From positions 124,001 to 188,000 of the forward strand of contig NZ_UCNW01000009.1 of NCBI RefSeq assembly GCF_900474185.1: 64,000 bases of DNA, in the 5' to 3' direction. The position numbers and the translations under genes were made by a program. Every line of letters begins with the position of its first letter. Positions within the stretch are counted from its first letter, which is position 1. Under the pieces are notes generated by a model. The model was not told the DNA's origin. It saw only the letters and a program-made list of their open reading frames with translations, and ran no database searches. Origin of the DNA: Synechococcus sp. UW69 (GTDB lineage Bacteria > Cyanobacteriota > Cyanobacteriia > PCC-6307 > Cyanobiaceae). Below are positions 1 through 64,000 of the stretch, piece after piece.

Positions 1-30
1 CCTTAAGGTCTGATCAACGTTTTATCGATT

Positions 31-924
31 ATGGATCGCAACGCACTGATCGAGATTCTTCAGCGCGAAGGCAACCTGAAGCATTCCTTCAGCACCGATG
101 AGATCAAAAGCCTCGCTGAACATGTCTCGATCGAGGTGATCCAAGCAGAAACCATCTTGATGAAGAAGGGCGAACCCTCAGACAGCATGGTGTTCATCCT
201 GGATGGTCTTGTTCAAATCCTTGACGGCGAACGACAGCTCTCCATTGAACAAACAGGATCCATTATTGGAGAGAGCCTCTTTTCAGAGGAAGCAACGCGC
301 GTTGCAGACGTTCAAACCATTGAGCCAACAACCGTTGGTCGATTTTCAATACACGACTTCGAAAACTTCCTGGGCCAAAACCAGCCGCTGGCCCTGAAGT
401 ACCGAGAATACTTTCAAGCCATCAGGCGCGCACGAGCCGAGCAATTTGCTGCCGAAAACTATAGCGACAAGCGGAAATATTTAGCCCTGATTGCTCACAA
501 CAACATGAAAGAAAGTTTGATGGAATTTTGCGGAATACACACCAACAAATTAGAAACATTTTCACTGATTGCAACCGGCACGACAGGCAGCATTCTCTAT
601 AAGAAAACTGGGCTTTGCCTTAGCAAGAAAGTGGCATCAGGCCCCCTCGGTGGCGATCAGGCCGTCGGAACTCTGATTTCGACCCAGAACATCTGTGGCG
701 TGATCTTTTTCAGGGACCCACTCTCCTCACATCCCCACCATGCTGATATCGAGGCGCTGGGCCGCCTCTGCGACGTTTATCAGATCCCATTTGCCACCAA
801 TCCGCAGAGCGGCGAAGCCATTCTCGACTATCTCCTCTCAGGGAAAGCAGAACGCGAATTGATTCCCAACCAAGTACTTCAGGCCTATATTCAGGGTCAG
901 AAAAAAGTTGTTGAAGCGGGTTAA
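31..924 (+). CDS. Cyclic-nucleotide-binding domain fused to methylglyoxal synthase
   Basis: 297 aa in two parts. Residues about 15-130 form a cNMP-binding beta barrel, with a phosphate-cassette-like GES start (G80, E81) and R90. Residues about 148-270 align without gaps to methylglyoxal synthase (MgsA), which converts dihydroxyacetone phosphate to methylglyoxal plus phosphate. The E. coli residues H19, K23, D71, D91, H98 and D101 correspond to H156, K160, D209, D229, H236 and D239, and the ATGTTG and GPLGGDQ motifs are present, so the enzyme looks active. MgsA is normally a stand-alone protein of about 150 aa, so this is a fusion. It converges on an adenylate cyclase gene, which suggests cAMP control of the enzyme (inference). 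It is cytosolic, with no signal peptide. The ATG start lies only 30 bases from the window edge, so upstream context is unseen. Confidence 0.9.
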   Translation: MDRNALIEILQREGNLKHSFSTDEIKSLAEHVSIEVIQAETILMKKGEPSDSMVFILDGLVQILDGERQLSIEQTGSIIGESLFSEEATRVADVQTIEPTTVGRFSIHDFENFLGQNQPLALKYREYFQAIRRARAEQFAAENYSDKRKYLALIAHNNMKESLMEFCGIHTNKLETFSLIATGTTGSILYKKTGLCLSKKVASGPLGGDQAVGTLISTQNICGVIFFRDPLSSHPHHADIEALGRLCDVYQIPFATNPQSGEAILDYLLSGKAERELIPNQVLQAYIQGQKKVVEAG

Positions 925-949
925 AACCAAAACCACCCTTCTTTTAACC
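919..949. terminator. Possible bidirectional terminator hairpin
   Basis: GGTTAAAA at 919-926 and TTTTAACC at 942-949 form a perfect 8-base inverted repeat with a 15-base loop. It spans the stop codons of two convergent genes. There is no long T-run, so termination is an inference from position and symmetry. Confidence 0.35.
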
Positions 950-2716
950 AGAATCCGAATCAGACCGAAGCGCAAGCAAGCCAAAGACAGGGATGGGTTC
1001 AGGCCAACCTTTCACAGCATGGGACCCCAGATCCGCCACCACAACATCCTCCGCGATGAGATTCCTGACGTCTCCACTCATCAGGATTGGATAGTCAGGG
1101 AAGTGCCGTGTAAGGGATTCAAGCCGGCTGGCCAGATTCACCGGAGCTCCAATCACGGTGTACTCCAACCGGTGGCTCGACCCAAGATTGCCGGCGATCA
1201 CTTCACCGCAGTGAATACCAATTCCCTGGCGTAGCGGTGCCAAGCCCTCCTGATCGAGTTCTCGATTCAGAACCTCAAGGTTGGCCTGCATCCCCAGAGC
1301 AGCCCGCACAGCCGCCAGAGCCTCGGCACGATCGCCCCGATGCACGGGCACCCCAAATTCCGCCATCAGGGCATCGCCAATGAATTTGTCCAACAACCCC
1401 TGCTCCCGCAGCACCGGAGCTGCAATTGCCTCGAAATAGCGATTCAACAAGCCAAACAGGGCCTCCGCATCCATCACGTTGCTGCGGGCTGTGAATCCCA
1501 CCAAGTCGGTGAACAACACCACGCAGCGCTCGCGACGACCGCCAAGACGCGTCCAGCTCTCCTGCCCCGACCGCAGCATGTCGCGCATGAGATTCGGTGA
1601 CACCCTGCGCGACAGCACCGAGTGCAGAAATCTCCGTTGAGAGCTTTCCCGCTGGAATTGGTCTCCCGCCCGGAGACTTCCCCCGATCAACGGCATCAGC
1701 ATCAAAGCTGCGCCAGGCAACCAAAGGCCGTTGAACCAAGCCAAAACAACGCCCCCGGTTACCAGAGCCTCCAGAAGAGCGGTTGTGATCGCTGTGCCAA
1801 GGGCGGTCGATGGAGCTGCGATACGCCATTGACACAACAGCAACCAGAGGGCCATCAATGCCACCAAATGGGAGACATCAGGCGCGCGAAAGCCTCGTCC
1901 GCTTTGGAAGCCTGCAATGGCCGATAGCAAAACCTCAGAGCCGCTCTGCTGACCAAAAGGGGTCTCCAGCTGATCACCCAGCGAAGGGGCAGTGGAACCG
2001 ATGATGACGACCTTGTTCCGCCAGGTGTCTTGCGGAAGCGTGCCCACGGCCCAGGCGGGAATCACCGGTATGTGTCCGCTGGGTCCGAGGAAATCAATGC
2101 CGTTATCACCTTGTGATGAAGCAACCCCTGCAGCGAGAGGCGCTAAAGGGCGAGGGTGGGGCTCAGAAAAGTCATTGAGCATCCCCTTCAGGCTCTGCCG
2201 TCCCGGAACAGCCTGCACAACACCGAAGGCGTTCATCGAAAACGCCGACAGTCCCACGGGATAGCTCGTGTACCAGGGACGTCTCAGTTGAACCTGCTCG
2301 TGACCCTCCAGCTGCTGTCGCACCAGAGAGGCGCTCAACACCACCCGGTCTTGCCATGGTTGCAACGCGTGTTGGAAGGCAAGGTCGTCGGTTGGACCAA
2401 AACCGCTGGGCCCAACATGAACGATGTTGAAGACGACACGACGGGCACCCTGACGGAGAACCGCACGGGCCAGGTCTGCCTGCAGCGCACGCGGCCAGGG
2501 CCAGGAGCCGAAATCAGACAGCTGTGGATCCAGTGACGCCTCATCGATGCCCAACAGCACCACGTCATCGGGGGGCTCAATCGGGCCACGCCATTGAAAA
2601 AGGAGCTGCCGGCCCGTGGCGTCCAAACGCGACAGCAACGGGAGCATGGCCAGGGGCAACAGCAGCGATGCCCGCCACAGACACGGAACAAGATGCCGGC
2701 GGATCAAACGTCTCAA
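944..2716 (-). CDS. CHASE2-domain adenylate cyclase (class III)
   Basis: 590 aa membrane-bound nucleotide cyclase making cAMP from ATP. It has an N-terminal membrane helix (about 10-30), an extracytoplasmic CHASE2 sensor domain (about 45-275, with the typical VLLGIDE and VVIIGSTAP segments), two or three further helices (about 280-345), and a C-terminal class III catalytic domain from about 395. Metal ligands are D404 and D448, purine-specifying residues K444 and T520, and transition-state residues N527 and R531. The K and T pair and the spacing match cyanobacterial CyaC-type adenylate rather than guanylate cyclases. It overlaps the upstream FecR gene by four bases (ATGA), so the two are one transcription unit and probably one sensing device. 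Confidence 0.92.
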   Translation of the reverse strand: MRRLIRRHLVPCLWRASLLLPLAMLPLLSRLDATGRQLLFQWRGPIEPPDDVVLLGIDEASLDPQLSDFGSWPWPRALQADLARAVLRQGARRVVFNIVHVGPSGFGPTDDLAFQHALQPWQDRVVLSASLVRQQLEGHEQVQLRRPWYTSYPVGLSAFSMNAFGVVQAVPGRQSLKGMLNDFSEPHPRPLAPLAAGVASSQGDNGIDFLGPSGHIPVIPAWAVGTLPQDTWRNKVVIIGSTAPSLGDQLETPFGQQSGSEVLLSAIAGFQSGRGFRAPDVSHLVALMALWLLLCQWRIAAPSTALGTAITTALLEALVTGGVVLAWFNGLWLPGAALMLMPLIGGSLRAGDQFQRESSQRRFLHSVLSRRVSPNLMRDMLRSGQESWTRLGGRRERCVVLFTDLVGFTARSNVMDAEALFGLLNRYFEAIAAPVLREQGLLDKFIGDALMAEFGVPVHRGDRAEALAAVRAALGMQANLEVLNRELDQEGLAPLRQGIGIHCGEVIAGNLGSSHRLEYTVIGAPVNLASRLESLTRHFPDYPILMSGDVRNLIAEDVVVADLGSHAVKGWPEPIPVFGLLALRSDSDSG

Positions 2717-3525
2717 GGAGCTGGCGCCGAAACCCCCAGTTCCCGCTCGATGTCCGGCAAGGTCTCCAAGGGGGTTGAGAAACCGTTGATGAGAAGGCTC
2801 TTCTGAAGGCGACGTTCAGCATCCTGGGCAGACAGCGGCTGGGGGGGCTCCCAGTCGTACTCCTGCTGATCCTGTTGACGCGAACGAGGACTGCTGTAGC
2901 CATCTCGCCCAGGAGTCGGCGGCGTCACGATGCCGCCGCCCAACTCACCTAAAGCGGATTCCAAACCATCCAAGCGACCGCTGACCTCAACCATCTGACG
3001 TTTGAGATCCAAAAGCAGCTGCTGACCACTGTTCAAGGTGAAGCGTTGGCCATTGCTCGTCTCCACCCGAACCCTGCCTTCCCAGCTGAACACCTTGAAC
3101 TGCTTGTCGGTGAACTCCAAAAAAACGGTGGTGCCCTGAATCGAAGCCGTGGCCAACCGCGTTTTGATCGAGAAGGGACTGCGATGCGGAGTCCCTGGCT
3201 TAATCCAGCCGATGATGGAACCCTTCAACAGTTCGACGTCGGACGCACCCAAGCGCAACAGAGCATCACCCCCCATGCGGAACTGACGCCCGTTGCCCAA
3301 CATGACCTGCATGCGACCTGGCTTTGTGGTGCGTAGCAACGCATTTGTCTTCAACGACTGACCCGAGCGTGCAGTGATCTCAGTAGCGCCGGGCAGCTTG
3401 ACGAAGGCAGGCCCCGCCGGGACCTCAACAACACGAGGCTGAGCGGCACGGCTGGGCAGGGCCCAGAGGGCACTCCCGAGCAGCAGCAGCGCACCTGCCT
3501 GAACGAAAACTGCCTGTTTCAACAT
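2713..3525 (-). CDS. FecR-domain secreted protein, partner of the CHASE2 cyclase
   Basis: 270 aa. An N-terminal signal peptide or anchor (about 1-28, hydrophobic LLLLGSALWAL ending near SRAA) is followed by a FecR domain (about 50-150). This contains stretches typical of FecR beta-strand proteins, such as TTVFLEF and VFSWEGRVRVE. The C-terminal third is proline- and charge-rich. It is the first gene of a two-gene operon with the cyclase. FecR/CHASE2 pairing recurs in cyanobacteria, where FecR is thought to act on the periplasmic side; direct regulation of the cyclase is inference. The ATG at 3525 precedes the signal peptide directly. Confidence 0.85.
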   Translation of the reverse strand: MLKQAVFVQAGALLLLGSALWALPSRAAQPRVVEVPAGPAFVKLPGATEITARSGQSLKTNALLRTTKPGRMQVMLGNGRQFRMGGDALLRLGASDVELLKGSIIGWIKPGTPHRSPFSIKTRLATASIQGTTVFLEFTDKQFKVFSWEGRVRVETSNGQRFTLNSGQQLLLDLKRQMVEVSGRLDGLESALGELGGGIVTPPTPGRDGYSSPRSRQQDQQEYDWEPPQPLSAQDAERRLQKSLLINGFSTPLETLPDIERELGVSAPAP

Positions 3526-3662
3526 CTGTCATGCAGCAGTTTTTCAAGACTGGCAGCCGGACATGGATTACGCCACCAGCGAACCAAGACAACAACGACT
3601 TGACGTTGGTTGCAAAGTAAAAAATCTGTCGTCAGATTACGAGCACTGAGCGTCTTACACGC

Positions 3663-4982
3663 ATGGCATACGAGAACGTTCTGAAAAATCCTGATAACTT
3701 CAATTTCGAAATTCAACAGCTTGGGGAAGCAACTTATGCCAACCCCTGCAGCCAAGAGATTTTTGTTGACGACTCAGAGAAAATTATTTTTTCCAGTCAG
3801 ATCAAGAACCTGAATCATCAACTCGAAACATGCAAACAATTGCCGGCATTTGAGAAGGCCGGAGCCCGGGAAAGAATCTTTCACAATCTAGATACAACCC
3901 GCGCAGCAATTATCACCTGCGGTGGGCTATGTCCGGGGCTGAACAATGTGATCAAGGGACTGGTCAACGTATTGGAACAGGACTATGGCGTCAAAGAGAT
4001 TATTGGCATTCGCTATGGCTACAAAGGCCTGACGCAACAATCAAATCAAGAACCGATCCAGCTGAATTCATCTGTTGTTGAACAGATTCACAAACAGGGC
4101 GGGACCATTCTTGGATCGTCGAGAGGCAATCAGGATCCAGAAATCATGGTGGACGAGCTCCAGCGTAGAAAAATCAATCTCCTGTTCTGCATCGGCGGCG
4201 ATGGCACATTGAAGGGGGCTCAAGCAATCGCGGAAGCAGCCAATAAACGTCAAGCCAACATCAGCGTTGTCGGCGTGCCGAAAACCATCGACAACGATCT
4301 CGGTTTTGTTGAAAAAACCTTCGGCTTCGAAACCTCTGTCCAGGTAGCGTCGGAAATCATCACATCCGCCCACCACGAAGCAGAAGGGGCCGAAAACGGT
4401 ATTGGAATCGTGAAACTGATGGGTCGAGACTCTGGCTTTATTAGCGCTACAGCATCACTGGCCAATTCCATTGTGGATGTCTGCCTTATTCCCGAGACCC
4501 CGTTTCAAATCAGTGGGCCCGAAGGCATCTGTGCAGCAATTCAACGCAGACTTCAACAGAACAACCATGCTGTGATTGTTGTCGCAGAAGGGGCCGGGCA
4601 AGACCTTTTCAACAACAGCGAAAGCAGAGTCGACGCTTCCGGGAACATCCTCAAGGATGATATTGGAGAACTTCTTAAGAAGGAGATAACGGCATACTTC
4701 AAACAAAATAATCTCGCAATCAGCATCAAGTATCTGGATCCCAGCTATCACATCCGAAGTGTTTCAGCAAACGCAGCAGATGCAGTGTTTTGCTACCTAC
4801 TTGCGGAACATGCCGTGCATGCGGGTATGAGCGGAAAAACCAATCTTTTGATCGGCTACTGGAACAATTTCTTCACCCATGTCCCCATTCATCTGGCCAC
4901 AAAAGAACGGCGGATGGTTGACCTTGACAGCGCCCTATGGCGTGGCGTCATTAGCGCAACCCAGCAGGACAAACATCCATAA
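3663..4982 (+). CDS. 6-phosphofructokinase (ATP-type by signature)
   Basis: 439 aa, in the long plant/protist-like PfkA group rather than the 320 aa E. coli form. It phosphorylates fructose 6-phosphate. Seen: phosphate-binding CGGLCPGLN (86-94), GGDGT (178-182) and PKTIDND (206-212), and a GRDSGF segment. Glycine after GGD favours ATP as donor, since pyrophosphate enzymes usually have GGDD. The lysine in PKTIDND is shared with plant and trypanosomatid ATP enzymes. It is transcribed divergently from fecR-cyclase across a 137-base gap. Many marine picocyanobacteria are described as lacking phosphofructokinase, so its presence beside a methylglyoxal synthase and a cyclase is notable. Confidence 0.9.
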   Translation: MAYENVLKNPDNFNFEIQQLGEATYANPCSQEIFVDDSEKIIFSSQIKNLNHQLETCKQLPAFEKAGARERIFHNLDTTRAAIITCGGLCPGLNNVIKGLVNVLEQDYGVKEIIGIRYGYKGLTQQSNQEPIQLNSSVVEQIHKQGGTILGSSRGNQDPEIMVDELQRRKINLLFCIGGDGTLKGAQAIAEAANKRQANISVVGVPKTIDNDLGFVEKTFGFETSVQVASEIITSAHHEAEGAENGIGIVKLMGRDSGFISATASLANSIVDVCLIPETPFQISGPEGICAAIQRRLQQNNHAVIVVAEGAGQDLFNNSESRVDASGNILKDDIGELLKKEITAYFKQNNLAISIKYLDPSYHIRSVSANAADAVFCYLLAEHAVHAGMSGKTNLLIGYWNNFFTHVPIHLATKERRMVDLDSALWRGVISATQQDKHP

Positions 4983-5113
4983 TCAGCACGAACTCAAACT
5001 GAACCAACGAGCAGGGGGTGAATTGATTCGTCACCCAACTGGAACAAGATCAAAAAAGTTCCGGCCTTGACCTTGGGATCTCCCCACAATGAGTTTCGAC
5101 GGGTTGGTAGGTC

Positions 5114-6592
5114 ATGGTCTTGGCATTGCAATGGTTACTCACAGTTGTCGGCCTGTTCGCCGGATTGGTCGCCAAGCGCATCTGCCAACGGTTCAGCATG
5201 CCACCGTTCCCTTGGCGCACTCCTTGGATTGCTCTACTGGCGCACACCACCGAACAGACGATCGAAAGCTTCCGCATTCCGATCTCAGCGGGGCTTGATC
5301 TCAGCCTCATCACAGGCATCCTCGCTTCGATTGCCATAAGCCGGTGCCTGGTTTGGGTCGCTCTCGAAATCCTGCCAACACTCCGGATTTTGCCGTCCTG
5401 TCCAAAAATTCTGCGCGATCTGATTTTCATTGTCGGCAGTTTGTTCCTTATCGCTCTAAATCTGAAGGAGCAAGCCAGCATCGACCTGGTGGGCCTGGTG
5501 ACAACCTCAGCAGTTCTCACGGCTGTTGTTGGTTTAGCCGCCCAGGATCCACTGAAAGACCTCATCGGTGGCTTGAGCCTTCAACTCGAACAAGTGATCC
5601 GAGAAGGCGATTGGGTTGAAATTGATGGATACATTGGCCAAGTGCAATCAATCAGCTGGAGAGATACAGAAATCAACAGCCTTTATGGGTCAAGGCTGAT
5701 CTTTCCACATACGAATTCCAACTCCAGCACAATCCAAAATTTCACAAGCAATGGAGCCCATGCCAACAAGCTGATTATTGGACTGGATTACAGCATGCCG
5801 CCAGATATAGCCAAGAAAATAATGCAGAAGATCTCTGATAATCACTCGCTGGTTCTTCGATCACCAGCCAACATCATTCGAATCCGCTCATTCGAAGAGA
5901 GCTGCATCAACTACGAATGGATCAATTGGCACAAAGACTTCGGCCAAAGCCGTGCGCTCCGTGGTGACCTTCAAGAACAGCTTTGGTATGCGCTACAACG
6001 TGAAGGCTTCAGCTTCCCATTCAGCGTTCGTGATGTACGAATTACACAAAATGAGCAGCAACCAAAACCACTATCTTCCAGCAAAGACAACTTACTCAAA
6101 AGCATTCACAAACTCCTGAGAGACAACCAACTCTTTTCCATCCTTTCCGACAATCAGATTCAAAAGATGATTGAAATGAGCTCATTCTGCTCATACGGAC
6201 CCGGAGAAATTATCGTGAAAGAAAACGAAGACGGAGACTCACTCTTTATGCTAATCAATGGCAATATTTCTATCCAGAAACCATCAATTCCTCAGAACAA
6301 TGTCGAAATAGCTCAACTGCAATGTGGAGACATCTTTGGGGAAATGACTGTTTTTACCGGAACCACTCGCAGTGCAACAATTCAAAGCATCAGCAAAGTC
6401 GACCTGCTCGAGGTGAGTCGACAAGCCATCGCCGAACTCATCGATGAAGAGCCAGGCCTGATTGAGCGCTTTGGCCAATTGATCAGCGATCGGCAAGCTC
6501 AACTGGCCCAACTCGCCATTCAATCGGTCCCAGCCAACAGTCGAGACGTGGTGGGGCGCATGAAAGAACTCTTCCAAAGCCTGCTCTCGTAG
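5114..6592 (+). CDS. MscS-type mechanosensitive channel with C-terminal cNMP-binding domain
   Basis: 492 aa. It has about four hydrophobic segments (1-20, 35-50, 62-90, 100-120), then the pore-lining helix and MscS beta domain (about 125-215, with glycine/alanine-rich VVGLAAQDPLKDLIGG), a mixed C-terminal vestibule, and a cNMP-binding domain (about 340-470). The phosphate-binding cassette is canonical: GDIFGEM with E410 and RSAT with R419, better conserved than in the methylglyoxal synthase fusion. Such cyclic-nucleotide-gated MscS-like (bCNG) channels are a known family. It lies 131 bases after pfk and shares the locus with an adenylate cyclase, so cAMP is the likely ligand (inference). The ATG at 5114 is the first start in frame that includes the first helix. 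Confidence 0.9.
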   Translation: MVLALQWLLTVVGLFAGLVAKRICQRFSMPPFPWRTPWIALLAHTTEQTIESFRIPISAGLDLSLITGILASIAISRCLVWVALEILPTLRILPSCPKILRDLIFIVGSLFLIALNLKEQASIDLVGLVTTSAVLTAVVGLAAQDPLKDLIGGLSLQLEQVIREGDWVEIDGYIGQVQSISWRDTEINSLYGSRLIFPHTNSNSSTIQNFTSNGAHANKLIIGLDYSMPPDIAKKIMQKISDNHSLVLRSPANIIRIRSFEESCINYEWINWHKDFGQSRALRGDLQEQLWYALQREGFSFPFSVRDVRITQNEQQPKPLSSSKDNLLKSIHKLLRDNQLFSILSDNQIQKMIEMSSFCSYGPGEIIVKENEDGDSLFMLINGNISIQKPSIPQNNVEIAQLQCGDIFGEMTVFTGTTRSATIQSISKVDLLEVSRQAIAELIDEEPGLIERFGQLISDRQAQLAQLAIQSVPANSRDVVGRMKELFQSLLS

Positions 6593-6607
6593 CAGCGACC
6601 TCTGTTG

Positions 6608-9277
6608 TCATACGGCGCCAAGTGCCGCAGCCAGTTCAGCTTGAGCTGCCTCAAGAGCACCAGGCAAGGCGGCACCATCGCGACCACCGGCCTGCGCCAG
6701 ATTCGGGCGGCCACCACCGCCGCCGCCGCAGCGCTTGGCGATGGCACCGATGAACTTGCCGGCCTGGAGCTTGGCGCCGATCACCTGCTGGCCGAAGGCC
6801 GCCACCAGGATCACCTTGCCCAGATCGGCGGGATCCGGCAGACCACCGATCACCACCGCCGCGCAGTCCCCCAGCTGATCCACCAGGCTCTGGGCCGCTC
6901 CCTGCAAACCGGCGCCATCGACCCCGTCGAGGCGTTCCACCAGCAGCTGAAAGTCGCCCACGGCCTCGGCCTTGGCGGCCAAAGCACCGGCCTTGGCCAC
7001 CGCCAGTTCCGCCTGTGCCGCCGCCAGCGCCTTACCGGTGGCCTTGAGCTCATCCTGAAGAGCCGCAACACGATCAACGATCTCGGCAGGCTGCGCCTTG
7101 AAGCGTTCCCCCAGCTGCTTCACCACCGCATCGCGCTCATTTAGATATGCGAGCACAGCGGGGCCAGCGACGGCTTCAATCCGGCGAATGCCGGCAGCGA
7201 CGCCGCTTTCCGCCACGATCTTGAACAGACCGATTTCTGCGGTGTTGGCCACGTGGGTGCCGCCGCAGAGCTCCATCGACACACCGGGAACATCAACGAC
7301 GCGCACCACATCGGCGTACTTCTCCCCGAACATCGCCACAGCGCCGGCCGCTTTGGCCTGATCAATCGCCATCTCCTGCACGTCAAGCCCGTGGGCTTCG
7401 GCAATCCAAGCGTTGATCAATGCTTCGATCTGCACCAGCTGCTCCGCCGTCACCGCGTTAGGGGAGTGGAAGTCGAAGCGCAGTCGATCGAAATCCACCA
7501 AGGAACCGGCCTGGCCGATCCCCGGATCCACCACCTGCTTGAGCGCAGCCTGGAGAAGGTGGGTGGCGGTGTGATTCGCCTGAGCCCGGCGCCGGCAGGC
7601 ACGATCCACCTGCGCCTTAACGGTCTCACCCAAGGAGAGCTCACCGCGTTCCACACGACCGGCATGCACGAACACATCACGACTACGGCTCACGGAATCA
7701 ATCCGCACGATCAGGTCCGTGCCGGCCAACAGCCCGCGATCGCCCACCTGGCCACCGCCTTCTCCATAGAAGGGTGTGGTGTCGAGCACCACCTGAACCG
7801 CATCGCCAGCCTTCGCGGTGGTAGCCGGTTCGCCGTTCACCACAAGCGCCTGGACGCAGGAGGGGTGGTCGAGAGCCACATACCCCTGGAAGCAGGTCGC
7901 CGCCTGATCGGCCACCACCTGATCGATCGCATCCTGAAGCGTGAGATCGATGCTCACCGCAGCGGCCTTGGCCCGCTGACGCTGCTGCTCCATCGCCGCC
8001 TCGAAGCCATCGAGATCGACGGCTAAGCCCTGCTCCTCAGCAATTTCCTGGGTGAGCTCCAGAGGGAAGCCATAGGTGTCATAAAGCTCAAAGGCCTGGG
8101 CACCGCTGATCTGCGTTGGCTTGGACGCCAGCACCTCCGCCAGCAGCTTCTCACCGCGCTCCAAGGTCTCGAGGAAACGAGCCTCCTCCCGTTGGAGTTC
8201 GGCCAGAATCACCTCCTGCCGCTCAATCACGCTGGGGTGGGCCCCCTTCAGCAAGGCAATCGCCGCTTCCCCCATGGTGAGCAAGAAGGGCTTGTCGATG
8301 CCCAGGAGGCGACCATGACGCACCACCCGGCGCAACAGCCGCCGCAGGATGTAGCCGCGGCCGAGGTTGCTGGCGGTGACGCCATCACAGATCAGCTGCG
8401 TCACAGCACGGCTGTGATCGCCGATCACTTTCAACGACGTCTTGCCCTTATCGTCGAGCTGGTGGTAGTCGACCCCTGCCAGCTCCGCGGCCGCCTGGAT
8501 CAACGGAAAGATCAGGTCAGTTTCGTAGTTGTTGGGGACCTTCTGCAGGATCTGAGCCATCCGCTCCAGACCCATGCCGGTGTCGATGTTGCGATTGGCC
8601 AGCGGCGTGAGCGTGCCCTCAGCGTCGCGGTTGTACTGCATGAACACCAAGTTGTAGAACTCGATGAAGCGGTCGTCGTCCTCCAGATCGATGCCCTCAT
8701 CACCCAGCTCAGGCGAGAAGTCGTAATAGATCTCCGAGCAGGGACCACAGGGCCCAGTCGGCCCCGAAGCCCAGAAGTTGTCGGCCTCGTCCATGCGGAT
8801 AATCCGCTTGGGGTTCACCCCCACCACATCGCGCCAGATCTGCTCGGCTTCATCGTCTTCACGGAAGACACTCACCACCAGATTTTTGGGGTCGATGCCA
8901 TATACAACAGTGCTGAGCTCCCAGGCCCACTCAATCGCCTGCTGCTTGAAGTAATCCCCAAAGGAGAAGTTGCCGAGCATCTCGAAAAAGGTGTGATGCC
9001 GGGCGGTGCGCCCCACGTTCTCGATGTCATTGGTGCGAATGCACTTCTGAGAACTGGTAGCCCGGGGAGCCGGCCTCTCCTGCTGGCCGAGAAAGACCGG
9101 CTTAAAGGGCAGCATTCCCGCAATGGTGAGCAACACCGTTGGATCGTCGGGAATCAACGAAGCGCTGGCCATCCGCTTGTGGCCGCGCTCGGCGTAGAAA
9201 TTCAGGAAAGCCTCACGGATCTCCTCACCGCTGCGCGGTGCAGACGCTGCAGAAGACGACGATGCGGCGGCGACCAT
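6608..9277 (-). CDS. alaS: Alanyl-tRNA synthetase
   Basis: 889 aa from the start chosen here. Class II synthetase charging tRNA-Ala. The catalytic domain begins at REAFLNFYAERGH. The editing domain carries the zinc-binding HTATH and CGGTH motifs, and a C-terminal oligomerisation domain ends in a glycine-rich segment. The frame stays open to 9409. The ATG at 9277 fits the family N-terminus best and avoids deep overlap with the divergent gene starting at 9303. It ends 15 bases from the convergent MscS gene. Confidence 0.96.
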   Translation of the reverse strand: MVAAASSSSAASAPRSGEEIREAFLNFYAERGHKRMASASLIPDDPTVLLTIAGMLPFKPVFLGQQERPAPRATSSQKCIRTNDIENVGRTARHHTFFEMLGNFSFGDYFKQQAIEWAWELSTVVYGIDPKNLVVSVFREDDEAEQIWRDVVGVNPKRIIRMDEADNFWASGPTGPCGPCSEIYYDFSPELGDEGIDLEDDDRFIEFYNLVFMQYNRDAEGTLTPLANRNIDTGMGLERMAQILQKVPNNYETDLIFPLIQAAAELAGVDYHQLDDKGKTSLKVIGDHSRAVTQLICDGVTASNLGRGYILRRLLRRVVRHGRLLGIDKPFLLTMGEAAIALLKGAHPSVIERQEVILAELQREEARFLETLERGEKLLAEVLASKPTQISGAQAFELYDTYGFPLELTQEIAEEQGLAVDLDGFEAAMEQQRQRAKAAAVSIDLTLQDAIDQVVADQAATCFQGYVALDHPSCVQALVVNGEPATTAKAGDAVQVVLDTTPFYGEGGGQVGDRGLLAGTDLIVRIDSVSRSRDVFVHAGRVERGELSLGETVKAQVDRACRRRAQANHTATHLLQAALKQVVDPGIGQAGSLVDFDRLRFDFHSPNAVTAEQLVQIEALINAWIAEAHGLDVQEMAIDQAKAAGAVAMFGEKYADVVRVVDVPGVSMELCGGTHVANTAEIGLFKIVAESGVAAGIRRIEAVAGPAVLAYLNERDAVVKQLGERFKAQPAEIVDRVAALQDELKATGKALAAAQAELAVAKAGALAAKAEAVGDFQLLVERLDGVDGAGLQGAAQSLVDQLGDCAAVVIGGLPDPADLGKVILVAAFGQQVIGAKLQAGKFIGAIAKRCGGGGGGRPNLAQAGGRDGAALPGALEAAQAELAAALGAV

Positions 9278-9302
9278 GACAGGAAGGGGGGATCCTGCCG
9301 TC

Positions 9303-9719
9303 ATGATCGCCTTTGAACCGCCGGCGCCCGTGGCCGTTCCTCCCAGTGATCCTGAGATTCGCCAGCGATTGAGACTGCAGTCGATCGGCTGGGCTCTAAT
9401 TGCCGGCATCAGCGCAGGGCTGATCAGCCTGCCCTGGGGCTTGGAAGCAGCCGTGCGTTCTGGCGGTTGCGGTCTGTTCTACGGACTACTGGCCTTCCAC
9501 CTGCAGCGGGTGGACCCCGATGACGGGCATCTTCAAGCGGGTCTGGTGGGGGCGGTCTGCGGGCTGCGCAGCCTCGGCATGCCGCTACCCCTTGACAACT
9601 GGCAGGTCGATGGCCTGGCATCATTAGTACTGGAGCTTTTTCTGGCCTGGCTGCCGTTGATCGGCAGTGCTCTCCTGCTCCAAGGCATCCTCCGCTTCCT
9701 GCCCGCGTCGCGGCCATGA
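9303..9719 (+). CDS. Small hydrophobic protein of unknown function
   Basis: 138 aa, not recognised. At least three membrane-like segments are visible (about 35-55, 62-76 and 105-128), with a charged loop around DPDDG. An upstream ATG at 9276 would add nine residues but overlaps the alaS start, so the ATG at 9303 is preferred. Its stop overlaps the start of the SNF2 helicase gene by four bases (ATGA), so it is probably translated from the same message. Function cannot be inferred. Confidence 0.6.
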   Translation: MIAFEPPAPVAVPPSDPEIRQRLRLQSIGWALIAGISAGLISLPWGLEAAVRSGGCGLFYGLLAFHLQRVDPDDGHLQAGLVGAVCGLRSLGMPLPLDNWQVDGLASLVLELFLAWLPLIGSALLLQGILRFLPASRP

Positions 9720-12700
9720 GCCTGCTGCACGCCACCTGGCTTCCCGCCATCCGTACCTCAAGCAGTTCCGGCCAACCGGCACTGCTCGTTTGGGCTGACA
9801 CCTGGCGGGTGGCCACACCGGAAGGGCCAGGCCTCACCCCGGCGCTGCATCCCTTCACCCTCAGCCACGACGACCTCAAGGCCTGGCTCAGCGAACGCGA
9901 CCTTCTGCCCGGCGGCAGCATCGATGCCACGGCTTGTCTCACCCTGCCAAGCCGCACGGTGAAGCCGCGCAAAAGCCGAAGCAAAGCAGCGGATCCAGCG
10001 CCAGAGCCACCGGGCTGGACCGGACTGCCGATGCAAGCCGGCGAACCGATCCCCAAACAAACGGAATGGTGGCCTTGGCAGGTGCAGGGGCTTGCCGTGG
10101 AACCCTCAGCAGCCACAGAGTGGCTGTCCCGCTTGCCGCTGTCGGGGACCAACCCGGACCTGGCCGATGAATTGCGCTGGTGGAGCCATCTGCAGCGCTG
10201 GGCCCTGAGTCTGGTGGCCCGTGGCCGCTGGATGCCCCAGATGGAACTGAGCAAAGGGGAGGGCTACCCCCATCGGGCCCGTTGGGTGCCGCTGCTTAAC
10301 CGAGAAGAAGATCGACGTCGGCTGGAGGATCTGGCAGCCAGCCTTCCCCTAGTGGCCACCTGTGCCTTGCCCTGGCGCGAACCGCTGGGGCGCCGCAGCA
10401 ACCGCACGACCCGGTTGCGGCCAGAGGCGATGCGGGCCGCCAATCCCGTCGCCAGCTGCAGGCCCCGCAGCGGTCGCCTGCGGGTGGCGACCCTGCTGGA
10501 AGATCTGGTGGACGCCCAGCTGCGCAAGGACTTCGAGCCCTCCAGTGATGGCCTTGATCCCCTGCTGACGCTCTGGCAGGAGGCCCTGGGATCAGAGACC
10601 GGGGTGATCGAGATCGGTGATGAGGAGGCCGAACGACTGGCCAGCGCAAGCCATCACTGGCGGGAAGGCATCGCCGGCGGATTCGCCGCGGCCCGGACCT
10701 GCCTGGAACTGCACACCCCACCGGATGGGGAGGATCTCTGGGAACTGCGCTTCGGACTGCAGGCGGAAGCCGACCCAAGCCTGAAGCTCCCGGCCGCCGC
10801 AGCCTGGGCCTCCGGCGCCGAAATGCTCCAACTGGGTGAGATCCAGGTGGACCAGCCCGGCGAAGTGCTACTGGAGGGCCTCGGGCGGGCCCTGACGGTG
10901 TTCCCACCGATCGAACGGGGGCTGGAAAGCGCCACGCCAGACACGATGCAACTCACACCGGCCGAAGCCTTCGTGCTGGTGCGCACCGCAGCTCGGCAAC
11001 TGCGGGACGCCGGTGTGGGCGTGGACCTACCCCCGAGCCTCTCCGGTGGACTAGCCAGCCGACTGGGACTGGCGATTAAGGCTGAACTACCGGAGCGGTC
11101 GCGGGGCTTCACCCTCGGTGAGTGTCTGGATTGGGAGTGGGATCTGATGATCGGTGGGGTGACGCTCACCCTGCGAGAACTGGAGCGACTCAGCGGCAAG
11201 CGCAGCCCCCTAGTGCGCCACAAGGGGGCCTGGATCGAACTGCGTCCGAACGACCTCAAGAACGCCGAACGCTTCTGTGGCGCCAAAGCAGAACTGAGCC
11301 TCGACGACGCGCTGCGGTTGACGGGAACGGAAGGGGAGCTGCTGATGCGGATGCCGGTGCACCGCTTCGATGCAGGCCCACGGCTGCAGTCGGTGCTGGA
11401 GCAATATCACCAGCAAAAAGCCCCCGACCCACTGCCGGCCCCAGAGGGATTCTGCGGCCAGTTGCGGCCTTATCAGGAGCGGGGCCTGGGCTGGCTCGCC
11501 TTCCTGCATCGGTTTGACCAAGGGGCCTGCTTGGCCGATGACATGGGCTTGGGCAAAACAATCCAGTTGCTGGCGTTTCTGCAGCACCTCAAGGCGGAGC
11601 AGGAATTGAAGCGCCCGGTGCTGTTGGTGGCACCCACCTCAGTGCTCACCAACTGGCGAAGGGAAGCGGAAGCCTTCACCCCCGAGTTGGCGGTCACCGA
11701 GCACTACGGCCCGCGTCGTCCCTCCACACCGGCCGACCTGAAGAAAGCCTTGAAGGAGGTGGACTTGTTACTCACCAGCTACGGACTGCTGCAACGCGAC
11801 AGCGAACTGCTGGAAACCCAGGACTGGCAGGGGGTCGTGATTGATGAAGCCCAGGCGATCAAGAACCCCGGCGCCAAGCAGAGCCAAGCAGCCCGGGATC
11901 TGGCCCGCCCCGGCCGAAGCAAAAGCAACCGCTTCCGCATCGCCCTGACCGGCACCCCAGTGGAAAACCGCGTCAGCGAACTGTGGGCGTTGATGGACTT
12001 CCTCAACCCCAAGGTGCTGGGGGAGGAGGACTTCTTCCGCCAGCGCTACCGGATGCCGATCGAGCGTTACGGCGACATGTCGTCTCTGCGCGACCTCAAG
12101 GGGCGGGTCGGACCATTCATCCTGCGCCGGCTCAAGACCGACAAAACGATCATCTCGGACCTTCCCGAAAAGGTGGAGCTGAGCGAATGGGTGGGGCTGA
12201 GCAAAGAGCAAAAATCCCTGTACAGCAAAACCGTGGAAGACACGCTTGATGCCATTGCACGTGCTCCGCGCGGGAAGCGCCACGGCCAAGTGCTGGCCCT
12301 GCTCACCCGGCTAAAACAGATCTGCAACCATCCCGCCCTTGCCCTGAGCGAAGGGGCTGTAGACGATGGCTTCCTCGGCCGCTCCGCCAAGTTGCAGCGG
12401 CTAGAGGAGATCCTTGACGAGGTGATCGAAGCGGGCGACCGGGCTTTGCTGTTCACCCAGTTCGCCGAATGGGGGCATCTGTTGCAGGCCTGGATGCAAC
12501 AGCGCTGGAAGGCGGAGGTGCCCTTCCTGCACGGCGGCACCCGCAAGAGCGAACGTCAGGCGATGGTGGATCGCTTCCAGGAGGATCCCCGCGGTCCGCA
12601 GCTGTTCTTGCTCTCGCTCAAGGCCGGTGGTGTGGGCCTCAACCTCACCCGGGCCAGCCACGTGTTCCACATCGATCGCTGGTGGAACCCGGCCGTGGAA

Positions 12701-12913
12701 AACCAAGCCACCGACCGGGCCTACCGAATCGGCCAGACCAATCGGGTGATGGTGCATAAATTCATCACCAGCGGCTCGGTGGAAGAAAAAATCGATCGCA
12801 TGATCCGGGAGAAATCACGCCTAGCGGAGGATGTGATCGGCTCCGGGGAGGATTGGCTCGGCAGCCTCGGTGGCGATCAATTGCGTGATCTCGTTTCCTT
12901 GGAGGACACCTGA
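9716..12913 (+). CDS. SNF2-family DNA-dependent ATPase/helicase
   Basis: 1065 aa. The N-terminal 550 residues are of the kind associated with bacterial SNF2 proteins. The motor follows: Walker A MGLGKT, a Walker B variant VVIDEAQ, ALTGTPVENR (motif III), then helicase-C with GGVGLNL and QATDRAYRIGQ. It is a double-stranded nucleic-acid translocase related to HepA/RapA and Rad54-type proteins. It is followed two bases later by a SWIM zinc-finger gene, a pairing seen across bacteria and probably reflecting a shared complex. It overlaps the membrane-protein gene upstream. Confidence 0.93.
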   Translation: MSLLHATWLPAIRTSSSSGQPALLVWADTWRVATPEGPGLTPALHPFTLSHDDLKAWLSERDLLPGGSIDATACLTLPSRTVKPRKSRSKAADPAPEPPGWTGLPMQAGEPIPKQTEWWPWQVQGLAVEPSAATEWLSRLPLSGTNPDLADELRWWSHLQRWALSLVARGRWMPQMELSKGEGYPHRARWVPLLNREEDRRRLEDLAASLPLVATCALPWREPLGRRSNRTTRLRPEAMRAANPVASCRPRSGRLRVATLLEDLVDAQLRKDFEPSSDGLDPLLTLWQEALGSETGVIEIGDEEAERLASASHHWREGIAGGFAAARTCLELHTPPDGEDLWELRFGLQAEADPSLKLPAAAAWASGAEMLQLGEIQVDQPGEVLLEGLGRALTVFPPIERGLESATPDTMQLTPAEAFVLVRTAARQLRDAGVGVDLPPSLSGGLASRLGLAIKAELPERSRGFTLGECLDWEWDLMIGGVTLTLRELERLSGKRSPLVRHKGAWIELRPNDLKNAERFCGAKAELSLDDALRLTGTEGELLMRMPVHRFDAGPRLQSVLEQYHQQKAPDPLPAPEGFCGQLRPYQERGLGWLAFLHRFDQGACLADDMGLGKTIQLLAFLQHLKAEQELKRPVLLVAPTSVLTNWRREAEAFTPELAVTEHYGPRRPSTPADLKKALKEVDLLLTSYGLLQRDSELLETQDWQGVVIDEAQAIKNPGAKQSQAARDLARPGRSKSNRFRIALTGTPVENRVSELWALMDFLNPKVLGEEDFFRQRYRMPIERYGDMSSLRDLKGRVGPFILRRLKTDKTIISDLPEKVELSEWVGLSKEQKSLYSKTVEDTLDAIARAPRGKRHGQVLALLTRLKQICNHPALALSEGAVDDGFLGRSAKLQRLEEILDEVIEAGDRALLFTQFAEWGHLLQAWMQQRWKAEVPFLHGGTRKSERQAMVDRFQEDPRGPQLFLLSLKAGGVGLNLTRASHVFHIDRWWNPAVENQATDRAYRIGQTNRVMVHKFITSGSVEEKIDRMIREKSRLAEDVIGSGEDWLGSLGGDQLRDLVSLEDT

Positions 12914-12915
12914 CC

Positions 12916-13803
12916 ATGACCCTCAGCAACAACAGCACCAACGGCAGCACCGCCATCGGAGACGACGGCCTGGGCCAACAGCCCTGGTGGGTGGAGCAAT
13001 GGATGGAGCTGATCAACGGTTACCGGTTCAAGAAGCGGTTGGAACGGGCCTGGGGCTATGCCCGGGAAGGCCATGTGACGTCGATCCGCTTCGAAGGCCG
13101 CCGGGTCCATGCCCGGGTCCAAGGCACCGATGAAGCGCCTTACAAAGTGAAGCTCTGGCTGGATGTGCTGAACGATGAAGATTGGGGCTATGTCATGGAA
13201 GCCCTGACCCAAAAAGCCCGCTGGTCGGCCCAACTCCTGGCGGGGATCATGCCCTCAGACATCGAACGGGCCTTCGCCGCCAGCGGCAAACGCCTGTTCC
13301 CGTTCAAGCTGCAGGAGGTGCGCAGCGAGTGCAGCTGCCCGGATAAAGCCAACCCCTGCAAACACATCAGCGCGGTGTATTTCCTGATGGGGGACCGCTT
13401 CAGTGAAGACCCCTTCGTGTTATTCCAACTGCGGGGCCGCACCCGAGCTCGGCTACTGGAGGACCTGGCGGAACACCGGCGCAAGGCCCTGGCTGAGCGG
13501 GCGGAGGCGGCCAAGGAAGCGGGCATTACCAACATCCCTGACGATGCCACCCCCCTGCCGCCCCATCCAGCAGTGCAGGATCCCGCCCTGTGGTGGCGCT
13601 ACAACCGCAACCTCGATGGCGACCTGGTGGTGATCACCCCGGCGATGGATGGAGACACCGGCCTGGATGCCGCCGGAGAGCTGCCACTGGCGGAAGACCC
13701 GCGTTTCGCCGATGCCCGAAGCACCTTCCTCAGCAACCTCAAGGCCCACGGCCAGGCCAGTGCCCAGAAGGCGATGCTGCAGGCCATGGCGGCCGGCAGC
13801 TGA
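12916..13803 (+). CDS. SWIM zinc-finger protein
   Basis: 295 aa. The SWIM motif C-x-C-xn-C-x-H is at about residues 138-152 (CSCPDKANPCKH), a zinc-binding module predicted to bind DNA or protein. The region before it has WWVEQW and a repetitive beta-rich segment common to SWIM partners of SNF2 ATPases. The C-terminal part is charged, then acidic. It starts two bases after the SNF2 stop, so the two are almost certainly co-translated. The SWIM protein probably targets or modulates the motor (inference). Confidence 0.88.
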   Translation: MTLSNNSTNGSTAIGDDGLGQQPWWVEQWMELINGYRFKKRLERAWGYAREGHVTSIRFEGRRVHARVQGTDEAPYKVKLWLDVLNDEDWGYVMEALTQKARWSAQLLAGIMPSDIERAFAASGKRLFPFKLQEVRSECSCPDKANPCKHISAVYFLMGDRFSEDPFVLFQLRGRTRARLLEDLAEHRRKALAERAEAAKEAGITNIPDDATPLPPHPAVQDPALWWRYNRNLDGDLVVITPAMDGDTGLDAAGELPLAEDPRFADARSTFLSNLKAHGQASAQKAMLQAMAAGS

Positions 13804-13827
13804 AGCGACGTGGAGGGGCCTGGAGCC

Positions 13828-14307
13828 ATGGCCTGCGAAGCCGCCTGGCTCACCTCCGAAAAACAAGGGCTCGCCGGGGTGCTGCTGCAATCCCATCAAC
13901 GGGCCTTCGGCCGGCCACTGATCGCCGCCGCCCAACCGGGCCGCTCCAGGCGCCTGCTGTGCCAGGAACTGTTCGCCTGCGGTTTTCCGGTGCTGGCCCA
14001 CGGCACCGGAAACGATCCAAGGCTCAGTTACGCCAATGCGGCTGCGCTGCAGCTCTGGGAGACCAGCTGGCATGAGCTGATCGGCCTGCCCTCACGGCTC
14101 ACCGCACCGGAAACCGAACGGGCAGAACGCAGCAACGCCCTGGGCCAGGCCAAACGTCTGGACGCAGTTGAGAACTATCAAGGCATTCGGATCAGCCGAA
14201 AAGGGCAGCAGTTCATGCTCAACAACGCCCGTATCTGGACGCTCTGGGATGCAGAAGAGCGGGTGTGCGGCCAGGCGGCCTGCTTCAGCGACTGGTGGTG
14301 GCTTTAG
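13828..14307 (+). CDS. MEKHLA-domain protein
   Basis: 159 aa consisting almost entirely of a PAS-like MEKHLA domain. Seen: HGTGNDPRLSYANAAALQLWE, a segment typical of the family, and the LIGLPSRLTAPE region. MEKHLA domains occur in plant HD-ZIP III regulators and as stand-alone proteins in cyanobacteria and proteobacteria, with proposed sensing roles. A GTG at 13810 would add six residues; the ATG at 13828 is preferred. It follows the SWIM gene by 24 bases and may be the last gene of that operon. Confidence 0.8.
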   Translation: MACEAAWLTSEKQGLAGVLLQSHQRAFGRPLIAAAQPGRSRRLLCQELFACGFPVLAHGTGNDPRLSYANAAALQLWETSWHELIGLPSRLTAPETERAERSNALGQAKRLDAVENYQGIRISRKGQQFMLNNARIWTLWDAEERVCGQAACFSDWWWL

Positions 14308-14473
14308 GGAGATTCGGTTTCAACACCATCCCTGTCGTGCCAGCCGAACCTGGTGGTAGAGACCGAATCAAAACGGGCGGTTCTCACACTTCTAGTTCTC
14401 ATCCAAGCGGCGCAGATTGTGTTGGCGGGCAATCAACCAAGTCCGCAGATGTTCATTCTTCAGAGCAACCATC

Positions 14474-14866
14474 ATGCTGACCCTCCGCCAATCACCCTTC
14501 GATCTGTTCGAGCGTCTCGAGCAGCAACTTGCGACCGCAGAGCGCGTCCCCAACGCCGAAATCCATGAGACTGAATCCAGCTACAACGTGCGGCTGGAAC
14601 TGCCTGGCGTGGACCGCGACTCCATCGACATCAAGGCCACCGATCGCAATCTGGTGATCAACGCAGAACGCACAGCCGCAACCGGCGATGACAACAATGA
14701 ACCTCTGCTGAGCGAATTCCGCTGCGGCACCTGGAGCCGCAGCTTCCGCTTCCCCCACAGCCTTGATCGCGACCAGCTCAAAGCCAGCTACCGCGACGGC
14801 ATTCTTGAAATCAACGCCGGCAAAGCTGTTGAACACACCAGCGTTTCGGTGAAGATCGAGAACTGA
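14474..14866 (+). CDS. Hsp20 small heat shock protein
   Basis: 130 aa alpha-crystallin-type chaperone that holds unfolding proteins. Seen: ELPGVDRDSIDI at the start of the crystallin fold, a central FRFPHSL strand, and YRDGILEI, the conserved A-x-x-x-G-x-L-type region. The frame is open from 14417, but the ATG at 14474 gives the usual short N-terminus. About 165 bases of leader separate it from the preceding gene, room for its own promoter. A strong terminator follows at 14932-14957. Confidence 0.93.
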   Translation: MLTLRQSPFDLFERLEQQLATAERVPNAEIHETESSYNVRLELPGVDRDSIDIKATDRNLVINAERTAATGDDNNEPLLSEFRCGTWSRSFRFPHSLDRDQLKASYRDGILEINAGKAVEHTSVSVKIEN

Positions 14867-14931
14867 ACAGCCATCGCACTAAACAGCATTGAGCTGAAGC
14901 AGCTCATCCCCACACCGAGGAACGGAAGCTC

Positions 14932-14957
14932 AACCCCTGCCCATGGCAGGGGTTTTT
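14932..14957 (+). terminator. Rho-independent terminator after hsp20
   Basis: The sequence AACCCCTGCC-AT-GGCAGGGGTT forms a near-perfect GC-rich hairpin (14932-14953) followed by TTTTTT. It can also serve the convergent transporter gene that ends at 14977. Confidence 0.85.
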
Positions 14958-14976
14958 TGATGGAACCGCATTCGGG

Positions 14977-16272
14977 TTAGCCCCCAAGGCCGAAGAAAAA
15001 GCGGCCGATGAACAACAGGCTGAATCCGCTGAAAAACACCAAACCAAACCAGCAAAACGCCTGGGTGAGCCGCCCATAACGGTGTGCAAGCGGAACCAAA
15101 GGACTGTTGATCGTGTCCATCGCCATCCAGGCGAACAGGGGCGCCGTGAGGAAACTGCCGGTCATCGCCCCGAACACGAAATCCTTCACCCCAATACCGC
15201 CGGTCTTGGCCACCACCAACGCCAGCACAGCCGCCAGAAAATGCACGATGACCCAGATATCGAAGCGACGCTGCATGGGCCCCGGTGCCGAGTCACCACT
15301 GTCGTGATGGCGCAGCAAGCCCTGAATCGCCGCAATGCTTCGGGGGTAGGCATCAAGACAGGTGAGGGTGGTGCTGAACATGGCGAAAAAGGCCGCCGGA
15401 ATGATCACCCAAGCCGCCCAACCGCCCATGGCGGCCGTATAGAGCTTGATCAGCTTCTGAGCGAAGGAAACACCACTGCCAGCGAGCATTCCATCACCGC
15501 TGCCGTACATCGTGAAGGCGCCAAGGATCACGAAGAACATCGCCGTCACCACCGTGACGCCATAGCCGAGGTTGAAATCAAATTCCGCTTCCTTCGGCGT
15601 TGCGGTGTGGTCGGTATCCCGGGCACGGGAGAACATCCACAAGGATGGCCACACGCACATCTCCACCGGACCGGGCATCCAGCCCATCAAGGGAATCAAA
15701 AAGGCCAGGTTGGCAAGGGTCCAGGGACTGGGATCCGTGCTGACCCAACTCGCTGCCACATCACCGACGGGGCCGCGAATCAACAGTGATGCGGCCGCGA
15801 TCCCTGTGAGCAAGGTGAGCAGCACCACCAGCAGCTTGGAGAGACGGTCCAAAGCGCGGTAGTGCCCCAACAGCAGCACCAGGCCACTCACCGCCAACAC
15901 GGCGATCGACAGTCCATAGGGGTCCAATCCCGCCAGCAGGGGGATGTTGGTGAGCAGCAGCCCCGCAACAAAACTCACTGCAGCGATGGTGAAGGTGCCT
16001 GTCACCAGGCTCACCACCAAATACAGCGGGAGGTAGAGCGGATTGCGTTGCTGGAAGCCCTCCAGCAACGACAGTCCGGTGGCCGCCGTGAAGCGGGTGC
16101 CCACCCGCAGGAACGGGTATTTGATCAGATTGGTAAGCAGGATCAGTCCCACCAGCGCAAAGCCGAAACGGGCCCCCGCCGTGGTGGAAGACATCAAGTG
16201 GGATCCACCAATGCAGGCACCTGCCAACAGGATCCCGGGACCAATGCTGCGTCGCAGCGTCGATGACGCCAT
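14977..16272 (-). CDS. Nramp-related divalent metal transporter, divergent subfamily
   Basis: 431 aa from the ATG at 16272. About eleven membrane helices are visible. It begins SIGPG like Nramp proteins, but the helix 1 metal motif DPGN is replaced by IGGSHL and the helix 6 MPH motif by GWMPGPVE. This matches a separate bacterial Nramp-like subfamily with a conserved SHL in helix 1, whose substrate is not established; classical Mn or Fe specificity should not be assumed. The frame is open to 16488, and an ATG at 16356 would share its CATG with the divergent flv3 start. The shorter start leaves 82 bases for promoters. Confidence 0.85.
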   Translation of the reverse strand: MASSTLRRSIGPGILLAGACIGGSHLMSSTTAGARFGFALVGLILLTNLIKYPFLRVGTRFTAATGLSLLEGFQQRNPLYLPLYLVVSLVTGTFTIAAVSFVAGLLLTNIPLLAGLDPYGLSIAVLAVSGLVLLLGHYRALDRLSKLLVVLLTLLTGIAAASLLIRGPVGDVAASWVSTDPSPWTLANLAFLIPLMGWMPGPVEMCVWPSLWMFSRARDTDHTATPKEAEFDFNLGYGVTVVTAMFFVILGAFTMYGSGDGMLAGSGVSFAQKLIKLYTAAMGGWAAWVIIPAAFFAMFSTTLTCLDAYPRSIAAIQGLLRHHDSGDSAPGPMQRRFDIWVIVHFLAAVLALVVAKTGGIGVKDFVFGAMTGSFLTAPLFAWMAMDTINSPLVPLAHRYGRLTQAFCWFGLVFFSGFSLLFIGRFFFGLGG

Positions 16273-16354
16273 CACAAGGTTGCGGTTGCTACCAGTCTCC
16301 GCCGCCTTCCCCCGCTGAATCTCCGTAAAGTCGACTTCCGTCACGGTCGGTTTC

Positions 16355-18103
16355 ATGGTCGTCGCTCCCGCTGCTCCGAAGCTGTCGCTGCAGTGCGAGG
16401 CCATTGCAGCCGACACCAGCACGATTCGTTCCCTGGACTGGGATCGCAGCCGCTTCGACATCGAATTCGGCCTGCGCAACGGCACCACTTACAACGCCTT
16501 CCTGGTGCGGGGCGAACGCACCGCCCTGATCGACACCAGCCACGCCAAGTTCCGCGATACCTGGATTCCCCTGCTGAAGGAGCAGATCGATCCAATCGCG
16601 ATTGATGTGTTGATCGTGAGCCACACGGAGCCGGACCATTCCGGACTGATTGGGGATCTGATCGACCTCAACCCAAACATTGAAATCGTCGGATCGAAGG
16701 TGGCGCTGCAGTTCCTGCAGGACCAGGTGCACCGGCCCTTCAAATCCCGTGCCGTGAAATCCGGGGAAGAACTGGATCTCGGCACGAACCCAGCCAGCGG
16801 CATTCAGCACCGCTTCGAATTCCTGAGCGCTCCGAACCTGCACTGGCCAGACACGATCTTTTCCTTCGATCACGGCACAGGCATCCTCTACACCTGCGAC
16901 GCCTTCGGCCTGCATTACTGCTCCGACGATGTCTTCGACGCCGACCCTGGCGCCATCGCTCCCGATTTCCGCTTCTACTACGACTGCTTGATGGGCCCCA
17001 ATGCCCGAAGCGTTCTGCAGGCCCTCAAGCGCATGGATGGCCTGCCGGAGATCAACACGATCGCCGTGGGGCATGGCCCCCTGCTACGCCATCACCTCAG
17101 CCACTGGGTCAGTGACTACCGCGACTGGAGTGGTCAACGCAGCAAGGGAGAAAGTTATGCAGCCGTCTGTTATCTGAGCCAGTACGGCTTCTCCGATCGG
17201 ATCAGCCAGGCCATTGCCCACGGCATCGGCAAGGCGGATGCCCAGGTGCAATTGGTGGACTTGCGGGCCACCGATCCGCAGGAACTCACCGCACTCATTG
17301 GCGATGCCAAGGCTGTTGTGGTGCCGACGTGGCCATCGGAACCGGAACCTGATCTCCAGGCCTCGATCGGCACCCTGCTGGCGGCCCTTCATCCCAAGCA
17401 ACTGGTGGGGGTCTACGACGCCTTCGGCGGCAACGATGAACCGATCGACGCCGTCGCCGATCAACTGCGCAGCCAGGGGCAGAAACCAGCATTCAGCCCA
17501 TTAAGGATCAAACAACTTCCCCAGGGCAGCGACTATCAACGTTGTGAAGAGTCCGGCACCGACCTTGGTCAGCTGCTCACCAAGGAGAAGACAATCGCGG
17601 CGATGAAAAGCCTCGATGGCGACCTCGACAAGGCTCTTGGTCGCATCAGTGGTGGCCTCTATGTGGTGACCGCAAGCCAGGGGGACGGCGAATCGCAGCG
17701 CCGCAGCGCCATGGTGGCCAGCTGGGTGAGCCAAGCCAGCTTCACACCACCGGGGCTCACGATTGCTGTCGCCAAAGATCGTGCGATCGAAGCCCTGATG
17801 CAGGTCGGCGACAGGTTCGTGCTGAATGTTCTCCGGCAGGACAACCACCAGGAGCTGATGCGGCATTTCCTCAAACGCTTCCCCCCCGGTGCCGATCGTT
17901 TCGCCGGGGTGAATGTGCTGGAAGGAACAGCCGATGGAGGCCCGGTGCTGGCCGATGCACTGGCTTTTCTTGGCTGCCGGGTGGAGCAGCGAATGGAAGG
18001 CCCCGATCACTGGATCATCTATGCCGTCGTGGAGCAAGGCAACGTGGCCGATGCCGAGGCCAGCACCGCGGTGCATCACCGCAAGGTGGGCAACCACTAC
18101 TGA
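16355..18103 (+). CDS. flv3: Flavodiiron protein, Flv3-like (type C)
   Basis: 582 aa with three domains: metallo-beta-lactamase-like diiron domain (about 30-250), flavodoxin-like domain (about 265-400) and C-terminal flavin reductase domain (about 425-582). The diiron ligands are complete: H90, E92, D94, H163, D182 and H240. Cyanobacterial Flv1/Flv3 reduce O2 to water using electrons from photosystem I, protecting it without making reactive oxygen. Full ligands indicate the Flv3 partner. The ATG at 16355 gives the N-terminus expected for the family. It converges with the unknown gene at 18097, overlapping by seven bases. Confidence 0.88.
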   Translation: MVVAPAAPKLSLQCEAIAADTSTIRSLDWDRSRFDIEFGLRNGTTYNAFLVRGERTALIDTSHAKFRDTWIPLLKEQIDPIAIDVLIVSHTEPDHSGLIGDLIDLNPNIEIVGSKVALQFLQDQVHRPFKSRAVKSGEELDLGTNPASGIQHRFEFLSAPNLHWPDTIFSFDHGTGILYTCDAFGLHYCSDDVFDADPGAIAPDFRFYYDCLMGPNARSVLQALKRMDGLPEINTIAVGHGPLLRHHLSHWVSDYRDWSGQRSKGESYAAVCYLSQYGFSDRISQAIAHGIGKADAQVQLVDLRATDPQELTALIGDAKAVVVPTWPSEPEPDLQASIGTLLAALHPKQLVGVYDAFGGNDEPIDAVADQLRSQGQKPAFSPLRIKQLPQGSDYQRCEESGTDLGQLLTKEKTIAAMKSLDGDLDKALGRISGGLYVVTASQGDGESQRRSAMVASWVSQASFTPPGLTIAVAKDRAIEALMQVGDRFVLNVLRQDNHQELMRHFLKRFPPGADRFAGVNVLEGTADGGPVLADALAFLGCRVEQRMEGPDHWIIYAVVEQGNVADAEASTAVHHRKVGNHY

Positions 18104-19236
18104 GCTTGCAGCTGATCCAGAGCGTCAAGAAGATTCGTGAGCAAGGCATCAACGTGTTGGCTCCTCCGCCATTCACGACGATGGAGCCACTGATCTGAGC
18201 AGTCGCGCCACCAGCCCTCATCAGCCGGCTGACAGAGGGCAACGCCTCGGTGATGAGGGGCCAGAAAGATGGCTGCAGCCAAGAGGTTGGTGCCGAAACC
18301 CAACACATTCAAGGGTCCACTCCCTTCACGCGACCATCCGCTCGACAGCCGCACCTCGAGGGGGGCATCTGATGAGAACAGCTCCAACGATCTTCCTTGA
18401 TGCAGCGGATTCAACAGCTGCTGAACAAACGAATAGTGAGCTTCATTTTTGGGATGGGCTTGCACCCACAACGGTGCATCTGCGCGCACATGTCGCAAGG
18501 CGGAACGGATGGCGCGAATGAAGTACGCACTGTTCGCGATTCCTGGCGTCCGGCGCCAACCAAACGATCTGCCAAAGAGCCGCCAGCGAACATGCCATTT
18601 GGGCACTCTCAGGTAAGGCAGGCAAAGCATCACGCCCGGTTGATGCTTTCGGCTGATCGCTTCATCGTCAAGCAATGCAGAACGGAAATTCGCGCAAATG
18701 TCGAGAATGGCCTGGAGCCGCAACGGCTCAACAGGACGGTCAAAAGGCAGCAGCGGATCCTGACGAACCGAAGGAATGACTTCAGAACAATTCACGACCT
18801 CCAGCACCTTGCTGCGTTTGCGCTGTGCTTGATCTGAATACAAGCGCGTCTCGACCCCAATCGATTCCCCCAGCTCCACCACTTCTGAAGCCTGGTATGC
18901 AAGCAGCATCCGCTGCCCTTCACGATCATCCAACCGTGGCAGCAGCAGCAGGCTGCACTTCAGGGGCTCAGACCGAATCAGCAGGCTGTCCCCAGCACTG
19001 AGCTGGAGCACTCGAGTCTGATCAGGGGGGATCTGGATGAACTGGCACTGATGTCCATCCTGGGAAGCGAGATCCCGCAATAGCGGCTGGAAGGCTTTGG
19101 TCGAATGGCTGAACTCGTCGCGATAAGGCGAGACAACGTGCAGCCGGGTTCCTCGTATTCCTCGCCAGCGCAGATAGGCCAGAGCCGAGAGGGTGGTGAT
19201 CAGCTGAGAAGAGAGAACAACAACGCTCTGTGCCAC
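18097..19236 (-). CDS. Conserved-looking protein of unknown function between flv3 and flv1
   Basis: 379 aa from a GTG at 19236 (VAQSVVVLSSQ). The frame is open to an ATG at 19308, but that would overlap the divergent flv1 start. The N-terminus VVVLSSQLITTLSALAYL and the later LHVVSP recall the start of Rossmann-like GT-B glycosyltransferases such as polysialyltransferase-type proteins, but no diagnostic motif is certain. There is no clear signal peptide or membrane helix. It sits antisense between the two flavodiiron genes, overlapping the flv3 end. A function in oxygen metabolism cannot be claimed from position alone. Confidence 0.65.
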   Translation of the reverse strand: MAQSVVVLSSQLITTLSALAYLRWRGIRGTRLHVVSPYRDEFSHSTKAFQPLLRDLASQDGHQCQFIQIPPDQTRVLQLSAGDSLLIRSEPLKCSLLLLPRLDDREGQRMLLAYQASEVVELGESIGVETRLYSDQAQRKRSKVLEVVNCSEVIPSVRQDPLLPFDRPVEPLRLQAILDICANFRSALLDDEAISRKHQPGVMLCLPYLRVPKWHVRWRLFGRSFGWRRTPGIANSAYFIRAIRSALRHVRADAPLWVQAHPKNEAHYSFVQQLLNPLHQGRSLELFSSDAPLEVRLSSGWSREGSGPLNVLGFGTNLLAAAIFLAPHHRGVALCQPADEGWWRDCSDQWLHRREWRRSQHVDALLTNLLDALDQLQAQ

Positions 19237-19286
19237 AGGTCTGCTGCTCTCATTAACAACACGCCTACATTCAACTGGCTTCGAAG

Positions 19287-21089
19287 ATGAGCGTGACCAG
19301 CACCGCAACCACGCGTCGCACGATCCAACTGCCGATCGACGATGGGGTCGTTGGTCTCCGCGGTCTGAGCCCTCAACGAAACCGCTTTGAACTGGAGTAC
19401 GCCCTGGAGCGGGGAAGCACAGCCAACAGCGTGTTGTTTGAGACCGGTGATGGTGCCCCTGCCGTGTTGGTTCACCCTCCAGGTGTGGCCTACAGCGGCG
19501 CCTTTCTTCCGGTACTTGCCGACGCCCTACCCAGCAACGATGCGCCGCTGCTGGTGGTCGTGGGTCACGTCAATCCCAATCGCGTTGCCTTGCTGCGGGA
19601 TTTAGCGGAGGCCTATGCCGGGCTGGAACTGATCGTCTCCAACCCGGGCGCCAAGTTGATCAAGGAACTTTGGAGCCAACGCAAACCGGCCCCGCCCGGA
19701 GAAACGAGCGAACAACCACCCTTGCCCGACCTGCCGCCCCTGCGGATCATCCGCCAGGAGCAAACGCTTCCCCTCAGCCATCAGCGCAGCCTGATGCTGC
19801 TGCCGGCCCCAACCCCCCGTTGGCCTGGCGGGTTGCTGGCGTTTGAGGAAAGCCTCGGCTTGCTGATGAGCGACAAATTCTTCAGTGCCCACCTCTGCAC
19901 GGACAGCTGGGCCGAAAGCAACCGCAGCAGCACAGAAGAAGAGCGCCGTCACTTCTATGACTGCCTGATGGCTCCCATGGCCAGTCAAGTGGATGCCCTG
20001 GTGGAACGGCTCGAAGAGCTCGATATCCGCACCATCGCTCCGGGCCATGGCCCCGCGATCGAAGCCAGTTGGCGCAGCCTGCTCAGCGACTACCGCCGCT
20101 GGGGAGAAGGCCAGCAGAACGCCAGCCTCACGGTGGCCCTGCTGTTCGCCAGCGCCTACGGCAACACCGCTGCCATTGCTGACGCCCTGGCCCGCGGGGT
20201 CAGCCGTACCGGCATCCGGGTGAGCAGCTTGAACTGCGAATTCACCCCGGCCGATGAACTGGTGAGCACCATCCAGCAGGCCGATGCCGTGTTGATTGGC
20301 TCACCGACCCTGGGGGGACATGCCCCCACGCCAATTGTTTCGGCCTTGGGCACCCTGTTGGCGGAAGGAGATCGCAACAAGCCCGTGGGGGTGTTCGGCA
20401 GCTTCGGCTGGAGCGGCGAGGCGGTGGATCTGCTGGAAACCAAGCTGCGGGACGGCGGCTTCAGCTTTGGCTTCGAGCCGATCCGGGTGAAGTTCAGTCC
20501 AGATGCCGCACGGGTGAAGGAGCTGGAAGAGACCGGCACCCGTTTCGCCCGTCAACTGCTGCAGAGCCAGAAGCGAGCGCAGCGGCGCAGTGCAGGAGGT
20601 TTGAGTGAAAGCCGCAGCGATCCAGCAGTCCTGGCCCTGGGCCGCGTGATCGGCTCCCTCTGCGTGCTCACCACTCGTAAAGCTGATCTAAGCGGCGCCA
20701 TGGTGGCCAGCTGGGTGAGTCAGGCGAGCTTCAGTCCTCCCGGCATCACCGTGGCCGTCGCCAAAGACCGCGCCGTGGAAGCCCTTCTGCACAAGGGCGA
20801 TCGCTTCGCCTTGAACGTTTTGGCAGAAGGTCGCGAAACAGCAGCAATGAAGCAATTCCTGCAACCGTTCGAGCCCGGTGCTGATCGCTTTGCAGGCCTT
20901 GAGCTCGACACAAGCCCCGCCGAGCAGCCGTTGCTACCGGATGCCCTGGCCTGGCTAGACGGGAAAGTAAGCCAGCGGATGGAATGCGGCGACCACTGGC
21001 TGATCTACGCCGAAGTGGATCACGGTGGGGTGCTGGATGCGAAGGGCAGCACTGCGGTGCACCAACGCCGCAGCGGCGCCAACTACTGA
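19287..21089 (+). CDS. flv1: Flavodiiron protein, Flv1-like (non-canonical diiron site)
   Basis: 600 aa, with the same three-domain type C layout as the gene at 16355. The metal site is altered: the H-x-E-x-D-H motif reads HVNPNR (H94, N96, N98, R99), and the next histidine is R178. A distal GHGP histidine remains. Such substitutions are characteristic of Flv1, which works with Flv3 as a hetero-oligomer in light-driven O2 reduction. The flavodoxin-like and flavin reductase domains are intact (AMVASWVSQASFSPPG). It starts about 50 bases from the divergent unknown gene. A perfect 13-base inverted repeat follows its stop. Confidence 0.88.
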   Translation: MSVTSTATTRRTIQLPIDDGVVGLRGLSPQRNRFELEYALERGSTANSVLFETGDGAPAVLVHPPGVAYSGAFLPVLADALPSNDAPLLVVVGHVNPNRVALLRDLAEAYAGLELIVSNPGAKLIKELWSQRKPAPPGETSEQPPLPDLPPLRIIRQEQTLPLSHQRSLMLLPAPTPRWPGGLLAFEESLGLLMSDKFFSAHLCTDSWAESNRSSTEEERRHFYDCLMAPMASQVDALVERLEELDIRTIAPGHGPAIEASWRSLLSDYRRWGEGQQNASLTVALLFASAYGNTAAIADALARGVSRTGIRVSSLNCEFTPADELVSTIQQADAVLIGSPTLGGHAPTPIVSALGTLLAEGDRNKPVGVFGSFGWSGEAVDLLETKLRDGGFSFGFEPIRVKFSPDAARVKELEETGTRFARQLLQSQKRAQRRSAGGLSESRSDPAVLALGRVIGSLCVLTTRKADLSGAMVASWVSQASFSPPGITVAVAKDRAVEALLHKGDRFALNVLAEGRETAAMKQFLQPFEPGADRFAGLELDTSPAEQPLLPDALAWLDGKVSQRMECGDHWLIYAEVDHGGVLDAKGSTAVHQRRSGANY

Positions 21090-21107
21090 GCCGGCAACCC
21101 GTACCAC

Positions 21108-21138
21108 CGCCTAACTCATAGCGAGTATGAGTTAGGCG
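21108..21138. repeat. Perfect 13-base inverted repeat
   Basis: CGCCTAACTCATA (21108-21120), a five-base loop GCGAG, then TATGAGTTAGGCG (21126-21138). It lies between the flv1 stop and the rubrerythrin start. No T-run follows, so it is not a standard terminator. It could be a partial terminator, an mRNA-stabilising hairpin or a regulator site for rubrerythrin. Confidence 0.9.
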
Positions 21139-21167
21139 TAATCTGTTGGAACGATCGCTTCTCCTCG

Positions 21168-21881
21168 ATGGACCTCTCCAAGCCATCCACCCACGCCAAT
21201 CTCGAAGCCGCGTTCGGCGGCGAGAGCATGGCCAACCGCAAGTACCTGTTCTTTGCGGATGTGGCCAAACAACTGGGTCACAAAGACCTGGCCAAGTTGT
21301 TTCGTGAAACCGCGGCCCAAGAAACAGAGCATGCCTTTGCGCACTTCCGCCTACTGCATCCCGAATTAGTGGTGGGCAACCCCGACCAGCTCAGCGACAG
21401 CGAGAAGCAAGCGATGCTGACCCGCTGCCTGGAACTGGCGATTGAAGGCGAAACCTACGAGTACACAACGATGTATCCGGAGTTCGCCGCCCAGGCCCGT
21501 CAGGACCGGGACAGCGGAGCCGAGGCGGAATTTGCCGAGCAAAGCAGCGAATCCAAGGAGCATGCCGGCACCTTCCGGACAGCCGCTAAGAACTTCGGCC
21601 TGCTAACCCCGATAGAACAACATCACGCCGAAACCTATGGCGTCGCCCTGGAAGCACTGCAAGGCAAAGGAACGGCAGGCCAAGCCGATCAACCCCTTCC
21701 AGGCAAATGGATCTGCAAGGTGTGCTCGATGATTTACGACCCCGCCGAGGGAGATCCGGATTCCGGCATCGCCGCAGGCACACCCTTTGAAGCGATTCCG
21801 GAGGACTGGGAGTGTCCGATCTGCGGCGCCCGCAAAGCCAGCTTCGTCCCCTACCGGGAAGCCGAGTTGAAGGCCGCCTGA
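21168..21881 (+). CDS. Rubrerythrin
   Basis: 237 aa. An N-terminal ferritin-like four-helix diiron domain (about 1-165; [14 protein letters not shown] and [15 protein letters not shown] carry the E-x-x-H and glutamate ligands) is joined to a C-terminal rubredoxin domain with CKVC and CPIC pairs (about 183-229) binding one iron. Rubrerythrins reduce hydrogen peroxide using electrons passed through the rubredoxin centre. Its position after two flavodiiron genes, separated by a hairpin, supports a joint oxygen and peroxide defence role. Confidence 0.93.
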
Positions 21882-21981
21882 CCCTTACTCCCAGGTCCGT
21901 CAGCGCATCGTCCAAGCGCGGCGGGCCTTGTTGTGAGAACAAGCGAGAACTTGCACGATTCAATCAAGTTCAGAATTCTCC

Positions 21982-22497
21982 ATGCCCTCCGATCTCATCG
22001 TTCTGACAGCAAGCAATGGCGAAAACCTCAAGCTTGCTGAACGGTTCGTGAAGGCCGCAGCAGCTCAGAACGCCACCGCCAAACTGATCGACCTCACGCA
22101 GCTCGACCTGCCTCTGTTCACTCCGAGAGTCAAGGAAGCGGGTGCTGGCCCTGATCTTGTGACCCTGCACGACAAGCTGCAGCAAACTCCGCGCTGGGTG
22201 ATCTGCGCACCGGAATACAACGGCTCAATACCGCCATCCCTTACCAATGCCATTGCCTGGCTCTCGGTGACAGGAGATGACTTCCGATCCCTCTTCAACG
22301 GGCGGCCGATTGCCATGGCCACCTTTTCCGGTGGTGGCGGCATGGAACTGCTCCTTTCCCTGCGCATCCAGCTGACGCACCTTGGAGCCCAGGTCGTCGG
22401 GCGACAGCTGCTTAGCAACTACGCCAAGCCACCCCAAGACGACAGCATCGCCGACCTGGTGCAACGGCTGCTGCAGATGACTCCCCTCGAGCTCTGA
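21982..22497 (+). CDS. NADPH-dependent FMN reductase family protein
   Basis: 171 aa flavodoxin-like fold. Seen: an N-terminal beta strand with the phosphate-binding segment LTASNGENLKLAERF and the PEYNGSIPPSLTNAIAWLS signature typical of the FMN reductase/azoreductase family. It probably reduces FMN or quinones with NAD(P)H in the cytosol. It lies 100 bases after rubrerythrin and may provide reduced flavin or electrons for the nearby redox proteins (inference). Confidence 0.85.
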   Translation: MPSDLIVLTASNGENLKLAERFVKAAAAQNATAKLIDLTQLDLPLFTPRVKEAGAGPDLVTLHDKLQQTPRWVICAPEYNGSIPPSLTNAIAWLSVTGDDFRSLFNGRPIAMATFSGGGGMELLLSLRIQLTHLGAQVVGRQLLSNYAKPPQDDSIADLVQRLLQMTPLEL

Positions 22498-22567
22498 AGC
22501 GAACACCTCACCCCGAATACCCCCTTTCCACGCGATCAACCTGACCGCTCTTGTCAACACTCCATCA

Positions 22568-22804
22568 ATGCGGATGGGCCCGGCTTCCGAGCGCTTTCTC
22601 ACCCAACTGGACTGGCTTGAGTCGTAGCAGAGCTTTTCGTTCGGCCGCCATCAGGATCCGAACTGGATGGGCTTCGGCCCCTTGCGGGTGATCAACGACG
22701 ACACCATCGCTGCTGGAAAGGGTTCCGGCATGCACCACCACCTGTGGGGGCACGACTCACAGGCCGTTGCAATCTCGCAAGCTGATCTCCGTTTGACCAC
22801 TTGA
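22568..22804 (+). pseudogene. Pirin gene remnant with internal stop and lost C-terminus
   Basis: From the ATG at 22568 the frame reads an N-terminus ending in ERFLTQLDWLES, then a TAG at 22625, then QSFSFGRHQDPNWMGFGPL, RVINDDTIAAGKGSG and MHHHL before losing similarity and stopping at 22802-22804. This matches the first 60 or so residues of pirin (cupin) proteins, including DP-x-x-MGFGPLRVIN and the G-M-H-x-H metal ligands. The rest of the roughly 230-300 aa family length is absent. It fills most of a 401-base space between genes. Confidence 0.75.
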
Positions 22805-22898
22805 AACGCAGCAATCCTGAAGAGATTCGGTGCAAGCGCGTAACACCAGATATTGCGCCCTGAAATGACGTAGTCACTTTCAAACAATCCCTTGAGCG

Positions 22899-23105
22899 AT
22901 GGGATTCATGAACGGTCATGAGACCGCGGTGCGTTACCGCGGGTTCCTTCTGATGCCTCAAACCAATCAAAGCTGGTTGGTGCGACCTGAACGCAGCCCC
23001 ATGCTGCTTCTGCCGTTCCGCACACCGACCTGCTCGTTGGCCGACGTCAAAGCCCTTTTGGACTGGCGTCTTTCGCAGGAAGCATCAGAAATCGGAGCGG
23101 CCTGA
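22899..23105 (+). CDS. Small conserved-looking protein of unknown function
   Basis: 68 aa, or 65 from the second ATG at 22908. It is rich in arginine, leucine and proline, with a central segment WLVRPERSPMLLLPFRTP and a C-terminal helix SLADVKALLDWRLS. It resembles a short picocyanobacterial protein type by general appearance, and no domain is recognised. It ends two bases before the convergent gene at 23108. Confidence 0.6.
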   Translation: MGFMNGHETAVRYRGFLLMPQTNQSWLVRPERSPMLLLPFRTPTCSLADVKALLDWRLSQEASEIGAA

Positions 23106-23107
23106 AT

Positions 23108-23362
23108 TCAGGCCGCTGCCGGTGGAGGGGTGGGATCGCCCACCGGTTGAAGAGGGATGACGAGAGTGGCCCAGTGATCGGGCCGCTCAGGGCGACTGCG
23201 ACGGGAGCGGCGGGTGCCGAACGGAACCCGAATCACATTCGTCCCTTCAATCGACAAAGTGTGACCACGATTGAATGCCGACTCGAGACCGTCCGGAAGT
23301 TGAGGAAGGGCAGGTCCTTCAACGGTCCTGAGGCCAGATTTCTTGATGTTGTCCCGATCCAT
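23108..23362 (-). CDS. Small basic protein of unknown function
   Basis: 84 aa. A proline-rich N-terminal half (EGPALPQLPDGLESAFNRGHT) precedes an arginine-rich stretch GTRRSRRSRPERPDHW and a beta-like ATLVIPL near the end. No known domain is recognised. It is convergent with the small gene at 22899 and upstream of nothing on its strand. Coding status rests on frame length and amino acid pattern only. Confidence 0.5.
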   Translation of the reverse strand: MDRDNIKKSGLRTVEGPALPQLPDGLESAFNRGHTLSIEGTNVIRVPFGTRRSRRSRPERPDHWATLVIPLQPVGDPTPPPAAA

Positions 23363-23488
23363 GGTGTCCCCCGACAGACGAATCAGTTGTCGAACAGTTT
23401 GACCGAACCCGCAAGGGCGATGAACGGAATCAAACCAATTTTTCCACTTTCAGTGAAAATTTACACGTTCTGATGCCCTCGCACCAGG

Positions 23489-26359
<2,871 letters not shown>

Positions 26360-26414
26360 CGTCTAAAGCAGCAGCGCACGGAGCGATCGTAAGAGCCGCG
26401 TCCCGTGGTTGATG

Positions 26415-26804
26415 TCAGCCGGCGTTGACCTTCGCGCCGTAGGCCTCCGCAGTCATCAGGCTGTCGAGCTCGGAGGGATCGGTTGGACGCAGCACCAAAA
26501 GCCAGCCCTCGCCATGGGGATCGTTCTGGAGTTCCTCCGGACTGGCCAGCACCGCTTCATTGCGCTGCACCACCTCGCCGGCAATGGGTGCATACATGTC
26601 TTCCACCGCCTTCACTGATTCCACCGATCCGAAGCTGGTGCCCTTCGCCAAGCTGGAGCCCACGTCCGGCAGGTCGACAAACACGATGTCGCCCAGCTGA
26701 TCAACGGCGAAGGCACTGATGCCCACCCGCACCAGATCACCATCGGCGTTGGCGTACTCGTGGCTGTCGGCGAAGCGAAAAGAGTCGGGGAACGCGAACG
26801 CCAT
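26415..26804 (-). CDS. gcvH: Glycine cleavage system H protein
   Basis: 129 aa lipoyl carrier that shuttles the aminomethyl group between P, T and L proteins. The lipoylated lysine is K65 in ESVKAVEDMYAP, followed by the conserved APIAGEVV turn. Length is normal for the family. It lies 10 bases after the PLP-enzyme gene and directly before gcvP, so the three probably share a transcript. Confidence 0.96.
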   Translation of the reverse strand: MAFAFPDSFRFADSHEYANADGDLVRVGISAFAVDQLGDIVFVDLPDVGSSLAKGTSFGSVESVKAVEDMYAPIAGEVVQRNEAVLASPEELQNDPHGEGWLLVLRPTDPSELDSLMTAEAYGAKVNAG

Positions 26805-26814
26805 CGACGCAGTT

Positions 26815-28086
26815 TCAGGTGATCCCAGTTTGCGTGAGATTGATCAGTCCTGCCGCATTCAGGTCACACAACGCACGGGACAACGCCAGGCGGATGTGGG
26901 CCCGATGGGTGCCGCCCTGCACATACAGGTTGAAAGGTTCACGCAGCGGCGCATCGGCCGAAAATTCACTGGTAGAGCCGTCAATGAACGTCCCCCCTGC
27001 CATCACGAGATCGGAGGCATACCCCGGCATGGATGCAGGCACCGGATCGAGATAGGCGCCAATCGGTGATGTCGACTGGAAGGCTCGACACACGACTTTG
27101 AGGGCTTCCGGACTTCCCAGCCGAACCGCCTGAATCAAATCGCTACGCACCGCGCCTGGCATGGGATTGACAGGGAAACCAAGTCGCGCGAACACCCCCG
27201 CCACAAGATCCGCGCCGATCAATGCCTCCGACACCATCTGCGGTGCCAGGAACAGGCCCTGCAGCACCAGCCGCTGCAGGTCAAATCCCGTGCCGCCCTC
27301 ACGACCGATCCCCGGCGCCGTGAGCCGGCAGCAGGCCTGCTCGACAAGATCAGCCCGTCCGGCGATGTAACCGCCAGTGGGGGCAATGGTGCCGCCGAGA
27401 TTCTTGATCAAGGATCCAGCAATGAGATCCGCCCCAACAGCGGTTGGCTCCTGCTCCTGCACCAACTCTCCGTAACAGTTGTCGACAAAGACAACGCAGT
27501 CGGGCTGGCGCGCATGGATGCGTTCACACAGCTTTGCGATCCGATCGACCGTGACCGAGGGCCGCCAGCTGTAACCACAACTTCGCTGGATCAGCACCAG
27601 CCGACAGGGCTGCTCCAAGGCCTGACTCAACGCCACCTCATCCACTGCCCCGTCGGGCTGCAGATCGATTTCGTCGTAAGCGATCCCGAACTCTGCAAGG
27701 GAGCCCTGACCCTGACCGCGGAGACCGATGACCTCTTCCAAGGTGTCGTAGGGGCGCCCCGTGATGGACAGCAAACGATCACCGGGCCTCAACACCCCAA
27801 ACAACGCTGCCGCAATGGCATGGGTGCCGCTCACGAATTGCAGGCGCACTGCTGCGGCTTCGGCCCCCAGCACCCGGGCAAAGACCCGATCCACCACCTC
27901 ACGCCCTTGGTCACCATGGCCGTAGCCGGTCAGCGAAGTGAAGTGCTGTGTACCCACACGCTCAGCCGACAGCGCATCCAGGACCCGTTGCAAACGCAGC
28001 TCCACGGACGCCGTCCTCGCTGCGGCAAGTTCAGCCTGATCCCTTGCCACCACTTCGATCAGATGATTTGCGATTGCACTAATCAC
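26815..28086 (-). CDS. Methionine gamma-lyase/aluminium-resistance family PLP enzyme
   Basis: 423 aa from a GTG at 28086 (VISAIANHL); the frame is open to 28161. Fold-type I PLP protein of the Cys/Met metabolism superfamily known from aluminium-resistance annotations. Seen: FVSGTHAIAAALFG at the N-terminal cofactor region, VFVDNCYGE with the cofactor aspartate, and the lysine in GSLIKNLGGTIAP. The true substrate is unclear in this family, though C-S lyase activity is likely. It is upstream of gcvH by 10 bases. Confidence 0.85.
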   Translation of the reverse strand: MISAIANHLIEVVARDQAELAAARTASVELRLQRVLDALSAERVGTQHFTSLTGYGHGDQGREVVDRVFARVLGAEAAAVRLQFVSGTHAIAAALFGVLRPGDRLLSITGRPYDTLEEVIGLRGQGQGSLAEFGIAYDEIDLQPDGAVDEVALSQALEQPCRLVLIQRSCGYSWRPSVTVDRIAKLCERIHARQPDCVVFVDNCYGELVQEQEPTAVGADLIAGSLIKNLGGTIAPTGGYIAGRADLVEQACCRLTAPGIGREGGTGFDLQRLVLQGLFLAPQMVSEALIGADLVAGVFARLGFPVNPMPGAVRSDLIQAVRLGSPEALKVVCRAFQSTSPIGAYLDPVPASMPGYASDLVMAGGTFIDGSTSEFSADAPLREPFNLYVQGGTHRAHIRLALSRALCDLNAAGLINLTQTGIT

Positions 28087-28253
28087 CCGTTTCCTTGCTG
28101 AGTTCTTGCCTTCATAGGTCCTGACCGACGCGACTCTTCCGAACGTGCCAAGCCTCTGCACTTCGTGAACTCCTTTAGATTTCTGTCACTAACGGCACCA
28201 TCCGCTCCAAGGTTTCCCTGTCTGAGCGGCTTGTCAATTTCAGGAGAATCCGA

Positions 28254-29165
28254 TTGGTTTCCTCGCAAACAGCTGACACCCGTGAGCTACGCCAGCGGGC
28301 AGCGGTGGTGGCACGGCGTGAGCCCCTGCCAGCCCGTCAGCGCAAGCTGAAGATGGGTACCACCAGCTTCATGCTGGTGATGCACGTGCTAGCCACCGTG
28401 GCCCTGCTCCCAAGGTTCTGGAGCTGGCAGGGCGTTGTGGCTTTCGGAGTTTTGTACTGGATGACTGTGCTGGGCGTCACGCTTGGTCTGCACCGTCTGG
28501 TCGCACACCGCAGCTTGGTGGTTCCGGTATGGGTGGAGCGCATCCTGGTGCTCATGGGCACCCTCGCCTGTCAGAGCGGCCCGATCGAGTGGGTGGGATT
28601 GCATCGCCATCACCATCGCTTCTCCGATCAACCCAATGATCACCATGACGCTGGGCGTGGGCTGTGGTGGAGCCACAGCGAATGGATGCTGCACGACATC
28701 CCTGCTTTAAGAGAGCTCGACCGTTACGCCGGCGACCTTCAATGCGATCCGTTTTATCGCTGGCTCGACCGCTGGTTCCTGCTCCTTCAAATCCCCCTGG
28801 GACTTGGGCTGTACTGGTTCGGGGAAACTGCACAGGTGCATGGTGGAGGCCTTGGCTTGGTGCTGTGGGCCATCCCGCTCCGCCTCGTGGTCGTCTATCA
28901 CGTGACCTGGCTGGTGAATTCAGCCACCCACGCCTTCGGATACCGCAACTTCGATTGCCCTGACCTGTCGCGCAATTGCTGGTGGGTGGCTTTGCTCTCG
29001 TTCGGTGAGGGTTGGCACAACAACCACCACGCTCACCCCGCAAGCGCTCGCCACGGTCTGCGCTGGTTTGAATTTGATTTCACCTGGCAACACGTGCGGC
29101 TGCTCAAGCGTCTTGGCCTGGCAAGCCGTGTCCGCACTGCTCGTTACGTCAACGAAGCCTCCTGA
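28254..29165 (+). CDS. Acyl-lipid/acyl-CoA delta-9-type fatty acid desaturase
   Basis: 303 aa integral membrane diiron desaturase. The three histidine boxes are present: HRLVAH, HRHHH and HNNHH, arranged as in delta-9 (DesC-type) enzymes, with four hydrophobic segments between them. It introduces a double bond into membrane lipid acyl chains, adjusting fluidity. The start is TTG at 28254, supported by an AGGAG ribosome site at 28242-28246 seven bases upstream. A small hairpin, AGCCTC-CT-GAGGCT, overlaps the stop codon. Confidence 0.93.
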   Translation: MVSSQTADTRELRQRAAVVARREPLPARQRKLKMGTTSFMLVMHVLATVALLPRFWSWQGVVAFGVLYWMTVLGVTLGLHRLVAHRSLVVPVWVERILVLMGTLACQSGPIEWVGLHRHHHRFSDQPNDHHDAGRGLWWSHSEWMLHDIPALRELDRYAGDLQCDPFYRWLDRWFLLLQIPLGLGLYWFGETAQVHGGGLGLVLWAIPLRLVVVYHVTWLVNSATHAFGYRNFDCPDLSRNCWWVALLSFGEGWHNNHHAHPASARHGLRWFEFDFTWQHVRLLKRLGLASRVRTARYVNEAS

Positions 29166-29242
29166 GGCTCTGAGACTTTTGACCAACAGGCCACGTCGTA
29201 ACGTGGTCGATCGCACCCGCCTTCATCCATCGTTCCGGTCCC

Positions 29243-29701
29243 ATGCCTAAGCGTGTAAAAGTCGTTCTGAATGAGGACCTCCTCAGCCTGGGCAAGGACG
29301 GAGACCTGGTGGAAGTTGCTCCGGGTTATGCCCGTAACTTCCTGCTCCCCTTCGGCAAAGCTGTGCCCCTCACCCCAGCGGTGATGAAGCAGGTGGAGCA
29401 CCGCCGGGCCAAGGAAGCTGAACGCCAGGCAGCTCTGAAGCAGGAAGCGCTCGACTTCAAGACCGCCCTTTCCACCATCGGTCGTTTCACCGTCAAGAAG
29501 CAGACCGGTGAAGACAACGTGCTGTTCGGCACCGTGACCAACGGTGATGTGGCCGAAGCCATCGAAGCAGCCACCAAGAAGGAGATCGACCGCCGCGACA
29601 TCGTGGTGCCTGAAATCCACCGCACCGGCAAGTTCACCGTCACGGTGAAGCTTCACAGCGAAGTCACCGCCGAGATCAACCTGGAAGTGGTCAGCTACTG
29701 A
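29243..29701 (+). CDS. rplI: 50S ribosomal protein L9
   Basis: 152 aa. The N-terminal domain carries the L9 signature [21 protein letters not shown], then a long connecting helix and the C-terminal rRNA-binding domain ([14 protein letters not shown]). It binds 23S rRNA. It is followed 70 bases later by dnaB, a common bacterial gene order. Confidence 0.97.
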
Positions 29702-29771
29702 TCTCTGTCAAACAACACTCAAACGGCTCATCCGAGCCAGAGTGTGATTCCTTTCGTAACGCCCTGCCGCC

Positions 29772-31178
29772 ATGGTGAGCGTCCCCCTGCCAGAGAAGAA
29801 TGATGGGGGACGCCGTGGTTATGGCCAGAGCCGTCGCGACGACGAGCCGAACTTCGAGGCCCTGCCCGATTCCGTCCCGCCCCAGAACCTGGAGGCGGAA
29901 GAGGCGGTGTTGGGGGGCATCCTGCTGGATCCTGATGCAATCGGGCGTGTGGCTGACGTGCTGCAGCCGGAAGCCTTCTATCTGAACGCCCACCGGGAGA
30001 TCTTTCGCACCGCGCTGATGCTGCACGGCCAGGGCAAGCCGACGGATCTCACTGCCATGAGCGCCTGGCTGGCCGACACCGGCGCCCTCGAGAAGGTAGG
30101 CGGCAACAACCGACTGGTGGAGCTGGTGGAGCGGGTTCCCTCCACCGCCTCGATCGAGCAGGTGGCCCGGCTGGTGATGGACAAGTTCCTACGCCGCCAG
30201 CTGATCCGCTCCGGCAACGAAGTGATTCAACTGGGATTTGATCAGAGCCTGCCGATGGAGCAGGTGCTGGACCAAGCGGAGCAGAAAATCTTCGCCATCA
30301 GCCAAGAGAAACCTTCCAAGGGTCTGACCCCCACAGCCGAAATCCTCACCCAGACCTTTGAGGAGATCGAGAGCCGCTCGCTGGGCACCTCAGTGGCCGG
30401 CATCCCGGTGAACTTCTACGACCTGGATGCGATGACCCAGGGCCTGCAACGCAGCGACCTGATCATCGTTGCCGGCCGGCCAGCCATGGGAAAAACCTCG
30501 ATCGTTCTGAACCTGGCCAAGAACGTGGCCCAGCTGCACGACCTGCCGGTGTGCCTGTTCTCCCTGGAGATGAGCAAGGAGCAGCTCACCTATCGCCTGC
30601 TCTCGATGGAGGTGGGCATTGAAGCGGGCCGACTGCGCACGGGCCGACTGCAACAGGAGGAATGGCCACTGCTGGGCCAGGGCATCAACAGCCTGGGACA
30701 ACTGCCGATCTTCATCGACGACAAACCCAACTCCGGGGTACTGGAGATGCGCTCGCTCTGCCGGCGGCTGATGGCGGAACAGGGCAAGGAGCTGGGGCTG
30801 GTGATGATCGACTACCTGCAACTCATGGAAGGCTCGGGCTCGGACAACCGGGTGCAGGAGCTGTCGCGCATCACCCGGGGCCTGAAGCAGATGGCCCGGG
30901 AACTGAACGTTCCCGTGATTGCCCTGTCCCAGCTCAGCCGTGGCGTGGAATCGCGCACCAACAAACGACCGATGCTCAGCGACCTGCGGGAATCGGGCTC
31001 GATCGAGCAGGACGCCGACTTGGTGCTGATGATCTATCGCGACGAGTACTACAACCCGGAAACCCCAGACCGAGGCATCACCGAAGTGATCGTGACCAAG
31101 CATCGCAACGGTCCGGTGGGCACGGTGAAGCTGCTGTTCGAGCCACAGTTCACCCGCTTCCGCAACCTGGCGGCCTGA
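29772..31178 (+). CDS. dnaB: Replicative DNA helicase
   Basis: 468 aa hexameric helicase at the replication fork. The N-terminal DnaB domain (PQNLEAEEAVLGGILLD) is followed by the RecA-like motor with Walker A GRPAMGKTS, Walker B LVMIDYLQLM and the SQLSRGVE-R segment. There is no intein: the length is normal and the motor is uninterrupted. It lies 21 bases before mnmG. Confidence 0.97.
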   Translation: MVSVPLPEKNDGGRRGYGQSRRDDEPNFEALPDSVPPQNLEAEEAVLGGILLDPDAIGRVADVLQPEAFYLNAHREIFRTALMLHGQGKPTDLTAMSAWLADTGALEKVGGNNRLVELVERVPSTASIEQVARLVMDKFLRRQLIRSGNEVIQLGFDQSLPMEQVLDQAEQKIFAISQEKPSKGLTPTAEILTQTFEEIESRSLGTSVAGIPVNFYDLDAMTQGLQRSDLIIVAGRPAMGKTSIVLNLAKNVAQLHDLPVCLFSLEMSKEQLTYRLLSMEVGIEAGRLRTGRLQQEEWPLLGQGINSLGQLPIFIDDKPNSGVLEMRSLCRRLMAEQGKELGLVMIDYLQLMEGSGSDNRVQELSRITRGLKQMARELNVPVIALSQLSRGVESRTNKRPMLSDLRESGSIEQDADLVLMIYRDEYYNPETPDRGITEVIVTKHRNGPVGTVKLLFEPQFTRFRNLAA

Positions 31179-31199
31179 TCCAGATCAGATAATGAAGCC

Positions 31200-33131
31200 A
31201 TGAGCTTCAGCGCCGCCCCCACTGAATCCTTCGAAGTGATCGTGGTTGGCGGCGGCCATGCCGGTTGTGAAGCTGCGATCACGGCAGCTCGGCTGGGCCT
31301 GAACACCGCCCTGTTCAGCCTCAATCTCGATCGCATCGCCTGGCAGCCCTGCAACCCGGCCGTCGGTGGCCCCGCCAAAAGCCAGCTCGTCCATGAAGTG
31401 GATGCCCTCGGTGGGGTGATCGGTCGCCTGGCCGATGCCACCGCCATCCAGAAGCGCATCCTCAACGCCAGCCGCGGCCCGGCGGTGTGGGCCCTGCGCG
31501 CTCAAACCGACAAGCGCCTCTATTCCCGCCAGATGCTGCAACTGCTGCAGCACACCCCCAACCTCGCCCTGCGCGAAGCGATGGTGACCGGCCTGGAAAC
31601 AACGGGGGACGGCGACCAGCAACGCATCAGCGGCATCCGCACCTATTTCGGCAGCGTCTATGGCGCTGAGGCGGTGATCCTCACCGCCGGCACCTTCCTC
31701 GGCGGCCGCATCTGGGTGGGACATCAATCCATGGCCGCCGGCCGCGCCGGTGAACAGGCCGCCGAAGGCCTCACCGAGGCTCTCCAGCAACTTGGCTTCC
31801 ACACCGACAGGCTGAAAACGGGCACCCCCGCCCGGGTGGACCGGCGCAGCATCGCCCTCGATCAACTGGAGGAGCAGCCCAGCGATGCGGCCGATCGCTT
31901 CTTCTCCTTTGACCCGGCCGCCTGGGTGAGCGGTGAGCAGATGAGCTGCCACATCACCCGCACCACGGCAAAAACCCATCAGCTGATTCGCGACAACCTG
32001 CACCTCACCGCCATCTACGGCGGCGTGATCGACAGCAAAGGCCCGCGCTACTGCCCCTCGATCGAAGACAAGATCGTGCGCTTCGCGGACAAGGACAGCC
32101 ACCAGATCTTCCTCGAGCCGGAGGGTCGCGACACCCCGGAGATCTATGTGCAGGGCTTCTCCACCGGCCTGCCGGAGCCGATCCAGCTGCAACTACTGCG
32201 CAGCCTGCCGGGCTTGGAACAAGCCGTGATGCTGCGGCCGGCCTATTCGGTTGATTACGACTATCTGCCCGCCACCCAGCTCAAGCCATCCCTGGAAACC
32301 AAGCGAGTGCGTGGCCTGTTCAGCGCCGGCCAGCTCAATGGCACCACGGGCTATGAGGAAGCCGCCGCCCAGGGTCTGGTGGCCGGCGTCAACGCAGCCC
32401 GGCTGATCGGCGGCCAGGAGCCGGTGCACTTCCCCCGTGAAGGCAGCTACATCGGCACGATGATCGACGATCTGGTGAGCAAAGACCTGCGCGAGCCCTA
32501 CCGGGTGCTCACCAGCCGCAGCGAATACCGCCTGATCCTGCGGGGTGACAACGCCGACCGCCGGCTGACGCCCCTGGGCCGTGAGCTCGGCCTGATCGAC
32601 GACCGCCGCTGGCAGCTGTTCGAGAAGAAACTCGAAGCAATGGAGGCCGAAAAACAGCGACTGGAAACCGTACGCCTCAAGGTGAGTGATCCAGTGGCTC
32701 CGGCGGTGGAGCAAGAAACAGGCGCAGCGATCAAAGGCTCGATCACCCTGGCCGACCTGCTGCGACGACCCGGCATGCACGCCGCTGATCTGGTGCGCCA
32801 TGGTCTGGCCGACGCCGACCTGCCCCTGCCAGTGCGAGAGGGGGCTGAGATCGACATCAAATACAGCGGCTACCTGCAACGGCAACAACAACAAATCGAT
32901 CAGGTGAAACGCCAGAGCCAGCGCAAGCTGCCTGCCGATCTGAACTACGCCGGCATTGGCACTCTCTCCAACGAAGCCCGCGAAAAGCTCGCTGCGATTC
33001 AACCGAGCACCCTTGGTCAGGCCAGCCGGATCCCCGGCGTCAGCAAGGCCGACATCACAGCCCTGCTGATGTGGCTGGAACTGCAGAAAAGGGAACACCA
33101 ACCCCTCGCCCCCACCGCAGAAGCTCGATAG
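31200..33131 (+). CDS. mnmG: tRNA uridine-5-carboxymethylaminomethyl modification enzyme
   Basis: 643 aa FAD protein that, with MnmE, modifies U34 of several tRNAs. The N-terminal FAD motif is [11 protein letters not shown], followed by GGPAKSQLV and the GTFLGGRIW and [13 protein letters not shown] family signatures. The C-terminal helical domain binds tRNA/MnmE. It follows dnaB by 21 bases. Confidence 0.97.
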
Positions 33132-33155
33132 CGTTGGCGTCCTGAAACGTCTGCG

Positions 33156-33824
33156 GTGTCAGCACGGGTTCCCACCTCACGCGCCTACTGGAACCTGCGA
33201 GCCGAGCAGGTGATGGACCAGGTGTTTGACCATGAGACGGTCACCGCCCCGAGCCAGCCACACCTGGTGCCGGTTGATGTTGATGTGCACGAACCAACGG
33301 CAGCAGCACCCGACCGCCGCTCCCCTACCCCCTGGCTGCTGCCGCTGATAAGTGGCGTCGCCGTTGCCGGGGTGATCTGCAGCGCCTGGCTGGTAAGCAG
33401 CCTGCAGCGCTCCCGCCTGGACCTGGAACGGCAGCAAAGCGTCGCCATGATCGAGCGGCTGCGCGACCAACTCGCTGCGCAGGAGACCCGCCCAGAACCA
33501 ACGGTCACGCCTGAGGAGGCTTCAGAAGCGGTCTTGAGCCTGGAACCGCTGACCCTGCCGATCAAACAGCCGTTGACGGCCGTTCCCCAAAGCAGCGATC
33601 AAGCCCCGGCTCCGATCGAGCCCACCCCCCAACTCACAGGCGTGGTGAAGGGCCCGGGTGGAACCAGTTCCGCCATTTTTCAGCTGGGACAGGGATCGGT
33701 GTCCGCCGGCATCGGTGATGCCATCGGCAGCAGCGGTTGGGTTCTCAACAACGTCACCGATAGCGGTGCTGTAATCAGCCGCAACGGCCAGAGCCAAACC
33801 CTTTCGGTGGGAGGACTCTTCTGA
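33156..33824 (+). CDS. Single-pass membrane protein of unknown function, GspC/PilP-like tail
   Basis: 222 aa, GTG start. Cytoplasmic N-terminus, one membrane helix at about 60-82, a charged coiled-coil-like stretch (84-112), a proline-rich linker, and a small beta-rich C-terminal domain (about 160-222: GVVKGPGGTSSAIFQLGQGS to LSVGGLF). The layout resembles the inner-membrane linker proteins of type II secretion or type IV pili, whose tail has a similar small beta domain, but no decisive motif was found. It lies directly before the chorismate lyase gene. Confidence 0.65.
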   Translation: MSARVPTSRAYWNLRAEQVMDQVFDHETVTAPSQPHLVPVDVDVHEPTAAAPDRRSPTPWLLPLISGVAVAGVICSAWLVSSLQRSRLDLERQQSVAMIERLRDQLAAQETRPEPTVTPEEASEAVLSLEPLTLPIKQPLTAVPQSSDQAPAPIEPTPQLTGVVKGPGGTSSAIFQLGQGSVSAGIGDAIGSSGWVLNNVTDSGAVISRNGQSQTLSVGGLF

Positions 33825-33883
33825 ACCCCACCCAGCGACTTCACCCATCACCGCACCAGCTCTGGCAAGCCCCCACCGACGCC

Positions 33884-34420
33884 GTGCTCTCGGCGGAGGG
33901 ACCGCGACAACTACCAGGACCCTGGCGGCTGATGCTGCTGGGTGATGGCAGCCCAACCCGCCACCTGCGACTCCTAACCGGTTCACCCGTCGCCGTGGAT
34001 TTGATCGCCATGGAGGCCGACCAGAGCGACCACCCCGGGGCACCGGAGGAAGTGAAGGAACTGATGGCACCCTTGCTGCGCCGTCAGGTCTGGCTGACCT
34101 GCGGCGGCACACCCCTGGCCTGGGCGGAAAGCTGGTGGAACCAAGCTGAAGCGGATTGGCACCTGCGGGACCGCAATCAACCGATCTGGAAAAGCCTGAC
34201 GGAAGGACGCTCTGAGCTGTTCCGGGAGGTGGACGGCTTGGCGCTGGTGGAGGGAGATTGGCTCGACCAGACCTTTGGCTATCGCGGCCCGTATTGGAGC
34301 CGCCACTACCGCTTCTTCCGCCAAGGCAAGGCCCTCACCGTGATTCGCGAAGTGTTCAGCCCCCAGCTCGAAACCTGGCTCGGGCCCACGCTGCGCCAAG
34401 AGTTTCAACAAAGTTCATGA
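33884..34420 (+). CDS. Chorismate lyase
   Basis: 178 aa from a GTG at 33884. Cyanobacterial-type chorismate lyase (DUF98/UbiC-like fold), releasing 4-hydroxybenzoate for plastoquinone synthesis. Seen: PWRLMLLGDGSPTRHLRLLTG, WAESWWN and REVFSPQLE, which fit the family. Protein-like sequence continues in frame upstream to 33821 (LHPSPHQLWQAPTDAV) without an ATG, GTG or TTG. The natural start may therefore be a CTG at 33821 overlapping the previous stop, which would be unusual. Confidence 0.8.
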   Translation: MLSAEGPRQLPGPWRLMLLGDGSPTRHLRLLTGSPVAVDLIAMEADQSDHPGAPEEVKELMAPLLRRQVWLTCGGTPLAWAESWWNQAEADWHLRDRNQPIWKSLTEGRSELFREVDGLALVEGDWLDQTFGYRGPYWSRHYRFFRQGKALTVIREVFSPQLETWLGPTLRQEFQQSS

Positions 34421-34450
34421 ACAAACCCTCGAGTTTGTTGGGATTTGCTC

Positions 34451-34472
34451 TTGACAACTTGCCAAGAGTTGT
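34451..34472 (+). promoter_or_regulatory. Candidate -35 element overlapping an inverted repeat
   Basis: TTGACA at 34451-34456 overlaps ACAACT-(7)-AGTTGT (34454-34472), whose spacer contains a second symmetry CTTG-C-CAAG. No good -10 is obvious at the right spacing. It lies 39 bases before the next start codon and could be an operator for that gene. Confidence 0.35.
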
Positions 34473-34510
34473 GCTCTCAGGAAGATGTAGGCACTTCGGT
34501 TCACCGTGTC

Positions 34511-34948
34511 ATGGCTGCCACAACCTCTTGGCTCAGCCTCACCGACCTCGGTCGGATCTACGGCATTTCAGCCATTCACTGCGGCAAGACCCTCGAGCAT
34601 CAAGGCTGGCGTGACCGTCGGGGTCGCCCCACCCAGAGCGCACTCGACGCCAATGCCGCCATGCAGACAGGGCCCCACGGCCAAGGGCGAAGCGTGCTCT
34701 GGAACCGCGAAATCTGCAGCCATCTGCTGGAACAAAAGGGGTATGAGCCCATGAGCCGCAGCCTCCAAATCGAACAGTGGACACAACTGCTGGAGGCCCT
34801 CCAGGTCGGATCGCCGTCGATCACCGCCACAGCCGACCAAATGGCGGAAGACATGCCCGGGGAACTGCTCGACGATGTAAACCACAAACTGGCCGAACGG
34901 GGCTGCCGCTATCGGGTCAACCCACGTTCGCTTCACGCCAGCCGTTAA
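34511..34948 (+). CDS. Helix-turn-helix-like protein of unknown function
   Basis: 145 aa from the ATG at 34511. The N-terminal LSLTDLGRIYGISAIHCGK followed by LEHQGWRDRRGRPTQSA looks like the winged-helix-type segment seen in phage antirepressor or KilA-C-like domains, where a short HTH precedes a basic turn. The second half is helical and acidic, without known motifs. An inverted repeat upstream could be its operator. It overlaps the convergent gene ending at 34945 by four bases. Confidence 0.6.
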   Translation: MAATTSWLSLTDLGRIYGISAIHCGKTLEHQGWRDRRGRPTQSALDANAAMQTGPHGQGRSVLWNREICSHLLEQKGYEPMSRSLQIEQWTQLLEALQVGSPSITATADQMAEDMPGELLDDVNHKLAERGCRYRVNPRSLHASR

Positions 34949-35472
34949 TCGGCCCGGACGCGGCTGGAACGCGGCAGTGCCCTTCTTGCGGAAGTCGGAT
35001 TCGGAGCGGCTTCGGGCTCCGGACGGGGGGTCGTTTGCGCCGACCGTGACCAACGCTGGACTCGAAAGCTGTCATCCTCCGGCCAATCCTGCTGATCTGA
35101 TTTGAACTCCTGAGCCACAGGCGGCGTTGACGTTGGCACTGGTGCAGGCACAGAACGGCGGCCCCGGCGTGAGATTGCATCGAGGGGTCGCCTGGTGGAA
35201 CGCGAAGGACGCGCTGACTCCGGGCGGCCCCGCCCGGACTCTTGCCAAGGCTCCTGCCAGTCGTCGTCCTCTTCCAGCAGCCACTCGACTTTTTCACTGA
35301 CCCAGCGGCCCATTGAATCGAGGTCCAAACCGGAACGCCGCTGCCCGGGTCGTTGTCCAGGCCGCCGGCCGGAGACACCATCGACGAGCTGACGTCCGGT
35401 TTCCAAAAATTGGTCAAGACGGCGATCCCGCTGATCACGGAACCGGTCCAACCGATCGAATCGATCCTCCAT
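34945..35472 (-). CDS. Arginine-rich disordered protein of unknown function
   Basis: 175 aa. It opens with a charged helical repeat (MEDRFDRLDRFRDQRDRRLD), then a short ordered piece (MGRWVSEKVEWLLEEDDDW), then a long low-complexity Arg/Pro/Ser tail. There is no membrane segment or known domain. It is preceded by a 31 aa reading frame and a SprT-like gene on the same strand, with gaps of nine and zero bases, so it belongs to a small operon. Confidence 0.6.
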   Translation of the reverse strand: MEDRFDRLDRFRDQRDRRLDQFLETGRQLVDGVSGRRPGQRPGQRRSGLDLDSMGRWVSEKVEWLLEEDDDWQEPWQESGRGRPESARPSRSTRRPLDAISRRGRRSVPAPVPTSTPPVAQEFKSDQQDWPEDDSFRVQRWSRSAQTTPRPEPEAAPNPTSARRALPRSSRVRAD

Positions 35473-35481
35473 CCCCTGACG

Positions 35482-35577
35482 TTACCGACGGCGGCGGCGC
35501 AACCACTGTTCCCGCCGCAATCCCAACAACACAATCACCACACCACCGCATTCAAGGGACAGCCAGAACACCTCCAT
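35482..35577 (-). CDS. 31 aa membrane peptide in the SprT operon
   Basis: ATG at 35577 immediately after the TAG stop of the SprT-like gene, ending TAA at 35482. It begins MEVFWLSLECGGVVIVLLGL, one hydrophobic helix, and ends in an arginine-rich tail. It fills the gap between two co-directional genes almost exactly, which argues that it is translated. The function is unknown; similar one-helix peptides are common in picocyanobacteria. Confidence 0.45.
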   Translation of the reverse strand: MEVFWLSLECGGVVIVLLGLRREQWLRRRRR

Positions 35578-36153
35578 CTAGCCCTCCGCCTCCACATAAC
35601 TGAGCACACAGCTGACATCCCAGCGGCCGTGAAAGTGCTCGATGCAACAGGCGCGGCAGGCGGCATTACGCGTGCGTCTCCGGCAAGGAGTGCGACGCCC
35701 GCAGCGGGGACAGACCGCCAGCCAGCGGGGCGGCCGGGGCGGCACCGGATAGCTGTGGCGGATGCTCACCTGAAAGCGACTCTGGGCCGCATTGATCGCT
35801 GCCATCCGAGCCCGGAACAGCGGTCCATGGCTTTCCCGGCGGCGCTGCACCAGATCGACCCATGCGTGGATCATCTCGTGACAAAGCGTGCTTTCCGTAG
35901 CGGTCTGCGGCAGCGGTTCCAAGACGGGTCGCGACAGAACGATCTCGCTGCCGCGTCCCTCGCCCACCCCTGGGCCACGCCGATAAAACCCCGCGGTGCG
36001 GCTCATCCGCCCATCACTCCAACGCACAGCCGTCAGCGGCTGCCCACCATCCACCAGAACACCTCCGAAATGCTCCCGGTTGAGGCGGTGAAACAACGGC
36101 AGCAGGGGCTGCAAAGGCACAGAGCGAGGGGAGGAGATCCGAATCAGCGCCAT
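35578..36153 (-). CDS. SprT-like zinc metalloprotein
   Basis: 191 aa. The metalloprotease-type motif HEMIH has H92, E93 and H96 in LCHEMIHAW, inside a SprT/Spartan-like domain (about 15-125). A C-terminal zinc ribbon has CPRC and further cysteines (about 150-175). Spartan cleaves DNA-protein crosslinks in eukaryotes; bacterial SprT proteins are less studied, so the substrate is unknown. It is first in a three-gene run with the 31 aa peptide and the Arg-rich protein. Confidence 0.85.
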   Translation of the reverse strand: MALIRISSPRSVPLQPLLPLFHRLNREHFGGVLVDGGQPLTAVRWSDGRMSRTAGFYRRGPGVGEGRGSEIVLSRPVLEPLPQTATESTLCHEMIHAWVDLVQRRRESHGPLFRARMAAINAAQSRFQVSIRHSYPVPPRPPRWLAVCPRCGRRTPCRRRTRNAACRACCIEHFHGRWDVSCVLSYVEAEG

Positions 36154-36197
36154 CTTGCCGTGGTCAGTCAGACTCGGCCCTGCTTTGACAGCTGGTG

Positions 36198-38809
<2,612 letters not shown>

Positions 38810-38834
<25 letters not shown>

Positions 38835-39433
38835 AGCGCCCGCCGGGCTGCCCGGCTCACCAACCAGACCACCGCCAGCGTGGCGAGCACCCCCACCACC
38901 CGCAGCGCCCAGGTACCGGCATCGGCCTCACCCCCCAGCACTTCACCGAAACGGGCCACATCTCCAGCCAGCGCCCCCAAGCCGCAAAACAACACGGTGC
39001 CGGGAAGAATCCCAATCAAGCCGATGCTGTAGTCACGCAGGCTCACCTCACTAAGGCCATAGGCGAGGTTGAGCAGGGAAAAGGGAAAAGCGGGCGAGAG
39101 GCGCGTCAGTAAAACGAGCTTCAGCCCCTCCTTGCTGACGGCCCGCTCCACCGCCTGCAGCTTGGGGAGCTGCTCCAAGCGGCGCTGGGCCCAGTCGCGC
39201 AGCACCGAACGCCCCAGCAAAAACACCACCACCGCCCCCAGGCAGGCCCCAACGAACACCAGGCCACTGCCAAGCCAGGTGCCATAGAGCACTCCGGCCA
39301 GCATCGAAGCCCACACCCCCGGCAGCAGCAGCGTCACCCAGAGGGCATAGAGCGGAATGAACAACAGCGCACCGGCCGGGGAGCGCAGCAGCTCCAACAC
39401 ATCCGGCAGCCAGTGCTGAACCAAGGAGATCAA
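38810..39433 (-). CDS. TVP38/TMEM64 (SNARE-associated, DedA-like) membrane protein
   Basis: 207 aa with five to six membrane segments. The family core is visible: ALLFIPLYALWVTLLLPGV, a reentrant-like segment with GTWLGSGLVFVGACLGA, and the FPFSLLNLAYGL motif. DedA/TVP38 proteins are linked to lipid scrambling and membrane homeostasis; no specific substrate is known here. It lies 34 bases after the ABC permease gene on the same strand and may end that operon. Confidence 0.85.
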
Positions 39434-39467
39434 GCGAAATCACCATGCATGCAGCGGAGCATTGCAC

Positions 39468-40256
39468 TCAACTGGAGGCTGAGGTGTAAAACCGCAGGGC
39501 AAACAACCAGAAGGCCCGCGCCGCTGCAAAGAACAGCACCGCCAGCGCCAAGCCAGCCAGCAGCATTGGTCCCGCGGCTTTCCCAAGCAACACCTGGGCC
39601 GGAACCGTGGTGAGAAACGCCACGGGCAGCACCAGGGTGAACAGCAGACGCAAGGCCGGCGGGTAGGCGTTGAGGGGATAACGACCGGAAGCCAGCAGGG
39701 CCCGCAACACCTCGGTGGCATTCCAGGTTTTGACGAACCAGATACTCGTGGCGGCGATCAGAAACCAGAGCGAATAAAGGATCAAGCCACCGGCCAGCAG
39801 CATCACCAGCACGGTGAGCAGTGAGGACAAGGTGAGCACTACGCCGGCCTGATGGCTGCCCCAGGCCAGCAGCACAAGCCCCAGGCCAATTTCCGGCAAC
39901 CCAGCCGGAGACAGGGTGCGGAGCGACAACCAGAACTGGCTGTCGATTGGCTTGAGCAGCACGAAATCCAGGGTGCCCTCCCGCACATGGGTGACGATCG
40001 CCCCAAGATTCGGGCGCAGCCAGGTGGTGGCCATGCCATCGAACACGGTGTAAAGCCCCTGCACCATCAGGGCCTGGGCCCAACTCCAACCCCCCAGGGT
40101 CTGATCGGGGCCATAAAACAGCGAAAGTAGAAACAGGCTGCCGCTGAGGCTCATCGCCACCGCCAGCAGCTCGATCAACACGTTGGCCTGGTATTCCAAC
40201 TGCACCGCCACGGCGGTACTCCAGAAGCGACGCAACGTCCGCCAGTACCGCCCCAT
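39468..40256 (-). CDS. ABC-2-type permease, uncharacterised export system
   Basis: 262 aa from the ATG at 40256 (MGRYWRTLRRFW); the frame is open further but overlaps the upstream gene. Six hydrophobic segments. It matches the second permease type of the three-gene exporter family that also includes viologen exporters. It overlaps the first permease by the ATGA at 40253-40256 and completes the set ATPase, permease, permease. Confidence 0.82.
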   Translation of the reverse strand: MGRYWRTLRRFWSTAVAVQLEYQANVLIELLAVAMSLSGSLFLLSLFYGPDQTLGGWSWAQALMVQGLYTVFDGMATTWLRPNLGAIVTHVREGTLDFVLLKPIDSQFWLSLRTLSPAGLPEIGLGLVLLAWGSHQAGVVLTLSSLLTVLVMLLAGGLILYSLWFLIAATSIWFVKTWNATEVLRALLASGRYPLNAYPPALRLLFTLVLPVAFLTTVPAQVLLGKAAGPMLLAGLALAVLFFAAARAFWLFALRFYTSASS

Positions 40257-41053
40257 CAGGCCCCCATCGCGCTGTAACGGCGAACGCCGGACCGCCAGAG
40301 CAACAGCACCAACGGCAGTAACAGAGCCACCCAGGCCAGCTGCGCCCCAAAGCCCGCCATCAAATTCACCGGCTGACCGGCCAGCACCCGGGCCGGGAAA
40401 TCGATCAGATACGGGAAGGGCGTCCACTGGGCCACCGCCCGCACCGCCGGCGGAAACGCCGTGAGCGGCGCCAACAGACCGGACAGAAACACAAACGGGA
40501 TGAACTGGAGCCGCTCCAGGGCGCTGGCCTTCTCACTCCAGAAGCACAGGGCCGCGATCAAGCTCTGGAACAAAAAGGCGATGGCAAAGGCCATCCAGGT
40601 GGCGAGCCAAGCCAGCACAAAGCCCCCCAATGACGGCAACCAGAAGGCCTGGGGCTGCACAGCAAAAAACACCACAGCAATCAAGGCTGCGAAGGGCAGG
40701 CGGGTGAGCTGCTCACCCAGATGGGCCGCCACATAACGCCAGAGCGGGTGGAGCGGCTGCAGCAGATAGGGCGACAGCCGGCCCAGTAGGGCGTCCTCCT
40801 CGAAGGCATAGACGACCCAAACCACCGAGAACTGGCGCACCAGATAAGCGCTGAGGAAATAGCGATCCAGGGCCACACCATCGAGCCCCAGTCCCGAGCG
40901 GGCCTCGCTGCCACTCCAGACGCTGAGCATGATGAACGGCAGCACCCCTGAGAGTGCCCAGAGGGCGATCTCAGCGCGGTACTCGAGCATGTGGGCGTAC
41001 TGGGAGCCCAGCAGCACCCGGATGATCCTGCGGTTCAACCCGAAGATCCGCAT
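40256..41053 (-). CDS. ABC-2-type permease (DUF990-like), uncharacterised export system
   Basis: 265 aa with six membrane segments and a cytoplasmic N-terminus (MRIFGLNRRIIRVLLGSQYA). It follows the ATPase gene with an ATGA overlap at 41050-41053 and precedes a second permease with another. The pair of different permeases suggests a heteromeric exporter; the substrate is unknown. Confidence 0.82.
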   Translation of the reverse strand: MRIFGLNRRIIRVLLGSQYAHMLEYRAEIALWALSGVLPFIMLSVWSGSEARSGLGLDGVALDRYFLSAYLVRQFSVVWVVYAFEEDALLGRLSPYLLQPLHPLWRYVAAHLGEQLTRLPFAALIAVVFFAVQPQAFWLPSLGGFVLAWLATWMAFAIAFLFQSLIAALCFWSEKASALERLQFIPFVFLSGLLAPLTAFPPAVRAVAQWTPFPYLIDFPARVLAGQPVNLMAGFGAQLAWVALLLPLVLLLWRSGVRRYSAMGA

Positions 41054-42027
41054 CAGACGCGCCCCTGCCGAAATAGCCCACCGATCAATTCTTCGATGGG
41101 CGGATCAGTCACATCCAAATCACGCACGGGGAAGCGGTCCAACAACTGGGCCACCACCGCGGTGAGCTGGTCCCGCGGCACCAGCAGCCGCACGTCACAC
41201 CCCTCCAGCTGCTCAAGACGTCCCAGCCCGGCCAGTGCTCCCGGCTCAATCGGCGACTCCAATTTCAGCCGCACCTCCCGCTCCGGCGCCAATTGATCGG
41301 CCAGAGCCTCGAGGGGGCCGTCATGGAACAACCGCCCCTGGTGGATCAACAGCACCCGAGGGCACAGGGCCGTGATATCAGCCATGTAGTGACTGGTGAG
41401 CAACACGGTTGCCCCCGTGCGGCGGTTGTAGCCCGCCAGGAACTGACGCACCCGGGCCTGGGCATTCACATCCAACCCAAGAGTCGGTTCATCGAGGAAC
41501 AGCACCTCCGGCTCGTGCAACAAGGCCGCCAGCAATTCGGCCTTCATGCGCTGGCCAAGGGAAAGTTTGCGCACCGGCCGGGTGAGCTCCTCCCCCAGCT
41601 CCAGCAGATCGGCCAGCTCGCTGACCCGCCGCCGGGCCACACCATCGGGGATGCCATACACCGCCGCATTCACCCGCAGGGAATCCATCGGCGGCAGATC
41701 CCAGAGCAGTTGCTGCTTCTGCCCCATCACCAGGGTGATCCGGCGCAGGAACTCCGCCTGGCGGCGCTGCGGCCGGTGCCCCGCCACCTGCACATCCCCA
41801 GCGCTCGGATGGATCAAGCCGCAAAGCATCTTCAAGGTGGTGGTTTTGCCGGCGCCGTTGGCGCCGAGAAAGCCCACCATCTCGCCGGGCTCGATCGTGA
41901 AAGAGACGTCCTGCACCGCCGTCACGTCCCGCGTGCGGCGCCGAAGGAAATGGCGCAGGGTGCCGGCCAAACCGGGCTGCTTCTCGGCAACCCGGTAGGT
42001 CTTGCTCAGCCCCTGAACCTGAATCAC
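41053..42027 (-). CDS. ABC transporter ATP-binding protein (export type)
   Basis: 324 aa. Walker A LGANGAGKTT, Q-loop ITLVMGQKQQLLW, signature LSLGQRMKAEL and Walker B VLFLDEPTLGLD are intact. The C-terminal 80 residues are an extra domain typical of this exporter ATPase class. It powers the two downstream permeases. It begins four bases before the valS stop at 42032 on the same strand. Confidence 0.93.
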   Translation of the reverse strand: MIQVQGLSKTYRVAEKQPGLAGTLRHFLRRRTRDVTAVQDVSFTIEPGEMVGFLGANGAGKTTTLKMLCGLIHPSAGDVQVAGHRPQRRQAEFLRRITLVMGQKQQLLWDLPPMDSLRVNAAVYGIPDGVARRRVSELADLLELGEELTRPVRKLSLGQRMKAELLAALLHEPEVLFLDEPTLGLDVNAQARVRQFLAGYNRRTGATVLLTSHYMADITALCPRVLLIHQGRLFHDGPLEALADQLAPEREVRLKLESPIEPGALAGLGRLEQLEGCDVRLLVPRDQLTAVVAQLLDRFPVRDLDVTDPPIEELIGGLFRQGRV

Positions 42028-42031
42028 CGAA

Positions 42032-44776
42032 TCAGCTCAGGTCGGCCAAACGCTTACGGGCCAAATCGGCCTGGGCCTGCTTCTCATCCAAGTTGGCCTG
42101 ACACTCAGCCACCACCTCCGGCGGTGCCTTATCAGCGAAGTTGGGATTCCCCAAACGGCCCGCCAGGCCCTTGATCTCCTTCTCCGCCTTGGCGATGTCT
42201 TTCTCGAGGCGACTCTTCAGCGCATCAAGGTCGACCAAACCTTCGATCGGCAGCAGCACCTGCAGCTCACCGCTCACCCCCGCCAAGGCCTTGGCCACCG
42301 GAGCGGCATCAGCCTCTGTTGGTGTCATCACCGCAACCGACTCCGCCCGGGTCAGCGCCGTGATGTCGGCCGTGCCTTGGCTGAGCACAGCCGCCAGCTC
42401 ACCGCGGCCGGTAACGAAGCGCACCGGCACCGACTGGGAGGGCTTGAGACCCGCCACAGCGCGAAGGTTGCGCACCACACGAATGGCACCGATCAGCTCG
42501 GCGAAGGAGGCTTCTAACCCATCATCCAAAGCGCTTTGATCCAACACCGGCCAGGGTTGCAGGGCCAGGAAGCTGGTCTCCGGCTCACCGGTGACGCTGT
42601 GCCAGAGCTCCTCAGTGAGGTGGGGCATCAGCGGATGCAGCATCAGGTGCATCTGGCTGATCACCTTGGCCAACACCTGCTTGGCCACCCGCTGATCGGC
42701 GAGGGCCTCGGCTGAGGGGTTCTCACCGGGGTTGAGCCGGCGCTTGCTCAGCTCCAGATACCAGTCGCAAACGTCGTTCCAGGCGAACTCGTAGAGGCCC
42801 TTAGCCGCTTCACCCAGGCCGTAGTTGCTGTAGCGCTCGGCTGTCTCCCGATTCACCCGGGCCAGGCGGGAGAGGATCCAGCGGTCCGCCAGCTGCAGCG
42901 CAGCGGGGTCGGGATCCCCGAGTTGAGCCGGCGTTTCGCCGCCCAGGTTCATCAGGGCGAAGCGGGTGGCGTTCCAAAGCTTGTTGGCGAAATTGCGCGA
43001 GGCCTCCACCGTGGCGGAGGTGTCCTTCTTGCGGTCGTAGTCCAGGCGGATGTCCTGACCAGCGCCAGCCACCTCCCGCACCAGGGCGAAGCGCAGGGCA
43101 TCGGTGCCGTAACGGTCGATCAGCAGCAGCGGATCGATGCCATTGCCGGCGCTCTTGCTCATCTTGCGGTTCTGCTCGTCCCGCACCAGGCCGTGGATGT
43201 AGACGTCCTGGAAGGGCATCTCTCCGGTGAAGGCGCCGGCCATCATCGTCATCCGGGCCACCCAGAAAAAGATGATGTCGAAGCCCGTCACCAGGGTGCT
43301 GGTGGGATACCAACGCTGCAGATCGGCGCTGCTCGCATCGGGCCAGCCCAAGGTGGAAAAGGGCCACAGGCCACTGGAGAACCAGGTGTCGAGCACGTCT
43401 TCGTCCTGCTCGATCTCCGCCGCCGCGCCGTATTCCGCCTTGGCCTTCTCCAGGGCTTCGGCTTCGTTGCGGGCCACCACGTAAGGCGTGGTGTCGGTGT
43501 ACTTGCCGCCGCTCTCACTGATCACGAACCAGGCGGGGATGCGATGCCCCCACCAGAGCTGACGGCTGATGCACCAGTCGCGGATGTCGGTCAGCCAGTC
43601 GCGGTAGACCTTCTCCCATCGCTCAGGAATGAAGCGGGGATCCTGCTGTTCCAGAGCCTCACGGCAGCGGGCCGCTAGGGGCTCGGTTTTGACAAACCAC
43701 TGGGTGGACAGCAGCGGCTCCACCGGCACTTTGCCGCGGTCGGAATAGGGAACGCTGTGGCGGTAGTCCTCCACCTTCACCAGCAGCCCCAGCTCCTCCA
43801 AGCCGGCCACCACGGCCTTGCGAGCCTCGAAGCGATCGAGCCCCTCGAACTGGCCAGCCTCTTTGTTCATCGTGCCGTTCTTGCGCATCACCGTGATCTG
43901 GGGCAGACCGTGGCGCTGACCGATGGCGAAATCGTTGGGATCGTGGGCCGGCGTCACCTTGACGCAGCCGGTGCCGAAGTCTTTCTCCACGTGGTCGTCG
44001 GCCACGATCGGAATCTCGCGATCCACAAACGGCAACTTGAGGGTTTGACCCACCAGATGTGCGTAGCGCTCGTCGGTGGGATTCACCGCCACCGCCGTGT
44101 CGCCCAACATCGTTTCGGGCCGGGTGGTGGCCACCTCCAGATGACCTTCACCGCTGCTGAGGGGATAACGGAAATGCCAGAGGTGACCGTCCACCTCCTT
44201 CATGTCCACCTCCAGATCGCTCACCGCCGAGCCCGAGGCGGGGCACCAATTCACCAGGTATTCACCCCGGTAGATCAGCCCCTGCTCATGCAGCCGCACG
44301 AAGGCCTCCTTCACCGCCTCACTAAGGCCCTCATCGAGGGTGAAGCGCTGGCGCTTCCAATCAACGGAATAGCCCAGACGGCGCAGCTGGCCCACGATCC
44401 GGCCACCGCTTTCGGCCTTCCACTGCCAGGCCCGCTCCAGGAAGGCGTCACGGCCGAGGTCGTGACGGGTCTTGCCCTCCTCCTTCAGCTGCTTCTCCAG
44501 GATCGTCTGCACCGCGATCGAGGCGTGGTCGGTGCCGGGCAGACACAACACGTTCTTTCCAGCCAAACGCTGATAGCGCACGATCGTGTCGATCAAGGCC
44601 GTGTTGAAGGCATGGCCCATGTGCAGGCTGCCGGTCACGTTCGGTGGCGGGATCACCACCGAGAACGGTTCACCGGGCGCCTTCGGGTCGGGATGGAAGG
44701 CTCCCTGGTCGTCCCAGGCCTGTTGCCATCGGGCCTCCGTGCCAACCGGGTCGTAGGTCTTGGCCAGTTCGGGCAC
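42032..44776 (-). CDS. valS: Valyl-tRNA synthetase
   Basis: 914 aa class I synthetase. Signatures: [13 protein letters not shown] (HIGH-type) and [12 protein letters not shown], with the editing (CP1) domain between them and a C-terminal coiled-coil rich in lysine and glutamate (about 850-914). It starts [16 protein letters not shown], as expected. tRNA-Val(UAC), one of its substrates, is also in this window at 60982. Confidence 0.97.
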
Positions 44777-44864
44777 GGAATGCTCAGCGTTTCAGCAGGA
44801 CATGCTCGCAAAGCCCTGCCCACTCCGGCCAACGTCCCTAGCATCGGCCCACCGAAGCGATGGC

Positions 44865-46115
44865 ATGGGCGCACTCCGGATCCAGCATCTGGCCCTGGGT
44901 ATCGCTCTGGCAACCCTCAGTGCAGGCTGCAGCAGCTGGCGTCCACCGGTTGTGATCAAGGTGGTTCGAACGGTGAACAGCGCGGAGACCATCTCGAGCA
45001 AGGATTACGAGCGTTTGCGGGAGGTCACCGAAGACGCAATCGATCACATCAGAAGTGTCGACCCCTCGATTCGGCCTCAGCTGACACTGTCGACCCAAGC
45101 CAACTTCGTTGACGAAATTGATGATCAAACCCGAAGCGGATTTGGCCCAGACCTTTTGATCACTGACAGCGACACCGCCTTGGAGCTCTACCGGCGCAAG
45201 CTGACCGATCCCATAAAAATCTCCCCAGAGGATCGAGCTGACACGCCGAATTACTTGTTCGACCTCGTTACCGCTGAAGACGGCCTGTTGGTGGGGCGAC
45301 CCGTGAACCAATTTGTGCAATTGGCTTGTTTCAACAACGAGCGGATGGAGATTCCGCCAGAAACTCTGGAGGACATGGAAGAAGAAAGCGAAAACAACAA
45401 CTTCGGCATGGCATTGCAACTGAAAGACCTGTTTTGGAGTGCCGAAGCCTTTGACGCGGGGGAAGCGATGGAAGCAGCCCTGGCGAAGCGTCCTCCCGAT
45501 CCAGATCGCCAATCCAAAGTCACCCAATGGCTTCATTGGCTCGAATCCGCGAGCTATCAGCAAAACATCCGCTTTTTGAATAACCAACGCAGCCTCAGAA
45601 AGGCATTGATTTCTGGCGAGCTCGACTGGATCACCTGCTGGAGCAGCAGCCTGCGGGAATTGCGAGAGCAAATGGGAGAAAAACTTGCCCTTGCACCGCT
45701 CCCCAAAGGACCATCAACGAAGCTCAAAGCCGCCACCAAACTTCAGGTGTGGTCGCTGGGGCGAAATTCAAGCGGAACACAGCGGGAAAAGGCCCTGGTG
45801 ATGATCGACTTCATCACCAAACCCTGGGCGCAGAAGACCTACGCCCTGGCCGGACGAAATTCGCTGCCGGTGAATCGCAAAGCAGCAAAAATCGTGGCCT
45901 CCAAAATTCCTGGCGGGACGGCTGCTTTGGTGATGTACGCGCAGGAGTCGATCAAAGAAAAAGCCGCAAAAGGCCAATCCAAAGCACGCGTGTTCCGCGA
46001 TCCAGCTCGATATCAAGAGATCTCTGATGCCTTGATGGACACCATCTATGACGTACGCAGCCCGGAAGAATCGACCAAAGACATCATCAACAGTCTTCGC
46101 GGAGAGAAGCAGTGA
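44865..46115 (+). CDS. Solute-binding-type lipoprotein paired with a MscS channel
   Basis: 416 aa from the ATG at 44865. A lipoprotein signal peptide ends in the lipobox LSAGC, so it is membrane-tethered outside the cytoplasm. The mature part resembles family 1 extracellular solute-binding proteins (two-lobed): GFGPDLLITDS near the start, a long insert, then WSLGRNSSGTQREKALVMIDF and AGRNSLPVN at the end. No ABC transporter genes are adjacent. Its stop overlaps the GTG start of a MscS-type channel, so it may sense or deliver something to that channel (inference). The valS gene is divergent upstream. Confidence 0.8.
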   Translation: MGALRIQHLALGIALATLSAGCSSWRPPVVIKVVRTVNSAETISSKDYERLREVTEDAIDHIRSVDPSIRPQLTLSTQANFVDEIDDQTRSGFGPDLLITDSDTALELYRRKLTDPIKISPEDRADTPNYLFDLVTAEDGLLVGRPVNQFVQLACFNNERMEIPPETLEDMEEESENNNFGMALQLKDLFWSAEAFDAGEAMEAALAKRPPDPDRQSKVTQWLHWLESASYQQNIRFLNNQRSLRKALISGELDWITCWSSSLRELREQMGEKLALAPLPKGPSTKLKAATKLQVWSLGRNSSGTQREKALVMIDFITKPWAQKTYALAGRNSLPVNRKAAKIVASKIPGGTAALVMYAQESIKEKAAKGQSKARVFRDPARYQEISDALMDTIYDVRSPEESTKDIINSLRGEKQ

Positions 46116-47437
46116 TTACAGCTCTGGCATCGGAAACAACCACCTGGCTGGGCTATTTGCAGCGTGGCTCTGTGCTTATCCAAGTGGGATTGTTTGTTGC
46201 AGCAATTAGCAGTGAATCTCGGGTGAAGCGCAGGCTCAATAGCCCCCTCATCGCCAGCCTGACCCATCTGATCGTGCCGTTGGCGCTGCTCCTCAGCTCC
46301 ACGGTTTTAACCCTGGCCGGCATCACAGCGGGCTTTCTGCAGTATCTGGCGCTGCTCTGGGTGCTGTGGCGCTGCGTCGAGCCCAGCAAACAGCTGATCC
46401 TCGGCCGCTTCCCCAAAGTTCCCGTGGAAGAGATCGATAAATCGTTCTTCCGGCCTGTGCTCCTGGTGGTGTCGATCCTCACCTTTTTCCAGATGCTGGG
46501 AAGCCGGGAATCGCTTTCGCTGATTTCCCTCGGTGACGTGTTTGGGGTGACGCTCACCATCGGCAAATTGTTCACCGCCCTGGTGATCGTTTATCTGGTC
46601 ATCGCCCTGGCCAGCCGTCCGGCAGCCTTCGTCTCCTGGCTCGGGGGCAACTTCTTCGGCATGAAGACCCAAAGCCGCGTAGCGCTGGAAGTGATTCTTC
46701 GGTACTCGGTAATCGGCGTCGGCGTGATGGGGGTGGCGTATTACATCGGAATCAATGGCACGGCCTTAGTGGCAGTTGCCGGGGGCCTTTCCGTGGGAAT
46801 CGGTTTTGGCATCAAGGAGATCATCTCCAACTTCATCAGCAGCCTCTGGTTGTTGTTTGAGGGATCGGTGCGCCCCGGCGAAATCCTGATGATCAACGGC
46901 GACCCCTGCACCGTGCGAAAGCTGGGATTGCGCGCCACACAATTGCGCCGGGGCCGCGATGGAGCCGAACTGTTGGTCCCCAACCAGAACTTCTTCACCC
47001 AAGAGGCTGAGTCGTACACCGCCGGAGAAACCTCCCGCCGGGATGTGGTGGCCGTGGGAGCGGCCTATCACCACGAACCCAGTCAAGTGATTGCGGTCTT
47101 GGTGGAGGTCGCCCGCAAACACGAAAAGGTGCTGCAGTACCCACCCCCGGCAGCCTTCACCGTCGATTTCGCTGATTCATCGATCAACTACAAACTGCTG
47201 TTCTGGGTACGCAACCCACTGGAGGCGTTTGCTGTTGGGAGTGATTTACGCCAAGCCATCTGGACGGCTTTTGAAGAGAACGGCATCGGCATCCCCTTCC
47301 CACAACGCCAGGTGTATCCCATGGAATGGCCTCCCTCAAAAGATCAGACCCTGCGCATGGGTGCTGCCGCCAATCAATTGCAAGTGGAAGACGCCATCCC
47401 AGAGGACCAGCCCAGCTCAACGGGCGAGGCGACTTAA
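46112..47437 (+). CDS. MscS-family mechanosensitive channel
   Basis: 441 aa, GTG start overlapping the lipoprotein stop. Five hydrophobic segments (about 20-35, 45-80, 105-125, 140-165, 195-225) lead into the pore helix with a glycine/alanine-rich VAVAGGLSVGIGFGIKEIISNF and the beta domain (LLFEGSVRPGEILMINGDP). Unlike the channel at 5114 it has no cNMP-binding domain. It overlaps the convergent oxygenase gene by 21 bases. Confidence 0.9.
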   Translation: MITALASETTTWLGYLQRGSVLIQVGLFVAAISSESRVKRRLNSPLIASLTHLIVPLALLLSSTVLTLAGITAGFLQYLALLWVLWRCVEPSKQLILGRFPKVPVEEIDKSFFRPVLLVVSILTFFQMLGSRESLSLISLGDVFGVTLTIGKLFTALVIVYLVIALASRPAAFVSWLGGNFFGMKTQSRVALEVILRYSVIGVGVMGVAYYIGINGTALVAVAGGLSVGIGFGIKEIISNFISSLWLLFEGSVRPGEILMINGDPCTVRKLGLRATQLRRGRDGAELLVPNQNFFTQEAESYTAGETSRRDVVAVGAAYHHEPSQVIAVLVEVARKHEKVLQYPPPAAFTVDFADSSINYKLLFWVRNPLEAFAVGSDLRQAIWTAFEENGIGIPFPQRQVYPMEWPPSKDQTLRMGAAANQLQVEDAIPEDQPSSTGEAT

Positions 47438-48040
47438 GTAATCCTCCTGGCGTCCGGCATTGATCCAACCAGTGGCGATCAGCTTGCTGGCGCTCTCACT
47501 CACCCGTCCCCGGTGAATGTGGGATGGACCCGCCGGGAAGATCACCAGCTTGCCCCGCTCCGCCGGTTCGTGGTGGTCCTGCCAATGAAACTCGGTGCCC
47601 GCCTCATCCACATCGTTGCAGTAAAGAATCCAGGCCAGCACTCGGTGCACCGGTTCGGTGGCCTCATCGCTGATGGTCCAATCACAGTGCCATCGCTTGA
47701 ACCCTTCCCCCGGGGCATAGTGCTGAAGGTTGAAGATCGGAGTGACAAACAGGCTCCGCTGCGGGCAGCACTGCAGGAAGAGCGGTCGCTCCTGCAAATA
47801 GCGCGCCAACCCTGCCGTCACCCCACGAAGAATCAGTTGCGATAGGGCGAAGGATTCGGAGTCCGAACGATCAATCCCCACCAAGCTGATGTCGGTGCTC
47901 TGCTTGGCCGGTTCCTTATCTGCCTTTGGCCCGAAGGCCACGCCAGGCCGCTGCAAATCCAAGCGGCGCTGGAAGAATTCACTTACGGCATCGGCCACCG
48001 ACTCGAACCCGGCATTGCGGTAACGGCCGATCAAGTTCAT
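47417..48040 (-). CDS. 2-oxoglutarate/Fe(II)-dependent oxygenase (prolyl-4-hydroxylase-like)
   Basis: 207 aa. Double-stranded beta-helix core with the metal triad H-x-D in RWHCDW and a distal histidine in PSHIHRGRVS, plus an arginine for 2-oxoglutarate two residues after. The N-terminal helical region precedes it. The substrate is unknown; related proteins hydroxylate peptides. It overlaps the next gene upstream by four bases (ATGA at 48037) and converges on the MscS gene. Confidence 0.82.
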   Translation of the reverse strand: MNLIGRYRNAGFESVADAVSEFFQRRLDLQRPGVAFGPKADKEPAKQSTDISLVGIDRSDSESFALSQLILRGVTAGLARYLQERPLFLQCCPQRSLFVTPIFNLQHYAPGEGFKRWHCDWTISDEATEPVHRVLAWILYCNDVDEAGTEFHWQDHHEPAERGKLVIFPAGPSHIHRGRVSESASKLIATGWINAGRQEDYLSRLAR

Positions 48041-48498
48041 GCCTTTGCCACCATGCGGGGAATCGCCACCACAGCATCCAGGGCCTGCCAGCGACCCCGA
48101 TCCGCCACCACCTGATCCTGAAGCTTCACCTGTTCAATCACCGCCGCGGCCCGTTCGAGATCCAGAGGAACACCAGGGCCCATCGGCAGCACCAACACCT
48201 GCTGCTCAGCCGGATCCGCCATCACCTGAAGATCAAGAGCCTCCAGTTCCCGTTCAAAGAACACCCGCCGCATCCTTGTCGTGAGGCTCGGACCGAGCGC
48301 CTCGACGAAATGGGCCATTGCGGCTTCATCCCCGGAGCTGCCGCAATTCAACGACAACCAGATCAACAGCTTCACCCAACTTTCCGCCGTCCAGAAGGGC
48401 TGGAAGCTCTCCCGGTGTTGCCGCACAAGCTCAGCAATGGCGAAATCAAACAGCGTGGCCTGGAGGCCAGTGGCATCAGCGGAATCCATGCTCTTCAT
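48037..48498 (-). CDS. Protein of unknown function upstream of the oxygenase gene
   Basis: 153 aa, mixed alpha/beta, no membrane segment. Features: FDFAIAELVRQH, LNCGSSGDEAAMAHFVEALG and a C-terminal VEREL-type helix followed by VMADPAEQQVLVLPMGPGV. No family was recognised. It shares an operon with the 2OG oxygenase (ATGA overlap) and could be its substrate or partner, which is untested. Confidence 0.6.
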   Translation of the reverse strand: MKSMDSADATGLQATLFDFAIAELVRQHRESFQPFWTAESWVKLLIWLSLNCGSSGDEAAMAHFVEALGPSLTTRMRRVFFERELEALDLQVMADPAEQQVLVLPMGPGVPLDLERAAAVIEQVKLQDQVVADRGRWQALDAVVAIPRMVAKA

Positions 48499-48543
48499 CC
48501 TCTCCTGTTAAGGGTCAGACTGTGATGAGTGGTTGCTCTCACC

Positions 48544-48801
48544 ATGGCCCTGGACCTGAACGATCCCGAACTCGAGTTCTCCGATCTGGTCTACGCCTAC
48601 CAGAGCTGGGTGATGGCGGTGATCAACGACGAAAAACTCGACAGCGACGACAAGCTGCTCACCGATGACATCGCTGAGGACGCTCTGAACTCGATGCGCT
48701 TCCTGCCCGGCGAGGTGACCAGCGCCATCGAAACCAGCCTGGCCCGCGTCTACGACGTCGATGCCGACGAACTGGCCGAATTGCTCTTCCCGGAAGACTG
48801 A
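48544..48801 (+). CDS. Small acidic protein of unknown function
   Basis: 85 aa from the ATG at 48544. Strongly acidic (LDLNDPELEFSDLVYAYQSW, then ending VDADELAELLFPED) and probably all-helical. It is of a size and character typical of short conserved picocyanobacterial proteins. It is followed 41 bases later by a methyltransferase gene on the same strand. Confidence 0.6.
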   Translation: MALDLNDPELEFSDLVYAYQSWVMAVINDEKLDSDDKLLTDDIAEDALNSMRFLPGEVTSAIETSLARVYDVDADELAELLFPED

Positions 48802-48842
48802 AGCTGGGTTCGGACGCCGCATCACCAAGGGACCCCTACCTA

Positions 48843-49634
48843 TTGGGAACCCACACCGAGGAGCTGGAACGCCTGCGTTTCCAGCACTCTCTGTGGCGAC
48901 CGACGGCCCAAGCCGCCTGGCAGCGCGCCGACCTCCATTTGGGGCAGAGCGTGCTCGACCTGGGTGCGGGGCCAGGGTTCGCTGCAGCAGATCTGGCGAA
49001 CGCTGTGGGTGCCCAAGGTCGCGTCCTGGGGTTGGAACGCAGTGAGGTTTACGTCGCATCGGGTCGCCGCATGGCGGAACAAGCGGGCTTGCATCAACTG
49101 GAACTCCGCCAACAGGATCTGCTCAAAGATCCCTGGCCAAGGGAATTCTTCGATCTGGTGTGGTGCCGCTGGGTGGCCATGTTTTTGCCCCAGCTGGAGC
49201 CCCTCTTGGCTGGGGTGGATCAGTGCATCCAACCGGGCGGACGCTGGCTGATCCATGAATACGTTCACTGGGACACCTTCGGGCTGCATCCCCACGGACG
49301 AGCGATTCAGCGCTTTGGCCGGGCCTGTCAGAGGAGTTTTCGTGAAGACGGCGGCGATCCCGACGTCAACCGGAAACTCCCCGGTTTGCTCCACCAGCGC
49401 GGATGGCAGATCGAGCACCTAAAGCCAATCCCCGTATTGGGCAATGCAGCCTCCATGGCAGGGCAATGGATGGAGAGGTTTGTCCTGGTGTTCGGCAGGC
49501 GACTTCAACAATTGGGGCACTGGAGTGCCGACGACGCACTAGAGGCTCAAGATGAAATCGCCCGTGCACAGGCTGAACCAGGTTGCTACTGGGTTGGACC
49601 AACCTTGTTGGAGGTCCTGGCGCGACGACTCTGA
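48843..49634 (+). CDS. SAM-dependent methyltransferase
   Basis: 263 aa. Class I Rossmann fold: motif I VLDLGAGPGFAAADLA, then VLGLERSE (acidic end of strand 2) and the FDLVWCRW motif at strand 4. It transfers a methyl group from S-adenosylmethionine to an unidentified acceptor. The only start near the expected N-terminus is TTG at 48843. It is followed 39 bases later by an SDR gene. Confidence 0.82.
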   Translation: MGTHTEELERLRFQHSLWRPTAQAAWQRADLHLGQSVLDLGAGPGFAAADLANAVGAQGRVLGLERSEVYVASGRRMAEQAGLHQLELRQQDLLKDPWPREFFDLVWCRWVAMFLPQLEPLLAGVDQCIQPGGRWLIHEYVHWDTFGLHPHGRAIQRFGRACQRSFREDGGDPDVNRKLPGLLHQRGWQIEHLKPIPVLGNAASMAGQWMERFVLVFGRRLQQLGHWSADDALEAQDEIARAQAEPGCYWVGPTLLEVLARRL

Positions 49635-49673
49635 AAGCGAACTCGGCACAATGAACTCACTCTCCCTCGAGAC

Positions 49674-50582
49674 ATGGGTTGGTCCGCTGCTGACATCCCG
49701 AACCAGCAGGGGCGCATTGCCTTGATCACCGGAGCCAACAGCGGCCTGGGCCTCGAAACCGCGCGAGCCTTGAAACGCTGCGGGGCAACCGTGGTGCTGG
49801 CGTGCCGCAGCCCCCGCAAAGCGGAGACGGCCAAACAAGATTTGCTGCAGGAGCGGGATGGAGGTGCGGTGGATCTGGTGGATTTGGATCTAGCGGACCT
49901 GGCCAGCGTCCAACGGGCGGCGAACTGTATCGGCGAGCGCTACGGCTGCCTCGATCTACTGATCAACAACGCTGGAGTGATGGCGCCGCCGCGCCGGAGC
50001 ACCGCCCAGGGGCATGAACTGCAGTTCGGTGTGAATCACCTGGGGCACATGGCCCTGACCCAGGCGCTACTGCCGCTGATGCAGAACCGGCCCGACCCCC
50101 GGGTTGTGACGGTGACCTCCGGGGCCCAGTACTTCGGCAAGATCCACTGGGACGACCCCAGTTGGAGCAAGGGCTACGACCGCTATGGGGCCTATGGCCA
50201 AAGCAAACTTGCCAATGTGATGTTTGCCCTCGAGCTGGATGCACGCCTGCGCGAACAGGGCAGCCCCATCGGCTCACTGGCCGCCCATCCAGGCATCGCA
50301 CGCACCGAACTGCAACCCACGGCGATCGCCAGCGTTGGCAATCGCTTGGAGGCCCTGGCCTACCGGCTGATGGATCCCTTGTTTCAAAGCGCCAGCATGG
50401 GCGCCCTGCCGCAACTGCATGCCGCCACCGCAGCGACAGCGCAGGGTGGCGAGCACTACGGCCCTGAGCAGTTCGGTGGATTGCGGGGTGCACCGGCGCT
50501 CTGCCGTGTTGCCCCAGCAGCGAATCAACCTGCCGAACGGCAGCGGCTCTGGAGCTTGAGCGAGCAGCTGATCGGTGGCTGA
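49674..50582 (+). CDS. Short-chain dehydrogenase/reductase
   Basis: 302 aa classical SDR with NAD(P)-binding ALITGANSGLGLE, the NNAGVMAPP motif and the catalytic YGAYGQSK (Tyr-x-x-x-Lys). It resembles the light-independent, retinol-dehydrogenase-like SDRs often annotated next to protochlorophyllide reductase, but lacks clear evidence for that substrate. It starts an overlapping run: its stop overlaps the AAA/polyferredoxin start by eight bases. Confidence 0.85.
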   Translation: MGWSAADIPNQQGRIALITGANSGLGLETARALKRCGATVVLACRSPRKAETAKQDLLQERDGGAVDLVDLDLADLASVQRAANCIGERYGCLDLLINNAGVMAPPRRSTAQGHELQFGVNHLGHMALTQALLPLMQNRPDPRVVTVTSGAQYFGKIHWDDPSWSKGYDRYGAYGQSKLANVMFALELDARLREQGSPIGSLAAHPGIARTELQPTAIASVGNRLEALAYRLMDPLFQSASMGALPQLHAATAATAQGGEHYGPEQFGGLRGAPALCRVAPAANQPAERQRLWSLSEQLIGG

Positions 50583-52548
50583 ATCCAGCGCTGGGTTGCA
50601 GCGGTTGGCCCCCTTCGTTCTGGGCCGGGCCCGACGTGGCGTCGTGGGATCCAGTCGCTATGCCCAACGGCTGCGCAGTGCTGTGCTCGAGGCCGCCAGA
50701 GACCCGCAACGCCAGCCAGTGCTGATCAGCGGTGAGCCCGGCCTGGAAAAAGACAATCTCGCCGCCCTGGTGCACTACGGATCAGCGGAACGACGCCGTC
50801 TGCTGGTGCGACTAGATGCCAGTGATCTGCAGGGCAGCACGCTCAACCTGCTGAATGAGCTCGGATCCAGCACCCTGTTGGTGAGCGGCATGGACCGCAT
50901 CGACAACGAGCTCCAGCAACGCTTGATCGCGATGGCCCGTGGCGAAGTGCCAGGGTTCCATGGTCGTGTGCTGTTCACCAGCGAAGCCGCCATCCCGGCT
51001 CTCGATGGCCTGGTGCGAGCCATCCGCGTACCTCCCTTAAGGGTGCGCCGAACCGACCTGGGGGACTGGCTGCGTTACCGGCTGAGACTGCAGAGCCCTG
51101 GACTCGGTTGGAACCAACCACCAGCCCTGCCCGACAGCGTGGTGCGACGGCTTCAGAACCACGATTTCGCCAACAACCTGCGCGAACTCGAAGCGATGGT
51201 CGATCGCGCCTTGCGTCAGGCGCGTCAGCAAAGTCAAGGCGAGCTTCCACCATTGCTTCCCGAAGAGGTCTTCTGGACCGAAGACAAAGCACGGCGCACC
51301 CGTTTTGACGTTTGGCGCTGGAAACCGCAGTTGCGGGAGTGGATGCGCGCACCGGTGCTCTGGAACACGCTGCTGTTCGGCCTGGTGAGCTGGCTGTTCG
51401 TGGCTGTGAACCTGGCGCTCTGGCTTGGCCCCCAGGAGCGCGCAGCCAATCCGATGCTGACCCTGTTCTGGGCTTGGTGGTGGCCTTTGATCCTGCTGAG
51501 CTACCCGCTGGTGGGTCGACTCTGGTGCTCGATCTGTCCATTCATGGTTTGGGGAGAAATCGTCCAACGGATCACTCCATGGCGAAAAAGGAGTTGGCCC
51601 CATGGAGACCTGGACCGCTGGGGAGCTCCTGCTCTAGCCGCCGGGTTTGCCGCAATTCTCCTGTGGGAAGAGGTCTGGAACCTTGAAGACACCGCCTGGC
51701 TGAGCAGCTGCCTGCTGTTACTGATCACGGCCGGGGCCGTGATCAGCTCAACGGTGTTCGAAAAACGCTTCTGGTGCCGATACCTCTGTCCCGTCGGAGG
51801 CATGAACGGACTGTTCGCCAAACTCTCGATCCTTGAATTGCGGGCTGAAGTCGGCACCTGCAGCGGCAGCTGCAGCAGCTACGCCTGTTTCAAGGGAGGA
51901 CCAGCCGACGGCGAGGGGCTGGCAACCGAAGGCTGTCCCCTGGGCACCCACCCCGCCCACCTGAGCGACAACCGCAACTGCGTGCTCTGCATGACCTGCA
52001 CCCAGGCCTGTCCCAACCGCTCTGTGCAGTTGCGACTGCGCCCGCCTGCCGCCGATCTGCAACGCAACATGCAGGCCCCCGATGGAGAGCGCGGACTGAT
52101 CCTGGTGCTGGCTGGCGGACTCTGCCTGCACAACTGGCAGCGCCTGCTCGGCTGGCTGCCGCTTGCACCGTCTTCCTTGCATGAAGGCCCCCTGCTGGCA
52201 CGGCTCAGCTTTGCGGCGCTGGCCCTCGTTCTTCCGGCAGCAGCGGGTTTGTGGCTCAAACGCCGTTGGCTGTATGCCGGATTGCCATTGCTCTGGGCCC
52301 TGCTCCTGGCCCGCCATCTGCCCATCGGCATGGCCGAAGCGGGCACAGTTCTGCCGGATGGTTGGCCGCAATGGTCCGCCGACCCCCATGTCATCGGCTT
52401 CTGCCAGAGCGTGGTGGTGTTGATCGGGTGGGTTGGTGCTGTGATTTTGAGCCGCCGCTTGCTGGATCTCAACCGTCGGGCCTGGGTCAGAGGCACCATG
52501 GTGCTGCTCCTGGTCAGCCTCAGCGGCCGCTGGTTGGTCGCTCTCTAA
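50575..52548 (+). CDS. Degenerate NtrC-type AAA+ domain fused to a membrane polyferredoxin
   Basis: 657 aa, GTG start. Residues about 1-220 resemble the AAA+ domain of sigma54 activators, including LRVRRTDLGDWLRYRL and NNLRELEAMVDRAL. However, Walker A is broken (GEPGLEKDN, 53-61), Walker B lacks its DE pair (LLVSGMDRID) and the sigma54-contact GAFTGA loop is missing. Residues about 245-430 and 500-657 are membrane helices; between them lie NapH/CcoG-like cysteine motifs (WCSICP, CRYLCP, CVLCMTCTQAC). It is probably a membrane electron carrier with a non-catalytic regulatory or docking domain. It lies between an SDR and a Fur-family gene. Confidence 0.85.
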   Translation: MAESSAGLQRLAPFVLGRARRGVVGSSRYAQRLRSAVLEAARDPQRQPVLISGEPGLEKDNLAALVHYGSAERRRLLVRLDASDLQGSTLNLLNELGSSTLLVSGMDRIDNELQQRLIAMARGEVPGFHGRVLFTSEAAIPALDGLVRAIRVPPLRVRRTDLGDWLRYRLRLQSPGLGWNQPPALPDSVVRRLQNHDFANNLRELEAMVDRALRQARQQSQGELPPLLPEEVFWTEDKARRTRFDVWRWKPQLREWMRAPVLWNTLLFGLVSWLFVAVNLALWLGPQERAANPMLTLFWAWWWPLILLSYPLVGRLWCSICPFMVWGEIVQRITPWRKRSWPHGDLDRWGAPALAAGFAAILLWEEVWNLEDTAWLSSCLLLLITAGAVISSTVFEKRFWCRYLCPVGGMNGLFAKLSILELRAEVGTCSGSCSSYACFKGGPADGEGLATEGCPLGTHPAHLSDNRNCVLCMTCTQACPNRSVQLRLRPPAADLQRNMQAPDGERGLILVLAGGLCLHNWQRLLGWLPLAPSSLHEGPLLARLSFAALALVLPAAAGLWLKRRWLYAGLPLLWALLLARHLPIGMAEAGTVLPDGWPQWSADPHVIGFCQSVVVLIGWVGAVILSRRLLDLNRRAWVRGTMVLLLVSLSGRWLVAL

Positions 52549-52552
52549 AACC

Positions 52553-52963
52553 ATGGCCACTCGCCGCCCCTCAACGGAAATCAATGCCCGCCAGAAGGTG
52601 TTGCTGGAGAGTCTCCAGGCCTGTGGCGATGAGATGAGCGGTCAGCAACTGCACCGCAGCCTCGCTCCCGACCAAACCATGGGCCTGGCCACGGTGTATC
52701 GAAATCTGCGTCAGCTGCAGCAACGGGGCCTGGTGCGCTGTCGTCACCTGCCCAACGGCGAAGCGCTCTACGCACCACTGGAGCGGGATCGCCACCACCT
52801 CACCTGCGTCGATTGCGGCAAGACACAAGCGCTCGACCACTGTCCAATTCACGATCTGGAGGTACCCGAAGACCGCCGCAAGGGCTTCGATCTCCTGTTT
52901 CACACGCTTGAATTCTTTGGTCTCTGCAGCGACTGCCGCGAGCGGCAGCAAAATCCATCATGA
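52553..52963 (+). CDS. Fur-family metal-responsive transcriptional regulator
   Basis: 136 aa. A winged-helix DNA-binding half (TMGLATVYRNLRQLQQRGLV) precedes a metal-binding half with two CxxC pairs, CVDC and CSDC, for structural zinc. The Fur regulatory histidine cluster reads RHHLTC, and an extra cysteine occurs in LDHCPIHDLE, which recalls Zur-type proteins, so Zur is possible; Fur and PerR cannot be excluded. It begins four bases after the polyferredoxin stop and overlaps the next gene. Confidence 0.88.
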   Translation: MATRRPSTEINARQKVLLESLQACGDEMSGQQLHRSLAPDQTMGLATVYRNLRQLQQRGLVRCRHLPNGEALYAPLERDRHHLTCVDCGKTQALDHCPIHDLEVPEDRRKGFDLLFHTLEFFGLCSDCRERQQNPS

Positions 52964-53697
52964 CCCTGGCCGCCACCTACTACGGAGCCAATGGTTGGTT
53001 GCTCGAATTCGATGATCTTCGGGTTCTGGTGGATCCCTGGCTGCGCGGCAGCCTGAGTTTTCCCCCGGGGGAGTGGCTGCTGAAAGGGGAGCTGCCCTGC
53101 GAACGCGACATCCCGGAGAACCTGAATCTGCTGTTACTCACCCAGGGGCTGGCGGATCATGCCCACCCTGAAACCCTGGCGTTGCTGCCGAAAACCCTGC
53201 CGGTGATTGGATCCATAGCCGCAACGCGCGTGGTTGAACGCCTGGGCTTCACCAACGTGAAAGCACTCTCCCCCGGAGAAAGCACCACCCACCAGAGCCT
53301 GCAGGTACGCGCCAGTGCCGGTGCACCGGTGCCCACGGTGGAAAACGGCTATCTGCTCGAGCATCCAGCTGGCGCGCTCTACTTGGAACCCCACGGTTTT
53401 CTGGATCCAGCCCTGGAACCGCAACCGCTGGATGCCGTCATCACGCCGATGGTGGATCTTGGGCTTCCCGCTCTGGGCGCATTTGTCAAAGGATGCTCCG
53501 TGGTGCCGCAACTGGTGGAACGCTTCCAACCCACGACGGTGCTCGCCAGCACATCCGGTGGCGATGTGCGCTTCGACGGCGCCCTGAGCCGCGCCCTGCA
53601 GATGAAAGGATCCGTGGCCGGAACTGGAGCCCAACTGCCAACAAGCAGCCGCTGGACCGATCCCACACCGGGGGAACGACTGCTGCTGAAAAACTGA
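52960..53697 (+). CDS. Metallo-beta-lactamase-fold protein with degenerate metal site
   Basis: 245 aa resembling UPF0173/MBL-fold proteins. The expected HxHxDH motif reads TQGLADHAHP, so the first two histidines are lost while D and H remain. Later DAVITPMVDLG and TSGGDVRFDG match the fold. Metal hydrolase activity is therefore doubtful. It overlaps the Fur-family gene by four bases, ending the chain of overlapping genes that starts with the SDR. Confidence 0.75.
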   Translation: MTLAATYYGANGWLLEFDDLRVLVDPWLRGSLSFPPGEWLLKGELPCERDIPENLNLLLLTQGLADHAHPETLALLPKTLPVIGSIAATRVVERLGFTNVKALSPGESTTHQSLQVRASAGAPVPTVENGYLLEHPAGALYLEPHGFLDPALEPQPLDAVITPMVDLGLPALGAFVKGCSVVPQLVERFQPTTVLASTSGGDVRFDGALSRALQMKGSVAGTGAQLPTSSRWTDPTPGERLLLKN

Positions 53698-53735
53698 TTT
53701 CGTGGATTAAGCTTTGTAACAACAGCTTGAGCCTG

Positions 53736-53972
53736 ATGAAGCCTACGCAAGCAAACGAGTCTTGGTTCCAAGGCGTCGCCGCGCGCGAGATCCATATGGA
53801 GCAACTCAAAAAAGCGGAACGCTTCAACGGGCGGGCCGCCATGCTCGGCATCGTGATCGGAATCATTACCGAAGGCCTCACCGGTGCCGGCATCATTCAT
53901 CAAATCGGTCTGGGGCCCCTTGTGGATGGCTACGCCGCCTGCCGCACCCAATTCCTGCCCTTCTGCTTCTGA
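53736..53972 (+). CDS. High-light-inducible protein (Hli)
   Basis: 78 aa from the ATG at 53736. The chlorophyll-binding helix is typical: AERFNGRAAMLGIVIGIITE, the E-x-x-N-G-R-x-A-M motif of the LHC-like family. Hli proteins bind chlorophyll and carotenoid in the thylakoid and protect photosystem II under stress. It lies 38 bases after the MBL gene and may be transcribed with it or alone. Confidence 0.93.
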   Translation: MKPTQANESWFQGVAAREIHMEQLKKAERFNGRAAMLGIVIGIITEGLTGAGIIHQIGLGPLVDGYAACRTQFLPFCF

Positions 53973-54067
53973 TCCAATTGGGGGCTCTTACAGCCCCTGC
54001 ATCTCCATCATCTCGGAAGGCGACTGACCCCCGATGACGAGAATGGTGCGATTCACGTTCGACTCGA

Positions 54068-54367
54068 ATGGCTGCTGACAAGGAACTGCTGCAGGAAGTG
54101 GCTCTAGAGCTGTGGAATACCACCAAGAAGCTGCGGCCCGGCCTGCCCAAAGCGCCACGGGCCCAACTGGTCTTGAAAGCACTCCTGACCATCGGCGACA
54201 TGAGCGATCAACTGGAAGCCGCCATGGTGCTTGGAGTCATCGAGGCGCAGGAACCCGACGACGAACCTGTCCAGGACGACACGGCTGGAGAAGACAAGAC
54301 CGTCTCTGATGCCAAAACCGAACGAGAAACCCCCAGGGTTGTTCGCAAACGGACCAGCAGCCGCTGA
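54068..54367 (+). CDS. Conserved-looking small protein of unknown function
   Basis: 99 aa. The helical first half (ELLQEVALELWNTTKKLRPG to LTIGDMSDQLEAAM) is followed by an acidic, disordered tail. It is of a type present across picocyanobacteria as judged by its appearance; no function is known. It follows Hli by 95 bases. Confidence 0.65.
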   Translation: MAADKELLQEVALELWNTTKKLRPGLPKAPRAQLVLKALLTIGDMSDQLEAAMVLGVIEAQEPDDEPVQDDTAGEDKTVSDAKTERETPRVVRKRTSSR

Positions 54368-54470
54368 TCAAAACGGCCGGCTGATGCGGACGGGACGAAA
54401 AGGACGTCGCTGGCTGACAGGGAGCCAACCCAGCGCCAGCCTGAAGGAGTGGTGATGACCCGCTCCTTCA

Positions 54471-54794
54471 TTGAAACTCTCCTCCCTTGCTGTTCTAGCT
54501 ACTGGCGTTCTTGCTCTTGGCCTTGGCCTTGGCGCGTGTGCTGAGAAAGAAGCAGCCAAAGTCACAGACCTGAACAATCTCCAGGGTGACGTGATCGGCA
54601 AGGTGAATTGCAGCTCTCAGACGTTTGTTCTGGATGCCGACCAAGCCAAAGGCTTCGCCGAGTTCGCGGGGCAGTGGATGACAGCTGAAGGCTTCGCAGA
54701 GAAGTGGGTGGAGGAAACCGGTGACACCTACGGCAGTCAACTGGCAATGCAAGTTGCGGAAGCCGCGATAAGCGAAGCCTGCGCCCCCGAATAA
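54471..54794 (+). CDS. Small lipoprotein of unknown function
   Basis: 107 aa, TTG start at 54471. Signal peptide ending in the lipobox LGLGAC, then a mature domain of about 80 residues (LNNLQGDVIGKVNCSSQTF to QVAEAAISEACAPE) with two further cysteines that may form a disulfide. It is probably anchored in the membrane by a lipid. No better start is available, as upstream frames lack one near the signal peptide. Confidence 0.6.
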   Translation: MKLSSLAVLATGVLALGLGLGACAEKEAAKVTDLNNLQGDVIGKVNCSSQTFVLDADQAKGFAEFAGQWMTAEGFAEKWVEETGDTYGSQLAMQVAEAAISEACAPE

Positions 54795-54834
54795 CCGAAA
54801 CGGCATCTCTTAAGGGGGTCCACCACAGATCCCA

Positions 54835-54996
54835 TCAGTAACGACGTGGCTGACGCTGGGGGTGCAACAGCTCAAAAACAGCGGGGCTGATCAGCCGATC
54901 GCGAAGAAGAGCCTTATTAGTTTGCGCTGCAGTGGGCCAAGTCAGCAGAACGCTGGCACTGGAAGCAACAACAACGCAGAAAAGGTGCCACATCAT
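54835..54996 (-). CDS. Small secreted or membrane peptide, operon with 55001
   Basis: 53 aa from the ATG at 54996. A hydrophobic start (MWHLFCVVVASSASVLLTW) resembles a signal peptide, followed by AAQTNKALLRDRLISPAVFE and a basic tail. It begins four bases after the stop of the next gene upstream, so the two are probably co-translated. Function unknown. Confidence 0.45.
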   Translation of the reverse strand: MMWHLFCVVVASSASVLLTWPTAAQTNKALLRDRLISPAVFELLHPQRQPRRY

Positions 54997-55000
54997 CAGC

Positions 55001-55189
55001 TCAACGCTGCATGGCCACCACCACCGCAGCGGCCGCAAGGGCCACAATTCCAGCCATCCAAATGGTGTTCTGGCGTGCCAACAACCAAGCGGCGTTCCGA
55101 GACAAGGCCAACCGGCCCGTCGCCAGCAGGGCAGTCAGACCCACGAGCAGAACAACGGGAACCACCAACGCCAGGAACAGTTGCATCAC
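55001..55189 (-). CDS. Small membrane protein, operon with 54835
   Basis: 62 aa with two hydrophobic helices (about 3-25, LFLALVVPVVLLVGLTALL, and about 44-60, MAGIVALAAAAVVVAM). It is too small to be a transporter alone. It directly precedes another short hydrophobic frame on the same strand. Function unknown. Confidence 0.5.
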   Translation of the reverse strand: MMQLFLALVVPVVLLVGLTALLATGRLALSRNAAWLLARQNTIWMAGIVALAAAAVVVAMQR

Positions 55190-55272
55190 CGAATGCCGAG
55201 GGGACCTGCATTCCCAGGATGGTGCAGTCGAACGCTGAGTAGCTTGTAAAGCTCCGACTCACAGCTTGAACC

Positions 55273-55368
55273 TTGTCTCTGCTGATCGTCGCGGCTGGCT
55301 TCATCGGACTGCTCTGGTTGACACAAAGCCTGATTCGACGCGGCATGGATGACGGCAGCAACGGCTGA
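55273..55368 (+). CDS. Possible 31 aa one-helix peptide
   Basis: TTG start at 55273 right after an in-frame TGA; the frame reads SLLIVAAGFIGLLWLTQSLI, then a charged end and stop. No ribosome site is evident. It looks like a one-helix membrane peptide but could be chance. Confidence 0.3.
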   Translation: MSLLIVAAGFIGLLWLTQSLIRRGMDDGSNG

Positions 55369-55811
55369 CAACGCGCCACGACGAACCAAATCAAAATGCG
55401 CACATACACCGAAGAGTCACGTACCTCGGCATCTTGATCTCAACTCTTGCCGGCGGCCATCTACTTGGGTCTGCGTTCTTGGCACTGGAGCTACCTTTAC
55501 CTCCTTTGGCATGATTAATCTCTCCGTGACTTGCCTGGGTTGCCCCGCAACCTTCAAGCTGATGCTCCAACAGTGGCCGCGTTAGCCCCCACGAATAAAG
55601 GACAAGTCTGAAGCGAAAGTCGCTCAGCTAACAGCTATCAAAGCGGTATCCAGACTCTGGCGCCTGAGTCACACCATCTGGTCCGACACCGCCGCCTCAT
55701 CCCCCGAGGCCGGTTAAACACTGAGATCGAAACGACTGCATGGGTAAAACCGTACAAGGGGGAGACTTGCCCATTACGCCCATTCGCGTATGGTGACATT
55801 GTCAGCACCAG
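55369..55811. other. Gap without a supported gene
   Basis: No convincing gene. Open frames exist on both strands (for example 55349-55585 forward and a reverse frame over 55638-55949), but they show no family features. An apparent hydrophobic frame near 55430-55510 lacks a credible start. Confidence 0.5.
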
Positions 55812-55841
55812 TTGCCTCTTGGCCCTCCAAGGGGTATAAAT
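55812..55841 (+). promoter_or_regulatory. Candidate promoter for a short RNA
   Basis: TTGCCT (55812-55817), a 17-base spacer, then TATAAA (55835-55840, TATAAAT). The -10 lies inside an inverted repeat GGGGTAT-AA-ATACCCC (55831-55846), which could also be an operator. The predicted transcription start is about 55848. Confidence 0.6.
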
Positions 55842-55847
55842 ACCCCT

Positions 55848-55912
55848 AGTTTCTCTTCCCGAGGAACTCCCAACGAACCACCAAGCCGGGAGTGAGACCC
55901 CGGCTTTTTTTT
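55848..55912 (+). ncRNA. Candidate small RNA of about 65 bases
   Basis: Between the promoter above and a strong terminator there is no reading frame worth translating, so the transcript would be a short non-coding RNA. It does not contain the ACUCCUCACAC core of Yfr1. The terminator hairpin makes up its 3' half. Confidence 0.5.
55884..55912 (+). terminator. Rho-independent terminator of the candidate small RNA
   Basis: AGCCGGG (55884-55890), loop AGTGAGA, CCCGGCT (55898-55904), then a run of eight or nine T. It is one of the clearest terminators in the window, yet no protein gene ends just before it. Confidence 0.85.
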
Positions 55913-55939
55913 GCTCGTCGGTCGACCAAGTCCGCATCA

Positions 55940-56116
55940 ATGACATCAAATCGCACTGCCCAGCCTCAGGAAGCTGTTCTCAAATACTGCTCAGCTCCAG
56001 CTCTCAACACGCCTACAGAGGGCACATTCGAGAATGAAAAATTACACATTTCACTAGAGAGCTATAAACAGAAAAGCTTATCTTTATACCAAGCAGCTTA
56101 CAAAAAACAGGCTTAG
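55940..56116 (+). CDS. Possible 58 aa protein, unrecognised
   Basis: ATG at 55940; a polar sequence rich in Ser, Lys, Tyr and Gln, ending SLSLYQAAYKKQA. No family or membrane segment. It ends two bases before a convergent short membrane peptide. Coding status is weak. Confidence 0.25.
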   Translation: MTSNRTAQPQEAVLKYCSAPALNTPTEGTFENEKLHISLESYKQKSLSLYQAAYKKQA

Positions 56117-56117
56117 A

Positions 56118-56219
56118 TTAAAATCCGGGAGACACAATTTCAACACCATAAACCACAAAGGCTAAAGAAAATATGGCAAGAAGAATTGACCATGGAACGG
56201 CCGATGGAGATTTTCCCAT
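56118..56219 (-). CDS. 33 aa one-helix membrane peptide
   Basis: ATG at 56219 to TAA at 56118. It starts MGKSPSAVPWSILLAIFSLA and continues with one hydrophobic helix ending GVEIVSPGF. The clean polar-hydrophobic-polar layout is like small thylakoid or plasma membrane peptides. It is embedded in AT-rich DNA with no ribosome site. Confidence 0.4.
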   Translation of the reverse strand: MGKSPSAVPWSILLAIFSLAFVVYGVEIVSPGF

Positions 56220-56363
56220 AAATTAAAACCTGCAATGCTCACAAAGGAGAGTAAAAACTGAGCAATGTAGTGAGCCCATCCTTCAAATAATCACACTACA
56301 TCTACCCTAAAATGCCAAGAAAAACTCCATCCAGGCGAAAAACCAGCACAATCAGCTGACTCA

Positions 56364-56675
56364 TCAAGTCCTCTGGGGGAGTGTGGATTCTGCACAGAAA
56401 AGCGTCATTGCTCCAACGATCGGAGCGGTGATTTTCGCCACAGAAAGCAGAACGTACAGTTCAAAATGCTTCCATGGGAGTTCCTGCATGAAATCCAGCT
56501 CTGCATCTGCCGTCTTGGTGGGAAAAGGGGAAGAGCCGCGTTCTTGCATTTGGGTTGGCCGGCTCAGGAATTGCTTGAATTGCAGGTTGCCCTGATGGTT
56601 GCCAAGCTGTTGTAGAAGCCCAAACCCAGACGCAGAAATGCCAATAGCAACATTTGCTGAAAGCACACCTTTCAT
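56364..56675 (-). CDS. Possible small protein divergent from the monooxygenase gene
   Basis: 103 aa from an ATG at 56675 that shares its CATG with the divergent gene at 56674. A hydrophobic start (MKGVLSANVAIGISASGFGL) and a second hydrophobic stretch (LLSVAKITAPIVGAMTLF) suggest membrane association. No family was recognised, and the shared start argues that only one of the two may be real at this point. Confidence 0.35.
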   Translation of the reverse strand: MKGVLSANVAIGISASGFGLLQQLGNHQGNLQFKQFLSRPTQMQERGSSPFPTKTADAELDFMQELPWKHFELYVLLSVAKITAPIVGAMTLFCAESTLPQRT

Positions 56676-57033
56676 GCTTTTGGCTCGCATTTACGTCAAA
56701 CAAGGATGCGTGGACGCCTATTTAGAACTGGCACGAGCCACCGACACAGCCGTTCAGGCCTCTGAACCGGGGATGATCCACCACACCTTTAATCAAGATC
56801 CCGATGATCCACAAGCATTTGTTTGGTCCGAGGTTTACGCCAACGATGAAGCCTTCAGCACCCATGTCTCCAATCCTCCAGTCCAGGAGTACCTGAAAAA
56901 GCATGCTGAACTTGGTGATGGCTTCAGCATTGAGGTGTACGGCACGGTCGGCAATGCGTGCCGCACCCTGATGGAGTCCTTCGGATTACCACTCAAAATT
57001 TTCGAAACCAGGCTGGGGTATAGCAGGGTCTAG
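56674..57033 (+). CDS. Antibiotic-biosynthesis-monooxygenase (ABM) domain protein
   Basis: 119 aa from the ATG at 56674 (LLARIYVKQGCVDAYLELA); upstream ATGs at 56638 and 56599 are also in frame. The dimeric alpha/beta ferredoxin-like ABM fold is visible: EPGMIHHTFNQDPDDPQAFV, WSEVYANDEAFSTHVSNP. Such proteins act as cofactor-free oxygenases of quinols or as heme or small-molecule binders. It sits near the left boundary of the AT-rich region. Confidence 0.75.
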   Translation: MLLARIYVKQGCVDAYLELARATDTAVQASEPGMIHHTFNQDPDDPQAFVWSEVYANDEAFSTHVSNPPVQEYLKKHAELGDGFSIEVYGTVGNACRTLMESFGLPLKIFETRLGYSRV

Positions 57034-57104
57034 GCGTTGAAATCTTAGAGTGGGCGCCAATACAACATGCGTAGGGAGATTCCCTCAAATTTTGAACTCT
57101 CTGT

Positions 57105-57262
57105 GTGGCTGAGGATGGAAGGGTTAAAGCCGAAGAATGTCTTGAACAGCTCAGTCCTTTTGAGCTTTTGGAGAAGTCGTCAGTGAGGGATTGGCTCCCT
57201 TGGAGCGTGATCTGCTTCAGCTTTTAGAAAGCGGCGATGTTGGGCAGATGCATATCCGCTGA
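57105..57262 (+). pseudogene. Possible frameshifted helical-protein remnant
   Basis: From 57105 one frame reads VAEDGRVKAEECLEQLSPFE; moving to the next frame near 57180 gives EGLAPLERDLLQLLESGDV up to a TGA at 57260. The two pieces join into a plausible amphipathic protein if a one-base shift is allowed. No family was recognised and the call is tentative. Confidence 0.25.
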
Positions 57263-57683
57263 GGTCTATTCGGTTGGCATTGCTGCCAGCTATTCGCCAC
57301 TCCCTGGATGGAGTGCTGGATCTTCGGTTCATGGAATCGAGTTATCGGTTCTCGCGCTGTGGGCCCCTGCAAGGCTCTTTGGCGTAGTACCACAATGGCA
57401 CATCTCTGTAAAACTCACGCCAAAGCTTCACTGAAGGCATCCTGAACTCCGGGGGAATACCGGTGACTTCAGCAGTCCAAACAACCCAAAAAACCGCTAC
57501 ACAACTGGTTTTTCGAGCTGAGGGGAAGGGATCGAAGCAGCAGAGATGTCCTCCAAAGCATTCACTCAGTGAGCACCGCCGTGGCTCGAGGATGGGCATG
57601 GACGCAACTTCACCAGACATGATCTGATCTCCATCGCAGCGTAGGTATTCACCTCAGCTCTCCCAGCGCGGGATCAGAGCCCA
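57263..57683. other. Gene-poor DNA
   Basis: About 420 bases without a supported gene. Frames in all directions are short or unlike proteins. It separates two gene remnants inside the AT-richer region. Confidence 0.5.
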
Positions 57684-57905
57684 TTGCCGAAGGCTGGCGG
57701 CTGTCCCTACTCCTACCGGGCATCGGGTGACTACTGCATACCCCGCAAGAACTCAAAGGGCTACTTCATCCGAACTGGCAACTCTTGCCCCAGTCGGTAT
57801 CCCAAGTCCTGTGAGGTACTGCATCTCCAATCGGTAAACACTGATCGCAGTCGATTGGGCCCACCGTCGAAGAGCTGGCCATCGTTATGTCGGAGCGAGC
57901 ATTAA
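57684..57905 (+). pseudogene. Remnant of a CPxGYxxSGxYC repeat protein
   Basis: One repeat unit is clear: CPYSYRASGDYCIPRKNSKG, close to the CPxGYxxSGxYC pattern, followed by GNSCPSRYPKSC, where the second unit breaks down. Such proteins are small secreted cysteine-rich proteins with a signal peptide, but here a stop at about 57643 and the lack of an ATG remove the N-terminus. The only start is a TTG at 57684. Confidence 0.45.
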
Positions 57906-58143
57906 GGGATTGGAACTAGCGCTAGTACTGACTGCAGATCAATCACTTGCAGCTCAGAACAACCGGAACAGCTACTTGCCGCTGGCATCAGGCCAGGCCA
58001 CGGCATGATGACCTGAAACCACACCCCCACCCGAGGGAATGTCTAAAGGTCTTACGCACCAATCACAAGTGAGCAGAGTCAATAAGCGCAGTAAGCTTGA
58101 ATCACCAAGGGAGCAAAGGTTAAACTGAGATCACGTCAAGATA

Positions 58144-58236
58144 ATGCATCAAATACTTTCAATGATTTACGCGATACAGCCTTTTTGGCTGCCACTTTTG
58201 CTCCAGCAGCAAGGGCAGATCCCAGCCAATGATTAG
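58144..58236 (+). CDS. Possible 30 aa leader peptide overlapping the dioxygenase start
   Basis: ATG at 58144; it reads MHQILSMIYAIQPFWLPLLL then a polar end, stopping at 58234-58236. Its stop overlaps the PhyH ATG at 58229 by eight bases (ATGATTAG), which would allow translational coupling. Otherwise nothing supports it. Confidence 0.3.
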   Translation: MHQILSMIYAIQPFWLPLLLQQQGQIPAND

Positions 58237-59107
58237 GCCAAAAGAGCAAAAATCAGTCCTGGGAAAACTTGGCTGGCGACTTTGCAAAAGCGCACTTCCC
58301 AAGCATCTGATTCAGTCAGTCAAAAGAGAATTATCCGAATTAATGGCAGACTTAGGCGCCCCTAAGAAGGGCTTATGTTGTCACAGAATTGACCAGCAAG
58401 CAAAAGTATTCTCGAATGACATCTCAAGCTTTCAGATTTTACTGCAAAAGAACTTGCACAAGCTTTCATCTGTATATGAGCTTGCTTTATCACAAGAAAT
58501 AAAAGATGCACTCTCAACCAATACGGGCTGGGAGGAAATTGAGCTAAGCCCAATTCATAACATAAGAGTTAAATATCCCAGTAAATATGGAATTACTCCC
58601 TTTACCACTGTCCCTTGGCATCAGGACTATGGAGCGACCGATCCGAGACAATCTGACCTTGAAATCGTGACTGCGTGGATTCCGCTGACCTGCTCAAAAC
58701 CGTACAACGGGGGGCTTGAAATACTTCCACGAAGTACAAAATTAGGATGGATCGAACATCGGCGAGGAGACCGCGGGCCAGCAGCAAAGGAAGAGCTAAT
58801 GGAAAAAGCTCTAAAAGAACACGGTGACTTGCAACCCGTAAAGGTAGTTGCAAGCCCTGGTGACATAATTTTGTTTGATCAATACACCCTTCACCGCAGT
58901 CTTATAAACTCGAGCAACCAAATAAGGTGGTCTATAGACATGCGATACATATCAAAAGGATCAGAATCGGGGCGGCCCGGATTATGGTCGAAAAATCCTA
59001 CCGTGGGTAATTTTGTCGACGACGAAGTCATGCGATTGATAAAGCAAAGGCAAGATTCAATGGACAACCCAAACGTAACCATAAAGAAACGTGTTGACTT
59101 TAATTAA
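58229..59107 (+). CDS. Phytanoyl-CoA dioxygenase (PhyH) family protein
   Basis: 292 aa Fe(II)/2-oxoglutarate dioxygenase. Metal ligands are H131 and D133 (HQD) and H222 (TLHRS); R233 binds 2-oxoglutarate. It resembles family members acting on small molecules or lipid-like substrates; the substrate is unknown. Codon use is AT-rich compared with the neighbouring housekeeping genes, which suggests it was acquired. It stands alone, apart from the possible leader peptide. Confidence 0.85.
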   Translation: MIRPKEQKSVLGKLGWRLCKSALPKHLIQSVKRELSELMADLGAPKKGLCCHRIDQQAKVFSNDISSFQILLQKNLHKLSSVYELALSQEIKDALSTNTGWEEIELSPIHNIRVKYPSKYGITPFTTVPWHQDYGATDPRQSDLEIVTAWIPLTCSKPYNGGLEILPRSTKLGWIEHRRGDRGPAAKEELMEKALKEHGDLQPVKVVASPGDIILFDQYTLHRSLINSSNQIRWSIDMRYISKGSESGRPGLWSKNPTVGNFVDDEVMRLIKQRQDSMDNPNVTIKKRVDFN

Positions 59108-59364
59108 GCCGATCATCCAGCTTGATCAAATAAAACAATCAATTTATCGCCAAGCGTCAAGAAGTGAGTAGCTTTAACGCATCATTACTCTTCAATTTAT
59201 CAATATTTAATACTACAGAGTAGTTGTTCACTAACCTGCCATCCACATGCCAGGCAAGTACTGCAGTGGTGAATAAATAACACTCTGCCTTTCCCTTTCA
59301 GGCCTTCTATACCTTTAAGCCGATTAAATGCGGCATCAGGCTTGTCGTCACCAGGGGGTCATGC

Positions 59365-60675
59365 TTATACGCCTTCGGTCATTGACTGCAATTGCGAAGC
59401 ACTTAAATTACTGCCAGTATAAATCCCTTCAAGGAATCCATTCGCATAAATTCCAATACCAGAGAAATTGCCCGTAGGCGCAGAGAAACTACTGACTTGA
59501 TGGAAGGACAAGTCAGTAGTTTCAACCCCTTCAACAAATAGCTTGTCAGAGCGATCTAGCCCCTTAATGATATCAACCTTTTGCCCATCAGGATTCATTT
59601 CTGCACGACCATAAAGCCAATTGAACGCAAACTGATCACTTTTGAAAAACAGTTTATCAACTGAGCCATCTCTCTCATCACCAAAAGTATTATGACCAAA
59701 ACCTCCATAAACATCATCAGCACCACTTCCTCCCCAAACATAATCTCTTCCGTTTCCTCCGTGAATAAGATCTTCACCCGAATAGCCAAACAACGTATCC
59801 CCTCCCTGACTGCCTCGCAATTCATCATCTCCCGCAAATCCTGCGATAATGTCCTTACCATTTGTTCCCTTAAGATAATTATCTGAACTTGTGCCTTCGA
59901 TTCCTCTTCCATTATCGGTTTCAACACCCCATATGTCAATAAGGGTGGCTATGTCGTAATCACTAAACCAGGTATCCCAACCATCAGAGCTCTCATTATA
60001 AGACATAACCGTATCGTCAGTATCAAACTTTTCGTTGCCTCCAACATCAAAAGGATGAGATAGGCCTAAAGCATGACCTATCTCATGAATGATCGTATTT
60101 TCATCATAATCGCGATCACCAGTGTCTTTCCACAAAACATCCCAATAAGCATCTGAGCCTTCAGCCTGATCCAAGACCTGCCCCGTAGTGCCATCATCCC
60201 ATTCGCTGTATTCCCTCATAGAGTAAATATCGAATGTGGACCCATCCCAATCACTTCTTTCCCGGAAATCCATATCAATGAATTTATCAATGCGACTAAA
60301 TACGCCTCGTATAAAACTTTTATCGCTTACAGAATGACCATAAGAGTATCCATCAGTACCATCCTCAAAGCTCACACCTCCGGCTTCATTAAATATATAG
60401 TATTCAAGCACTTCGCCTTGAGCCACCTCTAAAGCGCCTGAAGTATGGGACACAAAATCATCATCCGTCATGCCATCTATCGTTAAGTAATTTCCACTCG
60501 CTGCGCTAATTTGTTCCTTAATTATTTGATTATCTCCAGCGTTTAGCTTGCAGGCACTGCATCCGCAAGTCCTGTAGTGAAAATCTTGACCTTCAAGCAC
60601 AAATGAATCAGAAAGTGAATTAATGCCTTGCATAGCCAACCCTTCTGAAAAAGCACCGTCCTCCATCCATAGCAA
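59365..60675 (-). CDS. Secreted serralysin-like (M10B) metalloprotease with RTX repeats
   Basis: 436 aa. Catalytic zinc motif HEIGHALGLSH (H197, E198, H201, H207) and Met-turn MSYN (M224). Calcium-binding RTX nonapeptides at about 265-330 (GGDTLFGYSGEDLIHGGNG). There is no classical signal peptide, which fits type I secretion through a C-terminal signal. No ABC, membrane-fusion or TolC genes are nearby, so the exporter lies elsewhere. An unusual N-terminal part has CGCSACK (37-42). The gene is clearly AT-richer than its surroundings. Confidence 0.88.
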   Translation of the reverse strand: MLWMEDGAFSEGLAMQGINSLSDSFVLEGQDFHYRTCGCSACKLNAGDNQIIKEQISAASGNYLTIDGMTDDDFVSHTSGALEVAQGEVLEYYIFNEAGGVSFEDGTDGYSYGHSVSDKSFIRGVFSRIDKFIDMDFRERSDWDGSTFDIYSMREYSEWDDGTTGQVLDQAEGSDAYWDVLWKDTGDRDYDENTIIHEIGHALGLSHPFDVGGNEKFDTDDTVMSYNESSDGWDTWFSDYDIATLIDIWGVETDNGRGIEGTSSDNYLKGTNGKDIIAGFAGDDELRGSQGGDTLFGYSGEDLIHGGNGRDYVWGGSGADDVYGGFGHNTFGDERDGSVDKLFFKSDQFAFNWLYGRAEMNPDGQKVDIIKGLDRSDKLFVEGVETTDLSFHQVSSFSAPTGNFSGIGIYANGFLEGIYTGSNLSASQLQSMTEGV

Positions 60676-60981
60676 CTACACATTTTCCCAGAGGAAAAAT
60701 CGGCTTTGCCTTAATCATCTCTCAGTTAGCTCTCTCGCTTGACCATTAATTAGCTCACATGCTCTTGGCATAAGAGCATTGTGCTGGCGCGGTTGGGGCC
60801 TGGCCGGGCAAGCTCCTAACGCACCAGATCAAGAACTGACGCAACTTCTTTAGCAGCCACACCCGAGGAAGGAAAGAGCCACTACGGGAAACACAAAGCA
60901 ACAGATTCGTGTAGTCGCTTTACAAGTCAACGGACCTTGAAATCCATTGCCACAACTGAACAATCAAACCGTGAATCGAAG
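60676..60981. other. Intergenic region between protease gene and tRNA-Val
   Basis: Just over 300 bases with no supported gene. It holds a perfect hairpin at 60759-60779 and probably the protease promoter, for which no clear -35/-10 pair was identified. It is the junction between AT-rich and normal composition. Confidence 0.5.
60759..60779. repeat. Perfect 8-base inverted repeat
   Basis: ATGCTCTT (60759-60766), GGCAT, AAGAGCAT (60772-60779). It lies upstream of the protease gene on its strand. No T-run follows in either direction, so it may be an operator or untranslated-region hairpin. Confidence 0.8.
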
Positions 60982-61053
60982 TGGGCGATACTGGGATCGA
61001 ACCAGTGACAATCTCCTTGTAAGGGAGGTGCTCTACCGCTGAGCTAATCGCCC
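60982..61053 (-). tRNA. tRNA-Val(UAC)
   Basis: 72 bases. The acceptor stem GGGCGAT/ATCGCCC is perfect, with a GCTC/GAGC D stem, anticodon loop CTTACAA giving anticodon UAC, TTCGATC in the T loop and discriminator A. No CCA is encoded, as usual in cyanobacteria. The anticodon stem has one mismatch at 27-43. Its 3' end faces the AT-rich region. Confidence 0.97.
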
Positions 61054-61084
61054 CACCGGGCAGATTCTGCCTTAACGCGTCACT

Positions 61085-61594
61085 TTGGGGGCGCACGAGA
61101 GCTCCGAACGCTTGGCAACGGGTCGCCGCCACGACCAAAGCATCTGGATCCTGAGCCTCCCGCTCGGAATCGCTGTTGGGTTGGTGCTGGGACTGCAAGC
61201 AGCAGTGTTCGCCACAGCGAGCTGTCTGGCTGGTGGGCTCTGGCTTTCCCCCGATCTTGATACGCGGTCAAACGCGCTGCGGCGTTGGGGAGCCCTCGGA
61301 TTTCTCTGGTGGCCGTACCGACGTCTGATCCCCCATCGCTCGCTCTGGTCCCATGGTCCAGTACTTGGAACAAGCGTGCGACTGGGCGTGCTGCTGACCT
61401 GGTGCCTTGTTGTCACCCTTGCTGTTCCGACACTCTCGCCATCGATGCTCCTGGCGGACCTTCAGGAGCTGATACGCCACCACCCGCATGAGTTCACCGG
61501 ACTGGTGGTGGGGCTGGAGGGCAGCGCATGGATCCATCTGATCCTCGACGGCGACCCCTGGCCCCAGGAATGGTCCAAAAAACGACAGCAGTGA
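61085..61594 (+). CDS. DUF2227-type putative metal-binding membrane protein
   Basis: 169 aa, TTG start at 61085. Hydrophobic segments at about 20-50 and 98-118. Conserved LSPDLDTRS and RSLWSHGP and a late H-x-x-x-D (IHLILDGD) match the DUF2227 type, whose histidines and aspartates are thought to bind metal at the membrane. The reaction is unknown. It lies between tRNA-Val and mazG and is the first gene beyond the AT-rich region. Confidence 0.7.
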   Translation: MGAHESSERLATGRRHDQSIWILSLPLGIAVGLVLGLQAAVFATASCLAGGLWLSPDLDTRSNALRRWGALGFLWWPYRRLIPHRSLWSHGPVLGTSVRLGVLLTWCLVVTLAVPTLSPSMLLADLQELIRHHPHEFTGLVVGLEGSAWIHLILDGDPWPQEWSKKRQQ

Positions 61595-61627
61595 GAGGGT
61601 GGGCGTCACCCAAGTTGTTGACCCTGC

Positions 61628-62452
61628 ATGGCCAACGCTCCATCTGATGCGCTGCAGCGACTGATCGAGGTCGTGGCACAACTCAGAGATCCAACAACGG
61701 GCTGTCCTTGGGACCTGGAACAAACCCATGCGTCCTTGGTGCCCTACGTGTTGGAGGAGGCCCACGAGGTGGCTGATGCCATCCGTCATGGTGATGTCAA
61801 CCACCTGAGGGAAGAACTCGGCGACCTTCTGCTGCAAGTGGTGCTGCATGCACAGATCGCTGGGGAGGAGCAACGGTTCGATCTCGATGCGATTGCCCAT
61901 GGCATCAGCGACAAGCTGATCCGCCGTCACCCCCATGTGTTTGGCGATGCCGAGGCCTCCAGCAGTGACGACGTTCCGCGCAGCTGGGACGCCATCAAGA
62001 GGCAGGAGCAAGCCGAAGCCCTGGCTGACTCAACCAGCCCCCTCAGCGACCAGCTCAGAGGCAAGGTGCGTGGGCTGCCGGCCCTCGCTGGAGCGATGAC
62101 CATCTCCAAGAAAGCTGCCAAGGCCGGCTTCGAATGGGATGACATGGACGGCGTCTGGGACAAGGTCCATGAAGAGCTTGATGAACTCAAGGAAGCGGTA
62201 GCCAGTGGCGATCGGAACCACGCCCAAGAGGAACTGGGCGATGTGCTGTTCACGCTCGTGAACGTGGCCCGTTGGTGCGCGATCGAACCCGAAGAGGGCC
62301 TCGCTGGCACCAACCGGCGCTTCCTCGATCGCTTTTCCCGCGTTGAGACCGCTCTGGGTGGGGATCTGCAGGGACGCAGCATCCACGAACTCGAGACCCT
62401 GTGGAAACAGGCCAAAGCAGCCATCAGGGCTGAACAGTCTTCGACGTCCTGA
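61628..62452 (+). CDS. mazG: Nucleoside triphosphate pyrophosphohydrolase
   Basis: 274 aa with two MazG domains. The first has the family start LRDPTTGCPWDLEQTHASL and the metal-binding EELGDLLLQV; the second has EELDELKEAV and EELGDVLFTLVNVARW. It hydrolyses nucleoside triphosphates to monophosphates and clears non-canonical or alarmone-type nucleotides. The sequence is intact, with a normal length. Confidence 0.95.
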   Translation: MANAPSDALQRLIEVVAQLRDPTTGCPWDLEQTHASLVPYVLEEAHEVADAIRHGDVNHLREELGDLLLQVVLHAQIAGEEQRFDLDAIAHGISDKLIRRHPHVFGDAEASSSDDVPRSWDAIKRQEQAEALADSTSPLSDQLRGKVRGLPALAGAMTISKKAAKAGFEWDDMDGVWDKVHEELDELKEAVASGDRNHAQEELGDVLFTLVNVARWCAIEPEEGLAGTNRRFLDRFSRVETALGGDLQGRSIHELETLWKQAKAAIRAEQSSTS

Positions 62453-62457
62453 TCCGA

Positions 62458-62892
62458 TTAATCGTCCATGGATGGCCGGCTTCGCCGTTGACGCTTGAGG
62501 TCACCACGCTTTTTCTTCGTATCCAAACGCCGCTTCACCGCACCGCGGCCAGGCCGAGTTGATTTGCGCGCGCGCGGCGGCGGCTGCAAGCCCTCCCGCA
62601 GAAGCTCCGCCATGCGATGCAATGCCTTCTGACGGTTCTGCCATTGGGAGCGTTCTTCAGCGACCACAACTCGCAGACAGCCCTCCACCAACTTTGTCTG
62701 AAAATGTTCCACCAGTCGGGCTCGGCGAAACGGACCAAGGCAAGTGCAGTTCTCCACATCCAGTGCCAACTCCACACGGGAATCGGTGGTGTTGACCCCC
62801 TGCCCTCCTGGACCGGATGAGCGGCTAAACCGCCAGCGCAGATCCCTGGATGGAATGGTCAACCGCTCATTCACCACCAGGTCTTGCATCAC
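62458..62892 (-). CDS. arfB: Ribosome-rescue peptidyl-tRNA hydrolase ArfB
   Basis: 144 aa. The GGQ motif of class I release factors is at residues 29-31 (SSGPGGQGVN), followed by a short catalytic fold and a basic C-terminal tail (about 110-144) that enters the mRNA channel of stalled ribosomes. It frees stalled peptides without needing a stop codon. It converges with mazG with a 5-base gap. Confidence 0.92.
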   Translation of the reverse strand: MMQDLVVNERLTIPSRDLRWRFSRSSGPGGQGVNTTDSRVELALDVENCTCLGPFRRARLVEHFQTKLVEGCLRVVVAEERSQWQNRQKALHRMAELLREGLQPPPRARKSTRPGRGAVKRRLDTKKKRGDLKRQRRSRPSMDD

Positions 62893-63012
62893 GCATCTCC
62901 TGGTTCAGGAACGACGGAATACTTTTTACAGCTTGAACTTTCCAGTGCTTTGAAGTCCTGCAACAGGTTGCTAGAGACAACGCGGCAGCTTTGATCTGAT
63001 GAAAATGGCTCT

Positions 63013-63039
63013 GGAGCTGCCCTCTTCCACAGCAGCTCC
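63013..63039. repeat. Perfect 8-base inverted repeat between arfB and speE
   Basis: GGAGCTGC (63013-63020), 11-base loop, GCAGCTCC (63032-63039). A smaller repeat AACACA-TCT-TGTGTT lies about 20 bases further on. No T-run follows either. They could be regulatory elements in the leader of speE. Confidence 0.75.
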
Positions 63040-63156
63040 CCAACCAAACATATTCAATCAACACATCTTGTGTTAGTCAACAACCAAGACCACTAGATGT
63101 GGTGAATGAAAGCCATTCAACGGCGTCCTTAGCTGGAGAGATGCCCACCGCAGCCC

Positions 63157-63999
63157 ATGAGCAGCTGGATTGATGAAGAACACCGCGGCGTCCGCTACGG
63201 ATTAAAGGGAGAGGTTCTGGTCGAGGAGAGCAGTCCGTTCCAGCGGATCAGCGTGATTCGCAGTGAGCGCTACGGGCGGGGGCTGCTGCTAGATGGCTGC
63301 TGGATGACAGCGGAGCAGCAGGAGCGCCACTACCACGAGGCCTTGGTGCACCCAGCGCTATGCAGTGCCAGCTCGATTGAGCGAATCCTGGTGATCGGCG
63401 GGGGAGACGGCGGCACCGCCCGGGAGTGCCTGCGCCATCCAGGGGTCCAGCGGCTGGACATGGTGGAAATCGACGGGCGGGTGGTGGACCTCAGCCGAGA
63501 ACACCTCCCCGAGATCGGTGGATCCGCCTGGGCCGATCCGCGGTTCCAGCTCACGGTGGGGGATGGCATCGCCTGGGCCGCTGAGGCTGACGACCAGAGC
63601 TATGACGTTGTCTTGGTGGATGGCTCTGACCCCGCCGGACCCGCCGAAGGCCTGTTCAATCGCGCTTTCTTCGACAACTGCCGACGCCTGCTCAAGCCCG
63701 GCGGGGTGTTCGGCACACAGAGCGAGTCTCCAGAAGCCTTCCGTGATGTCCACATCGCCATGATCCGGCTGTTGCGCGAGGTGTTTGACCACGCCGACCC
63801 GCTTTATGGCTGGGTGCCGATGTACCCCAGCGGCTGGTGGAGCTGGACCTTCGCCTCAATGGGAACCCCCCGCTACCGCACTCCCGATCCCGAGCGCACC
63901 AACGCCATCGCCGCAGGCTGTGAAATCTGGTCACCGCGCTGGCAGCGGGGGGGCATGGATGCCATGCCCGCCTTCATCGAACGGGAGTTGCAGTCATGA
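63157..63999 (+). CDS. speE: Spermidine synthase
   Basis: 280 aa aminopropyltransferase making spermidine from putrescine and decarboxylated SAM. Seen: [17 protein letters not shown] (nucleotide-binding loop), [16 protein letters not shown] and [17 protein letters not shown] with the catalytic aspartate. Full length, with a 264-base leader containing hairpins. Its stop overlaps the next start, so an operon continues to the right. Confidence 0.95.
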
Positions 64000-64000
64000 C
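63996..64000 (+). CDS. Start of the next gene (cut by the window edge)
   Basis: The ATG at 63996 overlaps the speE stop (ATGA). Only five bases are visible, so the product cannot be read. An agmatinase (speB) is commonly found here in cyanobacteria, but this is expectation only. Confidence 0.5.

Follow-up and report, generated by a model that had tools for sequence, protein, structure and literature searches.

The DNA analyzed here (the window) is a stretch of 64,000 nucleotides from the 2.37 Mb genome of Synechococcus sp. UW69, designated G000; other G and L numbers denote compared genomes and loci. Near its start lie five adjacent genes whose open reading frames (ORFs) match exactly the positions given in an earlier note on this DNA. 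The domain assignments proposed there for these genes are likewise confirmed by Pfam and NCBIfam (cNMP plus methylglyoxal synthase, CHASE2 plus cyclase, FecR, phosphofructokinase, MscS plus cNMP), and the Pfam domains of all five genes score above their gathering scores. The genes and the borders of the locus are as follows.

31 to 924, forward strand: MgsA, a fusion of a cyclic-nucleotide-binding (cNMP) domain to a methylglyoxal synthase (MGS) domain (PF00027, 52.6 bits; PF02142, 45.2 bits; PRK05234)
944 to 2716, reverse strand: membrane adenylate cyclase with a CHASE2 domain and a class IIIb signature (Pfam CHASE2 and Guanylate_cyc; catalytic residues)
2713 to 3525, reverse strand: FecR-domain protein (PF04773, 35.3 bits; 4-bp overlap with the cyclase gene)
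3526 to 3662, no strand: divergent intergenic region between the FecR-cyclase pair and the phosphofructokinase gene (bounded by the flanking ORFs)
3663 to 4982, forward strand: phosphofructokinase (PFK) of the PRK06830, or trypanosomal-type, group (NCBIfam; matches to solved structures)
5114 to 6592, forward strand: MscS-type channel with a C-terminal cNMP domain, bCNG-like (PF00924, 50 bits; PF00027, 63.2 bits)
6608 to 9409, reverse strand: alaS, the conserved right border of the island (locus maps of relatives)
Upstream of the window: the left border, speA-ndk-thiO-gatB (locus maps of relatives)
Contig C9 of G000, about 119.6 to 120.3 kb (L053, about 8500 to 9190), some 4 kb before the start of the window: ORF for a stand-alone cNMP protein between gatB and thiO, with an intact Glu/Arg pocket

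Because these genes are arranged in both convergent and divergent orientations, they do not constitute a single operon. The window contains fewer matches to CRP-like sites than expected by chance, with none in the divergent intergenic region, and no excess of sigma-70 promoters or terminators was found.

Both residues of the adenylate signature claimed for the cyclase, K444 and T520, are exact. The protein also carries the metal-binding residues Asp404 and Asp448 together with Asn527 and Arg531, and thus, with its Lys/Thr adenine pair, has the residues that define class III and IIIb enzymes. Alignment to the CyaB and CyaC structures identifies the class IIIb CyaB of Pseudomonas (3r5g) as its closest solved relative. 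A genome-wide search for class III cyclases recovered only this one in G000. The stop codon of the FecR gene overlaps the start of the cyclase gene by four bases (TTGA), and the FecR protein probably partners with the CHASE2 sensor in the periplasm. Two cyclases of other cyanobacteria, Cya1 and CyaB1, are responsive to CO2/bicarbonate, and high inorganic carbon is signaled by cAMP in those systems (PMC10117731). By analogy, the class IIIb signature makes inorganic carbon a plausible input signal for the island cyclase.

The MgsA protein joins an N-terminal cyclic-nucleotide-binding domain (residues ~36-117), whose pocket comprises GE 80-81 and R90 (IGE...ATRVADV), to a C-terminal MGS domain (residues ~149-280) bearing H156, K160, D209, D229, H236 and D239. 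Alignment to solved MGS structures reveals that D209, D229, D239, H236, K160 and T182-T185 are conserved; they correspond to the catalytic Asp residues (D71, D91 and D101), His98 and the residues that bind phosphate in the Escherichia coli enzyme. MgsA passes the NCBIfam PRK05234 equivalog cut-off (142.7 versus 84 bits) and narrowly misses that of TIGR00160 (141.3 versus 146.9 bits). This shortfall is a near miss of an annotation threshold and does not concern a feature that defines the enzyme biochemically; the catalytic residues are retained. In a structure model of MgsA, the N-terminal domain is confident and matches the cyclic-nucleotide domains of PKG, HCN, CNG and CRP proteins, while the MGS domain is poorly modeled and its alignment is shallow. 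Both the alignment and the model place a cNMP fold with the Glu/Arg pocket in the protein encoded by the window.

This pocket is not uniformly maintained among relatives. His, Gln or Ser stands in place of the Arg in G011, G043, G020, G023, G165, G302 and G006, and therefore direct control of MgsA by cAMP cannot be assumed for all of these proteins. The gene is frameshifted in G003, G012, G015 and G044, and it resides away from the island in G006, G020, G022, G023, G044 and G165. In G012, G044 and G015 (L048, L049 and L047), the frameshifts fall twice near codons 81-86, within the cNMP pocket, and once at codon ~143-149, at the domain junction; they may reflect decay, sequencing error or a programmed shift. 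A cAMP-responsive MgsA is therefore best argued for the type found in G000, G008, G039 and AG-673-A03. The MGS proteins of other cyanobacteria are ~440 residues long and have no matching cNMP domain. The fusion does recur in one Opitutia metagenome-assembled genome (MAG; L110, 9986-10888) and in three Trichodesmium MAGs (L111, L112 and L113), and no neighboring cyclase was recognized at these loci by similarity to the island cyclases. No paper that we found in the literature searched, which excluded most subscription papers, describes a fusion of cNMP and MGS domains.

The channel exhibits an MscS beta domain and a C-terminal cNMP domain with the Glu and Arg of the phosphate-binding cassette (FGE 408-410 and R419; FGE...TTRSATI), which are the features that define bCNG channels. 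An AlphaFold model made from the single sequence is unusable (pLDDT 36). Nine cNMP domains are encoded in G000, and alignment to E. coli CRP indicates that only three of these (MscS, MgsA and the stand-alone ORF) keep both the Glu and the Arg of the cAMP pocket. These three domains and the cyclase all reside within ~11 kb. NtcA and the other five domains have lost the Glu/Arg pair, and G000 showed no CRP-type regulator whose pocket is intact. As a result, cAMP in this organism probably acts on proteins directly. The stand-alone ORF occupies the same place in G008 and is a possible third cAMP effector.

The fifth gene has a different standing. The PFK passes the NCBIfam PRK06830 cut-off (611.6 versus 400), belongs to a group predicted to be ATP-dependent and matches solved structures 2hig and 6qu3 (E 1e-102). 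Marine Synechococcus have been stated in print to lack phosphofructokinase, and the island enzyme contradicts this statement. It is the only PF00365 protein of G000, and such proteins are present in just 4 of the 34 genus genomes. The best match among other cyanobacterial enzymes is ~41% over part of the length, and the absence of an ortholog there makes horizontal acquisition probable. Of the seven PFK copies that we observed, the island holds six (those of G000, G008, L103 and L107, along with a broken G041 copy and a G302 remnant); the other, in G022, lies near genes resembling those for 6-phosphogluconate dehydrogenase and glgC. Given its presence in so few genomes, we rejected PFK as an obligatory core member and regard it as an optional one.

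Each protein was searched for in the 34 genus genomes, and the corresponding loci were retrieved and mapped. The chromosomal site is defined by the order gatB-thiO-ndk-speA-alaS. In ten genomes nothing recognizable lies between speA and alaS, and in nearly all of these the two genes overlap or are adjacent, with a longer gap in G007. Most filled sites carry either one or two cyclases with CHASE2 domains, which fall into three or more sequence types. Accompanying them in varying order are MscS-cNMP and MgsA-cNMP proteins, cNMP proteins of the CRP or stand-alone type, FecR and DUF3307 proteins and sometimes PFK. The expectation that all five genes would travel as one neighborhood held only in G000 and G008, where the full layout is intact; AG-673-A03 (L103) has MgsA-cyclase-FecR-PFK without the channel, and G003 retains a scar that is described below. 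G011, G012, G015 and G043 combine a different cyclase and a different MscS-cNMP channel with MgsA. In G039, MgsA is accompanied by a CRP, a cyclase of a third type and a FecR-like protein. The order in L107 is cyclase-MscS-speA-PFK-ndk-MgsA. In more distant members of the family (L129, L130 and L132), the surroundings of this site likewise encode MgsA, cyclase and FecR proteins.

Several other observations were made while mapping these loci. L107 is filed under a Crocinitomicaceae MAG (NAT165), probably through misbinning; the contig is picocyanobacterial (gatB 95%, ndk 85%), and a cNMP-MgsA in Crocinitomicaceae was thus rejected. A family of ~220-residue proteins with no Pfam match (L054, 5627-6286, with equivalents in 11 other loci) is encoded antisense to genes for the second cyclase type, whose 3' ends it overlaps by ~45 bases. 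Beside gatB in G213 (L130, 2924-7084) are five successive ORFs of 226 residues that have a common N-terminus and a spacing of 870 bp. Near speA in G021 (L119, ~10580-15766), translations examined by eye include Nif11-like leader peptides and a radical-SAM-like gene, a possible peptide-product cluster.

Three further observations support reading this locus as a cAMP-signaling island. First, MgsA-cNMP or MscS-cNMP is present in 14 of 19 cyclase-bearing genomes and in none of 15 cyclase-less ones (Fisher 1e-5, not tree-corrected), a count in which a frameshifted MgsA was scored as present where the genome has a cyclase, and the broken G003 copy as absent. With near-complete genomes only, the counts are 7 of 9 versus 0 of 10 (p 7e-4, for related genomes and again not tree-corrected). 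Cyclase presence changes at least five times on the alaS tree. Second, G003 (L055, 9150-10263) carries a frameshifted MgsA, after which the final codons of the cyclase gene run directly into those of MscS, and then alaS. The simplest reading of this scar is that one deletion took the cAMP source and the channel, and that the leftover effector MgsA then decayed. Third, dN/dS values relative to G008 are 0.07-0.11 for all five genes (0.07 for MgsA), which indicates purifying selection and functional genes in that type of island.

Taken together, these findings give good support, as a matter of genetic linkage, to a cAMP island that is modular and encodes putative direct effectors. The part of the earlier note that treated a cyclase and cNMP effectors as a linked set holds, since varied cyclases in varied orders occupy one site and are gained and lost jointly with the effectors; its five-gene set as a single unit is only partly supported. 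That a cAMP-making enzyme lies beside a channel and an MGS that both carry cNMP domains suggests that cAMP controls these two proteins directly, in addition to any effect through gene regulation. We consider it probable that the locus represents one form of a modular picocyanobacterial cAMP island, composed of a FecR/CHASE2 cyclase and the direct effectors MscS, MgsA and the stand-alone cNMP protein, with PFK as an option. In such a system, an extracytoplasmic or inorganic-carbon signal would drive the class IIIb cyclase to produce cAMP, and the readers of this putative ligand in G000 would be the three cNMP proteins instead of a CRP-type transcription factor. When the cyclase fires, the channel would alter the efflux of ions or solutes, and MgsA would alter how much dihydroxyacetone phosphate is diverted to methylglyoxal, with activation as the guessed direction of control. 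PFK, probably acquired horizontally, would supply a glycolytic step reported to be absent from the genus and upstream of the MgsA substrate.

A bolder version of this reading, which we offer tentatively, is that G000 possesses a complete cAMP circuit that operates without a transcription factor. One cyclase under extracytoplasmic control would directly gate the channel and allosterically switch MgsA, timing production of a toxic metabolite with ion efflux, and the acquired PFK would re-open glycolysis in a lineage without it. In E. coli, methylglyoxal adducts open KefB/KefC. A circuit that couples methylglyoxal synthesis to the efflux of ions would resemble that arrangement, but with cAMP as the proposed driver.

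The presence of unrelated cargo at the site (two-partner-secretion and surface proteins, a CHAT protein and DUF3307) implies that co-location is partly a hotspot effect, and one could extend this argument to the whole locus. The speA-alaS interval would then be an insertion hotspot, the cNMP domain of MgsA would be a relic that does not bind cAMP, and only the cyclase-channel pair (and CRP) would work together. The many MgsA pockets that have lost the Arg, the frameshifted MgsA genes and the dispensability of both PFK and MgsA agree with this alternative. We nonetheless judge it rather unlikely, because MgsA in G000 keeps both Glu and Arg and has a dN/dS of 0.07, because the only MgsA-cNMP found in a cyclase-less genome is the broken G003 copy, and because a fusion with the Glu/Arg pair reappears in distant bacteria (L110 and L111) and in L107.

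The earlier note had envisioned PFK, MgsA and the channel as a single pathway for glycolytic overflow and solute release that is switched by cAMP, perhaps at light/dark or osmotic transitions. The position of the sole PFK of G000 between the cyclase and the channel is consistent with such a carbon/energy overflow valve, as is the recurrence of PFK near a cyclase and MgsA in AG-673-A03, G008 and L107. Yet most genomes with a cyclase, a channel and MgsA have no PFK, showing that it is unnecessary for the core; PFK also carries no cNMP domain (Pfam), and the G022 copy is found at another place. A single five-gene overflow circuit is only partly supported, and we regard the valve in its full form as improbable. 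It is very hard to credit a Pycsar-like anti-phage system, in which a cyclic nucleotide made on infection would cause the channel and MgsA to kill or arrest the cell: the patchy island with its reshuffled effectors, the hits that PADLOC gives to the profiles of PycC and PycTIR and the PycTIR cNMP domain among the fold matches of the MgsA model all recall such systems, but these matches reflect generic cyclase and cNMP homology, the cyclase retains the adenine-specifying K/T pair in place of pyrimidine cyclase residues, Pfam finds no TIR domain, the CHASE2/FecR input module suggests that the signal is extracytoplasmic, and the cargo comprises surface proteins and no known defense genes.

The preferred reading can be tested directly in strains, since filled, partial, scarred and empty sites already exist as natural variation. 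To our knowledge, few cyanobacterial cAMP effectors are known besides CRP and SbtB. If this reading is correct, an MGS controlled directly by cyclic nucleotides would represent a type of metabolic cAMP target that is new with respect to the literature searched.

The most similar known arrangement is Syn_GI122, a genomic-island module of marine Synechococcus in which adenylate cyclases are described near CRP or cAMP-regulated MscS (Dore et al., 2020; PMC7522525). The island examined here likewise has a cyclase beside CRP or cNMP-MscS, together with CHAT and surface proteins, across lineages, and thus resembles the module as described in the main text of that paper, which makes no mention of methylglyoxal or phosphofructokinase (PMC7522525). 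The predicted channel shares the MscS pore, beta domain and C-terminal cNMP domain of bCNG channels (Caldwell et al., 2010, doi 10.1016/j.bbamem.2010.06.001, as cited in PMC4560390), but it is encoded beside its own cyclase in an island subject to gain and loss. The cyclase has the catalytic domain and Lys/Thr adenine pair common to the class IIIb enzymes CyaC of Arthrospira, CyaB1 of Anabaena, Cya1 of Synechocystis and CyaB of P. aeruginosa, and differs from them in its CHASE2 membrane sensor and coupled FecR partner. Pycsar systems (PycC/PycTIR) also unite a cyclase with cNMP-domain effectors in patchy islands, whereas the locus examined here has an adenine signature, a metabolic-enzyme effector, an extracytoplasmic sensor and no TIR effector. 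Finally, the Synechocystis MGS Sll0036 and MgsA both have an MGS domain with conserved catalytic residues, but the former carries a fused NADK-like domain where the latter has an N-terminal cNMP domain instead (PMC11897720).

Follow-up and report, generated by a model that had tools for sequence, protein, structure and literature searches.

A cyclic-nucleotide-binding domain fused to methylglyoxal synthase in marine Synechococcus and distant bacteria: a candidate cAMP-controlled enzyme

Synthesis of the toxic compound methylglyoxal is known to be controlled by substrate and by phosphate; no paper on allosteric phosphate control in the hexamers was found in the open-licence literature. The solved stand-alone methylglyoxal synthases (MGS or MgsA; E. 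coli 1b93, Thermus 1wo8/2xw6, B. subtilis 6f2c) are chains of 126–178 residues lacking a sensor domain. The protein described here shares their fold and active-site residues in its C-terminal domain, but ∼145 residues, including a cNMP-binding domain, precede it. Joining of MGS to another domain is also seen in a cyanobacterial diacylglycerol-kinase-like fusion (∼420–490 residues); there, however, MGS is N-terminal and the partner is DAGK_cat/YegS_C (L061; L and G numbers are our labels for loci and genomes), whereas here MGS is C-terminal. PycTIR, a Pycsar effector, has an N-terminal cyclic-nucleotide domain related to that of the fusion, but its effector half is a TIR domain instead of MGS; its partner cyclase makes cUMP or cCMP. 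In layout, the fusion resembles MtKat/Rv0998 and MSMEG_5458, which are described as an N-terminal cyclic-nucleotide domain followed by a cAMP-activated enzyme (PMC5861322), the catalytic domain in that case being a GNAT acetyltransferase and not MGS. With regard to gene neighborhood, the Syn_GI122 cAMP module of marine Synechococcus, in which CRP and a cAMP-regulated MscS channel are reported to accompany adenylate cyclases, is much like the locus analyzed here, and the main text of that paper makes no mention of methylglyoxal (PMC7522525). The surrounding cAMP gene island is already published. Both domains of the fusion belong to known families, and no description of the two joined was found in the searchable open-licence papers, in line with the preliminary description, in which no enzyme of this architecture was known.

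The stretch of DNA analyzed (the window; 64,000 nucleotides, C9:124001–188000) belongs to a genome of 2.37 Mb in 15 contigs (100% complete), the closest named relatives of which are marine Synechococcus. The features relevant to this analysis are collected in Table 1.

Table 1. Coordinates of the fusion gene, its parts and its neighbors in the window.
Feature	Position	Strand	Basis or remark
cNMP-binding domain/methylglyoxal synthase (MGS) fusion, 297 aa	31..924	+	ORF, Pfam, NCBIfam, 29 relatives
cNMP-binding domain, residues 36–117	136..381	+	Pfam PF00027, fold match to cyclic-nucleotide-bound structures
Phosphate-binding cassette, residues 77–94 SIIGESLFSEEATRVADV, including E81 and R90	259..312	+	
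Long predicted helix, residues 118–142 (C-helix position), linking both domains	382..456	+	AlphaFold2 model, DSSP
Methylglyoxal synthase domain, residues 147–279	469..867	+	NF003559, fold match to 1wo8
CHASE2 + class III nucleotide cyclase, 590 aa	944..2716	-	Pfam, whole-genome search, catalytic motifs
FecR-domain protein	2713..3525	-	ORFs, Pfam, neighborhood; own stop overlaps start of cyclase
6-Phosphofructokinase, PRK06830 type	3663..4982	+	NF005301, 611.6 bits; rare in genus
MscS-type channel with C-terminal cNMP-binding domain, pocket FGEMTVFTGTTRSATI	5114..6592	+	Pfam, sequence

The fusion gene opens with an ATG codon. Both halves of its product exceeded the respective Pfam cut-offs, PF00027 with 52.6 bits (E 4.4e-14; cut-off 27.5) and MGS, at residues 174–256, with 45.2 bits (E 1.1e-11; cut-off 24.1), and the NCBIfam model for methylglyoxal synthase, NF003559, reached 142.7 bits (cut-off 84). 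The same two Pfam families were matched at E ≤ 0.001 in each of the 29 relatives scanned (29/29; the cNMP match of L021 lies under the Pfam cut-off), which bears out the architecture proposed in the preliminary description. The six MGS residues named there (H156, K160, D209, D229, H236, and D239) are indeed present in the fusion at these positions, as are E81 and R90 of the cNMP cassette. Glu and Arg of such a cassette are its phosphate-binding residues. The constant offset to E. coli MgsA that had been claimed did not hold: with what we take to be the sequence and numbering of the E. coli enzyme, the offset is 137 for the first two MGS residues and 138 for the remaining four, because the fusion contains one additional residue ahead of its SGPLGGDQ motif, which is kept. 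This one-residue gap was also visible when the fusion was compared with the Thermus MGS enzymes.

AlphaFold2, run on the 29-row alignment, produced a model with a mean pLDDT of 82.8 and a pTM of 0.48, the latter meaning that the relative placement of the two domains is not reliable. Model residues 148–271 match the solved MGS 1wo8 (Z 19.9, rmsd 1.9, 123 aligned). The cNMP half matches 3gyd (Z 18.2, rmsd 2.8, 147 aligned), HCN2 with cAMP (3bpz; Z 17.9), and GlxR with cAMP (Z 17.3). In the model, helix 118–142 is followed within eight residues by strand 150–155 and then by H156 and K160. The fusion is the sole MGS detected in the genome, and it is very unlikely that its C-terminal half has a different activity or none. 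The score with the second MGS model of NCBIfam, TIGR00160, is slightly below the cut-off (141.3 versus 146.9), and the loss of MGS active-site motifs from L078 and L079, of a related cyanobacterial group, means that decay occurs. The window protein, however, retains the six residues and SGPLGGDQ, appears to be under strong purifying selection, and shares ∼40–49% identity with many of the solved MGS enzymes that match it best.

When the window protein was scanned against 84,980 genomes, 21 loci were obtained, from Synechococcus, Trichodesmium, Verrucomicrobiota, Latescibacterota, Gemmatimonadota, Myxococcota/Deltaproteobacteria, one proteobacterium, and two contigs filed under Bacteroidota; further relatives were added by whole-genome searches. 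Within the genus, 13 of 34 genomes contain the fusion, four of them split by frameshifts (G016, G017, G024, and G025), and three more have cNMP-only matches at E ≤ 0.001. Among 400 sampled genomes of the Synechococcus family, 22 match at E ≤ 1e-15 (18 reading through both domains, 4 broken), and no stand-alone MGS was found in this sample; the MGS of other cyanobacteria is mainly N-terminal in a ∼440-residue protein. The frameshifts at L089, L090, L006, and L007 break the gene at differing places in four genomes, and of the four broken copies, L007 alone shows seven consecutive A in the overlap, which falls between the two domains. That the fusion is common in Verrucomicrobia was rejected: when the phylum of G413 (a Verrucomicrobiae genome, the source of L009) was sampled with 288 genomes, it occurred in G413 alone (E ≤ 1e-30), and the 12 other matches comprised the MGS half only. 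An origin from phages or plasmids was rejected as well, as coverage of 80% of the query in one place was not reached in any of 50,697 phage or 72,556 plasmid records, the matches listed being to the MGS half; the family alignment, when run against viral contigs, yielded 34 loci, every one with the MGS half only. Chance joining or an assembly artefact was rejected on account of 29 distinct relatives with mostly fixed spacing. The joining of the two domains is a recurrent fusion, not chance.

A tree of 88 MGS domains (127 columns) placed 28 of the 29 fusion members, together with two proteins with a dead MGS domain, on one side of a branch with 98/97 support, with L059 outside this group on a long branch. 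This topology is compatible with one main fusion event and perhaps another. The 18 MGS domains of the diacylglycerol-kinase-like/YegS type (L061:1492-2814 and the others of L060–L077; domains scanned in L061) formed one separate clade. Very similar copies, with end branches of 0.025–0.04, are present on contigs filed under Latescibacterota, Verrucomicrobiota, and Gemmatimonadota (L008, L009, and L013), which reflects either recent transfer or wrongly binned contigs. The contig L005:1-12852, assigned to Crocinitomicaceae, shares ndk, speA, a FAD oxidoreductase gene, and gatB with the Synechococcus-family locus L087 and is probably a wrongly binned cyanobacterial contig. Further cNMP-MGS relatives belong to a group of other cyanobacteria (L078:1465-2256, L079:1465-2256, and L094:9006-9794); the MGS active-site motifs are gone in the first two, and proteins of this type are likely, judging from their sequence, to be non-catalytic receptors. 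L021:5716-6855 encodes 379 residues with an EF-hand-like N-terminus (below Pfam cut-offs), a weak cNMP domain with the pocket Glu/Arg replaced, and MGS.

Conservation was assessed in an alignment of the 29 distinct members, from which broken copies, same-contig duplicates, and the two dead-MGS proteins were left out. The six MGS residues are intact in 28 members (exception, L020), E81 and H156 are 75 residues apart in 25, and E81 and R90 are both present in 20. The nine pocket exceptions are L021, L059 (its Arg sits one position further on, which may be a misalignment), and L055, L002, L003, L040, L057, L041, and L043. The last seven are half of the 14 intact main-family members of Synechococcus type; each has a substitution at the pocket Glu, the pocket Arg, or both, with all six MGS residues unchanged, so canonical gating is not universal, and at least part of the family may function without canonical cyclic-nucleotide binding. 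Nearly all members outside Synechococcus keep both pocket residues. For three pairs (window–L033, window–L034, and L033–L034), dN/dS was 0.11–0.19 over codons 1–142 and 0.03–0.05 over codons 148–297, ratios that are rough because the dS values are high (in the pair with L001, dS was saturated). Purifying selection appears to act on both halves, with the cNMP half changing ∼3–6 times faster than the MGS half. The altered pockets and the faster change of the N-terminal half would suit a domain that is an inherited scaffold for assembly or localization and has lost ligand sensing, leaving an ordinary MGS under substrate and phosphate control. The fixed inter-domain spacing and the retention of both pocket residues in the window protein and 19 others argue against this explanation, which is considered unlikely.

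The neighboring cyclase is the only PF00211 match in the whole genome; it lies 20 bp from the fusion and is convergent with it. By motif, it carries D404 and D448, K444 and T520, and N527 and R531, which we take to be the metal aspartates, the purine selectors (adenylate-type), and the transition-state residues, respectively. The pair of cyclase and FecR protein lies directly downstream of the fusion, in convergent orientation, in the window, at L001, and in G023 (L082), and it is also found ∼0.7 kb from a distant fusion member in G297 (L091). At L002, L003, L006, L007, L081, L086, and L087, a relative of the cyclase is located ∼2.6–5.5 kb from the fusion. Among the flanking genes are ndk, gatB, alaS, and that for arginine decarboxylase, with insertions that encode CRP-like proteins and a small cNMP-only protein; the locus is the kind of cAMP island published as Syn_GI122 (PMC7522525). 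The island at L001 also contains a ShlB/FhaC-type two-partner secretion transporter (L001:968-2665), and five consecutive ORFs of 226 aa, forming one cluster at an even spacing of 870 bases, were observed near the fusion in G255 (L087:2424-6584). The PRK06830-type phosphofructokinase was considered as a constant partner of the fusion and rejected: it is nearby in the window and at L001, L082, L005, and L013, yet only 4 of 34 genus genomes have matches (one in pieces), three of which carry the fusion. A second fusion group (L083–L085 and L088) has a different location and an altered pocket, with no relative of the window cyclase nearby; L083–L085 lie near an Lhr-type helicase and a chromate transporter. 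Nor was a relative of the window cyclase seen near the fusion at the 14 loci outside the Synechococcus group (L008–L021), several of which have short flanks.

Across genomes, the fusion and a PF00211 cyclase tend to occur together. The cyclase is present in 12 of 13 fusion-bearing genus genomes versus 7 of the 21 that lack the fusion (Fisher p 0.0011, kinship ignored), and, when only genus genomes at least 90% complete are counted, in 7 of 8 versus 2 of 11 (p 0.0055, kinship ignored). The sole fusion-bearing genus genome without the cyclase is G024, and its fusion is frameshifted. Of 23 additional genomes that carry the fusion or a dead-MGS relative, 22 likewise have a cyclase; the exception is G222, where the reading frame is intact and the pocket Arg is replaced by His. 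An intact fusion frame without a detected cyclase, as in G222, would suit an N-terminal domain that has ceased to sense; the co-occurrence of fusion and cyclase within the genus speaks against such a loss. That loss of the pocket is due to loss of the cyclase was not supported, as the cyclase is present in the genomes of six of the seven pocket-altered Synechococcus-type members. Loci with a nearby cyclase numbered five of seven among the pocket-intact and three of seven among the pocket-altered Synechococcus-type ones, which is no clear difference.

As for the ligand, the cNMP half of the model matches cAMP-, cGMP-, and cUMP-bound domains at similar scores, cNMP-binding folds being alike whatever the ligand, and the domain resembles the cUMP-bound one of PycTIR. 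Gating of MGS by cGMP, a pyrimidine cyclic nucleotide, or another small molecule would be compatible with these likenesses; it is nevertheless rather improbable, given that K444 and T520 of the only cyclase detected in the genome are, presumably, adenylate-type. Against it also stands the published island, which is described as a cAMP module (PMC7522525). A related alternative is defense in the manner of Pycsar, in which infection would cause the neighboring cyclase to make a cyclic nucleotide that switches on MGS, so that methylglyoxal poisons the cell. PADLOC reported PycTIR on the N-terminal domain (1.7e-10) and PycC on the cyclase (1.7e-26), but these matches span the shared domains only. 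The patchy spread in a variable genomic island and the four broken copies in the genus would fit a defense system. By contrast, the cyclase combines a CHASE2 sensor with what we take to be adenylate-type residues, the same kind of island houses CRP and MscS cAMP effectors, pocket-altered copies retain an intact MGS, and outside Synechococcus no adjacent cyclase was seen (several flanks being short). Such a defense role is regarded as most improbable.

The explanation favored here is that the fusion is an MGS directly controlled by a cyclic nucleotide, most likely cAMP from the neighboring cyclase, and that this control is probably activating; we rate it as moderately probable. The membrane cyclase, with its CHASE2 sensor and adenylate-type cyclase domain, would produce cAMP, which the N-terminal domain would take up at E81/R90. 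Bound cAMP would shift the long helix 118–142, and this shift could alter catalysis because strand 150–155 runs directly on to H156 and K160 of the active site. Activation is the favored direction because the similarly laid-out mycobacterial acetyltransferase is described as cAMP-activated (PMC5861322). DHAP would then be drained to methylglyoxal and phosphate freed as triose phosphates accumulate, with glyoxalase clearing the product; the genome encodes two glyoxalase-family proteins, one of them ∼13 kb upstream of the fusion. Ligand, catalytic activity, direction of control, and physiological role of the fusion are all inferred.

A second-messenger gate on MGS had been put forward in the preliminary description, and the results go only part of the way with it. 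The conserved fusion, the fixed spacing, the pocket kept in 20 of 29 members, the adjacent sole PF00211 cyclase, and the fold fit such a gate, but the altered pockets in 7 of 14 intact Synechococcus-type members of the main family speak against canonical gating across the whole family. Only within the Synechococcus group was the cyclase seen close to the fusion. As the two genes are convergent and do not share an operon, and as the cyclase lies in a hotspot of cAMP genes, its adjacency to the fusion may not be specific. Nine cNMP-binding matches were found in the genome. By eye, the Gly-Glu...Arg pocket is kept in the fusion, the MscS channel, and a protein at C9:119839, and the CRP/NtcA-type look-alikes L024 and L030 are without it. 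As the proteins with an intact-looking pocket do not look CRP-like, cAMP may act in this organism mainly via the fusion, the channel, and one other protein.

In Synechocystis, cAMP is reported to rise under high carbon (PMC13249358), and deletion of the MGS gene (sll0036) to result in faster mixotrophic growth (PMC11897720). A role of the fusion in draining DHAP and releasing phosphate when carbon is plentiful is our guess. The chances are about even that cAMP-gated MGS and the cyclase with its membrane sensor make up a circuit of two proteins, one that influences glycolysis with no transcriptional step and has spread by gene transfer among marine bacteria. The EF-hand-like N-terminus of L021 and the dead MGS domains of L078 and L079 would make MGS a hub for fused regulatory inputs. 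The cAMP targets named for the published island are a transcription factor and a channel (PMC7522525). If cAMP gating is true, the fusion would be a direct enzymatic target of cAMP in marine Synechococcus, and the second-messenger gate would add a new layer of control to the DHAP branch point and to phosphate recycling in abundant cyanobacteria of the ocean.

Follow-up and report, generated by a model that had tools for sequence, protein, structure and literature searches.

The closest described systems are of two kinds. Sigma-54-dependent activators (bEBPs) such as NtrC, NifA, FleQ and DmpR (PF00158/PF14532) carry an AAA+ core and lid with a P-loop, a catalytic Walker B glutamate, the GAFTGA motif, an arginine finger, a sensor-I asparagine and an NxxEL stretch at sensor II, together with a helix-turn-helix (HTH). 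VpsR, TyrR, DhaR and HupR, which deviate at GAFTGA and have lost the sigma-54 contact, are soluble DNA-binding regulators, and bEBPs without GAFTGA such as VpsR and TyrR are thought to work without sigma-54. TyrR, DhaR and HupR are named as 'non-functional' EBP homologs in a passage of a 2011 survey (PMC3162934). The second kind comprises the NapH, MauN, NosR and CcoG polyferredoxins, in which two Fer4_5 cysteine motifs lie by transmembrane helices and are accompanied by a ferredoxin-like cysteine segment.

Here we analyse a gene that joins features of both. The window, 64,000 nucleotides of Synechococcus sp. UW69, holds on its forward strand a reading frame of 657 amino acids (50575..52548) with a GTG start at 50575 and its stop at 52548, which the list of open reading frames and the Pfam matches mark as a fusion of a bEBP-type AAA+ domain with a membrane polyferredoxin, and which exists as a single copy in its genome. 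Like the sigma-54-dependent activators, the protein has the AAA+ fold, a lid, a variant P-loop and an NxxEL sensor-II stretch; unlike them, it is without the catalytic glutamate, GAFTGA, arginine finger, sensor-I asparagine, HTH and sigma-54, and is fused to a membrane iron-sulfur protein. With VpsR, a top profile match, and with TyrR, DhaR and HupR it shares a bEBP AAA+ domain that has lost the sigma-54 contact, but it is membrane-bound and has no HTH. The cysteine motifs of the NapH, MauN, NosR and CcoG proteins are present too, with the difference that a C-terminal bundle of five helices is added and that long forms of the family further add an N-terminal CNB-AAA module. Every one of these domains is known; in the open-licence literature we found no paper on the family, nor any account of how they are combined, of how broadly the family occurs in Cyanobacteriia, of the conserved P-loop variant or of the contrast between two paralogs. 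Our leading reading, tentative and a little short of an even chance, is that of a membrane iron-sulfur oxidoreductase with a non-hydrolysing AAA+ platform or switch derived from a bEBP and a CRP-like sensor in front.

The AAA+ core and lid occupy about residues 20-232 (50632..51270, forward strand). Pfam places Sigma54_activ_2 (PF14532) at residues 24-140 (28.3 bits with a cut-off of 25, E 2.3e-6); AAA_lid_14, at residues 158-219, is sub-threshold in the window protein (20 vs a cut-off of 27), yet each of the 25 aligned family members matches it at E<=0.01. The window protein has 391 matching stretches in our genome collection, the best 80 of which were examined, and 45 of these 80 loci plus the window formed the 46-row alignment given to AlphaFold (mean pLDDT 76). 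For the modelled N-terminal domain the top Foldseek ranks went to the AAA+ domains of FlrC, FleQ, NifA, DmpR and NtrC1, while the best VIA-align match was DmpR (6iy8_C; Z 16.3, rmsd 3.5, 211 aligned, model residues 18-237). A profile of the 25 family members run against PDB sequences returned NifA (1.3e-32) and VpsR (3.1e-32). Model and profile alike support a derivation of the N-terminal domain from the sigma-54-activator AAA+ family. The first-pass annotation of this DNA had proposed such a domain fused to a membrane iron-sulfur protein and had suggested a structural prediction; Pfam, AlphaFold, Foldseek and VIA-align agree on the fusion, and sigma-54 activators come out as the nearest folds.

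It had also remarked that cyanobacteria are not known to have sigma-54, and our searches lead to the same view. PF04552 is absent from the genome of the window strain, and among 146 genomes of the class it matches in three, as short fragments only, which we rejected as sigma-54: their open frames span 94, 53 and 58 aa, and just one fragment exceeds the cut-off. Judged by these matches there is no convincing sigma-54 among the 146 cyanobacteria. The 2011 survey likewise gives sigma-54 and its activators as absent from 29 cyanobacteria; since it selected on GAFTGA, the present family would have dropped out of it (PMC3162934).

In order to define the state of the motifs, we counted residues over 133 distinct AAA domains (91 picocyanobacterial, 31 from long forms of the main paralog, A, and 11 from a second paralog, B), identical domains and one short row having been removed; three annotated bEBPs aligned alongside the family showed the canonical residues. 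The P-loop of the window protein, GEPGLEKDN (residues 53-61; 50731..50757, forward strand), keeps G53, G56 and K59, and only the glycine preceding the lysine has changed, to glutamate. The lysine is present in 133/133 domains. The residue before it is glutamate in 84/91 picocyanobacterial and 23/31 long A domains and glycine in all 11 of paralog B, and Asp-Asn follows the lysine in 122/122 picocyanobacterial and A domains. From picocyanobacteria to the long-form relatives GEPGL(E/G)KDN is near-invariant, a conservation which argues that it is a maintained P-loop variant and that Walker A is altered, not lost.

The remaining catalytic positions are in a different state. In the Walker B stretch (about residues 100-108; 50872..50898, forward strand) the motif alignment puts serine and glycine in place of Asp104 and Glu105 in the window protein; across the 133 domains the catalytic glutamate is found in none, and the aspartate in 78/91 picocyanobacterial, 0/31 long A and 7/11 B domains. 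GAFTGA is absent from all 133, its loop being shortened, and the motif alignment shows a shorter, unlike segment where the arginine-finger stretch FRxDLYxR would stand. At sensor I the canonical asparagine has given way to glutamate in 122/122 picocyanobacterial and A domains and to proline, alanine or serine in the 11 B domains, and the sensor-II arginine is kept in 83/91, 17/31 and 0/11 domains of the three groups, respectively. No HTH occurs among the 14 Pfam families found in the 25 family members. The earlier view of an ATPase-dead domain is well supported by these sequences, which lack catalytic glutamate, GAFTGA, arginine-finger stretch and sensor-I asparagine; of its accompanying statement that Walker A, Walker B and GAFTGA are all lost, the parts on the Walker B glutamate and GAFTGA stand and that on Walker A goes too far, the lysine being universal. 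In paralog A the invariant sensor-I glutamate could pair with the P-loop lysine and plug the pocket. Paralog B, with its canonical GxGKT P-loop, could probably still bind nucleotide. A homologue with intact Walker motifs and sigma-54 in the same genome had been named as evidence that would count against a dead domain; what exists is this paralog with intact Walker A, without the catalytic glutamate, in a class without convincing sigma-54.

The membrane half begins with two predicted transmembrane helices at residues 260-313 (51352..51513; this and the following features on the forward strand; AlphaFold and hydropathy). These are followed by a first Fer4_5-type cysteine pair, C318 and C321 (51526..51537), and a second, CxxxC, pair formed by C401 and C405 (51775..51789; Pfam Fer4_5 at 381-417), both invariant in the A1 alignment. 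Next come a soluble segment with eight cysteines (C429, 433, 438, 454, 469, 472, 475 and 479; 51859..52011) and a predicted C-terminal bundle of five transmembrane helices at residues 503-655 (52081..52539; AlphaFold and hydropathy). Fer4_5 matches the window protein in two stretches (Pfam, E 5.7e-10). All 12 cysteines, the eight of the soluble segment included, are invariant in 25/25 rows of the family alignment, and that segment would have room for two [4Fe-4S] clusters. The AlphaFold model contains nine helices, eight of which are also hydropathy peaks above 1.2; the cysteine segment 421-493 is poorly modelled (pLDDT < 50). Basic residues concentrate in loops 233-259, 314-346 and 395-502, and by the positive-inside rule this predicts one and the same cytoplasmic location for the AAA domain and the 12 invariant cysteines. 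For a separate model of residues 255-657 Foldseek gave no solved fold at E<=0.001, and the best VIA match, a TMEM16 chain (Z 7.0, rmsd 4.3, 98 aligned), has a Z in a range that the notes of VIA describe as common. Among named NCBIfam models NapH TIGR02163 comes closest to this half, at 26.3 bits far below its cut-off of 213.05, and the NapH/CcoG likeness first proposed extends no further than the Fer4_5 motif. A stand-alone polyferredoxin on Deinococcus ficus pDFI1 (WP_027463891.1) matches the membrane and iron-sulfur half of the long forms (query residues 450-827, 31.6% identity); unlike the present family it has neither an AAA nor a CNB domain, and Fer4_5 alone is recognised in it. Its gene (L131:5027-7308) overlaps an upstream gene of 308 aa without a Pfam match.

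The search for this architecture in cyanobacteria that the first-pass annotation had recommended shows it to be common: of 289 Cyanobacteriia genomes, 202 have a match to the family model at E<=1e-60, in 100 of 128 genera, and in the window's own family (Cyanobiaceae) the gene is present in 51 of 101 genomes. Sixteen of the 25 aligned members are long forms of ~850 aa with an extra N-terminal cNMP_binding (CRP-type) domain, which the picocyanobacterial members of that alignment do not have. The usual architecture is CNB-AAA-polyferredoxin, and the CNB domain was lost in the picocyanobacterial clade. A tree of the iron-sulfur part separates the picocyanobacterial clade and the paralog B clade, each by a branch with 100/100 support, and places the long A forms in the middle; its outgroup branch is very long, which leaves the root unsure, and A rows L153, L154 and L159, in which the cutting motif is missing, and identical rows were left out. 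Beyond Cyanobacteriota the analysis covered plasmid records and the best 80 of the 391 loci of the pattern scan. Of 1842 plasmid records that match the long form, two cover >=80% of it, and these come from cyanobacteria; the same two, of 1182 matching, are those found with paralog B. One B copy, on plasmid2 of Aulosira laxa (AP018309.1; L133:5878-8592), is annotated 'nitrogen assimilation regulatory protein', a misleading name for a protein without an HTH; a divergent gene upstream of it reads as MerR-like from its sequence. Matches marked 'same phylum' (E about 1e-4 to 1e-14), which we take to be Vampirovibrio-like, extend over the polyferredoxin alone wherever their ranges are given, and we left them out of the family. 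A picocyanobacterial-type copy filed under a Bifidobacterium breve MAG (L059, CALPNT020000003.1) is mislabelled or contaminated, and two differing copies in MAG CO36386bin_29 (L004 and L013, 78% and 62% identity) suggest a mixed bin.

In the window, the 5' end of the gene overlaps an upstream SDR gene (49674..50582, forward strand; Pfam adh_short) by 8 nt, and a gene for a Fur-family regulator (52553..52963, forward strand; Pfam FUR), one of three in the genome, begins 4 nt past the stop, followed by a metallo-beta-lactamase-fold gene. SDR and Fur are neighbours at the level of the genus, whose members conserve the order SDR, gene, Fur; in 4 of 10 genus genomes the gene is missing and SDR and Fur adjoin. 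Beyond the genus the SDR gene does not belong to the system, and paralog A has no conserved neighbour there (cluster table; 124 of 186 listed neighbour proteins scanned at 28 of 31 loci, with L135, L137 and L182 left out). For paralog B, a cysteine synthase gene (cysK) lies on the same strand <=600 bp downstream at 9/14 loci, vs 0/31 A loci. Its wider surroundings (119 of 178 proteins at 13 of 14 loci, L164 being left out as a near-copy of L165) include four rhodanese proteins, three of cytochrome bd, three HdrB-like, two of the NifH/ChlL family and two psbA products; on the strength of cysK and these neighbours, the B branch points to sulfur or low-oxygen metabolism. In L164 and L165 (G157 and G261) paralog B sits among HdrB- and HdrC-like matches and a nitronate-monooxygenase-like gene. 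NtcA-type sites (GTA-N8-TAC) show no enrichment upstream of either paralog, with 2/31 A loci (3.4 expected) and 0/14 B loci (1.75 expected). We also discarded a dedicated hydrogenase role, as no hydrogenase match turned up in the window's genus, where the gene is present; by eye, the 101 genomes of the window's family divide into 37 with both, 14 with the gene only, six with hydrogenase only and 44 with neither. In L182 a second copy (G415:C29:17588-18277), 61% identical to the window and broken by two stops, has a gene for a hydrogenase large subunit at a distance of ~2 kb.

These surroundings bear on two other readings. The protein may be a membrane-tethered redox-sensing regulator, whose clusters sense the redox state, with the dead AAA domain as the docking site for a transcription factor or for sigma-70 RNA polymerase; the Fur-family gene directly after it in the window, the CRP-like sensor kept in the long forms and VpsR as nearly the best PDB profile match would all suit such a role. 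We nevertheless regard it as unlikely, given that the Fur gene persists in genus genomes from which the 657-aa gene is deleted, that the Pfam families of the 25 members include no DNA-binding domain and that conservation is stronger in the membrane redox half. Similarly doubtful is a reductase of metal centres or cofactors in the manner of CcoG or NosR, in which the polyferredoxin would feed electrons to the assembly or repair of a metalloprotein and the AAA domain would serve as a chaperone platform: two Fer4_5 stretches as in NapH/NosR-type proteins and a weak NapH family match speak for it, but that match falls short of the model's cut-off by a wide interval and no partner gene is conserved beside paralog A.

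Selection was estimated from nine pairs with relatives (Nei-Gojobori), in many of which dS exceeds 1, so that those ratios are rough. The dN/dS of the AAA core is 0.12-0.24 in 9/9 pairs, that of the lid 0.05-0.25 (8/9 pairs defined), that of the Fe-S/TM part 0.05-0.11 and that of the C-terminal helices 0.09-0.20. The ratios indicate that the AAA domain is under purifying selection and not in free drift, as would be expected if it had kept a structural or regulatory function; to that extent the ratios agree with the earlier suggestion of a recruited scaffold, be it structural or, more speculatively, redox-controlled. At the same time the gene can be lost. Two of the gene-less genus genomes keep its first ~20 and last ~27 nt, a third has two short coding remnants and the fourth only ~24 nt between the matched parts of the neighbours (scar loci L213 in G264, L215 in G314, L212 in G225 and L214 in G289); such remnants at the SDR-Fur junctions show repeated loss of the gene within the genus through internal deletions. 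Among the 51 copies in the window's family the frame is broken in five, by a shift in three and by a stop in two, which may be sequencing error, and these together with the repeated losses in the genus show that many picocyanobacteria can do without the protein. Such losses and broken copies, the missing catalytic motifs and an AAA core that evolves faster than the Fe-S part could be taken to mean that the domain is a drifting leftover and that the ferredoxin half works alone; with the low dN/dS of the core, a fold that is intact in the AlphaFold model and a variant P-loop and sensor-I glutamate that are near-invariant from picocyanobacteria to long forms, we find this very improbable. A working pump that hydrolyses ATP and pushes electrons uphill is hardly credible, for although the P-loop lysine is universal and paralog B has a canonical GxGKT and keeps the Walker B aspartate in 7/11 domains, the catalytic glutamate occurs in 0/133 and the sensor-I asparagine and arginine-finger stretch are missing.

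Returning to the oxidoreductase with a non-hydrolysing AAA+ platform, the following course of events and mechanism can be envisaged. A CRP-like sensor and a bEBP-type AAA+ module would have been fused ahead of a membrane iron-sulfur protein, and the AAA+ module has shed the features that hydrolysis and sigma-54 contact require. The C-terminal half, which has nine transmembrane helices and whose 12 invariant cysteines are predicted to face the cytoplasm, may form the electron path, while the AAA+ platform would hold subunits together as an oligomeric scaffold and relay a signal to the redox part. With the P-loop glycine and the sensor-I asparagine both replaced by glutamate, the main paralog probably has a pocket that is plugged or binds very weakly; that of the second, with GxGKT, can probably still bind nucleotide, and its cysteine synthase linkage hints at sulfur or low-oxygen metabolism for that branch. 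In the clade of the window the CRP-like sensor has been lost, and in the marine lineage also the stub of the L1 loop. We further speculate, as a bolder and doubtful extension, that cyanobacteria, without a convincing sigma-54, made of a bEBP motor domain a switch that catalyses nothing itself but acts on a membrane protein of electron transfer, with the pocket of one paralog locked by the P-loop and sensor-I glutamates and that of the other reading nucleotide (energy charge or an alarmone), which would control the supply of electrons to sulfur or low-oxygen metabolism.

Altogether, these observations bring to light a widespread cyanobacterial membrane iron-sulfur protein that has been masked by labels such as 'nitrogen assimilation regulatory protein' and 'cyclic nucleotide-binding domain-containing protein'. 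They also show that the AAA+ domain of a bEBP survived, domesticated, in a group without detectable sigma-54. The pair of paralogs, one with an altered and the other with a canonical pocket, lends itself to testing how a dead AAA+ domain might serve a protein of electron transfer, and the cysteine synthase linkage of paralog B provides a concrete way into its pathway.
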